The notes under the pieces were generated by a model that saw only the letters and a program-made list of their open reading frames with translations, had not been told where the DNA came from and ran no database searches. Of a stretch of DNA of 64,000 nucleotides, positions 1 to 64,000 are shown piece by piece (position 1 is the stretch's first letter; each line of letters begins with the position of its first letter). The stretch is from NCBI GenBank assembly GCA_025786725.1, contig JAHLTZ010000011.1:372001-436000 (forward strand), written 5' to 3'. The stretch comes from Syncephalis fuscata (taxonomy: Eukaryota > Zoopagomycota > Zoopagomycetes > Zoopagales > Piptocephalidaceae). Both the position numbers and the translations under genes were made by a program.

Positions 1-1069
1 AAAAACACGTTTAATTATCCTGCAATTCATTTTTATTATATAAAATAAAATTGTTACAGGGCCAGTGATTGTTATTAAATAATACACGTTGTATCCATGG
101 CCAAAAGAAACAACATTGCTTGTATAAAAATAGAATTTAAAAAGATAAACAAATCCAGCATAGTAGTTTCATAACAGCCAGTGCTATGACTGCTAGAAAT
201 AGTAAACGTATTCCGATGTGCCACGCCATGACATTATTGTGTTGTTTTCCGTTAATATATATGGAATAAAAACGATCTACAAACTTGCAAATATTTTTTT
301 ACTAAATTTTATTTTATTTTATAAATTGACGTGAAACAACGGTGTACTTGTAGCATAGGTCAGTTGCCTATTCCATCTAACTTTTGATACTGAGCTTACA
401 CACTGAGTGACAACACATTAACATTCCGTTTTAAATAAATTATTAGCTGAATTACTTATATACATTAACTAATAACTACCAATGTTTACTATGTTATAGG
501 GTGTTCTTGTATATAAATAGTAAAATTATTTGACACTGTTTATATTTATAGACAATTCATATGGCTCTATTAGATACTTTAATATAGTACTAGTAAGATA
601 TTGTAACAAAAAGGCGTAGACCTTACACTACGCCCATTTTCTTCTCCTTGATCTGACAGATCTTATTCCTTAATGCCTTAACATCCAAGGTTCTTCCTAC
701 GTCTTATCTCTTTTATTTTATTTTCTTCTCGTTTTCTTTTTTCTAAATATCAGACCTATGTGGCAGGCTAATATTTTAGATCATGCATCTATAAAAGAGC
801 GCATATTATTGTTCACCTAATAAACATATGATATGTTGGTGTTATTTAATATTATAATACAACTTTATAGAAAAACGGTTTATTAACCATTGAATGTGAT
901 TTAGCGGTCAAATGACAATGTGAATTAGCATCATTATATCTAGCAGCTGTGATCGCATAATAATAACAAATTAATACACAGCCATTGTGGCTAAAGCAGT
1001 GAATCTATCTATTTATTTTTTACTTATGGCCCTGTTTATCCACATTCGGTTTATACAACGGAGCATCTA
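1..1069. other. AT-rich intergenic/flanking sequence
   Basis: No reading frame with convincing protein character was found on either strand. The sequence is AT-rich with short homopolymers. The last part is the presumed promoter and leader of the ALG13 gene. Confidence 0.5.
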
Positions 1070-1854
1070 ATGAGTATGCTCTAAGTGCAGGTAGCCGCTC
1101 CATCTTTGTTACGGTAGGCTCAACGGGCTTTGACGCGTTAGTGCGTACCGTCACGTCGGCGCCATTCCTGCACGCTGCAGTACGCGCTGGTTACCAACGG
1201 CTTACTGTACAGTATGGCCGCAGTAAACCAACATTCACAACAGCACTGTCTAGTAATAGTTCAAACAACGCGCTACACTATCATTACAACCCAGTTACTG
1301 ATGAAACACTAATCCAATGGGTAGAAAAAGAATATGATAGCAGTAATAAAACAGAGTATGAGTTGACAATTGTCATCTCAGATACGACTATCGACCATCT
1401 CTGGCTGGCGATTTACGAATGGCCGATCTAGTGATCAGCCATGCTGGTTAGTTCATGATGAATATTGCCATAGCAGCAGTGATGTTAGTTATTGAAAATA
1501 TGATTAACTGGATAACTAGGTTCAGGGTCTATTTTGGAAACATTACGCTGGAATAAGCCCCTTATTGTCGTAGCCAACACCGACTTGATGGATAATCATC
1601 AGGCGGAACTGGCAGTTGCTCTTCATAAAGAGGATTATTTGGTTGCAGCAGAATGCGAGTAAGTACTGCTGTGCATGGTTGTGTATTTTTGCCACACGTA
1701 TACTTGGTCTTACTCTATCTATAGTGAATTAATTACCGCACTAAATGAGCAACGACACATGGGACTTGTGCCATTTCCGGCCCAGGCTCCTGAGCGATTT
1801 AGCTCTATTCTTGAAGGTGTTATTCAGTTCCCTGAATCTAAAAAACAGCAATAA
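1070..1854 (+). CDS. ALG13: UDP-N-acetylglucosamine transferase catalytic subunit ALG13
   Basis: This is the catalytic half of the ALG13/ALG14 enzyme, which adds the second GlcNAc to dolichol-PP-GlcNAc at the cytosolic face of the ER in N-glycan synthesis. Visible motifs are [13 protein letters not shown] near the N terminus, QYGR, and [16 protein letters not shown] followed by [16 protein letters not shown], which is the GT28 C-terminal signature seen in yeast Alg13. Three exons are clear: up to 1446, 1520-1658 and 1725-1854, joining in phase to the TAA at 1852-1854. Length (about 190 aa) fits the family. The start is uncertain: ATG at 1070 or 1076 is out of frame with the body unless one base is missing or 1074-1090 is removed as a tiny GT-AG intron. 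Confidence 0.88.
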
Positions 1855-2648
1855 AGCTAAATGTGTATAACATGTTTAAATTTGAATTAATAAATAGCAG
1901 AATTTAAAACGCGCTTGCATGTTGTATCGTTGTTTTGAATAATTAAAATTAAAATGCTTGAATTATTATTCAAACATATGCTCAATTTTAATATATTGCA
2001 TCATTAATGTCCGGTAAAATAGTATAGTGCTTGCATGTTAGCCGTTTTTTCCCAATACAATGTTTCGTATAATATCCAGTAAATCTATATATTATTGCTT
2101 TAAAATAGCTCTATTCCGTTGTTATTAAAATAACCAGTTAGTAAAACAAGGAGAATAAATGGAACGTACATCCGTGACAAATACAGTTTGATAATCCGGT
2201 AATACTTGTCCAAGTCCTTAATAAACTAAAAAAGTGAGTGGTTTGTATACCTGTTTGTGGCGGAAGGCTGCCTCTTAACGGGTGGGGTCGTGCGCTGTTG
2301 TATGGTTGGTCTTTGTGGGGGGGTTGTGGTCTGTGGAGTGACTTGTTTGGACAATACTGCGTGACCATTGCTACACGGCCATTGCTACATGACTTATAAA
2401 AGCACCCGATATAGAAGCAGTACGTTTAGACAACCACATAGCTTTTAATATTGCCTTTTTATTGTGCATTCGCATTAGTTTACCGCTGGTCGACCGTTTA
2501 CCAAATAGCCGCTTAGTGCTCCATCATTCCGCTTTACTCGCATTAATACTCAAATTTACTAATAATAACACAACTTCTATCTGGCATTCGATTAATCGCT
2601 GCATTTAATATTTACATCGTAATCAGCATCACATTGTAACACATCCAA
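1855..2648 (+). promoter_or_regulatory. Intergenic region with tyrosinase promoter
   Basis: No gene is visible. A GT/GGG-rich patch lies at about 2260-2345. A repeated element (ccattgctaca, twice between 2365 and 2389) precedes a good TATA box (TATAAAAG, 2395-2402), about 250 bp before the tyrosinase ATG. That distance implies a long leader or a leader intron. Confidence 0.45.
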
Positions 2649-4370
2649 ATGCGGTTTTCTCGCTTCTTAACAGCAACATTAGCGGTTGCTACATGTCTAT
2701 TTGCCGGTGTTGACGCTGGCATCCCATCAGTCGATGCTCAAGGATGTAGCATCCGTGTGCGACAGGATATTAAAAGGCTGAACCGGCAACAGTTGGATGC
2801 TTTTTTCAGCGCTCTTCGCACTCTAGTATCATTACCACGTCCAAACAGCTACGATGCGTTTGCTAATCTACACCCCAATACCAGACCAGAGCCCATGGTA
2901 CGGCATGGTTTTTACCTTGGCATCGCTTGTTTATCCGATCATTTGAATACCAATTACAACGCATCGATCCTAGTGTGATGCTTCCTTATTGGGTAAGTTC
3001 TATTTATTGCAGTTACCATTTTATTGATTCAATATTAATGTATTATTGTTTATGGTTTATTATAGGATTGGTCGGTTACTTCACAAGCACCCGACAATGA
3101 TATCATTTTTTCACCAACCTGGTTTGGCGGCAATGGCCGTAAGAGCGATGGTTGCGTCATGGATGGTCAACTTGCAAGATGGCGAACACATTTTCCTCAG
3201 CCTTACTGTCTTCAGCGACGTTTTAATGGCGGGTCCCGTCTAGGTTCCTTCTACTCGCCTGAGGCACTTAGAATAGTTGCCGATGAAGCGGCAAACTATG
3301 CCGAGTTTAATGCGAGACTTGAATCTCCCGCGCACAATCTTGTCCATATTAATATTGGCGGTCATATGGTTACGTCCTATAGTCCCAATGATCCAATTTT
3401 CTATATCCATCACTCGTTTATTGATATGCAATGGGCGCTGTGGCAAGCACGTAGTTCTCGAAATGCTAGAGACTATGGTGGCCGTAACGCCGATAACTCA
3501 CCTGCTAACATTAACGATGTGCTTACTCCGTTTAATGTACGCGTTGGTGATATTATGGACACTCGCAGTCTCTGCTACGTCTATGACAGACTAGCCAATC
3601 TCAATGAAAACAATAATAGCCGATTCAGTCGTCGAGGTCTATTGGACCATAGCTTGTTTGGTATTAGCACCGGCATCAGCACCGGCATCAGCAATAGCAT
3701 CGGTGCTAATGTGGGCGCCAGCATCGGCAGTAGCCTCAAGGCTAGCATCGGTGTTAGCATTGGCCACACTATACATGACATTGTATCGTCCTTTGTAGAG
3801 CACAAACTAATTAAATGGAAGACAAAAGGGCAGCGCTCTAGCAAGCAGGACATTGACGAGATTTATCAGCACAAAGAAGAACGACAGGCGGATGATCTTG
3901 AAGAGACTGATCGCAAGCATATCATTAGTCTTCGTACTTGCACACCGCTTAGAGAGGAAATTATCCGTCGACAAAATCTCAACGGCACGCTTATTCGTGA
4001 AACAGAGACCATGTTACGAGAGCTAGTTATTCGTCTTAATAAGCAGCCAGGCTATATCTCACCTGCTGCTATAATCAATAATCAAGAACTACTGACGGTT
4101 GTTGCAGCCGAACAGTCCACCGTTTACGTTGCAAGAGGCAATACCCAGGTGCCTGTTAGCGTGCCTCGCGCCGAAAATGGACAAGTTAATGTAACGGCAT
4201 TGGTTACGGCTGCTAATACCAAGTTGGCGGCACTTGACGAAATGAAGCAACAAGAATTGTCCGGCACCAATTCAACCGATGTCTATACTTACTCCGATTC
4301 AAGCACTGTTCCTATCGATCTTGATAACGTGTATTCTGTCATCCTTCTACTGGTTCCTCAGCTTAATTGA
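2649..4370 (+). CDS. Secreted tyrosinase (type-3 copper monooxygenase)
   Basis: Tyrosinases oxidise phenols and catechols to quinones, for example in melanin synthesis. Residues 1-23 form a signal peptide. The copper A site reads YDAFANLH, then HGTAWFLPWHRLF; copper B reads HNLVHINIGGHM and DPIFYIHHSFIDMQW, so all copper-ligand histidine regions are present. One intron (2993-3065) splits PYW from DWSV. A one-base shift is needed in the C run at 2873-2876 to link the signal-peptide frame to the copper A frame; everything downstream is intact, which suggests a sequence error. After the catalytic domain lies a Gly/Ser/Ile-rich segment with ISTG and ASIG repeats (about 3660-3780), then a charged C-terminal region of unknown role. 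Stop TGA at 4368-4370. Confidence 0.9.
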
Positions 4371-5847
4371 ATACTACTTCAATTGAATTCAATAATCTTT
4401 ATCCCATCAGCTAATAACATCGAGTATCTAATTCCAGCGTTTGTTTGATAAGTACAGTAATGCAACGATTGTCTTTCCTTTATCTTTTTTCTTAATTTTG
4501 ACACATACTTGATCACACACTACTACATCATCGCGTAACAGTAAATTTTCATATTTAATTACATTAATTTATTATGTGTCTATGTATAATTGCGCAAAAC
4601 AGTGTAACTAAAAATATGGAGTGCTAATCACATTAATCTATATTTCCAGCAATGGCTATATTAAAATATAGGAGTATTGTACCTTGACTTTTACATTTTT
4701 TATTTACTCATTTCATCCCTTGACACTTAAACACAATTAAGCACCATCCATCACTATAACATGTATATATTGCATTCAACATTAGCTAATTCATGCGTAA
4801 TTACAATACAATAATGTAACTAATTATTATTTTATTATTGCTTTAATATAATATTGTCATTATAATATTGATTGTTCAAATGCCATTTATTTAGTCAGAT
4901 TGGCTATAGGGAAAATGGCTGTTTAATAAACGACTTTATAATAATTATATTAATATTGATCTTACATTACAAATATACCCAACATGCAACAGTAGAATAT
5001 TAGAAAATATAAGAATCATTCAGATGCAATAACAACAAATGCAGAATGACATGGAATCGCAATCATATGGCTTCTATTAATATTCAATCATCTTTTTACA
5101 CATAGCCAGTAACAACAATGATCGACCTCAAATATTTCAAAAAACTCAAATAGTGTGTTACACTCTTTATTTAAATGTTTAATATTATTGATACAATGTT
5201 CTGTTACATTTAATTAATTTCATTCTATGGAAATGATAATGGACAATAATATTATGTTAATATTTATTGTGAATAATGATTTAAACACAAATCAACTATT
5301 CAAATTATTACAATTGATTGCGTAAAAAGATTTACGTGCTGAATGACGGGAGGCAAATAATAGTCAGTCAATTAAAGTATCAAGTGAAAACAAAAAGTGC
5401 AATAGAGTGAGTTCAAATGACAAATATAATTTAAATATAAATCAATTTAATTGATTTGTCAATTATTCAAGTCTTTATAGTTAATCTTGTAAAATAGCGG
5501 GTTATTTGGCATTTTTGACAAATTAATGTTTAGCTAATAAAAGAAATATAAATAAAAGTTACTTTTGTTGTAATTTACTACGTTTATGCAATAAAAATAG
5601 TAATTACATTAATTTAAGAATTGGTCAAGATAGTCAGGGATTGAAAAAGCTTAAATGTTTTATTGATAATATTTGATGTCTTCTTATATAGTGTTTTCTA
5701 TGTAATGCCATATCAGCACTTGGAACATTTAGTAAGTGAATTTTGGATTTTATAGTATAAAAACTGTATAACCATAATAATTATATTTTATGACACACTT
5801 TTAAAAAGCTGTACAGTATGAATAATTATTTATATATAATTAAATAG
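4371..5847. other. AT-rich intergenic region
   Basis: No supported gene. Very AT-rich. It contains the left copy of the direct repeat that brackets the Fanzor relic (5167-5335). No N-terminal Fanzor coding could be recognised here. Confidence 0.5.
5167..5335 (+). repeat. Left copy of ~170-bp diverged direct repeat
   Basis: Shares an ordered series of blocks with 6373-6548: ttatttaaatgttta, atacaatgttct, ttacatttaattaatt, taatatttattgt, and gcgtaaaa followed by gatttac. Both copies face the same way and bracket the Fanzor-like relic. It is not a simple AT repeat because the blocks are distinct and collinear. Confidence 0.75.
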
Positions 5848-6350
5848 TGATCCACCAAGAGAGAAAGAAGGATGGTGTCCAGCAAGGTTACAAACAACTG
5901 ACAAAATGCCACTTATTGTATTTGGCGATGCAATGTTTGGCAAGCAGAACAATGTAGACAAGGGCCATCGATCTGCTGTTGTCAACAAGTGCTGGCAAAT
6001 GTTGAAACGACGAGAGCGTCGTGGAGATCTTGTTGCCATTAAAATTGATGAATATCTTTCTTTTCAGATAAGTATTTAATGTAATAATTATTTTATTTAA
6101 CAATTTAATAAATTTGTCATGTCTGTAAGGAAAGAAGTCTAATAGAAAAGATTGCTGTAAATAGTCATACCCACCACATCACCTTAGTTGCCAAAACTAC
6201 CAGGTGGTGTGGAATCGGGATGTCATGGCAAGCGAAAATCTTTTTCACACTGCCGAATCAATCTGGGATGGAAATGGCAGACCAGCTGAGTTTGCCAGAC
6301 CATCTCAGGCCAGTATAATCATCGCAGAGAACGCGGGTTTGTCTCAATGA
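5848..6350 (+). pseudogene. Fanzor (eukaryotic TnpB-like RNA-guided nuclease) C-terminal relic
   Basis: Two collinear segments match the C-terminal half of Fanzor/TnpB proteins. The first (from about 5848 to 6069) reads PLIVFGDAMFG and then KIDEYLS, resembling the RuvC-II region that precedes the zinc ribbon. The second (about 6190-6350) reads CQNYQVVWNRDV, MASENLFH and NGRPAEF; the NRDVxAxxN block is the RuvC-III signature of the family. The N-terminal two thirds are missing. At the expected exon end the sequence is CAG followed by ATAAGT, which looks like a GTAAGT donor damaged by G to A, and the zinc-ribbon cysteines are largely lost. A dead fragment is the best reading. Family assignment rests on motifs only. 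Confidence 0.62.
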
Positions 6351-6372
6351 CTTTTCAGATATCGAAAGTAAG

Positions 6373-6548
6373 TTTTATTTAAATGTTTAAAATAGCAAGT
6401 ACTAATACAATGTTCTATTACATTTAATTAATTATATTTTATAGAAACAATAATGTTACTATATTGGATTAATATTTATTGTAAATAATCATTTCAACAC
6501 AAATTAATCCAATCAATTCATTACAATCAGTTGCGTAAAATGATTTAC
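6373..6548 (+). repeat. Right copy of ~170-bp diverged direct repeat
   Basis: Partner of 5167-5335, begins 23 bp after the relic's stop codon. Same block order and orientation, with scattered substitutions and small indels. Confidence 0.75.
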
Positions 6549-6799
6549 TGCCCTGGAGGATAGTTTTCAACTATTTCGCTTTTTTGTTCATTACTGGCAT
6601 ATTCAACATAGCACACAAAGCCACTATAGTAGTGGCAAACTAATTAAAGCAATAATATTATTTTAGCGTGCTTAAACGTAAGCTCAGCATTCCGCAACAA
6701 AAATATGCGTTTTTGTCATTAAGAAAATAGGTGATAGCGCTATTTATGTTGACCCGACTAGTTTATTAATAGTATAAAAATTGAATGATATAACCAACA

Positions 6800-7767
6800 A
6801 TGTCTATTGACGCAACACAATCCGACACACACCAAGCTATTGTATGGCTTATGGCGCGCATTTCTGAAAAAGAGGCACAGCTAAACAGACTTGAACAACG
6901 ACTTGGCGATTTGCAAAATCGATATGAATATCTAGAGCAGGATAATCAAGCGCTTCGACAACAATTAACTGTGCTGTCTACTCAATTTGGCGTAAATATG
7001 CCTGGACCTACGAACAATACCAATTCACTACCTACTACTCCTATTGACGATCAACTATGTCGTCAAAACAACACACCTATTGCTTCCACACAGCACCAAC
7101 CAGCGGCCATGCCACTGCCACATAATGCAATGGCACTGCCAATGCCATTGCAACCAGCACACATTAATTCTTCTCCCCATGCACAAGACCAGCGCCATAA
7201 CGGTCAACATACAACAGATACAATCCAAACTAATCCAAATATCCTACAAAGCGTACAGAATCTAAGTCGGGTGGAGTTGCCCACTGCTATTCCTATTGAA
7301 AATTTGCCAAAAACAACATCAGCGCCTACTCCCTGGAGAAAATACGGATTAGATAAAAATGCTTATATTCTTATACGGGTAGGATATTAGCAATAATAAT
7401 AATAATAATAATAAATTATATTAACATCGTGTGTTACCTTCAATAGGATTATTTGCGTGGTACATTACGACAAGTATTAAAAGACGATGGCGAAATTAAT
7501 GGATGTCGATTTCATGCTACAGCACGTCTAGGCGATTCAATTAATATTGAGTTTCGGCAAGCAGTATCCCAACACATTCTCACATTAGGAGAGCTGACAG
7601 GTATAGATTTATCAATGAATACAGTGGGAAAACGAGTAGCCGTTTATTTACAAAATTATAAATCAGAATCAAAGAAAACACCCTCAGAGCTGATACGGGA
7701 TCGACACAACAAACGGCTAAGAAGTCAACAGCGCCGCAAAGAGGTGAGACGTGCAGTAATACGATAA
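6800..7767 (+). CDS. Coiled-coil protein with conserved-looking basic C-terminal domain
   Basis: Two exons, 6800-7378 and 7447-7767, joined across a 68-nt intron containing an (AAT)n run. Residues about 10-65 form a coiled coil rich in E, Q, L and R. A low-complexity Pro/Gln/His linker follows. The C-terminal 120 residues look folded: KYGLDKNAYILIR, DYLRGTLRQVLKDDGEING, HILTLGELTGID, ending in a strongly basic tail (RDRHNKRLRSQQRRKEVRRA). I do not recognise the family. The basic tail suggests nucleic-acid binding or nuclear location, which is inference. Start is the first ATG of an uninterrupted frame. Confidence 0.72.
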
Positions 7768-8440
7768 ATATATGATAAACAAAGTTAGCTAATGCGATGT
7801 TTAGGCGAAGCGACAGTAGTAGTAATAGTAGTAATAGTAATAATAGTGTAATGATATGTATTGTACCAATAAATAGTTGGTACATTCATTATACAGATGT
7901 AATATTTTTATTATTGCTATTACAATAATAAATGTGTATTATTGTAGCTTCATTTTAAATTTTAATCTTAAGAACTTGTAAAATTTACCATTTATTTATT
8001 TATTATGCTAACCATTTAATATACTGCTTATTTTAGCATTATTAGACGATTTACTGACAAATAATGTAATTAAGACTGAATAGCTACATTTAATAATATT
8101 CGTAACTGAACTACACGTTTGTTTTATTGAACACGGAACTGGTGGTGGGCAACATCATTGCTTAAAATAGCAATAAATCTTTTGACAATATGAAATCGTG
8201 CATTAGTAATTTATATGCTATTTGTATATTATTTTTCTTTTGTCTGACATATGTATGTATGAATAATAAATAGTATAGTAATAGAATTAATGCTAGTTAC
8301 TAATTTTTTAAAACTGATTACTTTTAATTTTAAATAGAAAATAGAACGTGACATGCAATAAGTGTAACCAGGTAATAGCCGAATAATATCGGAATTAAAA
8401 ATAATATTACAATTGAAATTTCTAAGCCGTTTGTGACATG
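7768..8440. other. AT-rich intergenic region with dispersed-repeat copy
   Basis: No supported gene. It contains trinucleotide runs near 7800-7850 and one copy of a short dispersed repeat (8106-8160). Confidence 0.5.
8106..8160 (+). repeat. Dispersed repeat, copy 1
   Basis: The core (gaactacac, tattgaacacggaactggtgg) closely resembles 10190-10245 and 48416-48472, and the reverse complement of 10600-10625. It is a small interspersed family, probably non-autonomous transposon ends. Confidence 0.65.
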
Positions 8441-10075
8441 CTATGTAGCCTGTTGCCATGATGTAGCATCTTCATGGCGTAAATAACGCCACGCTTTCGA
8501 TGGCAATGGCATATCAGTCAGTGCGTCCAAGGCAAGAATTCTCCGCTCCGCTCGATAGGCACCGGGCGCGTCGCGCTCTTTTGTAACGAGCACAGTACCA
8601 TCTCGCTTTACAACTAAACCGCGCGCTCTTAGCCACAGAAGGAAAAAGCGAGGATCTTTTGATGGTGTGAACGTGGTTGGCATTAATCGATGGCGGTAGG
8701 CATGATTGTAGATATGAAGTAAATGAGTAGCCTGTGTTTCACTGTTTACCGGTAGTAACAGCTGGAGCCGACCACGTAGCTCAGCTGGTGATAGGCTTGC
8801 AAAAGTCATGTCATTTGGAGCACGTCTTACTTGAAGATAAGCTTGCTGATTTGGTTGAACGACAGCAAGCCATTCTTTCTGCTGCTGTCGGTCGGCAAGA
8901 ATGCGTTCTTTTTGCTCAGGCTCCATATCAGCCATTGCGGCTGCAGATTCATCGTCATCGTCATCGTCATTTTCTTGCGATTTCTGTTGCGGCTCCATAC
9001 TCACAAGTCGATGCGAACTTTTAGCATGACCAATAAACCGATTAAAATCAGCAAGAATCAACGGCTCCGGTGTTGACCCACTTTGGGCCAACGCAACGTA
9101 TTCTCCGTCAAATAGCGTTTTAGCCAGCTCCAGCGGTACATACAAACAAGTCCCGAGTTTTTCCAGCTTTCGAATATAGCGACGGCGTGCTCGAGCCAAT
9201 ATAGGCGATACATGCTGTAATGAACAGTTGTCGCCCATGTCGCATACACCTGCTCTGAATCGAAAGCATAATGGAACACGACTTGGTCGCATTGCACGCG
9301 TATGTAAATAGCAGCACACTGGGTCGCTACAAACAATATTCATAAAATAGCATCTACATATCAACGCGCGTGGAATTAACTGTAATTCGTCAGTAATAAT
9401 TGGCAATGCGTCCGAACTACGCAACAAGTCTGGATCTTGCGGGTGTGCAACTGATAATTCGGCAGCAGCCATTAGACGTGCAAGCGGGTCCTCTTTGTCT
9501 GGCTGCGCTTGAGGTGATTTTAACTGTTCGTGCCCAGGCTTAGGCATTGATGGATGATATGGATCTTGTTGCATTCCCGTTTAATGTTTTGAGATAAATC
9601 AATTGCTTGGGCGGATAGCGATGCTGAAGGCATATGGATCATATTCTTTGTAAAATATTCGCCAGATCGAAATCGATTAAGCATGGCTAATAGACTAAGT
9701 GCCATTGATAGATCAGTAAGACGTAGACACGATATTATCGTAAAGGCTTACTTACGCTGAATGTTCGCGTGGCTCACCCAAAGCAAGCCAGGACCGCTCT
9801 GGACGCGCCACATTCGCGTCCATGGAGCATATATCCGATATGACCGATAGAAGACGTATCAACTCAACGCGGCGTTGCGGAAAGATATCATTGTACAAAA
9901 GAATGAATTGGTCTATAGTCATGCGAAGAAGAGCACCGTTTGATGCTTTGGCTTGAGTAAGAAAATAGCCATAACTACAATGAATATTCTCTACCAATTC
10001 GTCATCATCGTCAATAAACAGATTGTCAGGCGAGACGGCAGCCGTTGTAGCCGTATAATTATTACCGGAAAACAT
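8441..10075 (-). CDS. CCCH-type zinc-finger protein
   Basis: The main exon (9574 to 8441) carries two CCCH-like fingers: CRCYFMNIVC with SDPVCCYLH, then CFRFRAGVC with DMGDNCSLQH (C-x7-C-x5-C-x3-H). Such fingers usually bind RNA. An acidic run of about eight residues (DDDDDDDE) and an acidic/Gln-rich segment follow, then a C-terminal domain ending in WRYLRHEDATSWQQ. Upstream, an exon from 10075 splices at about 9757 (donor GTAAGTAAG) into a second exon that runs to about 9580, where the frame must move by one base (GGG run at 9576-9578) to enter the zinc-finger frame. Whether both parts form one protein, or the gene starts at 9574, is undecided. Confidence 0.72.
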
Positions 10076-10713
10076 GTTAAAAGATAAAAATGTGGTAAAT
10101 AATAATGATATCGTTTGTTGTTGTTACAGTCTATTATTAATTTATTATTAATTGGTGGTCAATAGCTTTATTTGTTAACATTCGCGTAATTGAACTAAAC
10201 ATTTGTTCTATTGAACATGATGATGGGTGATGAATGACATCAATCATCAAATACTCAGCATTGTAGATTTATTATTCAGTATGTATATATCCACCATCTA
10301 TTCATATCATTCCCATTCTATTCCACGCTACTATATATCATTCTATTCAATATAGCCTTCAACAAATTCTACTTAGTTTACTTATTGCATTATATACACG
10401 GCAACTTCAATGCATCTATTCGTATATTTTCCGTTGTATACTCATTAATTTATAACTATATAGCTTAATGAATTTAATAAGCAAATTCTACTAATGTATA
10501 TATTGAATAAGATTTATTCCGTATATTATAGAGGAATATAAGATATATACATACTAAATAAGAAATCTATAATAACGAGTATTTTAATTATTAATAAAAC
10601 TCACCACCTATCATCATGTTCAATAAATTAAATATCATTAAATTTAGTCATTTGACCATTAAATCACAGTAAATGTTAATAATAAATAATTTATTTAATA
10701 ATAATAATAAACA
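10076..10713. other. AT-rich intergenic region with inverted-repeat element
   Basis: No coding potential. It contains the MITE-like structure at 10190-10650. Confidence 0.5.
10190..10650. mobile_element. MITE-like element with terminal inverted repeats
   Basis: The left arm contains attgaacatgatgatgggtg (near 10210-10235); the right arm contains its near-perfect reverse complement, caccacctatcatcatgttc, near 10602-10622. The interior, about 400 bp, is AT-rich and non-coding. The left arm also matches the dispersed repeat at 8106 and 48416. Size, symmetry and lack of coding fit a miniature inverted-repeat transposon. Exact ends and target duplication were not resolved. Confidence 0.55.
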
Positions 10714-13700
10714 TTAATCTAGTTTATCCTTGGATCCTTGACCCATAAATATTTGATGTCGTCTAGTAAATATCCTTACTAAGCGATTACCACCAGCCAT
10801 AGCAATAAATGGTTCGGTGGCCGCCATACAATGAATATGAGAAAATGGCAGTGCCATAGTAGTTAATGGTAATGCTTCATCTTTGGACCGTGCCGATTTA
10901 AACCGAGATCGTAGACCAGGTAATCGCTCCGTCCATGTACGATTTGTATGTAAATGACTATCATTAGTTAATGATACTGGAATGGTCTCTTTAATAAAGA
11001 CACGTTCAGACATCAATTTTATAAAATGATCATTGTGATCTTGATCCAAATATTCATTCTCTAATGGCTGTTGTTGTTGTTGCTGTTGTTGTGCATTAAT
11101 TGCTATTAAAATCAATTCCCAATTGGATGCTTCTGTTGTTCCTAGTGATGTCTGTCTAACACCTACTATTTCTTCACCACGTATAAATCCAATAGCTTGT
11201 CCTTTGGGCAATTCAATACAACATTGTGGTATGGCTGTTAATACAATGTCACACCGTGTATATCCTCGCTATTATTATTATAGTAGTAGTATTGCTAGTA
11301 CTAGTCTGGGCTATGGCGGCTGTTGTCATATCATTGCCACTATCATCATTATAAGGACGTAAAGTAAGGGTCGGTGCATGTACAGTACAGCGACAGTCAT
11401 CAGCATGTGATACACGCCACAATGTGATATCGTGACCTGATCGAATTACTGAAATTGATGTTGATAGATCACCAGCACGGATCCCACGTATAGGCATGGC
11501 TACTATTCGAGTAACTGGTGATGCTGTCTGGTTATTTATAGGAACAAGTTTTTTAATAAATGGCCATCTTTAACCCGCCATATCCATACTGTGCCATCAA
11601 TACAGCCGGCCAGTATCCAGTCTTGATATTCAGCCGATGATTGCTTCTCATAATGACTTGATAGACATACAACTGCTGTATCTGTTTGAACACGGCATTG
11701 CCACTGAATACCCGACTCTATTTCTTCGATTGTGTTATTGTCTGATTCACCATTATTGCTATTGCAGCTTGATGTTGTTTCAAATGATCTTCACTTAAAA
11801 GAGGCATAGGAACTGATATTGATGCTGTTGATAATGACTAGTTGACATGGGCGTTGAAGGTGCTGAAGAAAGCGGTGAAGGATATACATAACTAGATGTA
11901 TCCAATTGCCAAACATTAACAATGCCATCATGGCGGCCGTATAAATATACCGAGCATTTGATGTCATATGTGCTGCTGTTAATCTACTACTTGTAGGTGT
12001 GGATGACGACATTGCCGCCAACATCGATGTAGCTGTGTGATACCATGTATGTTCGCAAATACCAGATATTAGATTCCATTGTTGCAATTGGCCATTTTGA
12101 CGCACTACAATAAGATGCGATAATGTGACCGAGTTCAATAATAAAGCAATAACTGGACTAGCTGGCACGACTGTCGATCCAGCTGGTCCTGGTAATCTAT
12201 TACTGTTGGCTGAGTGACGTTGCATAATACTTGGTTCAAATCGATGTAATGGATGGCCGTCTGAGACACGCCACACACTAACTGATCCATCCTCATAGCC
12301 TGCTGCTGCCCATGTATCTTGTGGATCAAGAAGAACGCATGAGCATAATAGACCGTCAAAACTATCATCTAGACTATGGTGCCATTGATCGGATAGTGGA
12401 TAAAGTCGAATAGGTGACAGAGACGATAAATGGCGCTGTGTTGGACGCCATAAACATAAAATGCCATCAACACTAGCGGATAAAACACTGCCATAACAGT
12501 TGACATCTAATTGATGAACTTCATTCATATGATATGAATCCTGTCCATCGGCCGTATCAAGCCATGTCATCATAGGCATTGAATTGAGAGAGAGCTCAGA
12601 TGTATTCATTCGACGCTTTTTTCTTTCTCTTCGGCTGCCGTCATTACTCCACCATCTCCATCGATTAAACCAAGATGTATCTGCTGTTGCTGCGTTACGC
12701 AAACACAGTCGATACAAATAAGGCTAGCCCGTATAATAGACCCTATAACAATAAGCCACAGACACCAGCTGACTAATAGCGATAAAGACCAGTCGCTATT
12801 TGTATTCGGTTCAAATAATGAAGCTGAGTGGATGGTAAATTAGGCGATATAATAGTTGAAAGATCGTGTCCACCTGATGCTATAATATTAGCAAGCAATT
12901 CTTGTTTAGCTTGTTCATTCAGTAAGGCAATCTCTGTAATATCGTTGATATGAATATGTAACGGTGGTCTAATACTACAGGTAACTGTGTTGGTGGATCA
13001 GGCATAAAAGGTAACCAATTTAAATGACCAAATAACGTTTGATCCCCAAATTTTAATGTATTTTGACTATTTTGATTATTAACCGTGTGGTGTGGTGAAT
13101 AAAACGTATTAATGGTAATAAACAAAATATAATCTAGAATTAGAACTATTAACCCTTGTATATCTAATATAGCTATATTAATTACTTACACCAATGGTGC
13201 TAACTGTATGGTATCGCCGTACTGATATACCCAGCACAGTGACTCTTGATTCACCTATATCAATGGATTCACGTTGTTGTAACCAGGATTGATTTGGTAA
13301 ATTTAGCTGACCATGTGAAGGAAATCGATGGATTTGACGTACAACACGTCGATCATGTAAGTCGGTCAACTAATTATAGTTAATTAGTTAGTTAGTTAGT
13401 TAGTTTAGTTAAATCAAGTATGCGTGTATTAATACAATATAACTTACCTCCAAACGTCTAATATCAATACATAAAATAGGAACAAGAAATAACAGTTGTA
13501 ATATATGGCTGTAACACACAGTAAATACCATCAATAAACAAAATTCCTAATTACAATTATTTAAACTATGTAAATAATAATAACAATAGTAATAGCAATA
13601 ATAATATTAACAATTACCTTAAGTGCGTCTGTACCAAGAAAGAATCCACTCCATAAAATGGCAATTTGACCAAGTGCACCTATTGACATAGGAATACCGA

Positions 13701-15205
13701 CTGCTCTAAATCCTATTTAATATTATTAAAAGGTAATTACTTAATCGCTTAATTAATTATTAATTAGTAGGCTATTTACCACGACCAACACGTTCTGATA
13801 CAGGTAAATCCATCGATGTTGATACAACAGAATTGGTAACAATAAACATATTCTCAATACAGCTAATCAATACCATAAACATGTACAGTTCACATCTATT
13901 CATACATATACACATACATATTATTAATACTGTTATAATGTTACTTTTATATTAGCTAAACTTACCTAGGCATTATCTCGTAGGTTATACCTAATGAGGC
14001 GGATAATCCATAGGACATAGATAGGGAGAATACAATAGACAGTACAGCTGCAAATCCAATACCATTCTTACTCTTTACAAGTTCAACACTGCCTAATGAA
14101 TAAGATGCACAAAAGAATACGCCAGTTAGCATAGCAAATGCAATCACCAGTCCGATAGGTGGATCTAATGGATGTGTAGGTGATCTTATTTCAACAATCT
14201 GTCGTGTATTGTATTTCGTGTGATCAGGTGGTGTAAATTGAATACCTTGAGGCATTCCATTACGTATTAATTCCAATAATGATGAAGCTGTGGCATCTCG
14301 ATGCATTACATGGAAATAGGTTAACACTATCGCATTTGCCGCTTCTACTTGTCCTTGTCGCCAATTATATTTAATGTTAGACATACTGGCAATGGCCAGT
14401 TGATCATCGACAGATGGCCAAATAAATCGATCTATTTGATCTGACCATAGTTTAAACGATTCGACTTCTTGCCATACCTTGTTACTTCCATGACTATCCA
14501 TAAAGGTATTCATTTCATGACTCGTCAATAGTCTATTGAATACATCTTTTGGGGTGATGGTTGTCGCTATTGATTGACGTAGAAGCGACCATGGACTCAT
14601 AATAAAGCACAAACGAGCCTCATCATCGTAGTTGTGAACCATAGGCGGTATCGTAATAATACATCGATCAGTAAGCACAGTAGGTGCTATTTTAGGCGCT
14701 AATAAACGTTCAAGAAATAATTCCATTTGATGGGTGGCATACCATTCATTGATATGTGGTGACTCGAAAGATGTGCTATTATTTAAATTGATCCCTTGTA
14801 GATTAATAAAAAGCCTTTGTACGTGTATTGTATGGCCTGGACCTGCTTCTTCCGCTAATCGATCAATAATAGGCCGTGGCAATACTGGATCGTGCCAGAA
14901 TCGATCCTGATCAATTTGATGTAATCGTAGACGGGCAAATTGAGCGCGTATTGCCGGATAACTCACGCTAAACATAAATAGCAACGAACAAGTAAGATAG
15001 AATGGGGCACGGGCCGCCGCATGTTTGCCCACCCAATAGAATAGATATTTAAGGTTACGTCGTAATAATAGTGGGGTAATGCTTGAAGTAGGATCTACCG
15101 CTACGTTATTATCTTAGGCGGAGAAGCAATAGAAGCGGTCGAAGGCGTATCAGTCGTAATAGACGACGTATCCTCTGTATCAACGGCCAAATAAGGCTGA
15201 GCCAT
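10714..15205 (-). CDS. SCAP: SREBP cleavage-activating protein (SCAP/Scp1) with sterol-sensing domain
   Basis: SCAP escorts the SREBP transcription factor from ER to Golgi when sterols are low. The start (MAQPYLAVDTED) is at 15205. The first membrane segment and luminal loop follow, then the sterol-sensing domain: GSVELVKSKNGIGFAAVLSI, ISCIENMFIVTNSVVSTSMD, LPVSERVGRG, GQIAILWSG and EFCLLMVF. Next comes IDIRRLELTDLHDRR, where LELTDL corresponds to the MELADL COPII-binding motif of animal SCAP. Exons resolved on the minus strand are 15205-13966, 13895-13780, 13712-13618, 13546-13448 and 13369-13190. The C-terminal half is WD40 repeats (SASVDGILCLWRP, AGYEDGSVSVWRV, AGCIDGTVWIWRV) with a polyQ run. 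About six one-base shifts interrupt the frame (near 15114, 12968, 12814, 12619, 11944 and possibly 11810). They look like sequence errors because conservation continues across each. Confidence 0.93.
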
Positions 15206-15245
15206 ATCTTGAATCGTAATAAATAGTATGAGAGCAACAACAACA

Positions 15246-15279
<34 letters not shown>

Positions 15280-15638
15280 TAACTGCAATTCAAGATAATA
15301 AACAATAATGACCAGTCAAGGTTCGTCTTAGTAAACATAAGTAGTAAAAAGAAAGTATATCGTATATTGTAGTGAAACAATAGTTAATAGTAGATATCGC
15401 CAAGAAATAAATGTACTTTATAATATTAATAACGTGTTATTACTTGTACACTTAGTATTTATTAACATAATGATCTACAGTGTTATTTATTAACACTATT
15501 TCAATTTACACACACACACACGTTTATTAGTCCTTCACTCCATCTTGTTCGCTTTACTTTATTACTTGTGGTTTTGCTATTGTAATTGTTAGATCGTGCG
15601 TGTATATTGCCTGTGTTGCATGTGCTACATCAACTATC
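15206..15638. promoter_or_regulatory. Bidirectional promoter region between SCAP and MED12
   Basis: The two genes diverge from this 433-bp gap. It contains an (ACT)n run at 15246-15279 and an (AC)n run near 15510. No clear TATA box is seen. An enhanced role for the repeat is not supported. Confidence 0.5.
15246..15279. repeat. (ACT)n microsatellite
   Basis: About eleven uninterrupted trinucleotide units just upstream of the SCAP start. Confidence 0.9.
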
Positions 15639-18600
15639 ATGTCCGGTAAACTACCAGGCAAGTATTACAGACTAATAAAGTGCGGAAAATGAAGCCAGTG
15701 ACGTGAATTCCAGTCAATATTTATTAATATGGTATATTTATTAGTAAACAATACGTATGCCAATTATTATTAATACTAACAATATTGATATCAATAAGAC
15801 TATGAATAAGACCAATACTAATAATAATAATATCTACTTTAATAATAGGTCATCTGACGCCTGCTTCGTCGTCGTCGTCGGCGTCTGTAGCCGCAACAGC
15901 TTCAGGAATAGCATCCGGTCTATCATCGACCAATAATAGCAATAGTATGAACCAGCACTTACATCATTTACATGCGGCCACGGTGCCGGTCAGAATACAA
16001 CGGCCCATCGAGCACTAGGTGGCAATGTTGGTCTATTTTCTACTTCATCGTCGGCATCATCCGCATCAGCATCACCAAGTGCGTTTGCGTCACGCGTTGC
16101 TATGGGTCACTTCTCACATAATCGACCTGGTGGTCCATCGTATAGTAATAACAGTGTAAGTGGTGGTGGTGGTAGCAGTACAGGATCGGGTACACCACCT
16201 GTATCACATTTAAGCGCATTTGCTGCTCAAGCATCTGCACTAAGTGGACATGCTCGATCATCACAACAACACACAACACGCCATCACACACACACACACA
16301 CCACCACCACCACCATCACCACCCAACGATTGGTTCTCCATCTCAACAATTAGGGGCCAGTAATGTGGCATCACCACCGGCCAATGCAAATACCCGTCGA
16401 CATGAACAATTACCACCTATTGCTCGTTATCGATTAGTGCCACCTAAATCAACACCGCCTCTTCATTATGAACACGTTAGTGGTAAGTGTATCAATGTTA
16501 GTGTTAATAGACTAGTTGTTCATATTATTGAACTAGAATATCCTGATTACTATCCACATCGACCGGATCAGCCAGAACATCAATTAAGTATTAGTGTTTT
16601 ACAGAATGGTTATAAAACACCTGCATTATTTGAAGTAAGATATATAGATATATAAACGTTTATATTATTTATTTATTTATTTATTTAGAATGAGGCCATG
16701 TCAGCTCGTGATATTTTACATGATCACTGGAAGGATCCACGTACATTGACGGCATTAGATGAATTTTTCGTTGATGTTGCTCGATATCAATCACGTTCAT
16801 TAAGACTACCAAAGTAAGACGATCATTAACATATGATATATACATATTAATATATATATATATCATATTAATATAATAATTGAATAGGGAATCAAGTTGG
16901 AGACCACCGGTTAAATATCGGGTATCGGATTTGAAGAAGGAACAATGGTTACTGGATTTAAGTAATCTTTCTATACCATTACATACACTGGCTCATTCGA
17001 TTCCTACGGGGTAATAGTCTATATAGACTATAAGATAATATATAGTAACCATTGATATTATTAGATTAAAGGGTGAAAAACTACTTGAAGCACTATCAAA
17101 TAGACAGCCGCCACTTGTACGAGCTGTATGGAGTATTAAAGTGACATCATTGGCTGAATTAGTAAGTTGATGGATATACTATATATTGTATATTATAGGT
17201 TATAGGTTATTGACTATAGATGTATTTATTAGGAATCGGTTCTACATTTACATTATCATTAGAGTTGAAAAATATATTGGCTCAGTTTCTAGAGGCTCAA
17301 TTGGCTGAATTGGCAGGTGGTCCTCGATCAGCAAGTACACCAAGTATGGGTTATATGACTGGACGGATGGTAGGAATGCCTTTCGTCCATGGCAAAATGA
17401 GGAATCTCGTCAACGATGGACAAGTCGATGGTGGTATAGGTAAGTAGGCGTATATTAATATATATATATATATAGTATTATATAATTTATATATTATGTA
17501 TTCTAGTACAAAATTGGCTGAATCATTGCATAATGAGGGACTGGTTGAACAGCGCTATTTTCTAAAATGGCTACTTGATCGACTTGCTACATCAGGATTG
17601 GAACAAACTGTTGTATTGCTTCCACTTGTTACGGCTCTTTTAGAAGATATTGTACGATCTCGTGCTCTTTCTCGTCTTTTAATCGATACACTATTAAGCA
17701 AATTACAAACGGTAAATATACGATATAGATATATAGATATAGATATAGATATAGATATAGATATTATATACTTATATATATATATATATATATATACTGT
17801 GTGTTGTAGGTATTTCGTTTAACAGGACTTGATGGTAAATCGCGTCGATTTCAACATGTCATTGATGAAATTACTGTCACTTTACAGGTAGGTTATTTGT
17901 TGTATTATATAAAGTCTAATCATTGTATTAGACATTTGTATTCAATGGCCAGATGCTCTCGTACAACCCAAAGCATGGCATCGATATGACACAACATTAA
18001 AACAATTACTAGCCATTGATTCAGTTGCTATAACCGCTACCGATCAGATTACTGTATTAAAACCTATTTAACTAGAATAGAACAGCGTAATTTAGCCTTT
18101 ACCGTAATCATTAAGGAGCCAGAATTATCTACCATTAAAGTACGTATGCGTAATAACTGTTCATTGGTATTTAACAATAATATATACATTATAGTCATTA
18201 GACGGACTACTCCAACCAACATTACGTGAAGTAACCACACAGAAATGGATCAATCAGGCCCGTCAACAATTCACGACATCAGTTGAACAATTGTGTCGAT
18301 GGGCCATTTGTACGGAAAATAATGAGGATCGTATTTATATTGCACCAGCATTATTGGCTAAATTACGTCAAATAATGTCTAAATCAATTCAAGTGGAATT
18401 ACAATCAATTTTGATTGACTTTCTAGAACAATCCACTGAAGGTATATAGGCAATGGGCAGATGAGAGAATGAAAGCTTATTTATACTATATAGATATTCA
18501 GCGTCTAGTTCGTTTTTATGATCAACTAATACAACGAAATGTATTTTCATATACGCGTTATTTACGTCGATTAGTAGCACGTGGTACATTGCAGAATATG

Positions 18601-21600
18601 GTATCAGAATCGGTAAGTAGTTAGTATTGAAATAGCAATAGATTTATTAATGGTATATTATAGTTTTCACAACGTCAAACGGATATTTTGGCGGCATTCC
18701 CGTAAAAGATATGAATTCAGCAGTGGCCAATCAACGGCGTATACTGTTATACGGTGTTAATGTTACTGTAAGTTTTAGTACATCATAGATACATGTTAAT
18801 TAGTCTACTAATATTATTACTATTACTGTAGTTAAATCCAGAAGATGAAATGGTAGATGTTCTTGTAACACGGCTATCAAGTAAATTGCCATATTTAACT
18901 GCTACTGAATCAACAGCAGTTGATAATGTTTCATTAGCAGCATCTTCATTAACTATAGACCATACTGCTTTACCGACACCGCCATCTCTATCGATGAGTG
19001 GTAGTAGCGGTAATGGTATTGGTGCTCAAGAGTCGGATATAGGTCATCGACGAGTTATACAGTCGGTCTCAACAATGACTGAACCGTTAGTTGATGATGC
19101 TACATTAGATGACGAGCTTCAGTTAGGATTTGACGAGGATACACTTGGTCTACTTAAAGAAAGTAGTCGATACTGTCAAACGCGTATTACACGGCACTGG
19201 CTAATGCCACTAGTTAAGCAATATGTTGTAAAAGAAGTGCAGTAAGTTACTTCAAGTTAGTTATACTATGATTACTTATTGGAAATAACTAGAATTGGTA
19301 TTGATAATTGGAGAGTAATTACTTCACCGGGTTCTTCATTATTAAATGCTCGTCAATTGGCTACTATCATTATGATTATGGAATTAGTAAATGATTCTCA
19401 GACATTAATTGAAGTAAGTAGACACGTTGGCGATATATCGACCTGGTTAGTAACAATAATATCTATTATTACAATAGCTTGTACTATGGGTGCTTGATCA
19501 TACTGAAGACCAAACAATGGGGTTAATTTGCATTGATACACTATTAAGACATGAGACATGTTGGATGGCACTAGATTGGCAAGAGAAAGTATTTGAAACT
19601 GTAACATTAAAGGTAACTAGTATTTACATATATATATACTGTTATATATTGCTATATATTGCTATATATTAATAACTTGAAATGACTATTTAGTATGCAC
19701 GTTTATCGAGTAAAGGTGGTGATTTTGTTGTATTAAATGGACTCAAGCGATTAATTAGTCATGGATATGGTACAATTGAACAAGTAAAAGCAAGAGTAAG
19801 TTTTATATTAATTTAAAGACTTTAAATAACAATAATATATATATATGTATATATGATAGCTTACTGATCCAGGATTTACATTGATTGTAAGTAACTATTA
19901 TAAATATCAATTTAATTTAATTAATACTTTAATTAGATGACAAGTACACCTAGTGGTCTACCATCATTATCGGCCACAACACAATTACCACAATTAACCA
20001 CACCTAATCCGTCATCAATATCACATGGACATTCTAGTATGACTGGTCCCTCTGCTACTTCTGCTACACCATCAGGGCTTATTCAACTACCTGATCGACT
20101 TGATGATATGCGGTTCCAACCATTAGTGCTTGATACACGTCAAATAACTACATTGGCTCAATCCATTTGGTTTAAATACCATGCTGAACCCAATTGGTTT
20201 GCTCGACTACTCGAATCACTTAATGTGTCACTGATGAACATGCCATTGAATTTGTTGATGCCATTAATGCTCGACGGAAGTTACAAGTATTTGCTAATCT
20301 TATTAATCATTTAATACGCGGTGATATTACACTACGTAATGTACTTCAACAATGGATGACTGATCGATTAAATACTGATGAACAAAAGATGGCATCAACA
20401 GCACATAGAAATTGGCGTTTAATTCTGATGCTAATGCTTATTTCTCGTGACTGTTACGATATTATTTATGGTTTAGAAAATGTTATTCTGCCATTATTAA
20501 TAGGCGCAATTGGTAATGAACAGCAAGTAAGTGGCTTATCAGCACTTTATAATAGATCACCGAATTAACGATCATTATAGCAAACATGGGATAGAACGTG
20601 TATTGCCGATTTATTAAGTTGGTTGGCAGCTGCTTTGCTTCAAGTATCAGTATCATCGTCGTCGTCATCGTCGTCATCACCGTCACAGTTCCTTCAATTA
20701 AGTACAAAAGATGCACTATCGCTTGAGACTCGTATCAGTACAAGTATTGAACATTTGGATCAATGTAAACCGATTATTTCCTTGCTTATCCCATTGATTC
20801 AGTTGGAAATAGCCCTTCCACTAAGCGATGCACTACGACATCAGTGTCATTGGTTAAGATGTCAGCTATTAAAGACTAAATGGTTTAAACGGATTAGTTT
20901 AAAAGATTCCGTGGCATTTGCTCGTCATTTAGTAGCACAACGGCCATTGGTATCACTACCACCTACGACAGATACATTTAATATTGTTTTACACTCGGGA
21001 TTAGTTATGTTGGGAGCCTCAGGTAAGTGGCAATTGTAGTCTATTTACTATACTTAACTAGTCTATATTTATTAGAGAGTGATAATTCGCCGAGTGACAC
21101 CAGTTACTTAGAAGCATTCTCGTATGCACTTTGTCATTTGTCACCATGGAACATATCATCTAATCAAGCAATTATCCATTTAACGTTAACTGGACTAGGA
21201 TACGATATGTATGATAAAAAGGTGTCATCTTCATTAGAAGAAGAAAAAGCAACAACAATGGAGATGGGTGATTCGACAACTATGAATATAGATAATCCAC
21301 CGAACAATGACCAATCGATTGCCTGTGCCTTTTTTGATGCTGTTGTACTTCAATCAAATACAGATCTTCAATTATTATTTGAGATTGTATCAAGTTTACC
21401 GGCTTGTGTATTACGTTTGGTAAGTATTTGTATTAATAGTAATGGCAATAGTAATAGTAATAATTTATTAAATCGATACCGTTTAGTTAATTGATCATGG
21501 TCAACAGCTGTTAGATGCGTCAATGTCACAATTCCCAGTTAATGTTTTGGTATTTCCTGGTTTAGCTAACTGTCCCGCAACACTAGCCGCTTCTTTAAAG

Positions 21601-23072
21601 CGTTTATATACTATTATGTTGTTATTGCTGGCACGAGCTGATAAGTTTAAAGAAGAGATGGATAAATCATTAGAGAATATGGCCTGTTCACTATTGGCTC
21701 AACTACAAAGATTTGTAGATCATTCAAAAGTAAGTTATTAAATAGTGGTTATCTATCTATCTATCTATCTATTTATATGTATTAATAATGAATGGTTTAG
21801 GTGTTGGCTATTATGACTTCAAAGGCATTAGATTTTAGTGAAGCTAGTAAACATATTGAACAAGATCAGGTATGTTGATAAATAATAACGATTGATTGAT
21901 TGATTAATTGGTTTATTAACTATAATGAATAGACTGTATTACAGGATCAAGTAAGACTCACTATAATATTACTATTAATTATTTGTATTAACAATTATAT
22001 TATTGATGAACTAGCCCAACGATAAAACAACACTTGATCAGCTGCGTCTTTGGTATGTTTTATTAATTTGATTATTTATCATTCTAACATAAAATATTAG
22101 TATGGAATTACGACTTCGTTTGGTAGTACCGCTTCTGGAACGATTATTGGAACAACCACAAGCATGTGCTACTGGAAATTGGATTATAACACTACTGGAA
22201 CTACTAACGGTATTTAAATGATTTAAAACCAAATACTATTACTAATCACCTACTAATTATAGAGTTCTTTAATGGCTGATACATCCTATTTTGATAATAG
22301 TAATAGCAAGGATATATCAGTGCAACAAAGTAGTATTTTTGAGTTTTCACTTGATTTGCTTTCATTTCTATTAGATGGTAAGCTATTGGCTATTATGTTG
22401 ACTTGTTTAACACTTGATGATTAAATAGAAATACCTAAGGATGTGCGCACACATGTACTTGAGACAATGCGCGTAAGTATATTTACTTTTAAATAGTAAT
22501 GATCACGGTAGATTAAACTGAAATTTTAGACACTTGAGGCACAGCTTGATTTACCACAAGTCTACGCGGAACGTATACGCCGTGTACTACCATTCAAAGT
22601 ACGCTATGCCTACCAGTATACGACACCGACCGAGCTGGCACCACTACTCGATCCATGGCGTTGGCTTGAAGACACACCCATTATTATGAGTCGCCATCCG
22701 GCATCGGTGTCGACTCCAGCTCCGTTCACTCCAAATACCGGCGGTATTGTATCAACTCCCGGTACCGGTGATGATACGGTCATCGTGCCGATTAAGCCAG
22801 ATACACGTAACGATACACCCTTATCACTTGTGCTATTTGGTGCTCGTCGTCTTCAACGAGTCGATTCGCCATTGGTTGAGGCAATACGCAATGGTAATGC
22901 GACGGCCGGATGGTCATACCCCACTGCTGCTGCGATAAGTCCAGCCAATAGTCAACAGGGAGGACTGCACGCTAAGCTGGCATCACCTGAGCCGGGTGAA
23001 CTTGCCGAAGACGGTGAAGCAGTACCTATGCGGCAAAAAAGGCCGGCTGAGGACGAGTTGCCGGATATTTGA
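15639..23072 (+). CDS. MED12: Mediator complex subunit 12 (kinase module)
   Basis: MED12 activates CDK8-cyclin C in the Mediator kinase module. The N terminus has a Ser/Ala/His-rich leader and then the signature LPPIARYRLVPPKSTPP, EYPDYYPHRPDQPE and SVLQNGYKTPALFENE. WRPPVKYRVSDLKKEQWLLD, LAHSIPTGLKG, PPLVRAVWSIKVTSL, YSTKLAESLHNEGLV and FLKWLLDRLATSG match the MED12 core in the order seen in animals. Many short introns follow through the helical region to a C terminus with PFKVRYAYQYT, a low-complexity stretch and a basic PAEDELPDI end. Exon 1 (MSGKLP) ends at a GC donor (GCAAGT, 15658). Frame shifts of one base are needed near 15985, 16290, 17382 and 18056. The product would be about 1,900 residues. 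Confidence 0.92.
16280..16322 (+). repeat. (CA)n/(CAC)n tract in MED12
   Basis: An (AC)n run passes into a (CAC)n run. In the frame that leads into PTIGSPSQQLG it encodes polyhistidine, which agrees with an adjacent one-base frame break. Confidence 0.85.
17720..17766 (+). repeat. (GATATA)n microsatellite in a MED12 intron
   Basis: Tandem hexanucleotide units followed by (TA)n inside an intron whose acceptor is near 17809. Confidence 0.9.
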
Positions 23073-23442
23073 TTGATATATTTATAGCTATAGCCATCTA
23101 TACCGGCTATTATTAATTATAGGCCTGCCACTAAATATATACATATACATATAATGATGATAATGTGTAGTTTTCTTGTTTAATGAATTAGCATTTTGTT
23201 AGTTTTCTTTGCTTATTAAAATCTATTTACATCCTTCATAATAAAATAACAAATATAGGTTAAAGCATAATTTATTTAATTTGTATAACTACTGCGTTTA
23301 TCTGTATATAGCATATGTAGATTGTAGCAATACTACATTTGACTAACTCAAATGGATTAAATCAACTGCGCCTGCTTATTTCCGATACATCGGCTTAATG
23401 TTTACAAAAGAACCTGTCGATTTGTCCGAAATACTTCTTCCA
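23073..23442. other. Convergent 3' intergenic region
   Basis: Lies between the ends of MED12 (+) and a secreted-protein gene (-). AT-rich, presumably both 3' UTRs. Nothing else seen. Confidence 0.5.
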
Positions 23443-24540
23443 TTAAATAATAAGCTCGGTATACAATTCTACCGCTTGTCTTAGTTTGATAGTTCCAAAA
23501 CCGGTCATAACAAGTACTCGATGAAAATAATATTTCATATTCTCATCATATTCCTGAGTGTTGAATCCCGTGTTTTTCTTGTTGGACTCATATTTTGCAT
23601 TGTATGTACCTTCAATACATTGATAGTAACTTGAAACTTGTCGTTAAATACCACACCTAATCAACTGTTAGACTATTAATAAATATACTATGTTTATAAA
23701 ATTTACATTCAGGTTCAAGCTTATAGTACCATCCTAGCTTCTCTGCAAATAAAATACCTAATTTATGGATACATTAGAGTTGGCAATAGCTATATTTAAA
23801 GCACGTACTTTTTCTCAATTGATTAATCAATATATAAATAGGCTGAATATTTTTTTGAAGTATTTTTCGAAATTCTGGTGAAGGAAACTGATAACTATTA
23901 CCTGTGCTTTTAGTCATATAGCAAATATGTCCAGATTTTGGATTATATTCGTCGATAAAGCTAAAATCAACACTACGAAAGATCGACTTGTCTTTCACTT
24001 GACTATACTGTGTATAAAGATCCTAGTATACATTTGTATAATAATAATGGCGTATTTGTAATTGTATAAAATACCTGATAAAGCAAAAATTTCCTGTCCA
24101 TAGACTTCCAATCCGACGGTTTTTAACTGTTCTTATGGTTTTAGTTACGTGACCACATAGAATGTCAATGGCTTGATCTGCTTGTCCATTTTTATCGAGA
24201 AGATATCCGGAAGCATAGGAAATTTCATTATTACTAGTACTGCTTTTTTCAAGTATTAGTTTATAATTCCCAAATGCAATGTTCTGTCCCAGCGGATATC
24301 CATAAAAATCTTTGTTTTATTAATCATAATACAGTTAATCTAAAACTTAATAAAATAACATAGCTTACCTTTTTGCCGTTTAGTTTGCTTGGGTTTAAAA
24401 TACAATGCAAGCTGTTGAGCACTGTCTTTAATACTGGATGGAAAGATTGCTTGCACTTTGGTAATATCCTGGATACTTGACACGAGCAACAACGCGGCAG
24501 CAAAAGTGCTAATCGTAAATGTGTTGTGGAAAATCATCAT
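23443..24540 (-). CDS. Secreted protein of unknown function
   Basis: Exon 1 (24540 to about 24369) encodes a signal peptide: FHNTFTISTFAAALLLVSS with cleavage expected near VQA. Exon 2 (about 24305-24076) gives FYGYPLGQNIAFGNYKLIL and GYLLDKNGQADQAIDILCGH. Exon 3 (about 24020-23770) gives FSFIDEYNPKSGHICYM and PSPEFRKIL. Further short exons give KLGWYYKLEPECKFYK and the last exon reads YYFHRVLVMTGFGTIKLRQ to the stop at 23443-23445. Two junctions need a one-base shift. Several cysteines and the signal peptide point to an extracellular protein. I do not recognise the family. Confidence 0.65.
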
Positions 24541-25671
24541 GATAATTTTTAACTTGTCTAGTAAATCAAAGACTTGTTCTAAAAAAGTATTCGTAAATAA
24601 TCATTGAGGATGGTGCAGTTTAACGAAAACGTTAGCCAAAAGTGGAGAGTGAATATTGGTAAAAAGTTTCTTAAGCCTGCGCGGTATTTTATAGCAAATT
24701 TCTACCTCAGAAATTGCTGTATTTATGGGTATGCGGCTGTTGCGGAGTCATGTACTAGGTTTAGTGTAAGGCGGATATTCAACTAACACGGCAATTAGTC
24801 TAATGAGGTAATTGCCATGATGGTATACAGCCAGCATAGAAAGCGCAGTTGCTGAATTTAAAAATACAAAATTACTTCAAGGTTAAATCGCCATTGCCAC
24901 ATTTATTATATACATCTCTAATAGCAAATCATGTGTTAAAACACTTATGATTTAAAATAACATACACGATCAACAGCATTTTAAATATGTCAAGTTAGTC
25001 AAGTTGTAAATATAAAATTTAACACTGTTGATACAAAATAAAAAAATACTTGATCACAGTCTACTACTATGGATCAGTAACGTGTATGGAAAATCATAAT
25101 TTGAAAACAATCTGAATTTTAATGTAAATCAGGCGATAGTTTAAGAACAGTTTATTTGAACATAACAAATGGTATATCCAAACGAAACATTAAATTGTCA
25201 ATGACCCGATCCAAATTACACACTCAGTTTAGCACTGCGCTACAATTTCCTTGTATAGTTTGGCAATCCATTTAAGACATACCATATTTAGTGCTTCTGA
25301 TTCTGCTGCATTCTAAAATATTACTATTAATTTGTTTGTTCTTTGGTCAAGTTTATAGTTATTGTAACTAAATTGATTTACTTGTTATTAGCTATTAATT
25401 CATAAATCAATATATTGGAATTTGACACCAAATACTAATGATGATTGTTGCGTATGATGTCTCTCATTAACCACACCATAAAAGTCATAGATTCTTTTAC
25501 TATATAATATAACCAAAATAATCAATAAACATGATAGTGTAATTATATTATAAAACAATTTATTTGATGTATAAGCTCAGCCAAAGTGTGATTAATGATC
25601 CAATGAATATACTGAATATCACACTAAGGTTTAGTATAACCAGACTGAAATACTCAATTGCTGCCAACATT
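24541..25671. other. AT-rich intergenic region
   Basis: No convincing gene. A 60-codon frame at 24604-24786 (+) has no homology signal or clear splice context and overlaps the promoter region of the minus-strand secreted-protein gene. Confidence 0.45.
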
Positions 25672-25929
25672 TCATTTGGTATCTGTAATTTTCACCGATT
25701 TATAAGCGGGCCGAGGAACATGCCTAATGGGTTCAATTAATCCTGGCTTATCAAGCGTACGGCGTACTTTTGCTGATTTGGGAGAGGGTCGAGGAACATG
25801 CCTAATGGGTTCAACTAATCCTGGTCCATTAGGTACACGACGTATCAATGCTGGTTTGGCGGTAACCGTAGCCGTACCAACAATAAAAAGCACAAATAAA
25901 GTGCAAATGGTAGTAGTAAAAAGCTTCAT
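25672..25929 (-). CDS. Small secreted peptide precursor with dibasic sites and tandem internal repeat
   Basis: An 85-residue intronless frame. Residues 1-24 are a signal peptide (MKLFTTTICTLFVLFIVG, cleavage near VTA). The mature part begins KPALIRR and holds two copies of a 15-residue unit, PGLVEPIRHVPRPSPKS and PGLIEPIRHVPRPAYKS, separated by KVRR. RR pairs sit before each copy, the arrangement used by Kex2-type proteases to release repeated peptides. The AKPxLxRR segment after the signal peptide also occurs in the micro-exon gene at 43.1 kb. A TATA box lies about 95 bp upstream on the minus strand. Function is unknown; a signalling or effector peptide is possible. Confidence 0.75.
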   Translation of the reverse strand: MKLFTTTICTLFVLFIVGTATVTAKPALIRRVPNGPGLVEPIRHVPRPSPKSAKVRRTLDKPGLIEPIRHVPRPAYKSVKITDTK

Positions 25930-26813
25930 GTTGATAATAACACTGTTGCTAAAGATTCTGGTATGTTCAGTTGAAAGTAGGATGCTTGATGCTTAGAACT
26001 TCAGTTTACATATTTTAGTATCCTATTTATACTTTAAACCAGCAGTGTACTACATACATCAAATACGGCTAATCACTGTATCAGTAGTTGTTGCAACAGA
26101 CCAAACATAGTTTGCCTTGTCTCTCGGCTAAAGACAAAATAGTCTAATTATAGTTTTTATTACCAATAAAACATAATGGTTAGCTATACACTATGGCTAT
26201 TCACATAATAATACTAATTGGTTGGCTAATTGGATGGCTAATTGGCGCATTGGCTTTGTAGTTGTATTTTTAGCAGCAACCATTGTTTGTAGACTGATAG
26301 TTGCAATAATCTAATTGCCATAACAAAGTAAAACAATTTTATAGTAAGCAATGCAAAATAAATCTATAATAAACAAAGAATGTAACTCTACAGTAGACAA
26401 AGCAATGTAACAATTATTGCCGTTGTATATCTAAACTATTATTAGATTGTATATATTGCAATATATAGGCCAGGCCAGTGGCTAAATAGCAATGGTCATT
26501 ATGCTAGATAAAAAACATTATTATAAAATCTGTGTACCATAGCTATTCAAATACAAAGACGAAACACCAACATAATGACAATATAATTGTTTATAGTGTT
26601 GATTGTTGTATGGTGTAACCATCAGGTATACAACAGAGTAACAATTGACCAATCAACCAATTACCACACCTGGAGTATTTTTATATTTTTTATCATTCCA
26701 AAACAAGCATGCTTATTCTATACGAAATTATTGTTTGTTAATTATAACCAAAAAGACATTTTGATATTCAGACAGCCGTATTCGCACTAACAAAGAAAAA
26801 GGATTCTTTAACG
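25930..26813. other. Divergent intergenic region
   Basis: Between the minus-strand peptide gene and SNAPC4. AT-rich. The frame at 26587-26790 lacks protein-like character, and I see no other feature. Confidence 0.45.
26024..26031 (-). promoter_or_regulatory. TATA box of the small peptide gene
   Basis: TATAAATA on the minus strand, about 95 bp upstream of the ATG at 25929. Confidence 0.55.
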
Positions 26814-29273
26814 ATGAATGAGATTGCCAAAGAAAAAGAGGCTAGCGAGAAAACATTCCGTTTGCTTAAACTGAATCGCGAGTATCAGGCTAGACTGCAA
26901 CAACAAATAGAAACAATACGCCTTCAGCGTGCAGAACTTGAAAGAAAAAAGGTTTAGTAGTTGAAAGGTGTAAATTTAAACAAAATATTAAGCTTTGTTC
27001 TATAGCAAACTATTGTTTGCGCGTATAATGACAGGCGTAATGCTTTACAAGAAGAAGCTATTCAATTCAATATAAACGTCAAAGCTCCACGAACCAACAC
27101 TTCTGGACTACCTAGTGAACTCTATGGACATGTAAGCATAGTAATGATTAAAATGGCGCCTATTTACAATATATATATTGTTTATCGTATAGATTAACAG
27201 CTTTGGTAGACCAAAAAAGTTAGATTTTTACAATCAAGGACCAGTAATTCGACGATCACGTAAATGTAAATAAATATCAAATATCTGTGAATATCAGCTT
27301 ATATTTATTAAATTAAATAGGGTCAGATCATGAACGGCAGCTTTTAGCCATGGCAATTCGTCAACAAAATCATGAATTTATTGCCACAACGAGAATGCTA
27401 GAGTAAGTTGATGGAGTTATGTAAATTTATCATGATTGTTATTTATAAAACGATGTTCAGGGGAAAGTCTCCAGGACTAGCCGGATTTTCGTTATCTGAC
27501 AATGAAGTGGAACGAGAACATCGATTTCTATCGCGTATCAATTGGAAGCGAGTAGCAGTAGGATTTGTAAGTATAAGCATTCAGTAGAAGCTCAAAATCT
27601 TATAAAACATTTAGCTGCCAAATCGAACGCCAGTTGAATGTATGATACGCTGGGTGGCCCATGACCATCCACTTATTAATAAACATCCATGGTCGGTTGA
27701 AGAGGATGCTATGTTGCGTAATATTGCTAAAAAGCATAAGGAACGTAACTGGGAAGCTATTGCTTTAGAATTAAAGGTGGGTAAATAGTAAAAGCATTAT
27801 ATTTAATATTTAGTTTGCATATTAGACAAATCGAACTAGTTGGCAATGTTTTAAACAGCATCGTAGTCATTTATGGGAGGAACAAGGTCGACGGTAAATA
27901 ATTAAATAGCGACACAAAGTATAAGAATATTAATAATAAACCATAGAAAATGGACACCAGCTGAAGATGCCATTCTTTCACAGGCAGTTGCTATGTGTGG
28001 CGAACGCAATTGGCAACAAGGCAAGCTAGATGACTTGTTAACATTTTATTGCTAACTCAATATTAGTGGCCACCTGTTTTGATAATCGTACGGGACAACA
28101 ATGCTTACATCGTTGGACAAAAACGCTTAAACCTGGCATGCGTAAAGGTCGATGGAATGCGGAAGAGGATGAGGTATGAATCAGCTAATGATATGTATAC
28201 TGTGACACGTATTTATCTGAATAATAGGCATTGAAAAACGCCGTGGCACTTCATGGATCAAACAACTGGGTCAAGGTGGCAGCACACGTAATGGAACGAT
28301 CGGATGTTCAGTGTCGAGAGCGCTGGACCAATGTATTGAACCCTGATATTGCTCGTGGAGAATGGAGTGCTGAGGTAAGCTATATATATATTCGTGTATT
28401 AAAGAATATCAAATTAAATAATATATTTATTATTATTAAATGGACGAGTAGGAAGATAAAGCACTATTACAATCTGTGGCTGTGCACGGTGCACACTCAT
28501 GGGCTACTGTAGCACGAGAAATGGGGCTGCGGCGTACTGATAATCATGTAAGTAGCAAGTAATAGATACAACTTATTCGGGTGTTGTTAACAATAACATT
28601 TAGTGTTGGCGTCGTTACAAGCAACTGAAAGCGGCTGGCCTAGTGCCACAATCTATTCTGGATAGTGATCGGTCCTATCAACGTCGAGGATCGGAAGCAA
28701 CACCGAATACAGTGTCATCACCAAGCATTGTTGTTCACTCACCTTCGACTCCTACTACTATCCCGCATAAACGGAAGGCTGATGTCATACCAACACCACG
28801 ACAAACCAAAATACAACGACAACCGTTATTGCCGGAATGTATACGTATGGCGAATAAGCTTGTAGTGTCACCTATATGGGTGCCGGCACTAGGAGTGAAC
28901 TGTCCCCAACCATGGACTGGTACCGATCCAGTATGCAAACCAAAGAGCCAAGAAGTCGATGGCCTACCACAAATAGCGACAGTTTCACGAATACCCGAGA
29001 TGATTGATAAAGATGCACGATATCTAAAAGGCTGGATTACACACACCAAGCGGGTAAGTTATTACTACCACACAAACGAACACCGTACTAAATGTTTATA
29101 AAACCTAGAATTTGTTACAGCTAAATGGCCGACAGGAAGGTAAAGAACGTATTATGGCAACTATGCCACCATCAGAGGCAGTGGGTATGTCACTTGCTCG
29201 TACACTTGAGTGTACCAATACAGTACCAGGTAAGTGTATTTTCATTAATGAAATAAGTATTGTATTAATATAC

Positions 29274-29308
<35 letters not shown>

Positions 29309-29473
29309 ATGGTAGACGTCTCACATGCAATGAATGAAGCATTGGCCACAACTGATCCAGTCTTAGCTGCAAGAATGGAGGCATCACCGGGTCTTCGTCG
29401 ATTATCGAAACAACTTAAGGCGCTCTACACTTGGCCTATGCTTTTGGGCCAACTCGATATTAAGATGCAATAA
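26814..29473 (+). CDS. SNAPC4: snRNA-activating protein complex subunit 4 (Myb-repeat protein)
   Basis: SNAPC4 (SNAP190) binds the proximal sequence element of snRNA genes. The N terminus is a coiled coil ([20 protein letters not shown]). After [19 protein letters not shown] come the Myb repeats: [20 protein letters not shown] with [18 protein letters not shown], then [40 protein letters not shown] and [20 protein letters not shown], each with the spaced tryptophans and a QC.ERW-type third helix. This is the 4.5-repeat design typical of SNAPC4. About twelve short exons are present, and one intron starts with GC (GCAAGC, 28021). The C-terminal half is basic and low-complexity. The frame is intact throughout. 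Stop TAA at 29471-29473. Confidence 0.9.
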
Positions 29474-29654
29474 TTCAGAGTAAATAAATAAAAAGTACTA
29501 TAATGCATCTATAAAAAGGCCTGATGACGTATGCCATATTGGTAGTAGTAATAATCACTTGTTTTCTGTTTCTATACGTGTTATTTAATATTTGGATACA
29601 CTCAAGTGTGGGCGCTAGTTATTGTCTATTACCATACAAATATTTAAATAACCC

Positions 29655-31020
29655 ATGAAATTAAGAGAATTGATCATGGATAGCAGTGAATACACGTCAA
29701 TTTCCACTGAGCTATTATGGCTAGCGTGTAATTTTACATTTGATATAGCCTATTTTCTACTTAAAATATCTACTTGTTCTTTACTTGTTTGTTCGTTTCT
29801 ATTTCAAATTAGAAAGATTATTCAGTTGAAGAGTAGCGCCGGCATCAGTGTATGGTTTCTATTTATTAGTGTTATAGGCAGTTGGTCCAATGCTGTTAAT
29901 GTAGTTATTCTACAGTGGCCCACTATCCAGTGTTGTTCCAAAGTAGTGAGTTACTAATGACATCAAGTAGCATGACCCGATTAAGACTATTAAGTAATAG
30001 CTAATAGCTAATAACTATTCTAGGCTATGCTTATTTGTATTGATCAAGCATTTCCTATTGCTCAATTAATAACATCAGCACTAGGCCTAGTAACAATGTA
30101 TCCTTTAGTCTAACAAATACAATTAGAACTATTATAATCTTAACTCTAAATAGATTTTGCATTTGTGTTTATTATTTTCCAAAAGACAAACGATATATCA
30201 ATCGTATTGCTTTACCATTAGAAGATGAAAATAGCACAGAAGAATATCAAACTAATGACAGCCTACTAATTGAAAACACGCCAAATAATGAGAATTGTCA
30301 AATGACACCCGAGCAAATTGAATTGCCCAAAATAATGATCCAAGAATGGGCAACTGCCCAATTACTCACTAGACTTGTACTGGGCTGGATGCTGTTCACC
30401 GTAATGGCCAGTCTAATAATGACTATGACGATAGATGGCACAACTTTTATCTACGTATATCGATGGGCCCAATTACTCGGTGTCATCAATCTATCTACTA
30501 TAATCATGCAATTCATACCTCAACTATGGACTACGTGGCGTTGTAAGGTTAGAACTAAATACTTTTAGAGTCATTTTATCATTCTATTATACTAATAATA
30601 ACCATAATATTAACCACAAACATGTATTATAGGAGATTGGTGCACTTAGTATGGGATTTCTATCCTTTCAGTTAATGGGTAACCAATAATGTAATACTAA
30701 TCAATAACACCATTACTAATGCTATACTAGTTGGTATTCCATTCACCTATGTACTTATACGACAAGATGGTGCTGACTGGTCAACGTGGACACCGTCATT
30801 TATTCTAACATTCTTTCAAATTATTCTATTCAGTTTATGTCTATTCTATTACATTAATAATAGCCGTCCTGGATCAATAGTATTGCCAGATGAGAGCACA
30901 GCCAATTCAAGTGTTTATCTACCGCATTTATCATCCACTAGTGACAGTCTATCCATTTATGAAGATAATACTTATTTTAGTGGCAATACTGCCCGTCAAG
31001 AACTCTTTTCAAATCAATAA
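29655..31020 (+). CDS. PQ-loop repeat integral membrane protein
   Basis: Multiple transmembrane segments with two PQ-loop-like motifs. The first is FLFQIRKIIQLKSSAGISVW, followed by GSWSNAVNVVILQWP; the second is MQFIPQLWTTWRCK, followed by GALSMGFLSFQLMG. The arrangement (seven helices, loops 1 and 5) fits the lysosomal/vacuolar transporter group that includes cystinosin and PQLC proteins. An acidic hydrophilic loop lies between the halves and an acidic Ser-rich tail follows the last helix. Introns lie near 29945-30023, 30100-30153, 30547-30633 and 30677-30731. The substrate cannot be read from the sequence. Stop TAA at 31018-31020. Confidence 0.78.
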
Positions 31021-31193
31021 ATTAATAAACCATTTGTTACATTGTTAATTAAATGCATTTATATTCAAACATTAGAATCTCACTTTATTCTAGTATAAGC
31101 AAACAGACAGACAGACAAACAAACACATGAAAAATAAAGGCATTGCTATTGACAATCAACAGCATAATCGAATATCTAAACTATAGATGCTAG

Positions 31194-32745
31194 TTAATTA
31201 TTATTATTATTATTACCAGTTACTTGTTGTTTAGTAAATGACATAGTAGTAGTAGTAGTGGTAGTAGTAGTGGTAGTATTGACAGTGTTGGTATTGGTCG
31301 AGTCTTCTATAGCCAATTCATTCATCATTACGGCCAATGCTTGTTCCTCGGGTGTATTAACTCGGGCAATATATGGATCAGATGCCACTATAGGTGGTCC
31401 TAGCGCAGTAAGTAGAGCCGTATCCGGTTCAGTCTTGTTTAGCCTAGGTGATGCATCTCGACTAGTACTACTTCCTCCATACATATATTCATCTGGATCA
31501 TAGTAATGCGCCTGGCTATGAGAGTCATAACTGAAACTATGTTCTCCTTCAGAATCAGCGTAGAATTGCTGTGAATGCTGCATGAATTGCTCGTCATCCT
31601 CTTCTTGCTCCATTGTATCAAACATATCTATAGATTGGTTATTTAAAGTAGGCAATTATAGATGCGCGTTCAATTAGCTAATTACCATGGTATGAACTTG
31701 AATTGGCTTCCAATTCCATAATATCAATATCATCATCAATTTCATACATATTGATATTGTCACTGACTGACTCGGTACGGGTTAACATATCAACCGGTCC
31801 ACCATAGACACTACGAACTCTTGTACCCATATCTCTTAATACATCAACTACACCATTGCCATTGCCTGATGGATCCTCCCATACATTTGGCTTCATCATT
31901 CGAACAAGTCCACCCACAGCATGGATAATATCCGGCCATGAAAGCTGTCGTTCATAGGCAGATCGTAGTGCATGTAGGGTAGAGTAGTGAACACGGTCAT
32001 CTCCATTCAATGCATAATGGAGTGCATCGAGTTGTCGTCTAGATACACCTAGTAAATTGTATACATTTGCATATTAGATGAAATGCACACTGTACTATGA
32101 CTAATAGTGTAGTAACTTACCCAAGTCAGCAATGATACCCGCTTCGAGTACCACACGCCAAACACGGAATCGACAAGCATCACTCACTCGCGTGGTATTG
32201 CCAAGATATCGATCCATATCACGTTCAACCTCGGCGTGTCCCACCTCGTTGGCATCAAGACGTAGTGTTTGCAGGAATCCTGGCCAATGGGCGGCTTCTT
32301 TCGGCCCACCCACGACAAATGCCGCGTTGATACGCTTTAGTGTAGGATATGCTTCACAGACACGATCCACCATGGCGTGGTAGGCCGGCTGGCTGCGACA
32401 CAGCTCGCCTATACGCTGGATAGTCGCACCAAGAGCGGGTGGTGTTGTAGGCAGGCCACCTACATCCGTGCCGGCACAGTAGGCCCGTAGCAACTGAGCC
32501 ACATGTACCTGTGACGAAGCAGGTCCCGCGGTAGGCGTGCTAGGCGTGCTAGGCGTAACAGGTGGCGTCACTGTCGCGGCAGTCAAGTCATCTAGATGAG
32601 CCAACAAGTTGTATAGCTCTTCGACGTTAACCGCTCCAGTTGACCGACTAGTCTCCATCTGGAATCGAAGTGGACACGTTTGAGCTATACTAAAGTGGAA
32701 TAGAGAGAATAGTCCAGATATAAGCACTGTAAAGCTAAATAGCAA
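31194..32745 (-). CDS. Uncharacterised helical protein with acidic, Asn-rich tail
   Basis: Three exons: 32745 to about 32121, about 32043-31683 and about 31655-31194. The central part is helical (VAQLLRAYCAGTDVGG, PALGATIQRIGELCRSQPAY, FRVWRVVLEAGIIADLG, LDALHYALNGDDRVHYS, WPDIIHAVGGLVRMMKPNV). The last exon is acidic (DTMEQEEDDEQFM) and ends in polyThr and polyAsn. The first 22 residues resemble a signal peptide, but METSRSTG 29 residues later is an equally good start and suits the rest of the protein better. I do not recognise the family. Confidence 0.68.
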
Positions 32746-33154
32746 CTGTTATAGAATAGGAGAGTAGTAGAAGTAGAATAGAAGGAAGTAAGAGGAGTAT
32801 GAGGAATAGGAGATATAGTATGAACGATGAACAATAAAGTAAGACTGGTGATAGTGACCGTAGTTTAATCAATAGTATTAATGGTGTTGTTAATACAAAA
32901 TGTGTTAATTGTGCTAATAGTTAATAGTTTACAACTATTATGATTATTATGATTATTAAAGTGTGTAAATGATATCACCACATATGTGTTCGCGGTGTAT
33001 TTGTTTCTTTTATTCTCTTTTCTCTCTTTTTGATCGTCCAACGCGTGTTGTTGTGACATCAGGTAGAGTACACAGTATTTATAGTTATCTACGAGTACTG
33101 ATCTGTATTGTTACGGGTCTTGTTACTTGGATCGATTCTAGTCTTGAGACGACA
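32746..33154. promoter_or_regulatory. Divergent promoter region
   Basis: Separates the minus-strand helical protein gene and RAE1 (+). A purine-rich AGAAG/GGAAG tract lies at about 32756-32815. No TATA box recognised. Confidence 0.4.
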
Positions 33155-34632
33155 ATGAATAGCATGAATCAACCTAAAGATTTTGAGGTAAGTATTTGTT
33201 GAATCTAGTTGAATCAACGCGTATTAACCCGACTAATACACACTAACCGTTGGTAATCTATGGTATAGGTTGCGCAACCACCTACAGATAGTATATCTGA
33301 TTTGGCATTCAGTCCAACGGCCGATCTATTAAGCGTTACATCGTGGGACAATCAAGTAGGTTAATTGTTATGCTACTCTATGTAGTATCGTTTTGATAAC
33401 GCTATCCTGGTGAATAGGTGCGTATCTATGAGGTACAACCCAATGGATCGACTGTAGGCAAAGCAATGTATGCTCATGAAGGACCGGTACTGTGTTGTTC
33501 ATGGTCAAAGGTAAATAGCCATAACAATGTAACGATTAAATAACAATTAATGACTAATAATGACTATTTATATAGGATGGATCTAAATTGGCATCTGGTG
33601 GTGGTGATAAGGCAGGGCGTCTATATGATGTGCAGACAGGTCAATCACAACAAATTGCTCAACATGATGCACCCATTAGAAGTATGAAATGGGTTGATAC
33701 AGCTGGTCAGCCTATTCTAGCCACAGGTGGATGGGATAAGATGTTAAAGGTAAGTCAATTATATATAATGTATATATGTATATAATATATATAATGTATA
33801 TATATAATATAATAATATAATTAGTATTGGGATTGTCGACAATCTAATCCAGTGGCATCGGTACAATTACCAGAAAGATGTTACAGTATGGATGCTCTTT
33901 TCCCATTGTTAGTAGTAGGCTGTGCGGATCGACATATTCAAATCTTTAATCTTAACTCACCTACAGCACCATTTAAGGTAAGCTAAATGATATGAATAAG
34001 TAATTACATAAATATTAATCTATCATTATTTGATATAGACTTTACAATCACCGTTGAAATGGCAGACACGATGTGTTTCTTGCTTCCCTACCGGTAATGG
34101 ATTTGCAGTGGGTAGTATCGAGGGAAGAGTGGCCATTCAATATGTAGAAGAGAAAGACGCAATGTAAGTATACATTTGTAATTAGTAACAATATTCATTA
34201 ATAGTATACTAATATGCTGATTAGAAATAACTTTTCGTTTAAATGTCATCGCGATAATAGTCAAGTCTATTCCGTCAATGCCATCAGCTTCCATCCTATT
34301 CATGGCACTTTCTCTACAGCCGGTTCTGATGGCACTTTCAACTTTTGGGATAAAGATTCAAAACAACGACTAAAGATGTTCAACAGTGTTGGTGCACCTA
34401 TTCCATGTACTACATTCAATAGAAATGGCACTATCTTTGCTTATGCCGCCAGCTATGACTGGTCCAAGGTAATATGCACATCATTGACCATCATGGTTAT
34501 TACTTATACTAATACAATATCTATTAATGATAATAGGGACATCAACATGTACCAGCCAATGGTAAACATCAAATATTCCTACATGCTGTTAAAGATGAAG
34601 ATGTGAAGCCACGTGTGCCCAAGAAACGCTAG
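33155..34632 (+). CDS. RAE1: mRNA export factor RAE1/Gle2 (WD40 propeller)
   Basis: RAE1/Gle2 binds the GLEBS motif of nucleoporin 98 and supports mRNA export. Motifs in order: [121 protein letters not shown], then [20 protein letters not shown] and [20 protein letters not shown]. All match the Rae1 propeller, and the C-terminal GHQH block is present. Eight short introns, all canonical, and no frame breaks. The length of about 350 residues is normal for the family. Stop TAG at 34630-34632. Confidence 0.93.
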
Positions 34633-35124
34633 GAGACATATAGTCTTTACTATATGACATCATTGTATGTGGATACGTGTGCGTGTGCATATTATATGGA
34701 TTTGCGATCATGACATCATCGGTCTTTGCCACATACAATATTTTCCTTTTTCATTTAATTCTCATTCACTCTACTTACAACCCACTACTTCTACTACTAT
34801 TTCTGCTATTACTATTGCTATTCAAATAACAATTGTGTGTGTGTGTGTATATGTATATGCGTGTATGTGTATAAATGTGTGTATAAATGAGTGGGCGTGT
34901 GACTTGACAACCATTATTACCACACCAGCACACTACACCATATTACGCTCATCACACCACCATCACCACCAAATCATCACCATGAATTATTAAAGAACAT
35001 TTGTGAGACAGGTTTTACTCTGACAACACCATAAATGACTTATCAGTACATCTGTGTGTCATCGTTTATTCGTGTTTCTTTATCTTAATAACAACATACC
35101 AATTAATAATAGTTTACAATTATA
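34633..35124 (+). other. Intergenic region with (GT)n tract
   Basis: Contains a GT/GTAT-rich stretch at about 34834-34900 and CAC/ATC-rich sequence near 34920-34980. No gene recognised. Confidence 0.5.
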
Positions 35125-36925
35125 ATGACAGACATTATTATTGACAATAACCATGTCAATCATCATAACAATAAGCAGAACGATGTTAATGGACAGTCTA
35201 GGCAATCGTCCACCCCTTTTCCTCTAACCGACGACGATAGAAAAGTATTCTGTGCCACTACTAATGTTGTTACTGCAACATCATCCACGGTTGGACCATC
35301 AACACTAGCATCACACGTGCATAACAATGGGAATACAACGATGTTCACATCAGCCAATCCTTGCTTCTCCTCCTCCTCCTACTCTTCTCCCTTGTGGGCT
35401 GCATCATTGATGTTAAAAGAAGAGGAGGATAGGGTAAAGGCAGGTCGGAAAATGATGGCATGGCGTAAACGTCGTCATACTTCACTGCAAACCCCACTGT
35501 CTATTAGCTCTCTTTCTATTACACCAGCCATTATCAATACCAATACTGCCACTATTAATACCACTAGGGTGAGCAGTGTCCCGCCAATAGCACCCTACCC
35601 ACCACTACTGCTAGTAACGTTTCATCGTCACCATCACTTGTTAAAACAACTTGTTCAGTCCTACCGATACGAAGTAGGCTGGAGTCAATGCCTCAGATGG
35701 ACATTCTCAATCGTGTGACTGCTACGGCGTCGCCGTCACCATCGTTGTCGTCCACACATACTATGGCAACCATGCCCGACAACTTATTAACCGGGGCTTT
35801 ATACTTTTTTGATGGTACAAGTCCATGTTTTGTCGCGGTAACTAATAATAGTAGCAGATTGTCGTTTAATACTATTTTATTTATTATTTATTATTTATAA
35901 TTATTATCTATTTATTAGGTGCCACAATTATGCAGTCATCCTTGTTCGGCAGCTGGTGATATTGTTCATGGTATTGAACGATGGCTTGGCGATATGGCCT
36001 TGCCTGTAAGACCCGCACTATCTTCACCCTCTTCACTGGCCTCTAGTGCTATTGTTTCGCAATCACCTAACTCTCATTTGTTGTTAAAGACGCCTAAATC
36101 GCCTAGAATAGCACCACAGGCGACCATTGCGGCTCCATCTCCTCGTTGGTTGCCTTCACCACTATGTTCGTCAAAGGAAGATCTGTATCCATGGCATGAC
36201 ATTAATTACGTTGAGAGTAATAGCGACGATACTAGTAATACCAATAGTGGTAAAGAGGCATTAGAAAATACATCTTGGCATGCCTATGAACCGAATCGAG
36301 CATTGCTATGGACTGCCAAGACCGGAATATTTCTCAAGGGAGATGAAGAAAAAGAAGAGTTTAAAGAACCATTGGTTGATAGTTATTGGCCTACCATCGA
36401 TGTGGATACATTTAGTAGTGAGAATGATGAAGGGGATGAAGATGATGAGGACGAACACGTGCCTTTACCAAGAAGATCGCGTTTACTAACCGAACAGATT
36501 TCTATACTTGAAGGAGAACTACAAGATTGTATTAGACAACAAGGTAAGTCTATAAGGATATAGTAGACAATGATAGCTATTGCACAATATCTAATAAATG
36601 TTTATTAGCTGCAGTTCAATCAGGAGGATTGATAGGTGTGAGTGTGGATCTGCACATCCAGCCTAGTGAACAATTAGATAAAGATAGTAACTGTGCCGTA
36701 GAAGCATTAAAACACGAGGTAAGTAAATAGTGCATGATTGTAATAAGCTGTTTAAACTAACTATTTAATTATTTATTTATTTATTTTGTTTAGTATTCTT
36801 TTGTTTGTCAATCTAAAGTTCGTGTATGGCCGGCATTGCTATTACGGGTTTCTGAGGAGAGGACAGAGGCAGATTTGACACCACCTTCATGCATATGTGC
36901 TGTACATATAGAGCGTAATAAATGA
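35125..36925 (+). CDS. Uncharacterised low-complexity protein with C-terminal coiled coil
   Basis: Starts MTDIIIDNNHVNHHNN with a long Ser/Thr/Asn-rich region. A one-base shift in the C-rich stretch near 35600 carries the frame into ESMPQMDILNRV, and the exon continues through LLTGALYFFDGTSPCFVA. After an intron (about 35840-35918) the next exon reads PQLCSHPCSAAGDIVHGIER and WLGDMALPV, and ends with an acidic stretch (ENDEGDEDDEDEHV) and a predicted coiled coil LLTEQISILEGELQDCIRQQ. Two more exons give GVSVDLHIQPSEQ and VWPALLLRVSEERTEAD, with TGA at 36923-36925. I do not recognise the family. Confidence 0.65.
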
Positions 36926-37394
36926 ATATTAAATAGATATTATTTATGGCTCATTGTCTGGATATTAATATGCTAATAAGCAGAAAATAAATACAAGTAT
37001 ATAATTAGTAAATACTTGCTAGTTGTGATTATATGAACAGCTGAATAATGTCTAGTTACAAGCATATGGACAGTCACATGATTTAATATGTATTAATGTT
37101 TTAAATGAATATTAGATTTTGGTTAAAATAAGCTATTTAATGAAATATATAATCGTAAACAATAAAAGTAAAGTATGCATTAATTTCGAATAATGATGCA
37201 ACGATCGTAAACTTAACAAAACCATAGAGTTATGAAATAATACTGTATAACAAATTATGTATACAAGTAAGACAACAATCGATATTGATCAACAATACCG
37301 ATGGTAATTGATTTACTTTCATCATCGTGGCAGAGTTGATGCATATTTATGCAACTTATTAGCCGCTATAAAATGTGTTGAAACTATTCCAGTA
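36926..37394. other. Convergent AT-rich intergenic region
   Basis: Between the 3' ends of two genes. Nothing coding or structured was seen. Confidence 0.5.
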
Positions 37395-38035
37395 TTACAT
37401 GCCACAAGATAAGAAACTGGTTGACCAGTCTTCTGGGTGATATGGTAATGCCACTACATCCATACGTAGTTTTATCTTTACTGGTAGTGGTGCGCGTCGG
37501 GTACCACATACATTTGCAAATCGACGTGCAACATCGTCATGTGCTACGGTGCCATTGTAAGCAAGCCAAAGGGGCATTTTGTAAAAATTGTCTTTGCGTT
37601 TATGCAGCCAAGTATTATAAATAATACCACCACCCATATGCTTGTCACTGACCGCATCGTAGACCTAGTGAAATAAGTTAAATTAATTTGCTGAAATGTT
37701 CAAAATAAAAAGCTTACCTCAGCCTTTATTTCATTAAGTTCCCAATTAATAAAGTTTGGATTTTTTATCACCACATGGGCCATATAAAGGCCGTTGACGC
37801 TAAGTGGCGAGGAGCGTACCGGGTATAGAGGTTCTACATCGTTGACGAGCAGGTATGGTCGGCGAGGAATCAAGAAGAAAAGTAGCAAGAATATACCTGC
37901 GACCATAAAAAATGTAAGTAGGCAACAGGCTAGTACGGTGCAGCACCCACAGCGACGTCTGTGAAAAGGTATTCCGCGTTGATCATTAGTAAATGGATGC
38001 TGAGCAGCAGGTGCAGCAGGCGCAGCTTCAGCCAT
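37395..38035 (-). CDS. Single-pass membrane protein with LEA-2-like layout
   Basis: Two exons, 38035 to 37719 and 37664 to 37395. The N terminus is cytosolic and short, ending in a Cys-rich basic stretch (FHRRRCGCC) just before a transmembrane helix (VLACCLLTFFMVAGIFLLLF). The outer part reads NGLYMAHVVIKNPNFINWEL, which resembles the N-x-N-x(W/F) pattern of fungal and plant LEA-2/NDR1-like proteins, then VKIKLRMDVVALPYHPEDW. Two further genes here (52.9 and 55.6 kb) share this design. Cysteines beside the membrane could be palmitoylated, which is inference. Function unknown. Confidence 0.72.
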
Positions 38036-38913
38036 AATGTTGAAAAAGGTTTAATAGCTAATGATGGGTTTTGAGTGTCGAGTATTTATGATGTAGTACA
38101 AATTGCCAAAAAAGTGACAATGTAATAATAAAAGTAATAATTAATTATCAGTAAAACACAAAGTGTATTTCTTATTTGTGATGTTGATAAAAAAAGTAGT
38201 AGTTAATTATTGGGTTTAAAATTAAAGTATGGATAACGGAAATTATTGAAATAAAGTAATTATCGGAATTAGTACGCGCCAGCGCGAGGATTGTTTACGA
38301 ATGTTGGTGAAGGAATACAGCAAATAAAGGTTAGTTGCTTTGCGTATAAATAGGCTACATCTGATATGAACGACTCGAGCAAAAGCCATGCCTTTCAATA
38401 GTCTCATTTACTAAAGGCATGGCAGACGCGCAACTGCAAATGGCTTATCTATATGCATAGTCTGTGACTATAATTGTTAATTTGCTCGGTTACGGTTACT
38501 AGAATGTTTTATACAACCTTGGCATGATGTCGAATTACATTATCACAATAAATGTGCTCTATCATATATTTTCTTGATCAAACTAATCAGAACTTGTAGA
38601 ATGCTATTTTATTTTTACATTTATATTACAAAGTTGCTGCTGAAGTGTAATCTTAACTTTGGTGTGAAAAGTGCAAATCGTTACAATACAAATAATAATT
38701 TTTGAAACCAAACCAACTAAATCGTCAATAATGCATGTTTTAGTACATGTTTTCAGTGAAACAAAATACAAATCAGCGTTTTGAATGATACATTCTATTT
38801 TATTTAAATTCAAATAAATGGTTCTATTATTTTTGTCGTTATATTAACATAGTATATCTCTACTTCTTTAACACCATTATATCTATTTCAATTTATTTTA
38901 GGCTAATATCAGT
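38036..38913. other. Divergent intergenic region
   Basis: AT-rich, with a TATA-like TATAAATA near 38346 on the plus strand. No gene recognised; the minus frame at 38604-38813 does not look coding. Confidence 0.45.
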
Positions 38914-40383
38914 ATGTCCGCAATTTGCAGTCTGTATATCGTCTATTACACTTACATGGACACACCCATAAGCTAGCCGAGGCACAAAAACGCGGCGCAC
39001 GATCAGTGCCTGGTGTACACGTGTCGTTATACCAAGTCCCTGATATACTGTCGTCGAACGGTACGCGCTAATCTACTTGGATACATTTGTACTAATCATT
39101 TAATTTAAATAGCCTTACCATCGCAATCTAATCAACGAGAACCAAGCCATATACCGGCCATCGAGCCGCATCAATTAGCGGAAGCAGACGGATTTCTTTT
39201 TGGTTTTCCGTAAGTAAAATTGAATTGATTACTTAGAAGCTAATTTCTACTATAGAGTATACTATGGCAATGCTCCAGCCGCATTCCAAAATCTATGGGA
39301 TAATACAACCTCTCTATGGACAAAGTAAATTCATTTGTACCTACTATATTTGCAACTAATTATTGAACCATTTTAGTAAAGCGTTAATGGGAAAGTTGGC
39401 TAGCACATTCTTTTCTGCTTCAAGTTTTAACAGTGGCCAAGAGACAACGACACTATCATTTATGACAACTCTGGCAAATCACGGCATGATCTATGTGCCA
39501 CTTGGTAAGCAATTAGTTTAGTAGAATAGAAGTATTTATTGATTGCCAATTATTATCTAGGAAATAGTGCTATGGATTTATTAGCATCATCAGGACAACC
39601 ACATGGTTGTAGTGCTTTTGGTGCCGGTACATTGGCTGGCCATGACAATCGGCAAATGCCTAGTCCACAAGAGCTGCAAGTAGCTGAATATCAAGGCCGT
39701 TTATTTGCCCAAACCTTATTGGATCTGACACGAGCCCGTCGACAGTCACGCTCTATTCCAGATACAATTGATTCAATTAATCCCTATTCTTTCTGCGAAC
39801 TACCGGGCGTTGCAATGGCCACCACTAATACGGCAGCAGTTGCTGCAACATCGGCAGCAGTAATAGCAATGCAAGATAAACAGTTGGTAAGTTTGAACTA
39901 GTGCACACTTTCTATTTAACAAATACCAACTCAATCATTATTGTTACATTTTACATCATTTAAAATAACAATTATTTCCGGTGTTCTTTTTAGCAAGCTA
40001 GTGGCATCAGTGCCGCCGGAAAACGCGTCTCATCTATCCCATCGTCCGATAGGTCTCATGCGCCGTCTGTCGAACCGTACAATACAAGTGTGGCGTCGGT
40101 CGTTCCTACTGCCCATGTCGAACCGGTCAATAACGACACGTCCCTCAGTGACTCAACATACGAATCCAAAGCTGCAAAGATCATCAACAACTCGCCAACC
40201 CGACACTCCCACCCTGCTACCTCTACACCGCACACACCACCGGTCACACTCAATCGCCCAAGTGAACCAACTACAGCCGAAGTCACCCATCAAAACCAAG
40301 CTAACCGCACGCCCATCGCCCGGTATTACAGAAAGATTATCACTCGGGCCCGACGCATCTTCTGCTGTCAATCAAGATCTTAA
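38914..40383 (+). CDS. WrbA-type NAD(P)H:quinone oxidoreductase with long basic tail
   Basis: A flavodoxin-fold FMN enzyme that reduces quinones by two electrons. MSAICSLYIVYYTY opens the FMN fold; GHTHKLAEAQKRGARSVPG follows, then SLYQVPDIL, EADGFLFGFPSVYYGNAPAA, ALMGKLASTFFSASSFNSGQ, LSFMTTLANHGMIYVPLG and the C-terminal EYQGRLFAQTL, all in the order expected for WrbA/Pst2. One base is missing near 38955, between TY and GHTH. The catalytic domain ends near 39740. The rest is a Ser/Thr/Pro-rich extension of about 200 residues that ends basic with FCCQSRS. Usual WrbA proteins stop at about 200 residues, so the tail is an addition. Stop TAA at 40381-40383. Confidence 0.88.
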
Positions 40384-42223
40384 TTCCAGTGCCGAGCGTA
40401 TAGATAGTCTATCAATAGATTAGCTATACTATAGTATAATTTGTCCATTTATTCTATGCGTTTTTATATCTATTCATCAAATTAAATATAATTTTAATTG
40501 CAACAAAACGCAAATATAATGTTTTCATTTAATTACATTGAAATTCACAAGACTGGCCATTGTTATTGTTGTTGTTAGTCATGTGTAGAAAGAGTGATAG
40601 AACATTAATAGAAGTCATTAATTGCAATTACATGTTATTTCACATTTGTTGTTACTGCATACAATGTGGTTTCTTGCGTCTAAATGATCTCTTTTATTTT
40701 CCAATTTTCTACTGTTGCATTTTGGGCATATTTGCAATGTAAGATACTCATCTATGGTGACAAAAAGGTAGGACGACTAGCGTTTCTAATGTTCACCATT
40801 GTCTTAAGCATTCTTGGTATCAACTTGGTAGGTGCAGATTATTTGCCAATCATTGATGAAGCAAATCGGCCTCACCATATGCAATAATGATAGCTTGAGT
40901 GTTTTCACCAGGAAGACCTTGTGGTGACAGTTGTAACTAGAATATACGACATGCCGTTGAGGTTACTTGAACAGGTGTTGATGTAAATAAAAGAAATAAA
41001 GACTAAGGATTGAATAGTGTTTTTTATTGATGTTTAAATACACATGTTATTTATATTGTTATATCCAACGTTATAATATAATATATTACTGAATAGAATA
41101 GATAGCAATAAAAAAAGATGATGAAAGGAGTAAATAAAAAATGTAAAAGTTAAGGTAAAAATGGTTTGACCATGTAAATATTGCGCGCTCAATCCAATGT
41201 TTTGCTTTAATATATAGCTATACAGCTTTTATTAATGGTCAATAAATAAAATTAGTATGTTTTTCTATTATTACAATAATGTATAATATTAGCTGCTTAC
41301 TCTGATAAATAATTAGATTAAGCCTTATAATAGTTGGCTTGGTTGCTGGTCGTATAAATGTGAGTATATAAGAAGACAATGTGATTGTAAATATTTATTT
41401 ATACAAACAATCAGAGTTATAAATTATAGTGACAATAATAAGTTATTTGACTACTAAACTTGTTAATTCAATTCTATTTGCAACTTTCTGTTTCTGTGCG
41501 TTATCTCGGTTTAATGTTGCTGTTATTCTGGCCACATCAACAACAGTCAACTTCTTGATAAATGCAGTCCAGCTTAGCATAGCTATAATGATTTGCTATA
41601 GATTGAACCAGTAAGCATTTGAGCTGCTAATAGTTTTTCCATTGGTTTCTACTTTGGTTTGTTTTCTATATTCCATCTCGCTTAACTTGTCAGAATTGGT
41701 TTTAGAAATGTAAGCAGCACTTAGGCCTTGCATGATTACTCATTAATATGCAATCCACAGCGTTATGCACTCGAAATTGCTAATATTTGAGCAGAACTTT
41801 CTATTGTGTCTATAGTGTCTGCATATTGTATTGCGTGTAATTTAGCCATGCAATTTGGTTTACATTTGAAAAGTGATGACGAAAATGACTTGTTGGAATG
41901 TTCTATTGCTCAAAATGCTGTGATGCATCATGCTACAAAAAGTACTTATTGTATAGTTGATTTCAGGTAATTTGGATTACCGTCATTTGAATGATGGCAG
42001 TTGCACAATATGTGGCATAATATGCCTGGGTGGTATGATGCATTTGTGAATTCAAAGCAGTAATTACCCCATAACAATGGGCATAGTGTCGAATGAAATG
42101 CACGCATGTACCAATCAATATACTTTATAATCTAAAATTACGGCTGACCTATGTATAGCAATAAAAACCTGTATAAAATACCAGCTTGATATATTAAACT
42201 TGTTTTTGCATCAGTGCTGAGTG
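40384..42223. other. Gene-poor AT-rich region
   Basis: Holds one copy of a long dispersed repeat (40984-41150). A 67-codon frame at 40684-40887 (+) encodes a possible small membrane protein (SILGINLVGADYLPIIDEA), but I could not support it further. Confidence 0.45.
40984..41150 (+). repeat. Long dispersed repeat, copy 1
   Basis: Matches 48167-48330 in the same orientation over about 160 bp: taaatacacatg, ttatattgttatat, taatatattactgaatagaa, then gagtaaataaaaaatgt. Differences are scattered substitutions. Confidence 0.8.
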
Positions 42224-42690
42224 CTATTCTGTATGCAACAGATATTGAGGACCCAATCGGTAGAAATGGCAGCAAATACATCGTTATCGTTTTACAAAGC
42301 CAAACAATATACTTGTTTTTACCAAATAGTTAGACCGTGTAACAAAAATACAGGCGAATATGTCTATTTTTATCACATGTACTGGATTATGAACACTGCT
42401 ACAGTACCCGTGCAAATAACTAACAGACTGGAGTAAAGACCGGGCAAGTTATGTGTTATTTTGTATGCATACAGATATTGAGGACCGAATCGGTAGAAGT
42501 GACAGCAAAGGCATCATTATTGTTTTCACAAAGCCAAACAATATCTTGTTTTTACCAAATAGTTAGATTGTGTAGCAAAAACACAAAATGATGTACATGT
42601 TCCTATTGCATATGCACTGCTCATTGTAATTACCGTGTCATTTATGTAAATGCTGCGAAGATTGAAGTAAAGACCAGGCAGGCTGAAATC
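42224..42690 (+). repeat. Tandem duplication of a ~228-bp unit
   Basis: Unit 1 (42224-42451) and unit 2 (42452-42690) share acagatattgagg, atcggtagaa, aagccaaacaatat, cttgtttttaccaaatagtt and taaagacc. Unit 1 has a 71-codon frame starting MLFCMQQILRTQSVEMAA. Unit 2 is degenerate in that frame, so it may be a decayed gene copy. Confidence 0.8.
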
Positions 42691-42735
42691 AAAACCGAAC
42701 AGGTCAAACTCAAGACCGGACAAGTTGAAGACTGG
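42658..42735 (+). repeat. 21-bp tandem repeat encoding a 7-residue repeat
   Basis: Three units follow one another in an open frame: VKTRQAE, IKTEQVK and LKTGQVE. The frame continues through DWKAYYYAMHLLVHVHLK. Period and hydrophobic spacing suit a short coiled coil. No start or gene context was established. Confidence 0.6.
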
Positions 42736-43068
42736 AAAGCATACTATTACGCCATGCATCTATTGGTACATGTGCATCTCAAACCATTATTTGGATTAAT
42801 TTATTGGTTCATACTACACATCAATAGTGTACCTCATGAATTACAGCATACTATTATCTCATCATAGCCATAGGTTTAAATAGCCCACAAAATATACACA
42901 ACCAGCTGTAATATCATCATCCCACTCTACTTCTTATTAAACACACACTACTCTCCACTTTATATCAGCCACTCTCTACTTCTTGCTATACACACTCTAC
43001 TCTCTACTCTATACCAACCACACTCTACTATCTCTTTTATTTGTTTGTCTTAACAAATCAGTATTACC
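42736..43068 (+). promoter_or_regulatory. Promoter and CT-rich leader of the micro-exon gene
   Basis: Between 42940 and 43040 the CACTCTACT/CTCTCTAC motif is repeated many times, giving an almost pyrimidine/A-only leader just before the ATG. A TTAAATAG box near 42875 may be the TATA element. Pyrimidine-rich leaders are common in highly expressed fungal genes. Confidence 0.45.
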
Positions 43069-45847
43069 ATGAAGCTTTCTATTGCCGTCGTTTGCACTAT
43101 TGTCGTGGCTCTTATGGCCAGTACAGCCATAGTGGATGCTAAACCAACTTTAGTTCGTCGTGGTGGTATGTTGCAATATCACTAAATATGCCTTAGCGTT
43201 ATATTTACTAACAGTATTGCTAACTAATAATTATATTAGATCGTAAGTTATATTGTATATTAGCTAATCACTTACTAATTATATACCATGCACTGTGTTC
43301 GTCAAAAAATAAATATCAATAGCTGGTAGGTTGCATTACATATCAATAGAATATACACTAATTATGTGTCATTACTGTATCCATCAAAAACTTAATATTA
43401 GTGGACTGTAAGTTGTATTGTATATTAATTTATTACTCATTAATTGCATGTTATGCACATGTGTATCAACGACTTCATACTAACAGGCGGTAAGTAACAT
43501 TATATATTGCTGACTTATACACTAATTATATAACATTTATTATCTATATCAATAACTTAATATTAATAGCCAGTAAGTTGTATTGTATAATAATTAATAA
43601 CTTACTGATTATATATCATGCATCGTGTATATAAATAAATTAATATTAGTTAAATGTAGGTTATATTATAGACTTAACTGTACATTGGCTAATTATATTC
43701 ATATACTGTGCATATTAATAACTTAATACTAATAGGCAGTAAGTAGCATTGTATATTGACTGACTATGCACTAACTATGTGTTATGCACCATGTGTATTA
43801 ATAAATACTAATAGGTGGTAAATGATATTGTATATTAACTAACTATATATTAATTATACTACTCGCCGATTGTACTGCTTATTTAATATTAATAGAAAGT
43901 AAGTTGTAGTGTATATTAACTAACCATCCACTAACTATATACCATGTATTATGCGTATAATTAACTTAATAGTGTGTAAGCTGTCTTATATATTAATTAC
44001 TTATATATTAATTATAATATTTATTGATTGCATTGATTAATTAATATTAATAGGCAGTAAGTTGTATTGTATATTAGCTGGCCTTACATTAACTGCGCTA
44101 TTTACTAATTATATCAATTATTTAATATTAATAGAGGGTAAGTAGTATTGTATATCAATGAACTGTACACTAATCACATGTTGTTTATTGATTGTACCAA
44201 TTTTTTAATATTAATAGACAGTAAGTTGTATTGTATATTAGCTGACCTTACATTAACTATGCTATTTACTGATTATATCAATTATTTAATATTGATAGAT
44301 CGTAAGTGATATTGCATATTAACTAACTGTACATTAATCATGCTATTTGTTGATTGTACCAATTATTTAATACTAATAGCGGGTAAGTTGTGTTACATAT
44401 TAACTGAATGTACATTAACTATACTATTTACTAATTGTATTAACTATTTTATATTAATAGATGGTAAGTGGTATTGTATATTACTTAAATATATATTAAC
44501 TATCATTTACTGATTGTATTGATTATTTAATATTAATAGACAGCAAGTAGTATTGTATATTAATTGACTACTCACTAACCACGTGCTATTTAATGATTGT
44601 ACCGGTTATTTAATATTAATAGATCGTAAGTGGTATTGTATATTAATTGATTATACATTAACTATGATATTTACTGATTGTGCTAATTATTTAATATTAA
44701 TAGAATGTAAGTGGTATTGTATATTAATTGAATATATATTAACTACAATTCACCGATTGTATTGATTATTTAATATTAATAGTCAGTAAGTGACATTATA
44801 TATTAATTAGCTCCTCACTAACCACGTGCTATTTACTGGTTACACCAACTATTTAATATTAATAGATCGTAAGTGGTATTGTATATTAATTAAACGTACA
44901 TTAACTATAACATTTACTGCTTGTGCCAATTATTTAATATTAATAGTTTGTAGTGAGATTATATATTGACTGACTATACATTAACTGTTATTTACTGATT
45001 GTATCAATTATTTAATATTAATAGGCAAGTAAGTTGTATTATATGTTAATTGACTATAAATCAACTGCTATTTACTAATTGTAATAATTATTTAATATTA
45101 ATAGACAGTAAGTTGTATTATGTATTGACTGACTATCCACTGACTATATATTATATACTGTATGAATCAACAACATTAATGACATAGAATGTAAGTAGCA
45201 TTGTATATTAACAAACTATATTAATTATGTGCTATTCACTGTGTGTATTACCAAATTAATCTTGATAGGCAGTAAGTTGTATTGTATACTGACTGACTAT
45301 ACATTAACTGTATATCATGTATTGTGTTCATCAATAACTTGATATTAATAGTCAGTAAGTTATATTGTATATTAACTAGCTATTTACTAATCACATGATA
45401 TTTACTGTATCTATCAACAACTTAATATTAATAGATTGTAAGTTGTATTCATGTCAATAGAACATGAGCTAATTATATACTATGTGCTGTATTCGCTAAC
45501 AACTTAATATCAATAGATTGTAAGTGGTACTGTATATTAATTAATTACTCACTAACTACATGTTATACACTATATATATATCAACAACTTAACATTAATA
45601 GGCAGTAAGTAGCGTTGTATATCAATTGATTACTCACTAATTACATGTTATTTATTAATGGTATTGATTATTTAATATCAATAGAGAGTAAGTGACATTA
45701 TATACTAATTGATTACTTATTAATCACATGTTATTTATTAATTTTACTAATTATTTACTATTAATAGGTCGTAAGTAATATTGTATATCTCTGACTATCC
45801 ATTAATTATATGGCATAACATTTTTATTTACAAACACAGAGCCATAA
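43069..45847 (+). CDS. Secreted cysteine-rich peptide encoded by an array of 3-nt micro-exons
   Basis: Exon 1 (43069-43165) encodes a signal peptide (MKLSIAVVCTIVVALMAST, cleavage near VDA) and KPTLVRRG, ending in phase 1 at a GTATGT donor. Then come 32 micro-exons, each preceded by AG and followed by GTAAG or similar. They start at 43240, 43323, 43402, 43487, 43570, 43650, 43736, 43815, 43896, 43973, 44054, 44135, 44218, 44299, 44380, 44461, 44540, 44623, 44704, 44783, 44866, 44947, 45025, 45105, 45188, 45269, 45352, 45435, 45517, 45602, 45685 and 45768. All are 3 nt except 43402 and 43650 (6 nt). The last exon starts at 45840, with TAA at 45845-45847. The total, 207 nt, is in frame and stop-free (68 residues). 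The mature part has six Cys, C-x3-C-x3-C-x11-C-x2-C-x3-C. The 45025 unit has one extra A before its donor. Function unknown; Cx3C pairs recall helical-hairpin peptides. Confidence 0.8.
43166..45839 (+). repeat. ~81-bp tandem array of intron units
   Basis: Successive micro-exons are 77-86 bp apart. The unit consensus begins GTAAGTTGTATTGTATATTA, has CATTAACTA in the middle and ends in TTATTTAATATTAATAG. The flanks are conserved, while the three bases between AG and GT differ between most units. One unit (44543) has a GC donor. The array explains why no long frame is visible here. Confidence 0.92.
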
Positions 45848-46823
45848 TTACTTTCAAGACATCAGCATTGGTAGTGCAATCAAACCACTATTCCAATACA
45901 CTTTAGGTATATATTCAGTGAAAAGCAAGACCATTTGACAATTACGCCGTCCAGTCTATTCATATATCAAGTTTTGGCCAATGCTCCGGTTTATCCAGTC
46001 TTTAATCAATGGAATCACTATTTTATCAACAAGCTTGCAATCAGTTGTTTCTATTCAACTGTGCAAGCTTATAGTAATAAACTTATGGTTTCATCTTAGC
46101 TATATACAATCACATTGCTATATCTATAATCATGTTTATTTATCCAATAATGGCAATTATTGATCAAATAGTTAAATTAACAAAAGGCATGTATAATTGT
46201 ATCGTTTAAGCTAATAGGCATATATTGGTATGAATAGTAGTAAAGCTATTGTTATTATATAGCCAAATAATATTATGCTGAAATTAGAATAAATACGCTT
46301 TTTAATAAAACATGGCAATAAAGCATAAAATATTATAAAAAATAAATAGACAAATTATATATATGAATAATGATGACGAAACTATACTGTATGCAATTAA
46401 CCAAGCGTAATGAACAAAATAAATCAAAATCTACTAAAATAATACAGTTAGCAATAAACTTTAGCTTTTGTTAATATAGTTTCTACAATCTACAATATTA
46501 ATGATATAGACAAATATATAGTATGTGTATACAAGACAGATATGTACAGTACAACAATAATGATAAATAAATAGCTTAATAACCAATGACACCCAGCAGC
46601 CAGTTTCATCTTCAATAACACGGATATTTCGTTTAAATGTGTGGCTATTATAGTTATTTAACTGCCAAGTCACACTAAACAACCAATAGCATGCTCAATA
46701 TTGTGGAAAAAGTGATTTTTATTTAGTTAATAAAAATATCATAAGATTTGATACAAATCAAGTGGTTTAAATGATCTGTCATAACACCCTTTTAAGCTTC
46801 TTTCGCCATGTTCCACGGCTTTT
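45848..46823. other. AT-rich 3' region
   Basis: Follows the micro-exon gene's stop codon. No supported gene; the 60-codon frame at 45981-46163 is not convincing. Confidence 0.45.
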
Positions 46824-48141
46824 CTAAATTATGACATCGGAGCGACTACTGCGATGTTTAAAATGAATGTTACGAGTAGATTGTTCTAGTTTGCCAATGA
46901 TAAATGCCATGTTGACGGCATTATTTTGCATATCTTCACTCTTGTTTGATACATCAGCTAATTAATTCAAGTTAATTAAAGCAATACTACTTTCGTGTAA
47001 TTCAGAATTGTTTAATTGCTAAATATGATATCTGAAACACTCTAAATAAACTATTCTAATTTTATTTGTGGTTAAATTTAAATTTGAAAATATTTACTAA
47101 TTAAATCATTTTTGTTTGCATTACACTTTATTTATTTTAATAGTTGCTTCATTATTAGTTTGTATTTATTTAATAAAGACGTTTATTTCAGTATTAACTA
47201 CTAGTTCAATATCCTTAATATTAATCCTTGCAGAGCGTGTTCTTGTATTGCGTTCTTTAGTTGCATTTGTCACAAGTATATCGTTAAAAGTTTTTTAGCA
47301 AATAAAACACGATTGGCATTGCTGTTAATATTGCTATAATCAACTAATTACATGAATAAGATTTTAAATTAAAATTGTTGCAACTATTGTAATCAACTTT
47401 TTCCCATCAGAAATTTTTAGCTTTGTAACTTTTATTATTTAGTAATATTGTAAATACACAATACTGTTATTCAAATAATAATAAAAATGACTTTTATAAT
47501 CCAATTCATTTTAGTTGCTATCAGAATCTATACAGTTACGACTTTTGTTATAAATATGCTAATTTGAGCTATTGTTATAGGTTAAATCATTTAATACTGA
47601 TGTTATTCTTTATTAATTGATATTAAAACATTTGGCTAAGCTACTATTCCTATTTCTTTTCCTCCTTTGGTTGCCTGGTCAATGATACATCATTTTATTA
47701 CTAATATTGTAACAATGTCTTTTTTATCAAATCTAAAACAGATCAAGTTTTGTGATAAGAAATAATAACATCTGCTGAGCTGTTATAATTGTTGGTGTGT
47801 ATTGAATAATTAAACATGTACTTAATACTTTTACTTGTACATCTTTTGTTTTATATTTAAGAATGTAGTAATATCATATGTAATAGATTTAGTAATAGAT
47901 TTAATAGTATTATTACCACAATCATATGCACAATCATTAATATGGTTAAAATTGTATTGACAATCTTTACTAGTCTTTTGTTTTCTGGCAGCCAAAACAA
48001 ACTGGCGCTTGCTGAAACGGTCTTTATGAGAACAGATAAACTGTAATCTTGTTGAATCAATATTTTTCTCTTAAACTTGCAATTGCCAACAAGTCTAAAC
48101 TCATCAGCGGCAATCTTCAGTTTTTCAATACTAATAAACAT
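46824..48141 (-). pseudogene. Decayed or poorly resolved intron-containing gene
   Basis: Three protein-like blocks lie in order on the minus strand. The first, from 48141, starts MFISIEKLKIAADEFRLVG and contains KTVSASASLFWLPENKRLVK. The second, about 47330-47165, reads NANRVLFAKK and, after one missing base, FNDILVTNATKERNTRTR and SARINIKDIELVVN. The third, about 46960-46824, reads ADVSNKSEDMQNNAVNMAFI, IGKLEQSTRNIHFKH and RSSRSDVII to a TAG. A TAA interrupts the frame just before the third block. Composition differs from surrounding noncoding DNA, so a gene existed. Family not recognised. Confidence 0.42.
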
Positions 48142-48166
48142 AGCTTTTCAAACAGTTTGGTAGACA

Positions 48167-48330
48167 ATGAGAGAAATAAAAACTAGAGATTAAATAATGT
48201 TCTGTATTGATGCTTAAATACACATGCCATTTATATTGTTATATTTGACATTATCAAATAATATATTACTGAATAGAACGATAAAATAGTGATAAAAAAG
48301 AAGAGTGAAATAAATAAAAAAAAATGTGAG
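48167..48330 (+). repeat. Long dispersed repeat, copy 2
   Basis: Same orientation and block order as 40984-41150. The two copies bracket the 7-kb gene-poor segment that contains the micro-exon gene. Confidence 0.8.
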
Positions 48331-48415
48331 AGCCAACGTATAACTTTTATATATTAATTTATTAGTAGGCTTATTTGCTCCAGTGTCAAAAGACCAGAAT
48401 TGACATCCTTTACTT

Positions 48416-48472
48416 GATTGAACTACACATTTATTGTTCTACTAAACATGGAACTGGATGGTGAGTGACATT
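48416..48472 (+). repeat. Dispersed repeat, copy 3
   Basis: Core gaactacacattt, then aaacatggaactggatggtg, matching 8106-8160 and the MITE arm at 10190. Confidence 0.65.
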
Positions 48473-48841
48473 AAATATTAAATTATAATGCTTTGAATAC
48501 TGCACAACAACAATAATATGAATCAACATTTACCTATTTATTATATTTTATTGTAAGTAACATGGAATACTATAATATTTATTACTGCTAATATCAAATA
48601 TTGAAAATAGTGCCAATTAATTAAGACACTGATTAATTTAATTGGAGATGTAGCACTGCTCCAACAAATAGCATTTTTTAGTAGTAAAAACTGATCGACG
48701 GTTTATTTGAGTTATGGATCTTTTTGTCTAGTTTAAGAATAGGGACTCAAAGTACAATAGTTCCATAATATTAAATGAACTCAGTTCCTAATAGACAGAT
48801 AAATATCACATGCCTAATATTGTAGTCTCTTTGAGTTACAC

Positions 48842-50210
<1,369 letters not shown>

Positions 50211-50893
50211 GATAGACAGTTGTAAAGTGGAAACACAACAAGAATCGGCAATACCACTACTAGTAATAAAGACAGCTACGTTTGACACAAAGCGACACAG
50301 CAAAGCCTGGCAAACGATGAGAGAGAGCGTAAAAGATGGTGGTGTGTTGCTGGCACAATTAATTTTTGCTTTTTTTTGCTTTTTCCAAAAAGAATTGAAT
50401 CAGTTTACTTTTCTTGATCAACTGAATCTGGGTTGTTAGTTACTAATGGTAATCACACAGTAACAGAAATAGCAACAGCAATAGCAACAACACCAGCCAT
50501 AATAGTGGTATGTATCCTAGTAACCATTGTTCCAAATTAGTTACATTTCACGTTAATGCAACAAGTAATGGTTTATATGGTATGTTAATGCGTTTAACGG
50601 CATCATTATGGACATTAGAAGAAGAGCGGGTAAAACCGGTCAATAATGCAATTCCGAATCAATACAGCTATGCATGATGTTAGTCACAAATGACGTTACC
50701 ATTGCTATTAGCATGAAAGTCTAAAGCTACAAATAGCCAAGCTAATTGCCGCGATTAATTTAAAACAAATTAATTAGCAACAAACTATTACTTCTACGCA
50801 CGCTTAAATTGAATTATCTAAAGCACACACTTCTCTCGCTTACGATCTTCGCTATTCTTCTTTATCTTTTTTTACTTTGAACATTTATTAAAC
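50211..50893. promoter_or_regulatory. Bidirectional promoter region between PRMT1 and USP genes
   Basis: Divergent start sites about 680 bp apart. Poly-T stretches near 50365-50390 and an AGCAACA-type repeat near 50465-50492. No further feature. Confidence 0.45.
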
Positions 50894-51881
50894 ATGATGG
50901 AAGCACCGCTTGAAGAACGCCGTGTGGTCTTGATAGCCTTTGATAACTCGGACAATGCCAAAGAGGCATTTGAATGGTAATTAACACATTATAAAATAGT
51001 TTTAACTGAACCTGCTTTACTCATTCACCAATCGCCTTTCTATCTATAATAAACTAGGATGGAGAAATACATTTTACGTCCAGGCAAGGACCATGTTGTC
51101 TTTTTATCGGTTGTACAAGACGATGGTGCTGGATTTCTAGACTCTTTTCTATTGAAATCTGTAACGCTTGGTGGGATCGATAGTGCGCTGGGTGCTGTTG
51201 GAGGTGGGGCGTTTGTGCTATTAGCTTGTACATCATCATTAGTATTTTGTTCATAGCTTTATATAAAATCAATCATAAAGTGTATTTAATACACTAAAAC
51301 AACTACTAACACATGTATATTTTTATTTTCAGAGTCCTATGGTGAACAAGAGCAAAAAGACTTTCTTAAAACTGTAAGTCACACTCTTCTCCTTAGTCCT
51401 TGATCTATATTAATAGTATAATATTATTGTAACACATCGTCGTCTCCGTTTTAATATTAAACATCGTTTAGGCAAGTGAGCGAGCTGAGGAGATCCTTCG
51501 TGAAATGTCCCATGCTTTAACCAAGAATAGCGTAAGTATCAACTACACAAGTGCTTATCTCTATTCAGTCTGACAAGTTTTTTCCTCGCCTATGCATAGA
51601 TCACCGTTCAACGAGTCGTTATTCGCAATACAGACCCCAAAACCACCATTTGCGATACCGCTAAAGATACTCGTGCCTCTCTAATCGTCATTGGCTCTCG
51701 TGGTTTGTCGGCAATGAAGCGGTAAGAGCGGCCCTGGTTATCTTTAAATGCAATATGCAGGCTAACACCAGCTCATCTAATACCACCATCACTACATAGA
51801 GTGTTAATAGGCAGCGTTAGCGATTACGTTGTCAAACATGCCGAGTGTCCAGTGCTGGTCGTCAAGTCTGGTAGCCACTAA
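50894..51881 (+). CDS. Universal stress protein (UspA domain)
   Basis: A small nucleotide-binding alpha/beta protein. Exons: MMEAPLEERRVVLIAFDNSD with NAKEAFEW; then a long exon with RPGKDHVVFLSVVQDDGAG; then ESYGEQEQKDFLKT, ASERAEEILREMSHAL, TVQRVVIRNTDPKTTICDTA and ASLIVIGSRGLSAMKR, and finally VLIGSVSDYVVKHAECPVLV to the stop. The G-x2-G-x9-G(S/T) ATP-binding signature appears as GSRGLSAMKRVLIGSVS, close to the family pattern. Five to six introns; the exon at about 51059 contains a Gly/Ala stretch that may be intronic. Stop TAA at 51879-51881. Confidence 0.85.
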
Positions 51882-52882
51882 GGTCATCTATCCAGTGAAC
51901 TTGCCTTTTATCTTCTGCTTAGTGTCCCTTCTTGCGTATATGTGTATATGTATGTGCAAATTGACAGTCTGTAAACTATCAATTTGTTTTTGATCAAATA
52001 CAATGTTACCAATATTAGCAACACCATTTCTGACCTTTGAAACTGTTTATCTCTTGGCATCGATTCAATGGACTATTTTTATTTTTCTTAAGATGCGATT
52101 CATTCAATGTGGCCTGTTTTCTTTAAAAGGCAACTATATGTACATGTGCCCTTTTTCCATACACACACAAACACACGCCATTTTTTTCTCCTCAGCATTC
52201 ACATTGTTTTAAGCCCAGCTTATACAGCTTATTAGTTTAGCATTACTATTGACCCTTTTTACTCCTATTCGCCTCAAGTCCTATTGCAACATTTTTCATA
52301 GTACTTGCTGTTTGATCTTTAAATAGTTGCTTATTTAGTATACATAGTAGACATTGTGGCAATAACCCACTCTATTGCACGAGTAATCGGTCTTTTCTAC
52401 ATAACGTTATTTACTTCACAGCCACTTTAGGTAAAAAGTATTTGATAGTATCTAGTTTTCTCCTTGCATACTGCTTGTCATTCATTTTATCAACCTTTAT
52501 CTTTTACTACTAGCCAGTGGTAAATATAGGTCAGCTTTCTATTTATTCCAGAACAACGATACCTGAACCAGTAATTGTCAGCTTGAAAGTCAGCTAACAG
52601 TTTTCCCGCTTCTTCTTACCTGTCGCACTGCCAAATCTCATTCTTCTCTTCACCTAACATCCTGCGACTAAACCACCACCTTTGCTGCTACAGTCTAAAC
52701 AATTCATTTAACTTTAGTCGTATACTTGCTTAACCTCAGTACAGCATCTCTGAACGCTTTGTGTACATTGAATAGCTGCTATTTAATAATAACAACTCGT
52801 CAATCAATCGAGAGCTCAGCATTTTCTTTATTACTTTATTAGTGTGACTACAATTTTTTTATTATTGTCAAAGCAAGCGACC
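51882..52882 (+). other. Intergenic region, about 1 kb
   Basis: T- and CT-rich, with the USP 3' UTR and the promoter of the next gene. The plus frame at 52003-52212 is hydrophobic but lacks gene context. Nothing supported. Confidence 0.45.
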
Positions 52883-54543
52883 ATGTCTTCCGGTCAGGGT
52901 GGATATCATAGCCACCACGCACAAGCAGCGCAGCTATTTAACGCACCAGCTGATGGCCGTACCGCGGCACGCTACAATAACGGCAACGATAGCGACGATG
53001 CCAACAGCGATTTGGCCTATGGAGCACGCGGTGGAACTCCTCGTGGTGAAAAAAGTACTCCAGGCTCAAGGGGTGCTGGCAATACAGATGGCCATCGTAA
53101 GTGTAATGGTGGCGTTAATTAAATAACAATAATAACAATACTAATAACTGTTTAAAAGAATGGCAAGGTTATCCACGAAATAATCATTTAGATGTAGCTG
53201 GCAATATGGCATCAGCAACACCCAGTTCTATTCTAGATGCAAATCGGACACCAATGGCATCATATGCTGTAGGCCCTACTCATTTGGGAAGTAGTTACAC
53301 GCCACCCAACAATTATGGCAACCTTGGTAATAATTCAAGTGCTGGAGATTCACGTTCTCCATTGCCACCACCACATCAGCCATATGTAAATCAAGGCAAT
53401 AACGGTAGCAATGGCAGTATTATAGCGCCTGATGCCTATCCATTATATAGTGAAACTATACCGTATGACACTCATCCAACGGGTAATAGTGCATACAATG
53501 ATGCCTATCAGCCACCTTCTAACCAGCACTATGGTTCTTCTGCGCCCTATGCATCGTCCACATCTCATGGCGGAGGCCGTGACGAACGCTATCCTAATCC
53601 TAAATTGAATCAGCCACCATCTCACCACGATGCATACAATGGAGCAGGCAGTGCCTATTATGCATCACAGCCACAGTACGGACCTATGGGCGGCAATGAT
53701 AGCTATCCCATGAACACGATGTCTAATACAAATAACTATCACCATGCGCCACAAGGATCTGGCTACCAAGCATCTACGTCACCTTATAACAATCAGCCAG
53801 AGGAGACGGATAAGCCAGCAGATATATGGGACTTCCCTGATGGTGCTCGTCCATCGCGTACTTCGGTTACTAACACTCAGCCATTGCCACCTGTAAATCA
53901 AGCATATGCTGCTCGCCCACCAGTCGTAGGACCTACTCCGATAGGACCGATGCAGGATCCAACAGGTCCAGCCTATGGTAAATTCAAGCTAGAGCGTCGT
54001 TGCTGTGGCTGTCGACAAAGATATTGCATTATCGCGACATTTTTCACACTAATAGCTATAGCACTTGTTCTGTTTTTTGCCTGGCCTCGTCTACCCGACA
54101 CTTCAATCAGCAGCATTGAAACGACCAAGGCAATGGTGATCAATATGCCTGACAAAACACCTGTGGATAAAGTGAGCGGCATGCAAGGTAGCTGGAATGT
54201 CATCCTAAGTATTGACAACGGCAACTTTATCCCTTGGCCCTTCAAGACAGTCAATGTCGAAGTCACGGATCCACATTTACTTAGTAACTCTAAGATTGGT
54301 GGCGGTAACAAGACTAATGTAAAACTTAGTCGTGGGTTTTCAGCATTGAAGATACCAGTTGATATCAAATACAATGCTGGCAATGCGTCCGATGCTGCCC
54401 TTCTAGGTATGCAGAATGCCTGCGATAGCGGACAGGCTATATCTCTTAATTTTAATGTAGAGTTCCAAATATCGGTACTGACATTTTTCAAACGAACGAC
54501 TACAGTTGGCGCAAATTACAATTGCCAAACTCCAAAGTCTTAA
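52883..54543 (+). CDS. Membrane protein with low-complexity N terminus and LEA-2-like outer domain
   Basis: Exon 1 (52883-53098) and exon 2 (about 53159-54543). The first 330 residues are Asn/Ser/Tyr/Pro-rich and disordered. RRCCGCRQRYCII then marks a Cys-rich juxtamembrane stretch before a transmembrane helix (ATFFTLIAIALVLFFAW). The outer domain reads WNVILSIDNGNFIPWPFKTV, VEVTDPHLL, SRGFSALKIPVDIKY and ISLNFNVEFQ, which is the beta-rich layout of LEA-2-like domains in fungal and plant membrane proteins. Same design as the genes at 37.4 and 55.0 kb. Function unknown; a cell-surface role is likely. Confidence 0.75.
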
Positions 54544-55027
54544 ATCTGCCTCTCGCCATATCGGTTACTTTTTATGCATAGTTGACAATTTTAAATTATT
54601 ATCATTAGTACAATATTTATTTACCTTTTGTTTAAATGCAATTACAGTTATAGCTTGAAACAATGTGTCATGTAATGGTTATACAGTACTGATGTTATTA
54701 CTTTGATTAAAATAATTCATTATTTAGCAAAATAGGAATATACTATTTGCCATTATAGTTCCATTTAATTAATTTAAATAGCTATTAGTTAGCACTAAAT
54801 GTAGTCGTTCAATCAGATCAAATTCTATTTATAAACTAGATTGTTTAATATGTATTTAGCTGATATGATACACAGAATAACTTTATATTTAAGGTTTAAA
54901 GTGTGATACAAATTTCTATTTAATTTATTATTAATAGATTCTTGCTGTGAAATACGTTAAGTGATATAATTAGTCTGTATTTGATAAAATATAAGCAAAA
55001 TATTTGGTGTAAATCAGCCACCTGATT
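54544..55027. other. Convergent AT-rich intergenic region
   Basis: Between the 3' ends of two related membrane-protein genes. Nothing else seen. Confidence 0.5.
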
Positions 55028-55597
55028 CTACTGCTGACAAGTAAGAAGTGCAACGTCGGATAATGATGTGTTGCCACCTGAAATTCGATGATCTTCCAAA
55101 AGAGTTACTACGCTAACCGACATGGGTTGTCTAGGCTGTGTACAGATACGCGAGAAACGGGCCACTACAGGATCATTCTCGGCACCAGTGTAGTTGACGC
55201 TGAAAGGCACCAACACGGTAAGTCGACTGTACTTTTCCACTTGAACATTTCCTAGCACCGATTTTGCAATAGGTGTTTGGGTGGCATGATCAGTAATTGA
55301 TACGCTGATGGCATTGAAGAACCAACGATCGGCTCTTGCGTTTTCTACAACTAGAATAGCATTGTAGCTAACGCTAAAGCCACTTTGACGCATCTTGAGG
55401 TCAGCAGACTGCTGTAGACCTCGAAATTGGATGCTTGGCTGCGATACCGACGCTCTACCTACAATAGGTGGGGCGAGAAATAGAGTGAAAAGTACTGTGA
55501 GAAGGCATAGCAGACCAAATGCGCCGCAAGTGGCAGCCTGGCAGTACTCGTTTTGCATTTTGCGATAATGCCGCGCAGATATACGTCGGCTTGCCAT
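55028..55597 (-). CDS. Small single-pass membrane protein, LEA-2-like layout
   Basis: A single-exon frame of 189 residues. A basic cytosolic start (MASRRISARHYRKMQNEYCQ) precedes a transmembrane helix (GLLCLLTVLFTLFLA). The outer domain includes GFSVSYNAILVVENARADRW, FFNAISVSITDHAT, YSRLTVLVPFSVNYTG and PMSVSVVTLLED. The V-x-N-x-x-x-x-W/F pattern and following beta strands resemble the outer domain of the convergent neighbour at 52.9 kb, so the two may be old tandem copies. Function unknown. Confidence 0.75.
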   Translation of the reverse strand: MASRRISARHYRKMQNEYCQAATCGAFGLLCLLTVLFTLFLAPPIVGRASVSQPSIQFRGLQQSADLKMRQSGFSVSYNAILVVENARADRWFFNAISVSITDHATQTPIAKSVLGNVQVEKYSRLTVLVPFSVNYTGAENDPVVARFSRICTQPRQPMSVSVVTLLEDHRISGGNTSLSDVALLTCQQ

Positions 55598-56507
55598 GTT
55601 TATGTATAAAGAAAAGCAAGATGACTAGTATTAAAAACAATATAAGAATGAGAAATGAATAGAGTTTTCGACTTGGTCCCTTCACTGTAACGTATTAAAT
55701 GTACAAGTAAACCAAATCAATTCTACCCAATCTATTTATAGAGTAGCCAAGATGGTCATTTCTATTTTAATGCGTGCAATGCTGCTTTGTTCTATCTTCA
55801 TGCCAACGTTGTATTATATTCAGTATAAGATATAAACAATCAATGTTGCAATCAATGAATAAATACTATTTTTTTAATCTCTATACAATTTGTCGGTTTA
55901 AATTGCAATTAGCTACATAATCAATTGACTTGCATTACAATTGGCTGCATCAAATGTAACAATGATATCGATAATATATTTATTATATTATATTTATCAA
56001 TAGCCAAATAGTAAAATGTATGTCAATGGTTTATTGACTGCAATTATAACTTAATGCTAATATATAATAACTTAAATAATAGTTATTAAGATTAAAATCT
56101 TATGTGTAGCATTATTTTTACTTTTATTTATACGTGTATTTTTCAAATAATCCATTTTCTGCTTATTATTACAAGTACTGAATTTGTTGTAATTAAATTT
56201 GATAAAATAAACCTCTTTTGTTTATTTCTTTAAATGCTTTTGAGACAGCTAATGTTGTTGTATTCTTAAAGTTTAATAATAAATTACTTGGCAACGGTAA
56301 GTAATTGATTTTAAATGGCGGATCTAATTAAGTTGCCTAGCTACCAGTCTTTGATGAAGCATAAAATTAAATGTATTATGAGAAATATACATGGTTAAGC
56401 TGCTTTGTCCACTATTTTCCTCTTTTCCAAATTGTATAAAATTGTTTGTTTTTGAGATTGTATACAAATTCGTATTTTGGTAGTATTTTCTTGCTTTAGT
56501 TGGCATC
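55598..56507. other. AT-rich intergenic region
   Basis: Divergent promoters. No gene recognised. Confidence 0.45.
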
Positions 56508-59500
56508 ATGAAAGCTTACCGAAAATGGCGTGGCCGTACATCTCAAATAGATGAACATACGGATGCCACAGATACGACCTGGGACAGTCATAAGGTGTCT
56601 AAAGTACCATTTAATTCTTCTCATGACCCAAACCTACCAAAGCAAAGCTATGACGATCGTCACGCGAAACTGGCTACTTTTAACTCTAATATTCAATTGA
56701 TGAAATCTTTACCTTCATCTCCAATACTTGGCGTGGATATCGTGGCTACCTCATCAATTAAAACTGATGAATCACCACTTTCTTCGATTGATAACATAGG
56801 AAAACAGCAAGGAAAAAAACACCCATCAATAGATTTGCTAGTAACACACTCCTCAGCTACACAATGTATCTCAATGACAAGCACGAACGAAGACGATAAA
56901 AGCTTGGCAACGTATACAGCTGAAGAGGAAGAAGAAGCGACTAGCCAACTGACACACAATCTTTCTCATCACTTGCAAGTTACTCGTTTGCGCGTAAATA
57001 ATCAAAAGTCTAATTATTGTGCTCAACGTCGCAACAGCTCAAGTACAGACAATTCAACAAATGAAGCACAACTAGATTGCATAGAAACACCTAGTATTAA
57101 ACAGAAGATAACACACTCAAAACAATCCCACCCAACATTAAAAGATAATAGCTTTATAGAATATACAGATGAGTTAACATCAAACAATATAAATGGGACA
57201 TCTATACGCGATAACATATTACCATCCAAAGAAAATATGCATTACAAATCAACAACTAATTTAGATAGTAACACATGTAAAATATCTGATTACAGCATGC
57301 CATTGGATGAACATAAACAGTCGTTGCCAGAAATGCAAATCCCAGCTTATGGAATGACACAACAATATTCTGAATTGCCAGAAACTATCGAACCAATGCC
57401 ATTGAATTACTACTCAAATACTCAACAAGAACAAGAGCAATTATCAGTGTTAAAACAGTCCGATGATACAACAACTCATAAATCAAAAAAGAATAAAAAG
57501 AAGAAGGGAAAGAAGCATAGACATCACCGCCATCGTGATACCGAAGACAATGATAAAACAGATCAGCAACATAAAAAAAGCCACAAAAAACGAGACAAAT
57601 CAACTACTGCTAAAAAAGCTTTATTGGCTTTGCCTGAGAGATACCGCCGCCCAGTACGAGGCTTGGAGCGTCCCGCTCAGCTTGACGATGATGCTGATGA
57701 TCGCAACTATAATAATCCAGGCAGTTACAACTGCATGGACAGTACTAAAGGTCTTATGTCTAACGGTACTCATCAAAATTTATCTGCGGGCCATGGTGAA
57801 TCTGGAGTCCAATGCTGGTCGGAACGAGATCTAGAGCGTGTTATGGAAAAGCAAATGGCTCAGATTCAGGCACAACGTGAAAAGGAGGCCGCGCGTCGAG
57901 TACGTCAGCAGGCAGACGAAGCACGTAGGGAGCGATTGCTTAATCAGTGGAAGAGTATGGTCAACGATAAGTTGAGTTCACCGCCACCTCCGCCGTCATC
58001 ATCATTGTCAGCATTGCCACCACGATCGATGCTCATTGCAAAAAATAACCAATCTTCTAGCGGCCGTCATAGGAATAGTAGGATGGCTAATCTTCCGCTA
58101 GAGCAGCCCGATCATCGTTTGGCATCACCGTCAAGTACCCAACGTTGTCCCAGTGAATCTACTCAATCGGGTCAAAGTAGTCAAGTGAGATTATCAATTT
58201 CAATGCTATCCAAAACGGCGCTCAACCCACTGGAAGACATGGTCGGCCATGGGCATCGATGCCAATTGAGCCGCAACCTTTACCGCCATTTAACAATGGC
58301 CAGCCTAACTACATCCGTCATCAAACCTTGGGCGTTAGTCGCCGTAATAGTGGCAGCACCCATAGTGGCAATAGCAATGGTCGTGGCCGAATCCATCGTT
58401 GGCTTTCTGAGTCTTATGTAGTTGCGACACCTAGCGATGTTTCACCATCGCCGCCGGTCTCATTCCAACAAATGCCAATGAGCCAACAGCATCATCTTCA
58501 ATTTCGGGATGGCTGGAGTATCAATAGTGGTGATATACCAGAAAATACTTCAACAGCATCGCCACAGCTGCCATTAGCACAGCTATCCTTCAATCAACAA
58601 CATCCAGCCTATCCTTCAAACATACCTTTGGGATATCATAATGCGACAAATCCTACATCGTCCTTAATGCAGTCACAGCTCAATTCCGGCCATTATTACA
58701 TGAACAATGCTTATAATATGTCCACACATTACAATCACGCAGGACCAAATGGCTACTTGCCATCTAATGGCCAACCTATGCGCTATACGCCTGGATATCC
58801 AACCATTGACACATCTAAACCGTGGAATTCGGCTAATTATAGCCATGCCCTTAATCGCCATAGTTCTTCAGGCTATGGTTTACGCAATCGTAGCACCTCA
58901 AGTAAAAAGTCGATTACATCAGATAATGATGATAATCAGCCGTTAACCAATGGACTTTTAATGCGATTGCCAAAACAGCATCCCATGAGCGGAAGAAGTA
59001 GCAGTAGTGGTAATGGACAGCCACTTATTTCTAGTATGTATGTGCCACCGGCATCATCAGCCGCGGCAGTACCATTCAATACACAACAGTATCAGCAACC
59101 AACTATGTCGGCAAATCGTTCAAACACCATGCTTTCGGGCTATCCTTTAACATCAAATGGACACCGTTTTAGTGGCACTTTATTAAATGAACATAATTCT
59201 TTATTACTATCATCTTCGCCACAGCAGCCACAAATCAGTAATTGTTCATATGAACAGCCCAATTACTATGGTCATAATAATAGTCATAATCCACAACTAG
59301 GCAAACAGGACCCCAATAAGACTATATCGACCATTGTAGGTTCTGAAGAAGAGGCTATGGCCGCATGGACCTCAGTCGGTGCACCACCAGCGTGCATTAA
59401 TGGATGGCGTGGTATAGCATCGATGCGACAACAGCGACAACAGCAACAGCAACAGCAACAGCAGCGCTGCTCTTTACCATCCGCTCAGGCCATGCTCACT

Positions 59501-59695
59501 AATACCACGGTATCGTCATCGATAACAACAGCAACAACCGTAACAGCTATGGCTAATAAGCCGACTAATACAGCACATCCTGTCTATCCGGACTCAGTAG
59601 AGAACAGTGAAGATGGATCAGTATCTTCATCTAGTTCTTCATCTGAAACTTCCTCATCCGATTCTTTTTCATCGTCCACGCAATCATTACATTAA
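56508..59695 (+). CDS. Large low-complexity protein with basic and coiled-coil segments
   Basis: About 1,060 residues once a one-base shift in the AAAA run at about 58211-58214 joins the two open frames. Order: Ser/Thr/Asn-rich N terminus; a Lys/His-rich block (KSKKNKKKKGKKHRHHRH); KKALLALPERYRRPVRGLER, the most conserved-looking part; a charged coiled coil (LERVMEKQMAQIQAQREKE, RRVRQQADEARRERLLNQW); polyPro; then an Asn/Gln/Ser-rich half with HRWLSESYV, a polyQ run (59430-59462) and a polySer tail. Intronless as far as visible, unlike most neighbours. Family not recognised; a scaffold or polarity protein is possible. Confidence 0.72.
59432..59465 (+). repeat. (CAG/CAA)n polyglutamine tract
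   Basis: Encodes about ten consecutive glutamines in the low-complexity protein. Confidence 0.85.
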
Positions 59696-60376
59696 TATAT
59701 AGCGCACTTTTCATAATACTTTATAGTAATAAACAATAAATACAAAAATAATACATAATGACTAACTATACATTTCTATTATTTTAAATTAATTAAACAA
59801 GCTAAACTAATCAGTGCGTTTATACGACCAACTGAACTAATTAGTATATGTATATATATATATATAATTACTAAACTAGTATATATGTATAATTGACACT
59901 GACAACAATATAGAGCAATTTTAATTTATTATGCAACTTAATCAATTAATTTGAAAATAGTAGCACTCTAATATATAATGAAATGTCATTGGTTTAAAAA
60001 AGACAGACATTAAACGGGCTGTGTATACACTATTCGATTATCTGCATCCGCACATGGTTGTAAGTGGTATAGAGTAAATATAGCCAAAATAAATGCTATC
60101 TTATAAAGATATAGCGAGCAAAGGCATAATAAAAATATAAAAATAATGAAAGGAATGCAATAAGAAATAAAAGTGCAACTGGCACCATCACCTACAAGTG
60201 TAAGTGTACACGGAATAACCATCAAGGCTAGTATGTGCACACTTACACGCACGCACTCAAGTATTGCTGATGGGCCATTTTGTTAATCCGACAACTTTAA
60301 AAAACAAGTTGCTTATTATAAACAGCACACAATGATGTGCTATTAGTATTATTCTAATTAACTGACAGTAAAGTTA
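59696..60376. other. Convergent AT-rich intergenic region
   Basis: Includes a (TA)n run near 59850. The minus frame at 60010-60252 is not supported by any context. Confidence 0.45.
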
Positions 60377-63300
60377 CTATTTTGATTCTGCTGAACGGTC
60401 CATGCCAATGCGTAGTGAGTCGATCCATCGTCCATTGATACTGGATGCAGCTGTATTGATAGGCAACTCAACTACTTTACAATGCTTGGTGGTAACATCG
60501 AATAAAAAGTGTCGTTCAGTCTCTTCATGTTCTTGTTCTTCCTTGTCAAGAATACAATAGGCGCGTAGACGATGGCCAGAACGAACAGAAGGGAAGGCAA
60601 ATGGCTCAGCCGATGCATCGATAGTATCTGGCTTGTCCATGACCATATCCATTTGCTTAAATGACATGGATTCGGCAGCCGATGCTAGAATATCGATGGA
60701 GAGGCGCGAGTATGCTCATTTTCCTTTTCTTCTTCATGGGCTTTATCGACGAATGAACGTAGTTGCGCATATTGTTTAAATATTTGAGCCATTACATTAG
60801 ATGGCACAACTGTCAAGACTTGGTCCCAATCAGCCATACGATCCGTTAGATCGGTCAATAATTGTTTAGCATCTATTCATATTTGTTATTAGTATTTAAT
60901 AATACATAGTACAATTTCACTAATTACTTACCTCTTAAAGAAAGTGTGCTATCGAAATCAGTACGATGCAATGACATAAACAATCGATAAAGCGACGTTT
61001 CCTGTCCCATCTTCTCGTCCTCTTCAGTATCTTGATCAACTGCTACTAATACTGATGTTTCAGTAGGTGCCATGATGCCTAATCGTTGCGATGGATGTAA
61101 ATGAATACCTGGATCGTTCATATTCTCTAGTGTATGTGATCGAGGACGTTTAGACACGCTTGATCCACCACTGCCTGGCACGTTTAGTTGGGCCGACTTG
61201 TCGGTGTCCTTTGCTGAAGGTGATGTATTGACGTTCTCCTCGTGCAATAGACGGTAGAGTGCTCGAGGTGGACACGATAGACGTGGTGTTGGGTCAACAG
61301 GGGCAACAGCCTCTACTTTAGTAATTAGATGAAATGGCTGTCCATTAGATTTGGCCGCAATGGATGCCGAGTCTGGCATTTCATGATCTCTTGACTCAGA
61401 GGGATATTCATTTGGATAGTATGAGTGTTCTTCCTCTTTGGCATGAGCATGTTTTTGCATAACGGCTGCCGATGATTGATGGCGTTGCATTGGTGTTTGG
61501 CCAAGTCTTGCTTCGGGAAAGGATGGCAGTGTACTAGTTAATGGCGATGAAATAGATGGACGGGCCATTTGCTGCGGAGATGGTCCAGCTGGTGTAGACA
61601 GCGGACGAAGTGGTGGTGACCAGCGAGATCGTTCCCAGCTAACTGGTGGTGCACCTGATGGACCATAGTCAGCATAGCCATTGTTATACCGATGAGCAGA
61701 TGCTGGCTCTGGTCCCATGGCCGATGCCGACATTGGCATGGCTAAATGTGGTGGCAATGGCACAGAAGGTGGGCGTAGTGGCGACGATACGCCATGATAG
61801 TTATTGGATGAGAAAAAGCGATCCTGTGACGCTGAATGCGGCTGTAATGGTGGCAGGAATGGATCACGGCCATTGGTGCTAGCTGGTCGACTGATCAAGA
61901 TAGAAGACGACGCACATCGGTCACGCATTTCTAATGGACTTCCTGTGCGTACAGGTGGCAGTTCACGATGTGACGGCGCCAATGGATAATGTGGCGACGA
62001 TGAAGCAGACAACGGACCATGACTACCATTATTTTCAATGATAGCTGCAATGGCAGCTGGTCGGTGCTTTTGATCCATTGACATGACATGTCGATGCAAC
62101 GAATCTGAATCTGCTGGACCCATTTCATGTCCTGTTGAATGATGTGGGTGATATGGGTAATGATGTGGATGATGTTGGCCATGGTGGTGTGCATGTTGCG
62201 GTGAATGATGGTACGGATGCTGATACCGGTGGCCAATGGCTGACATGGGACGAGTCATTACTGAAGGCGCGTAGTCGAATGAACGACGTGGCTCACGAGA
62301 CCGATGCATGTTTGCATTAGCCATACCCATCGAAGAGGTGTAATAGGATGAGTAGCCTGAGTCTAGGCTGACACGACGAAGACTACTTGGCGATAGTGGT
62401 CGATGGCCAGGTATATCGCGTAGTGTATCATCTGGTGACGATGAAGTCGATGTCATCATCATCATATCGAATGACGTGCCATTATTGACGCCGCTCACTG
62501 GTGGAGAGATTGGCTCGGGCGATTGAGAGTCACGTCCAGGTCGCATGCTATGCTTTTCACGCATATGTTTGGCATAGTCACCTCGCCGCTTAAAACGAAC
62601 GCCACACATCTAACAGTGCATTAAAAGCCTATTAGTACGCATATAGTCTAGTTAAATAGCCATTATTCAAACCTACCTTGCAGCAATATGGATGCCAGTC
62701 TAAATGGCCTCGTAAATGCATTTCAGCACCATAGGCACCAGTCAAACTAGTAAAGGTACAATTGACCCAGCGACAAGTGAATGCATGCCACGGCGTGGTC
62801 GAGGTGTAAGATGTACAGACAGTATATGCTGCCAAATGGCATGTCCATCTGTAAATACTTTACCATCATCGCTATTACTATGTTATTGGCGTTAGTGCCG
62901 GCATTATTGGATGTCGCATCGCTCGAGCTTGAATCGGATCTATTGGAATTGGACTGAAACCGAGCTGCATCACTCATAGGTGCCAACGAACATCCGTGCC
63001 ATCTACACCAGAATGGACCTTCTTTTGTGGCATCCCACGAGGTAGGCGGGTAGCTAGACATGGATGTTTGTTTGGTGCCCCACTCGGTGTCTCAGCGGTC
63101 GTTGTCGTGTGATGGCTCACACTGTGGCTGTGATCTAGTGCAGGTACACCATTTGCTGGATGAGCATGATTCGATACATTGTGTACTAATGGTACAGTGC
63201 CACGACGCGTCGGTGGGTGCATATGTGGAGAAGTTACCATATTGACTGATGGATGACTTATAGTAATCTTGTTATTGCTATGATTATTGTTGTTGGATGA

Positions 63301-63668
63301 CGTATTAGCATCATTATCGGACATTGATCTTGTACCTGAATCGACATCGGGTGAGGTACAGAAATTGCCAGTCATTGATGGCAAGCAATTGCCAAATTCC
63401 TCAGCCGTCGATGTTAAAGGTGTTCTCGGGAAGTGTTGGCCGACATCGAGGACGACAAAGGCCTAGTAGTGGGTGAAGGCGATGATAGCGGATCAAAATG
63501 AGTTGTATTCGAAGGCGGATTCGTCATATGCATCGTAACATCGGCGTGACTAGGTGGCGTCACTGCAATGGGCGAAGGGTGATGATAGATGGGCTGAGCG
63601 GTAGAACACATGGACAAACACTGTCGGATATGGGCCAGTTGAGCCGACTCAAATGTAGAACGAAGCAA
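60377..63668 (-). CDS. C2H2 zinc-finger transcription factor
   Basis: Minus-strand gene starting at or above 63668. A Ser/Thr/His/Pro-rich leader is followed by WCRWHGCSL and, after an intron, a long-linker finger AFTCRWVNCTFTSLTGAYGA with MHLRGHL. After another intron comes CCKMCGVRFKRRGDYAKHMREKH, a standard C2H2 finger. Next is a 500-residue Ser/Pro/His-rich region with a nuclear-type basic block (SKRPRSH). The C-terminal exons read LLTDLTDRMADWDQVLTVVP, MAQIFKQYAQLRSFVDKA and HFLFDVTTKHCKVVELPI. Frame breaks of one base occur near 63418, 63005 and 60715. DNA-binding and nuclear roles follow from the fingers; target genes are unknown. Confidence 0.78.
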
Positions 63669-64000
63669 GTAGCGGCGGCAATAATGTTGATTATAATGAA
63701 GTGTGTGACTGCGGTCAAACTATTATACGAAAGATCAGTAATGCAATAAATACCAAAAGTAGCCCAAAAGAGTAGTGAAGCAAGCAATGCAAAGGCAAAT
63801 AAAAAAAGCGTAGAAAGTAACGTTAGTCCACTGCGTGAGCGATGCGCGTATCTGTGTTCAAAGATAAATAAAGTGGAGTAATCCTGAAAGTAAAGATAGT
63901 GAGTGAGTGAGTGAGGTAAAGAGACGAGTAAATAAGGCCAATCGTAGTGTAGATAATGGCCGAGTATAATTTATCAATAGCAATATAAATCGCGGTAAAA
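63669..64000 (-). promoter_or_regulatory. Upstream region of the zinc-finger gene
   Basis: Includes a (GTGA)n run at about 63899-63914. No other gene is visible before the window ends. Confidence 0.45.

What the first reader, a model, noticed from the sequence alone, without database searches (positions are those of the whole stretch)
43069..45847. A gene built from 32 micro-exons, 30 of them a single 3-nt unit
Seen directly: an exon with ATG, signal peptide and RRG is followed by 32 points where AG, then 3 nt (twice 6 nt), then GTAAG-type donor occur in series at about 81-bp spacing. Joining the spacers from the phase-1 end of exon 1 gives 36 further codons without a stop, then TAA 8 nt into the last exon. 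The joined part holds six cysteines in an orderly pattern, and five of them come from GCA spacers (one from GCG) completing TGC. Established: micro-exon genes are known in schistosomes, and short exons in effectors of other parasites, but those are mostly longer and far fewer per gene. Nearly one residue per exon over a whole mature peptide is, to my knowledge, undescribed.
Basis: partly seen in the sequence, partly recalled or inferred. Interest (0 to 1): 0.97.

Follow-up and report, generated by a model that had tools for sequence, protein, structure and literature searches.

The report
Fungal genes with one-codon exons
A fungus that parasitises other fungi appears to write many of its small secreted proteins almost one amino acid per exon, with dozens of 3-letter exons per gene and probably thousands in the genome, well beyond the micro-exon gene families I could find described.

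Summary
The array is real: 32 acceptor–spacer–donor points at about 81-bp spacing follow a signal-peptide exon. It is not a one-off. The genome, Syncephalis fuscata by protein names, holds 932 strict AG-NNN-GTAAGT points against 6 with 0–2 nt and 25 with 4–30 nt, and 150 scored leader-exon matches, the cap.

The joined spacers are coding. Codons that exist only across junctions avoid stops (4 against 32 in shuffles) and are rich in Cys (88 against 40). They share codon usage with 16 single-exon paralogues (rho 0.79; 0.08 and 0.02 in other phases), which encode similar Cys peptides uninterrupted; two of them keep the flanks of split genes.

Splicing is therefore strongly supported, but by inference; no RNA was seen. 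The window's own copy has a frame-shifting 4-nt spacer and may be decaying, an assembly error, or a gene that skips that exon. Function is inferred: processed Cys-rich peptides aimed at host fungi.

The parts
42875..42882 (+). TATA-like element (TTTAAATA) in a conserved upstream block
   Evidence: 20 upstream blocks (of 22 tried) align with a consensus holding TATAAATAGCCCAC; letters; promoter role inferred
42923..43029 (+). CT-rich leader (2.2 copies of a 49-bp unit)
   Evidence: CT-rich stretch conserved in the 20 rows
43069..43165 (+). exon 1: signal peptide, RR (Kex2-like) site, phase-1 end
   Evidence: the Kex2 reading is recalled, not tested
43166..45839 (+). 33 introns of 69-82 nt interleaved with 32 micro-exons
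43240..43242 (+). micro-exon 1 (3 nt)
43323..43325 (+). micro-exon 2 (3 nt)
43402..43407 (+). micro-exon 3 (6 nt); third exon is 6 nt in several paralogues
43487..43489 (+). micro-exon 4 (3 nt)
43570..43572 (+). micro-exon 5 (3 nt)
43650..43655 (+). micro-exon 6 (6 nt)
43736..43738 (+). micro-exon 7 (3 nt)
43815..43817 (+). micro-exon 8 (3 nt)
43896..43898 (+). micro-exon 9 (3 nt)
43973..43975 (+). micro-exon 10 (3 nt)
44054..44056 (+). micro-exon 11 (3 nt)
44135..44137 (+). micro-exon 12 (3 nt)
44218..44220 (+). micro-exon 13 (3 nt)
44299..44301 (+). micro-exon 14 (3 nt)
44380..44382 (+). micro-exon 15 (3 nt)
44461..44463 (+). micro-exon 16 (3 nt)
44540..44542 (+). micro-exon 17 (3 nt), followed by a GC donor
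44623..44625 (+). micro-exon 18 (3 nt)
44704..44706 (+). micro-exon 19 (3 nt)
44783..44785 (+). micro-exon 20 (3 nt)
44866..44868 (+). micro-exon 21 (3 nt)
44947..44949 (+). micro-exon 22 (3 nt with the poor donor GTAGTG; the chaining script took 6 nt with a later donor)
45025..45028 (+). micro-exon 23: 4 nt, shifts the frame if used
45105..45107 (+). micro-exon 24 (3 nt)
45188..45190 (+). micro-exon 25 (3 nt), weak acceptor
   Evidence: missed by the strict chain
45269..45271 (+). micro-exon 26 (3 nt)
45352..45354 (+). micro-exon 27 (3 nt)
45435..45437 (+). micro-exon 28 (3 nt)
45517..45519 (+). micro-exon 29 (3 nt)
45602..45604 (+). micro-exon 30 (3 nt)
45685..45687 (+). micro-exon 31 (3 nt)
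45768..45770 (+). micro-exon 32 (3 nt)
45840..46081 (+). terminal exon: TAA at 45845-45847, then a 3' region conserved with two unsplit paralogues, AATAAA at 46076-46081

Best explanation
The array belongs to a large S. fuscata family of secreted-peptide genes. Exon 1 encodes a signal peptide ending in a Kex2-type RR site. The short mature peptide is spelled by a run of 3-nt exons between introns of about 78 nt, all in phase 1, so each micro-exon gives the last two letters of one codon and the first of the next. Splicing probably works by intron definition, one intron at a time, because an exon of 3 nt has no room for two spliceosomes; after each step the growing upstream exon faces the next 5' splice site, as in recursive splicing. 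The products are often hypervariable Cys-rich peptides (CxxCxxxC-like), plus helical-looking and other proteins without that pattern, and are most likely secreted effectors or antifungal peptides used on host fungi. Shown by sequence: the arrays, the coding of the joined spacers, and single-exon paralogues. Inferred: splicing in vivo, splicing order, secretion, function. The window's own copy has a 4-nt spacer and may not make the full peptide.
For: Spacer length: 932 strict hits at 3 nt against 6 at 0-2 nt and 25 at 4-30 nt; in 42 fetched arrays, chained with spacers of 0-12 nt allowed, 825 of 865 strong points are 3 nt and 855 are multiples of 3. Coding: 643 junctions of 33 non-duplicate arrays give 4 phase-1 stops against 32.0 +- 4.4 and 88 Cys against 40.3 +- 4.9 in 2000 within-array shuffles, none of which reaches either value; phase 2 shows no such signal (60 stops against 63.7). 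Codon usage of phase-1 junction codons follows 16 unsplit paralogues (rho 0.79; phases 0 and 2 give 0.08 and 0.02), and TGC makes up 10.3% against 11.1%. Unsplit relatives: 16 single-exon paralogues with leader and Cys peptide; their HMM scores 12 of 31 joined pieces above 5 bits, sum 140.9, against at most 45.5 in 200 shuffles. Unsplit L034 and L049 keep the upstream region (80-84%) and 3' region (88-90%) of split genes. In all of the 27 (of 42) arrays whose exon 1 was modelled, exon 1 ends in phase 1.
Against: No RNA or peptide data. The window's copy has a 4-nt spacer, a GC donor and a poor donor. Stop-poor readings are not unique to forward phase 1: spacers read as codons (phase 0) also hold only 4 stops in 643, with 2 three-nt spacers that are stops against 17.8 expected, and one reverse-strand phase holds 3 of 655. 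Codon bias (almost no TTA, CTA, TCA) can explain these, and forward phase 0 lacks the Cys and codon-usage signal, but the stop count alone would not decide. Rho against five ordinary window frames is only 0.41, and synonymous usage also correlates in other phases (0.36-0.62, against 0.73-0.76). Four of 31 arrays with at least 10 points have a junction stop; the window array alone is not significant (0 stops, 1.08 expected, P 0.27). Nineteen of 31 joined pieces score 5 bits or less, and several arrays (L011, L016, L017, L020, L032) lack the Cys pattern. The 11 annotated relatives retrieved show no micro-exon peptide that I recognised by eye.
Confidence: 0.9

Rival explanations
1. The array is a minisatellite of about 81 bp whose unit happens to contain splice-site-like motifs; nothing is spliced at the spacers, and the 3-nt constancy is copied from a founding unit.
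For: Units are similar, and neighbouring introns are more alike (0.705) than introns of different arrays (0.651); tandem repeats found; lengths could be inherited by unit duplication.
Against: Codons that exist only across junctions are rich in Cys, poor in stops and match the codon usage of unsplit paralogues in one phase; joined pieces resemble unsplit peptides far more in the true order than in shuffled orders.
Confidence: 0.03
2. Compatible with the best explanation: the family is spliced through micro-exons, but the window's copy is a decaying pseudogene, or its 4-nt spacer is an assembly error.
For: Only 4-nt hit of the strict motif in the genome, with a poor donor one unit upstream.
Against: The upstream block, the 3' region and the first 22 spacers are in order, and an isoform without the 4-nt exon keeps the frame.
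Confidence: 0.5
3. The arrays are recursive-splicing ratchets: most transcripts splice from exon 1 to the terminal exon, and the 3-nt pieces are by-products.
For: AG-NNN-GT resembles ratchet points; any set of 3-nt exons can be skipped in frame (direct from the lengths).
Against: Constraint on junction codons needs many exons joined in order in translated products.
Confidence: 0.05
4. About origin: single-exon genes are the ancestors, and split ones arose by repeated insertion of an intron family into coding sequence, rather than unsplit ones arising from cDNA-mediated loss of all introns.
For: Within arrays, introns 85-95% identical flank spacers that are near random; at 95% or more, upstream spacers match fully in 22 of 45 pairs and in two letters in only 3: introns copy largely independently of the codon.
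Against: Insertion alone would not space introns exactly 3 nt apart; unsplit L067 nests in a supported split clade (7 changes in all, at least 3 forced).
Confidence: 0.3

Closest known systems
Schistosome micro-exon genes (MEGs)
   Same: secreted proteins, about 80% of the coding region in short symmetric exons, proposed source of variants by alternative splicing (PMC5825161, passage read)
   Different: their exons are 6-36 bp; here mostly 3 nt, up to 84 points in one array, in a fungus; no sequence comparison was made
Aphid bicycle and megacycle genes
   Same: large, fast-evolving family of putative effectors with many small internal exons, almost all starting at codon position 2, as the spacers here do; megacycle has over 100 microexons (PMC9168663, passages read)
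   Different: about 17 exons on average; megacycle codes for about 2000 aa, so about 20 residues per exon by those figures; here about one
Single ultra-small exons: 1 nt in Arabidopsis APC11 and Fusarium CYP621A
   Same: show that spliceosomes, fungal ones included, can join exons of 1-3 nt; intron definition plus recursive splicing proposed (PMC4674806, PMC12940212, passages read); the latter also cites exons of 2-5 bp in Arabidopsis, Drosophila and humans
   Different: one such exon in a gene, not a whole mature peptide
Recursive splicing ratchet points
   Same: juxtaposed acceptor and donor, stepwise removal (PMC8605326, abstract start in the listing)
   Different: ratchet points lie in long introns and leave no exon (the latter recalled); here each step leaves 3 coding nt

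Membership tests
Schistosome MEG family | exons of 6-36 bp making up about 80% of the coding region | tested here: not met
   29 of 32 spacers are 3 nt; fungal genome
Schistosome MEG family | secreted product with symmetric exons | tested here: met
   hydrophobic leader plus RR; 855 of 865 strong spacers are multiples of 3; secretion itself inferred
Schistosome MEG family | variants by alternative splicing | not testable with these tools
   no RNA
Aphid bicycle genes | sequence homology to bicycle proteins | not tested
   no aphid sequence fetched; profile search A1 returned 11 proteins, all S. fuscata
Micro-exon gene in the general sense | many very short exons joined into one reading frame | tested here: met
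   junction codons under coding constraint; RNA proof missing
S. fuscata leader family | shared signal-peptide exon ending in RR | tested here: met
   150 scored (the cap) of 330 candidates, all at E 1.6e-7 or better
S. fuscata leader family | mature CxxCxxxC-like Cys core | tested here: inconclusive
   window core reads CxxxCxxxC, as in unsplit L071 and L074; its two pieces score 3.1 and 9.4 bits with the unsplit HMM; 1 of 100 shuffles reaches the first piece's best alignment

The most novel reading that the evidence does not exclude
A fungus uses one-codon exons as a peptide-diversifying system. Because nearly every exon is 3 nt in one phase, any of them can be skipped, gained, lost or exchanged without breaking the frame. 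Near-identical introns let units recombine and homogenise while the codons between them differ, so peptides would change residue by residue both in evolution and, by exon skipping, within one cell, giving mixtures of secreted variants aimed at host fungi.
Probability: 0.25. Interest if true: 0.98.

Novelty: new variant of a known kind. Interest (0 to 1): 0.94.

Why it matters
If confirmed, exons near the lower size limit would be the rule in a gene family rather than an exception: roughly 4,000 exons of 3 nt in one 29-Mb genome (rough estimate). It tests how splicing works when exons have no room for exon-bound factors. It would show that gene finders can miss a whole class of secreted proteins, and it gives a natural system in which peptide length and sequence can change one residue at a time. 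Single-exon paralogues in the same genome make both splicing and evolution directly testable.

Tried and rejected
Rejected: plain minisatellite; reading spacers in phase 0 or 2; a single freak gene. My first guess of organism, an amphibian chytrid (searched for, 0 papers), was wrong; names of database proteins gave S. fuscata. Led nowhere: Rfam scan of the window (0 matches); Pfam for family proteins (only matches below cut-off); peptides joined from L010 and L020 against the genome (0 candidates; the tool warns that such an empty answer shows nothing) and L020 against the protein database; AlphaFold model of P0007 (mean pLDDT 63.5; two helices in the mature part, blocks at 70–83) against PDB (0 of 33 matches at E 0.001 or better). 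Positive selection on spacers was considered: in 10 of 18 paralogue pairs, the diverged ones, spacers differ at 20–51% of positions against 4–20% in intron bodies; the 8 near-identical pairs show 0–4% against 0–2%. But codon position 3 is raised too, and amplified units can be aligned out of register, so I do not claim it. I did not study ordinary introns of this genome.

Full report
What is there. Exon 1 (43069–43165) encodes a hydrophobic leader ending RRG and stops in phase 1 before GTATGT. From 43240 to 45770 there are 32 points where an acceptor AG, a short spacer and a donor follow each other. Spacer lengths are 29 × 3 nt, 2 × 6 nt and 1 × 4 nt (45025–45028). The 33 introns are 69–82 nt long. 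The terminal exon starts at 45840, with TAA at 45845–45847. As the letters stand, use of all 32 points shifts the frame there and it stays open to codon 88; an isoform without that one exon ends at the TAA after 67 codons. The form [TC]AG-NNN-GTAAGT occurs 24 times in the 2.6-kb array, 2 times in the rest of the window on the + strand and 0 on the − strand; a looser form occurs 30, 25 and 24 times. At 44947 I count 3 nt with a poor donor; the chaining script took 6 nt with a later donor, and the script counts below use that.

Whose genome. The window is contig C13 of an assembly of 28.95 Mb in 299 contigs. Database relatives of the leader family are all named Syncephalis fuscata (4 of 4, 11 of 11). 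Contig lengths printed with them equal those of this assembly (for example 782257, 180743, 571950 and 1005272), and three annotated proteins (P0001, P0006, P0007) equal open frames that I read in fetched stretches. Syncephalis is in Zoopagales, Zoopagomycota; that it parasitises other fungi is recalled, with papers seen only as a listing.

It is a family. The leader exon has 150 scored matches, the cap, among 330 candidates, all at E 1.6e-7 or better. Of the 30 best leader loci, 26 have an array of at least 7 points in the stretch fetched (up to 1.5 kb downstream), one has 6 and three have none. The strict motif ATTAATAG-spacer-GTAAGTNG has 932 hits for 3 nt with 0 for the reversed control, 6 hits for 0–2 nt with 0 and 25 for 4–30 nt with 4; the only 4-nt hit is the window's own. 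In 33 non-duplicate arrays 146 of 667 three-nt points fit the strict motif, so the genome may hold about 4,000 such exons. This is rough, since loci were chosen by motif or leader. One array, L020, has 84 points and reads as a Gln- and Leu-rich, helical-looking protein.

The joined spacers are coding. I chained points without regard to frame, spacers of 0–12 nt allowed: 42 arrays of at least 7 points, 891 points, 825 of 865 strong ones exactly 3 nt and 855 multiples of 3. Nine near-duplicate arrays were dropped before counting. In the remaining 33, 643 junctions form phase-1 codons from the last letter of one spacer and the first two of the next. They hold 4 stops against 32.0 ± 4.4 in 2000 within-array shuffles, and 88 Cys against 40.3 ± 4.9; no shuffle reached either value. 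Phase 2 shows 60 stops against 63.7 and 31 Cys against 26.0; phase 0, the spacer itself, shows 4 stops and 7 Cys and cannot be tested by this shuffle. Codon frequencies of phase-1 junction codons correlate with those of 16 unsplit paralogues at rho 0.79, against 0.08 in phase 0 and 0.02 in phase 2; against five ordinary window frames the values are 0.41, 0.00 and 0.15 for phases 1, 0 and 2.

Results against. Few stops alone would not decide the phase: three-nt spacers that are stops are rare (2 seen, 17.8 expected), and one reverse-strand phase has 3 stops in 655. Near absence of TTA, CTA and TCA codons, seen also in unsplit genes, can account for this; it is an inference. Synonymous usage correlates in all phases, most in phase 1 (0.76 and 0.73; others 0.36–0.62). 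Four of 31 arrays of at least 10 points contain a junction stop, and the window array alone is too short to prove the point (0 stops, 1.08 expected).

Unsplit relatives. Of 21 loci read, 16 are distinct single-exon paralogues with the leader and then a Cys peptide, mostly about 35 residues, in one open frame; one of the other five repeats another, one is split, and three carry the leader on other proteins. They had been fetched for matches that run past the leader or for long open frames. An HMM of their mature parts scores 12 of 31 joined pieces above 5 bits, sum 140.9; over 200 shuffles of spacer order the sum averages 24.2 with maximum 45.5 and at most 4 pieces pass 5 bits; phases 0 and 2 give none. 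The window's two pieces score 3.1 and 9.4 bits. In pairwise tests 14 of 32 pieces beat at least 99 of 100 of their own shuffles, among them the window's first piece. In an alignment of nine joined peptides that I chose for the Cys pattern and two unsplit ones, three Cys are invariant; one row, L022, depends on a 9-nt spacer. Unsplit L034 and L049 align with the window upstream of the ATG (80–82% over 476–518 nt) and with its 3' region (88–90% over 299–455 nt). So the same kind of transcription unit exists with and without the micro-exons. A tree of 48 leaders needs 7 changes between split and unsplit, at least 3 forced by well-supported branches. Whole loss of the introns through recombination with a spliced cDNA would explain unsplit genes nested among split ones, and would itself be a trace of the splicing; this is inference.

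How the arrays change. Intron bodies are 0.669 identical within and 0.651 between arrays, 0.705 for neighbours. Introns 85–95% identical within an array (322 pairs) flank spacers that match in all three letters in only 6–18% of pairs. At 95% or more (45 pairs), 22 upstream spacers match fully, 3 match in two letters and 20 in one or none; downstream the figures are 16, 5 and 24. So intron copies and codons are largely uncoupled; conversion between introns, insertion, or unit duplication with strong selection could do this, and I cannot choose.

Mechanism. An exon of 3 nt is hard to recognise by exon definition; introns of about 78 nt suit intron definition, and each removal leaves a longer upstream exon facing the next donor. 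The authors of the 1-nt exon paper proposed this combination (PMC4674806, passages read). The leader, the RR site and the Cys pattern suggest secreted, processed peptides. A model of the annotated unsplit P0007 gives two helices in the mature part with modest confidence, and no significant PDB match. In a parasite of fungi, effectors or antifungal peptides are the likeliest role; nothing here tests it.

Literature. All ten paper searches cover only openly licensed PMC papers, and I judged by the titles and abstract starts listed (in one search, 20 of 1,624, 12 of 33). None of those listed shows a gene family with serial 3-nt exons. MEGs have symmetric exons of 6–36 bp (PMC5825161); bicycle genes average about 17 exons and a megacycle gene has over 100 microexons (PMC9168663); 1-nt exons are known in Arabidopsis and Fusarium (PMC4674806, PMC12940212), and the latter paper cites small exons of 2–10 residues in fungi; a 2024 abstract says that functional microexons had not been described before in filamentous fungi (PMC11121469). 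From each of these I read passages only.

Verdict. RNA is the missing proof.

Noticed in passing
L020 (C2:652500-662499, - strand): An array of 84 points whose phase-1 reading is a Gln/Leu-rich, helical-looking protein without the Cys pattern; one 2-nt spacer, one junction stop; no homologue found.
   Followed up: partly
L017/L018 (C2:517500-525500 and 534500-542500): Two nearly identical arrays, on opposite strands of one contig, with a helical-looking reading; one spacer is 2 nt in one copy and 3 nt in the other.
   Followed up: partly
L043 (C146:383976-387071): Leader exon followed by only 6 strong points in the 1.5 kb fetched; the rest was not worked out.
   Followed up: no
L059, L060 (C222, C278) and P0010, P0011: The same leader on a different protein (KCRDDDGYCTSC region), read as one open frame in L059 and L060; P0011 looks like a model of a related gene read in another frame.
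   Followed up: no
L057 (C172:5350-6250): The leader on a 178-aa Asn/Gln-rich single-exon protein with no Cys in its mature part.
   Followed up: no
window 3159-4370: Open frame with a tyrosinase central domain (Pfam E 4.1e-17).
   Followed up: no
window 25708-25859: Two tandem copies of a 78-bp unit, 78% alike.
   Followed up: no
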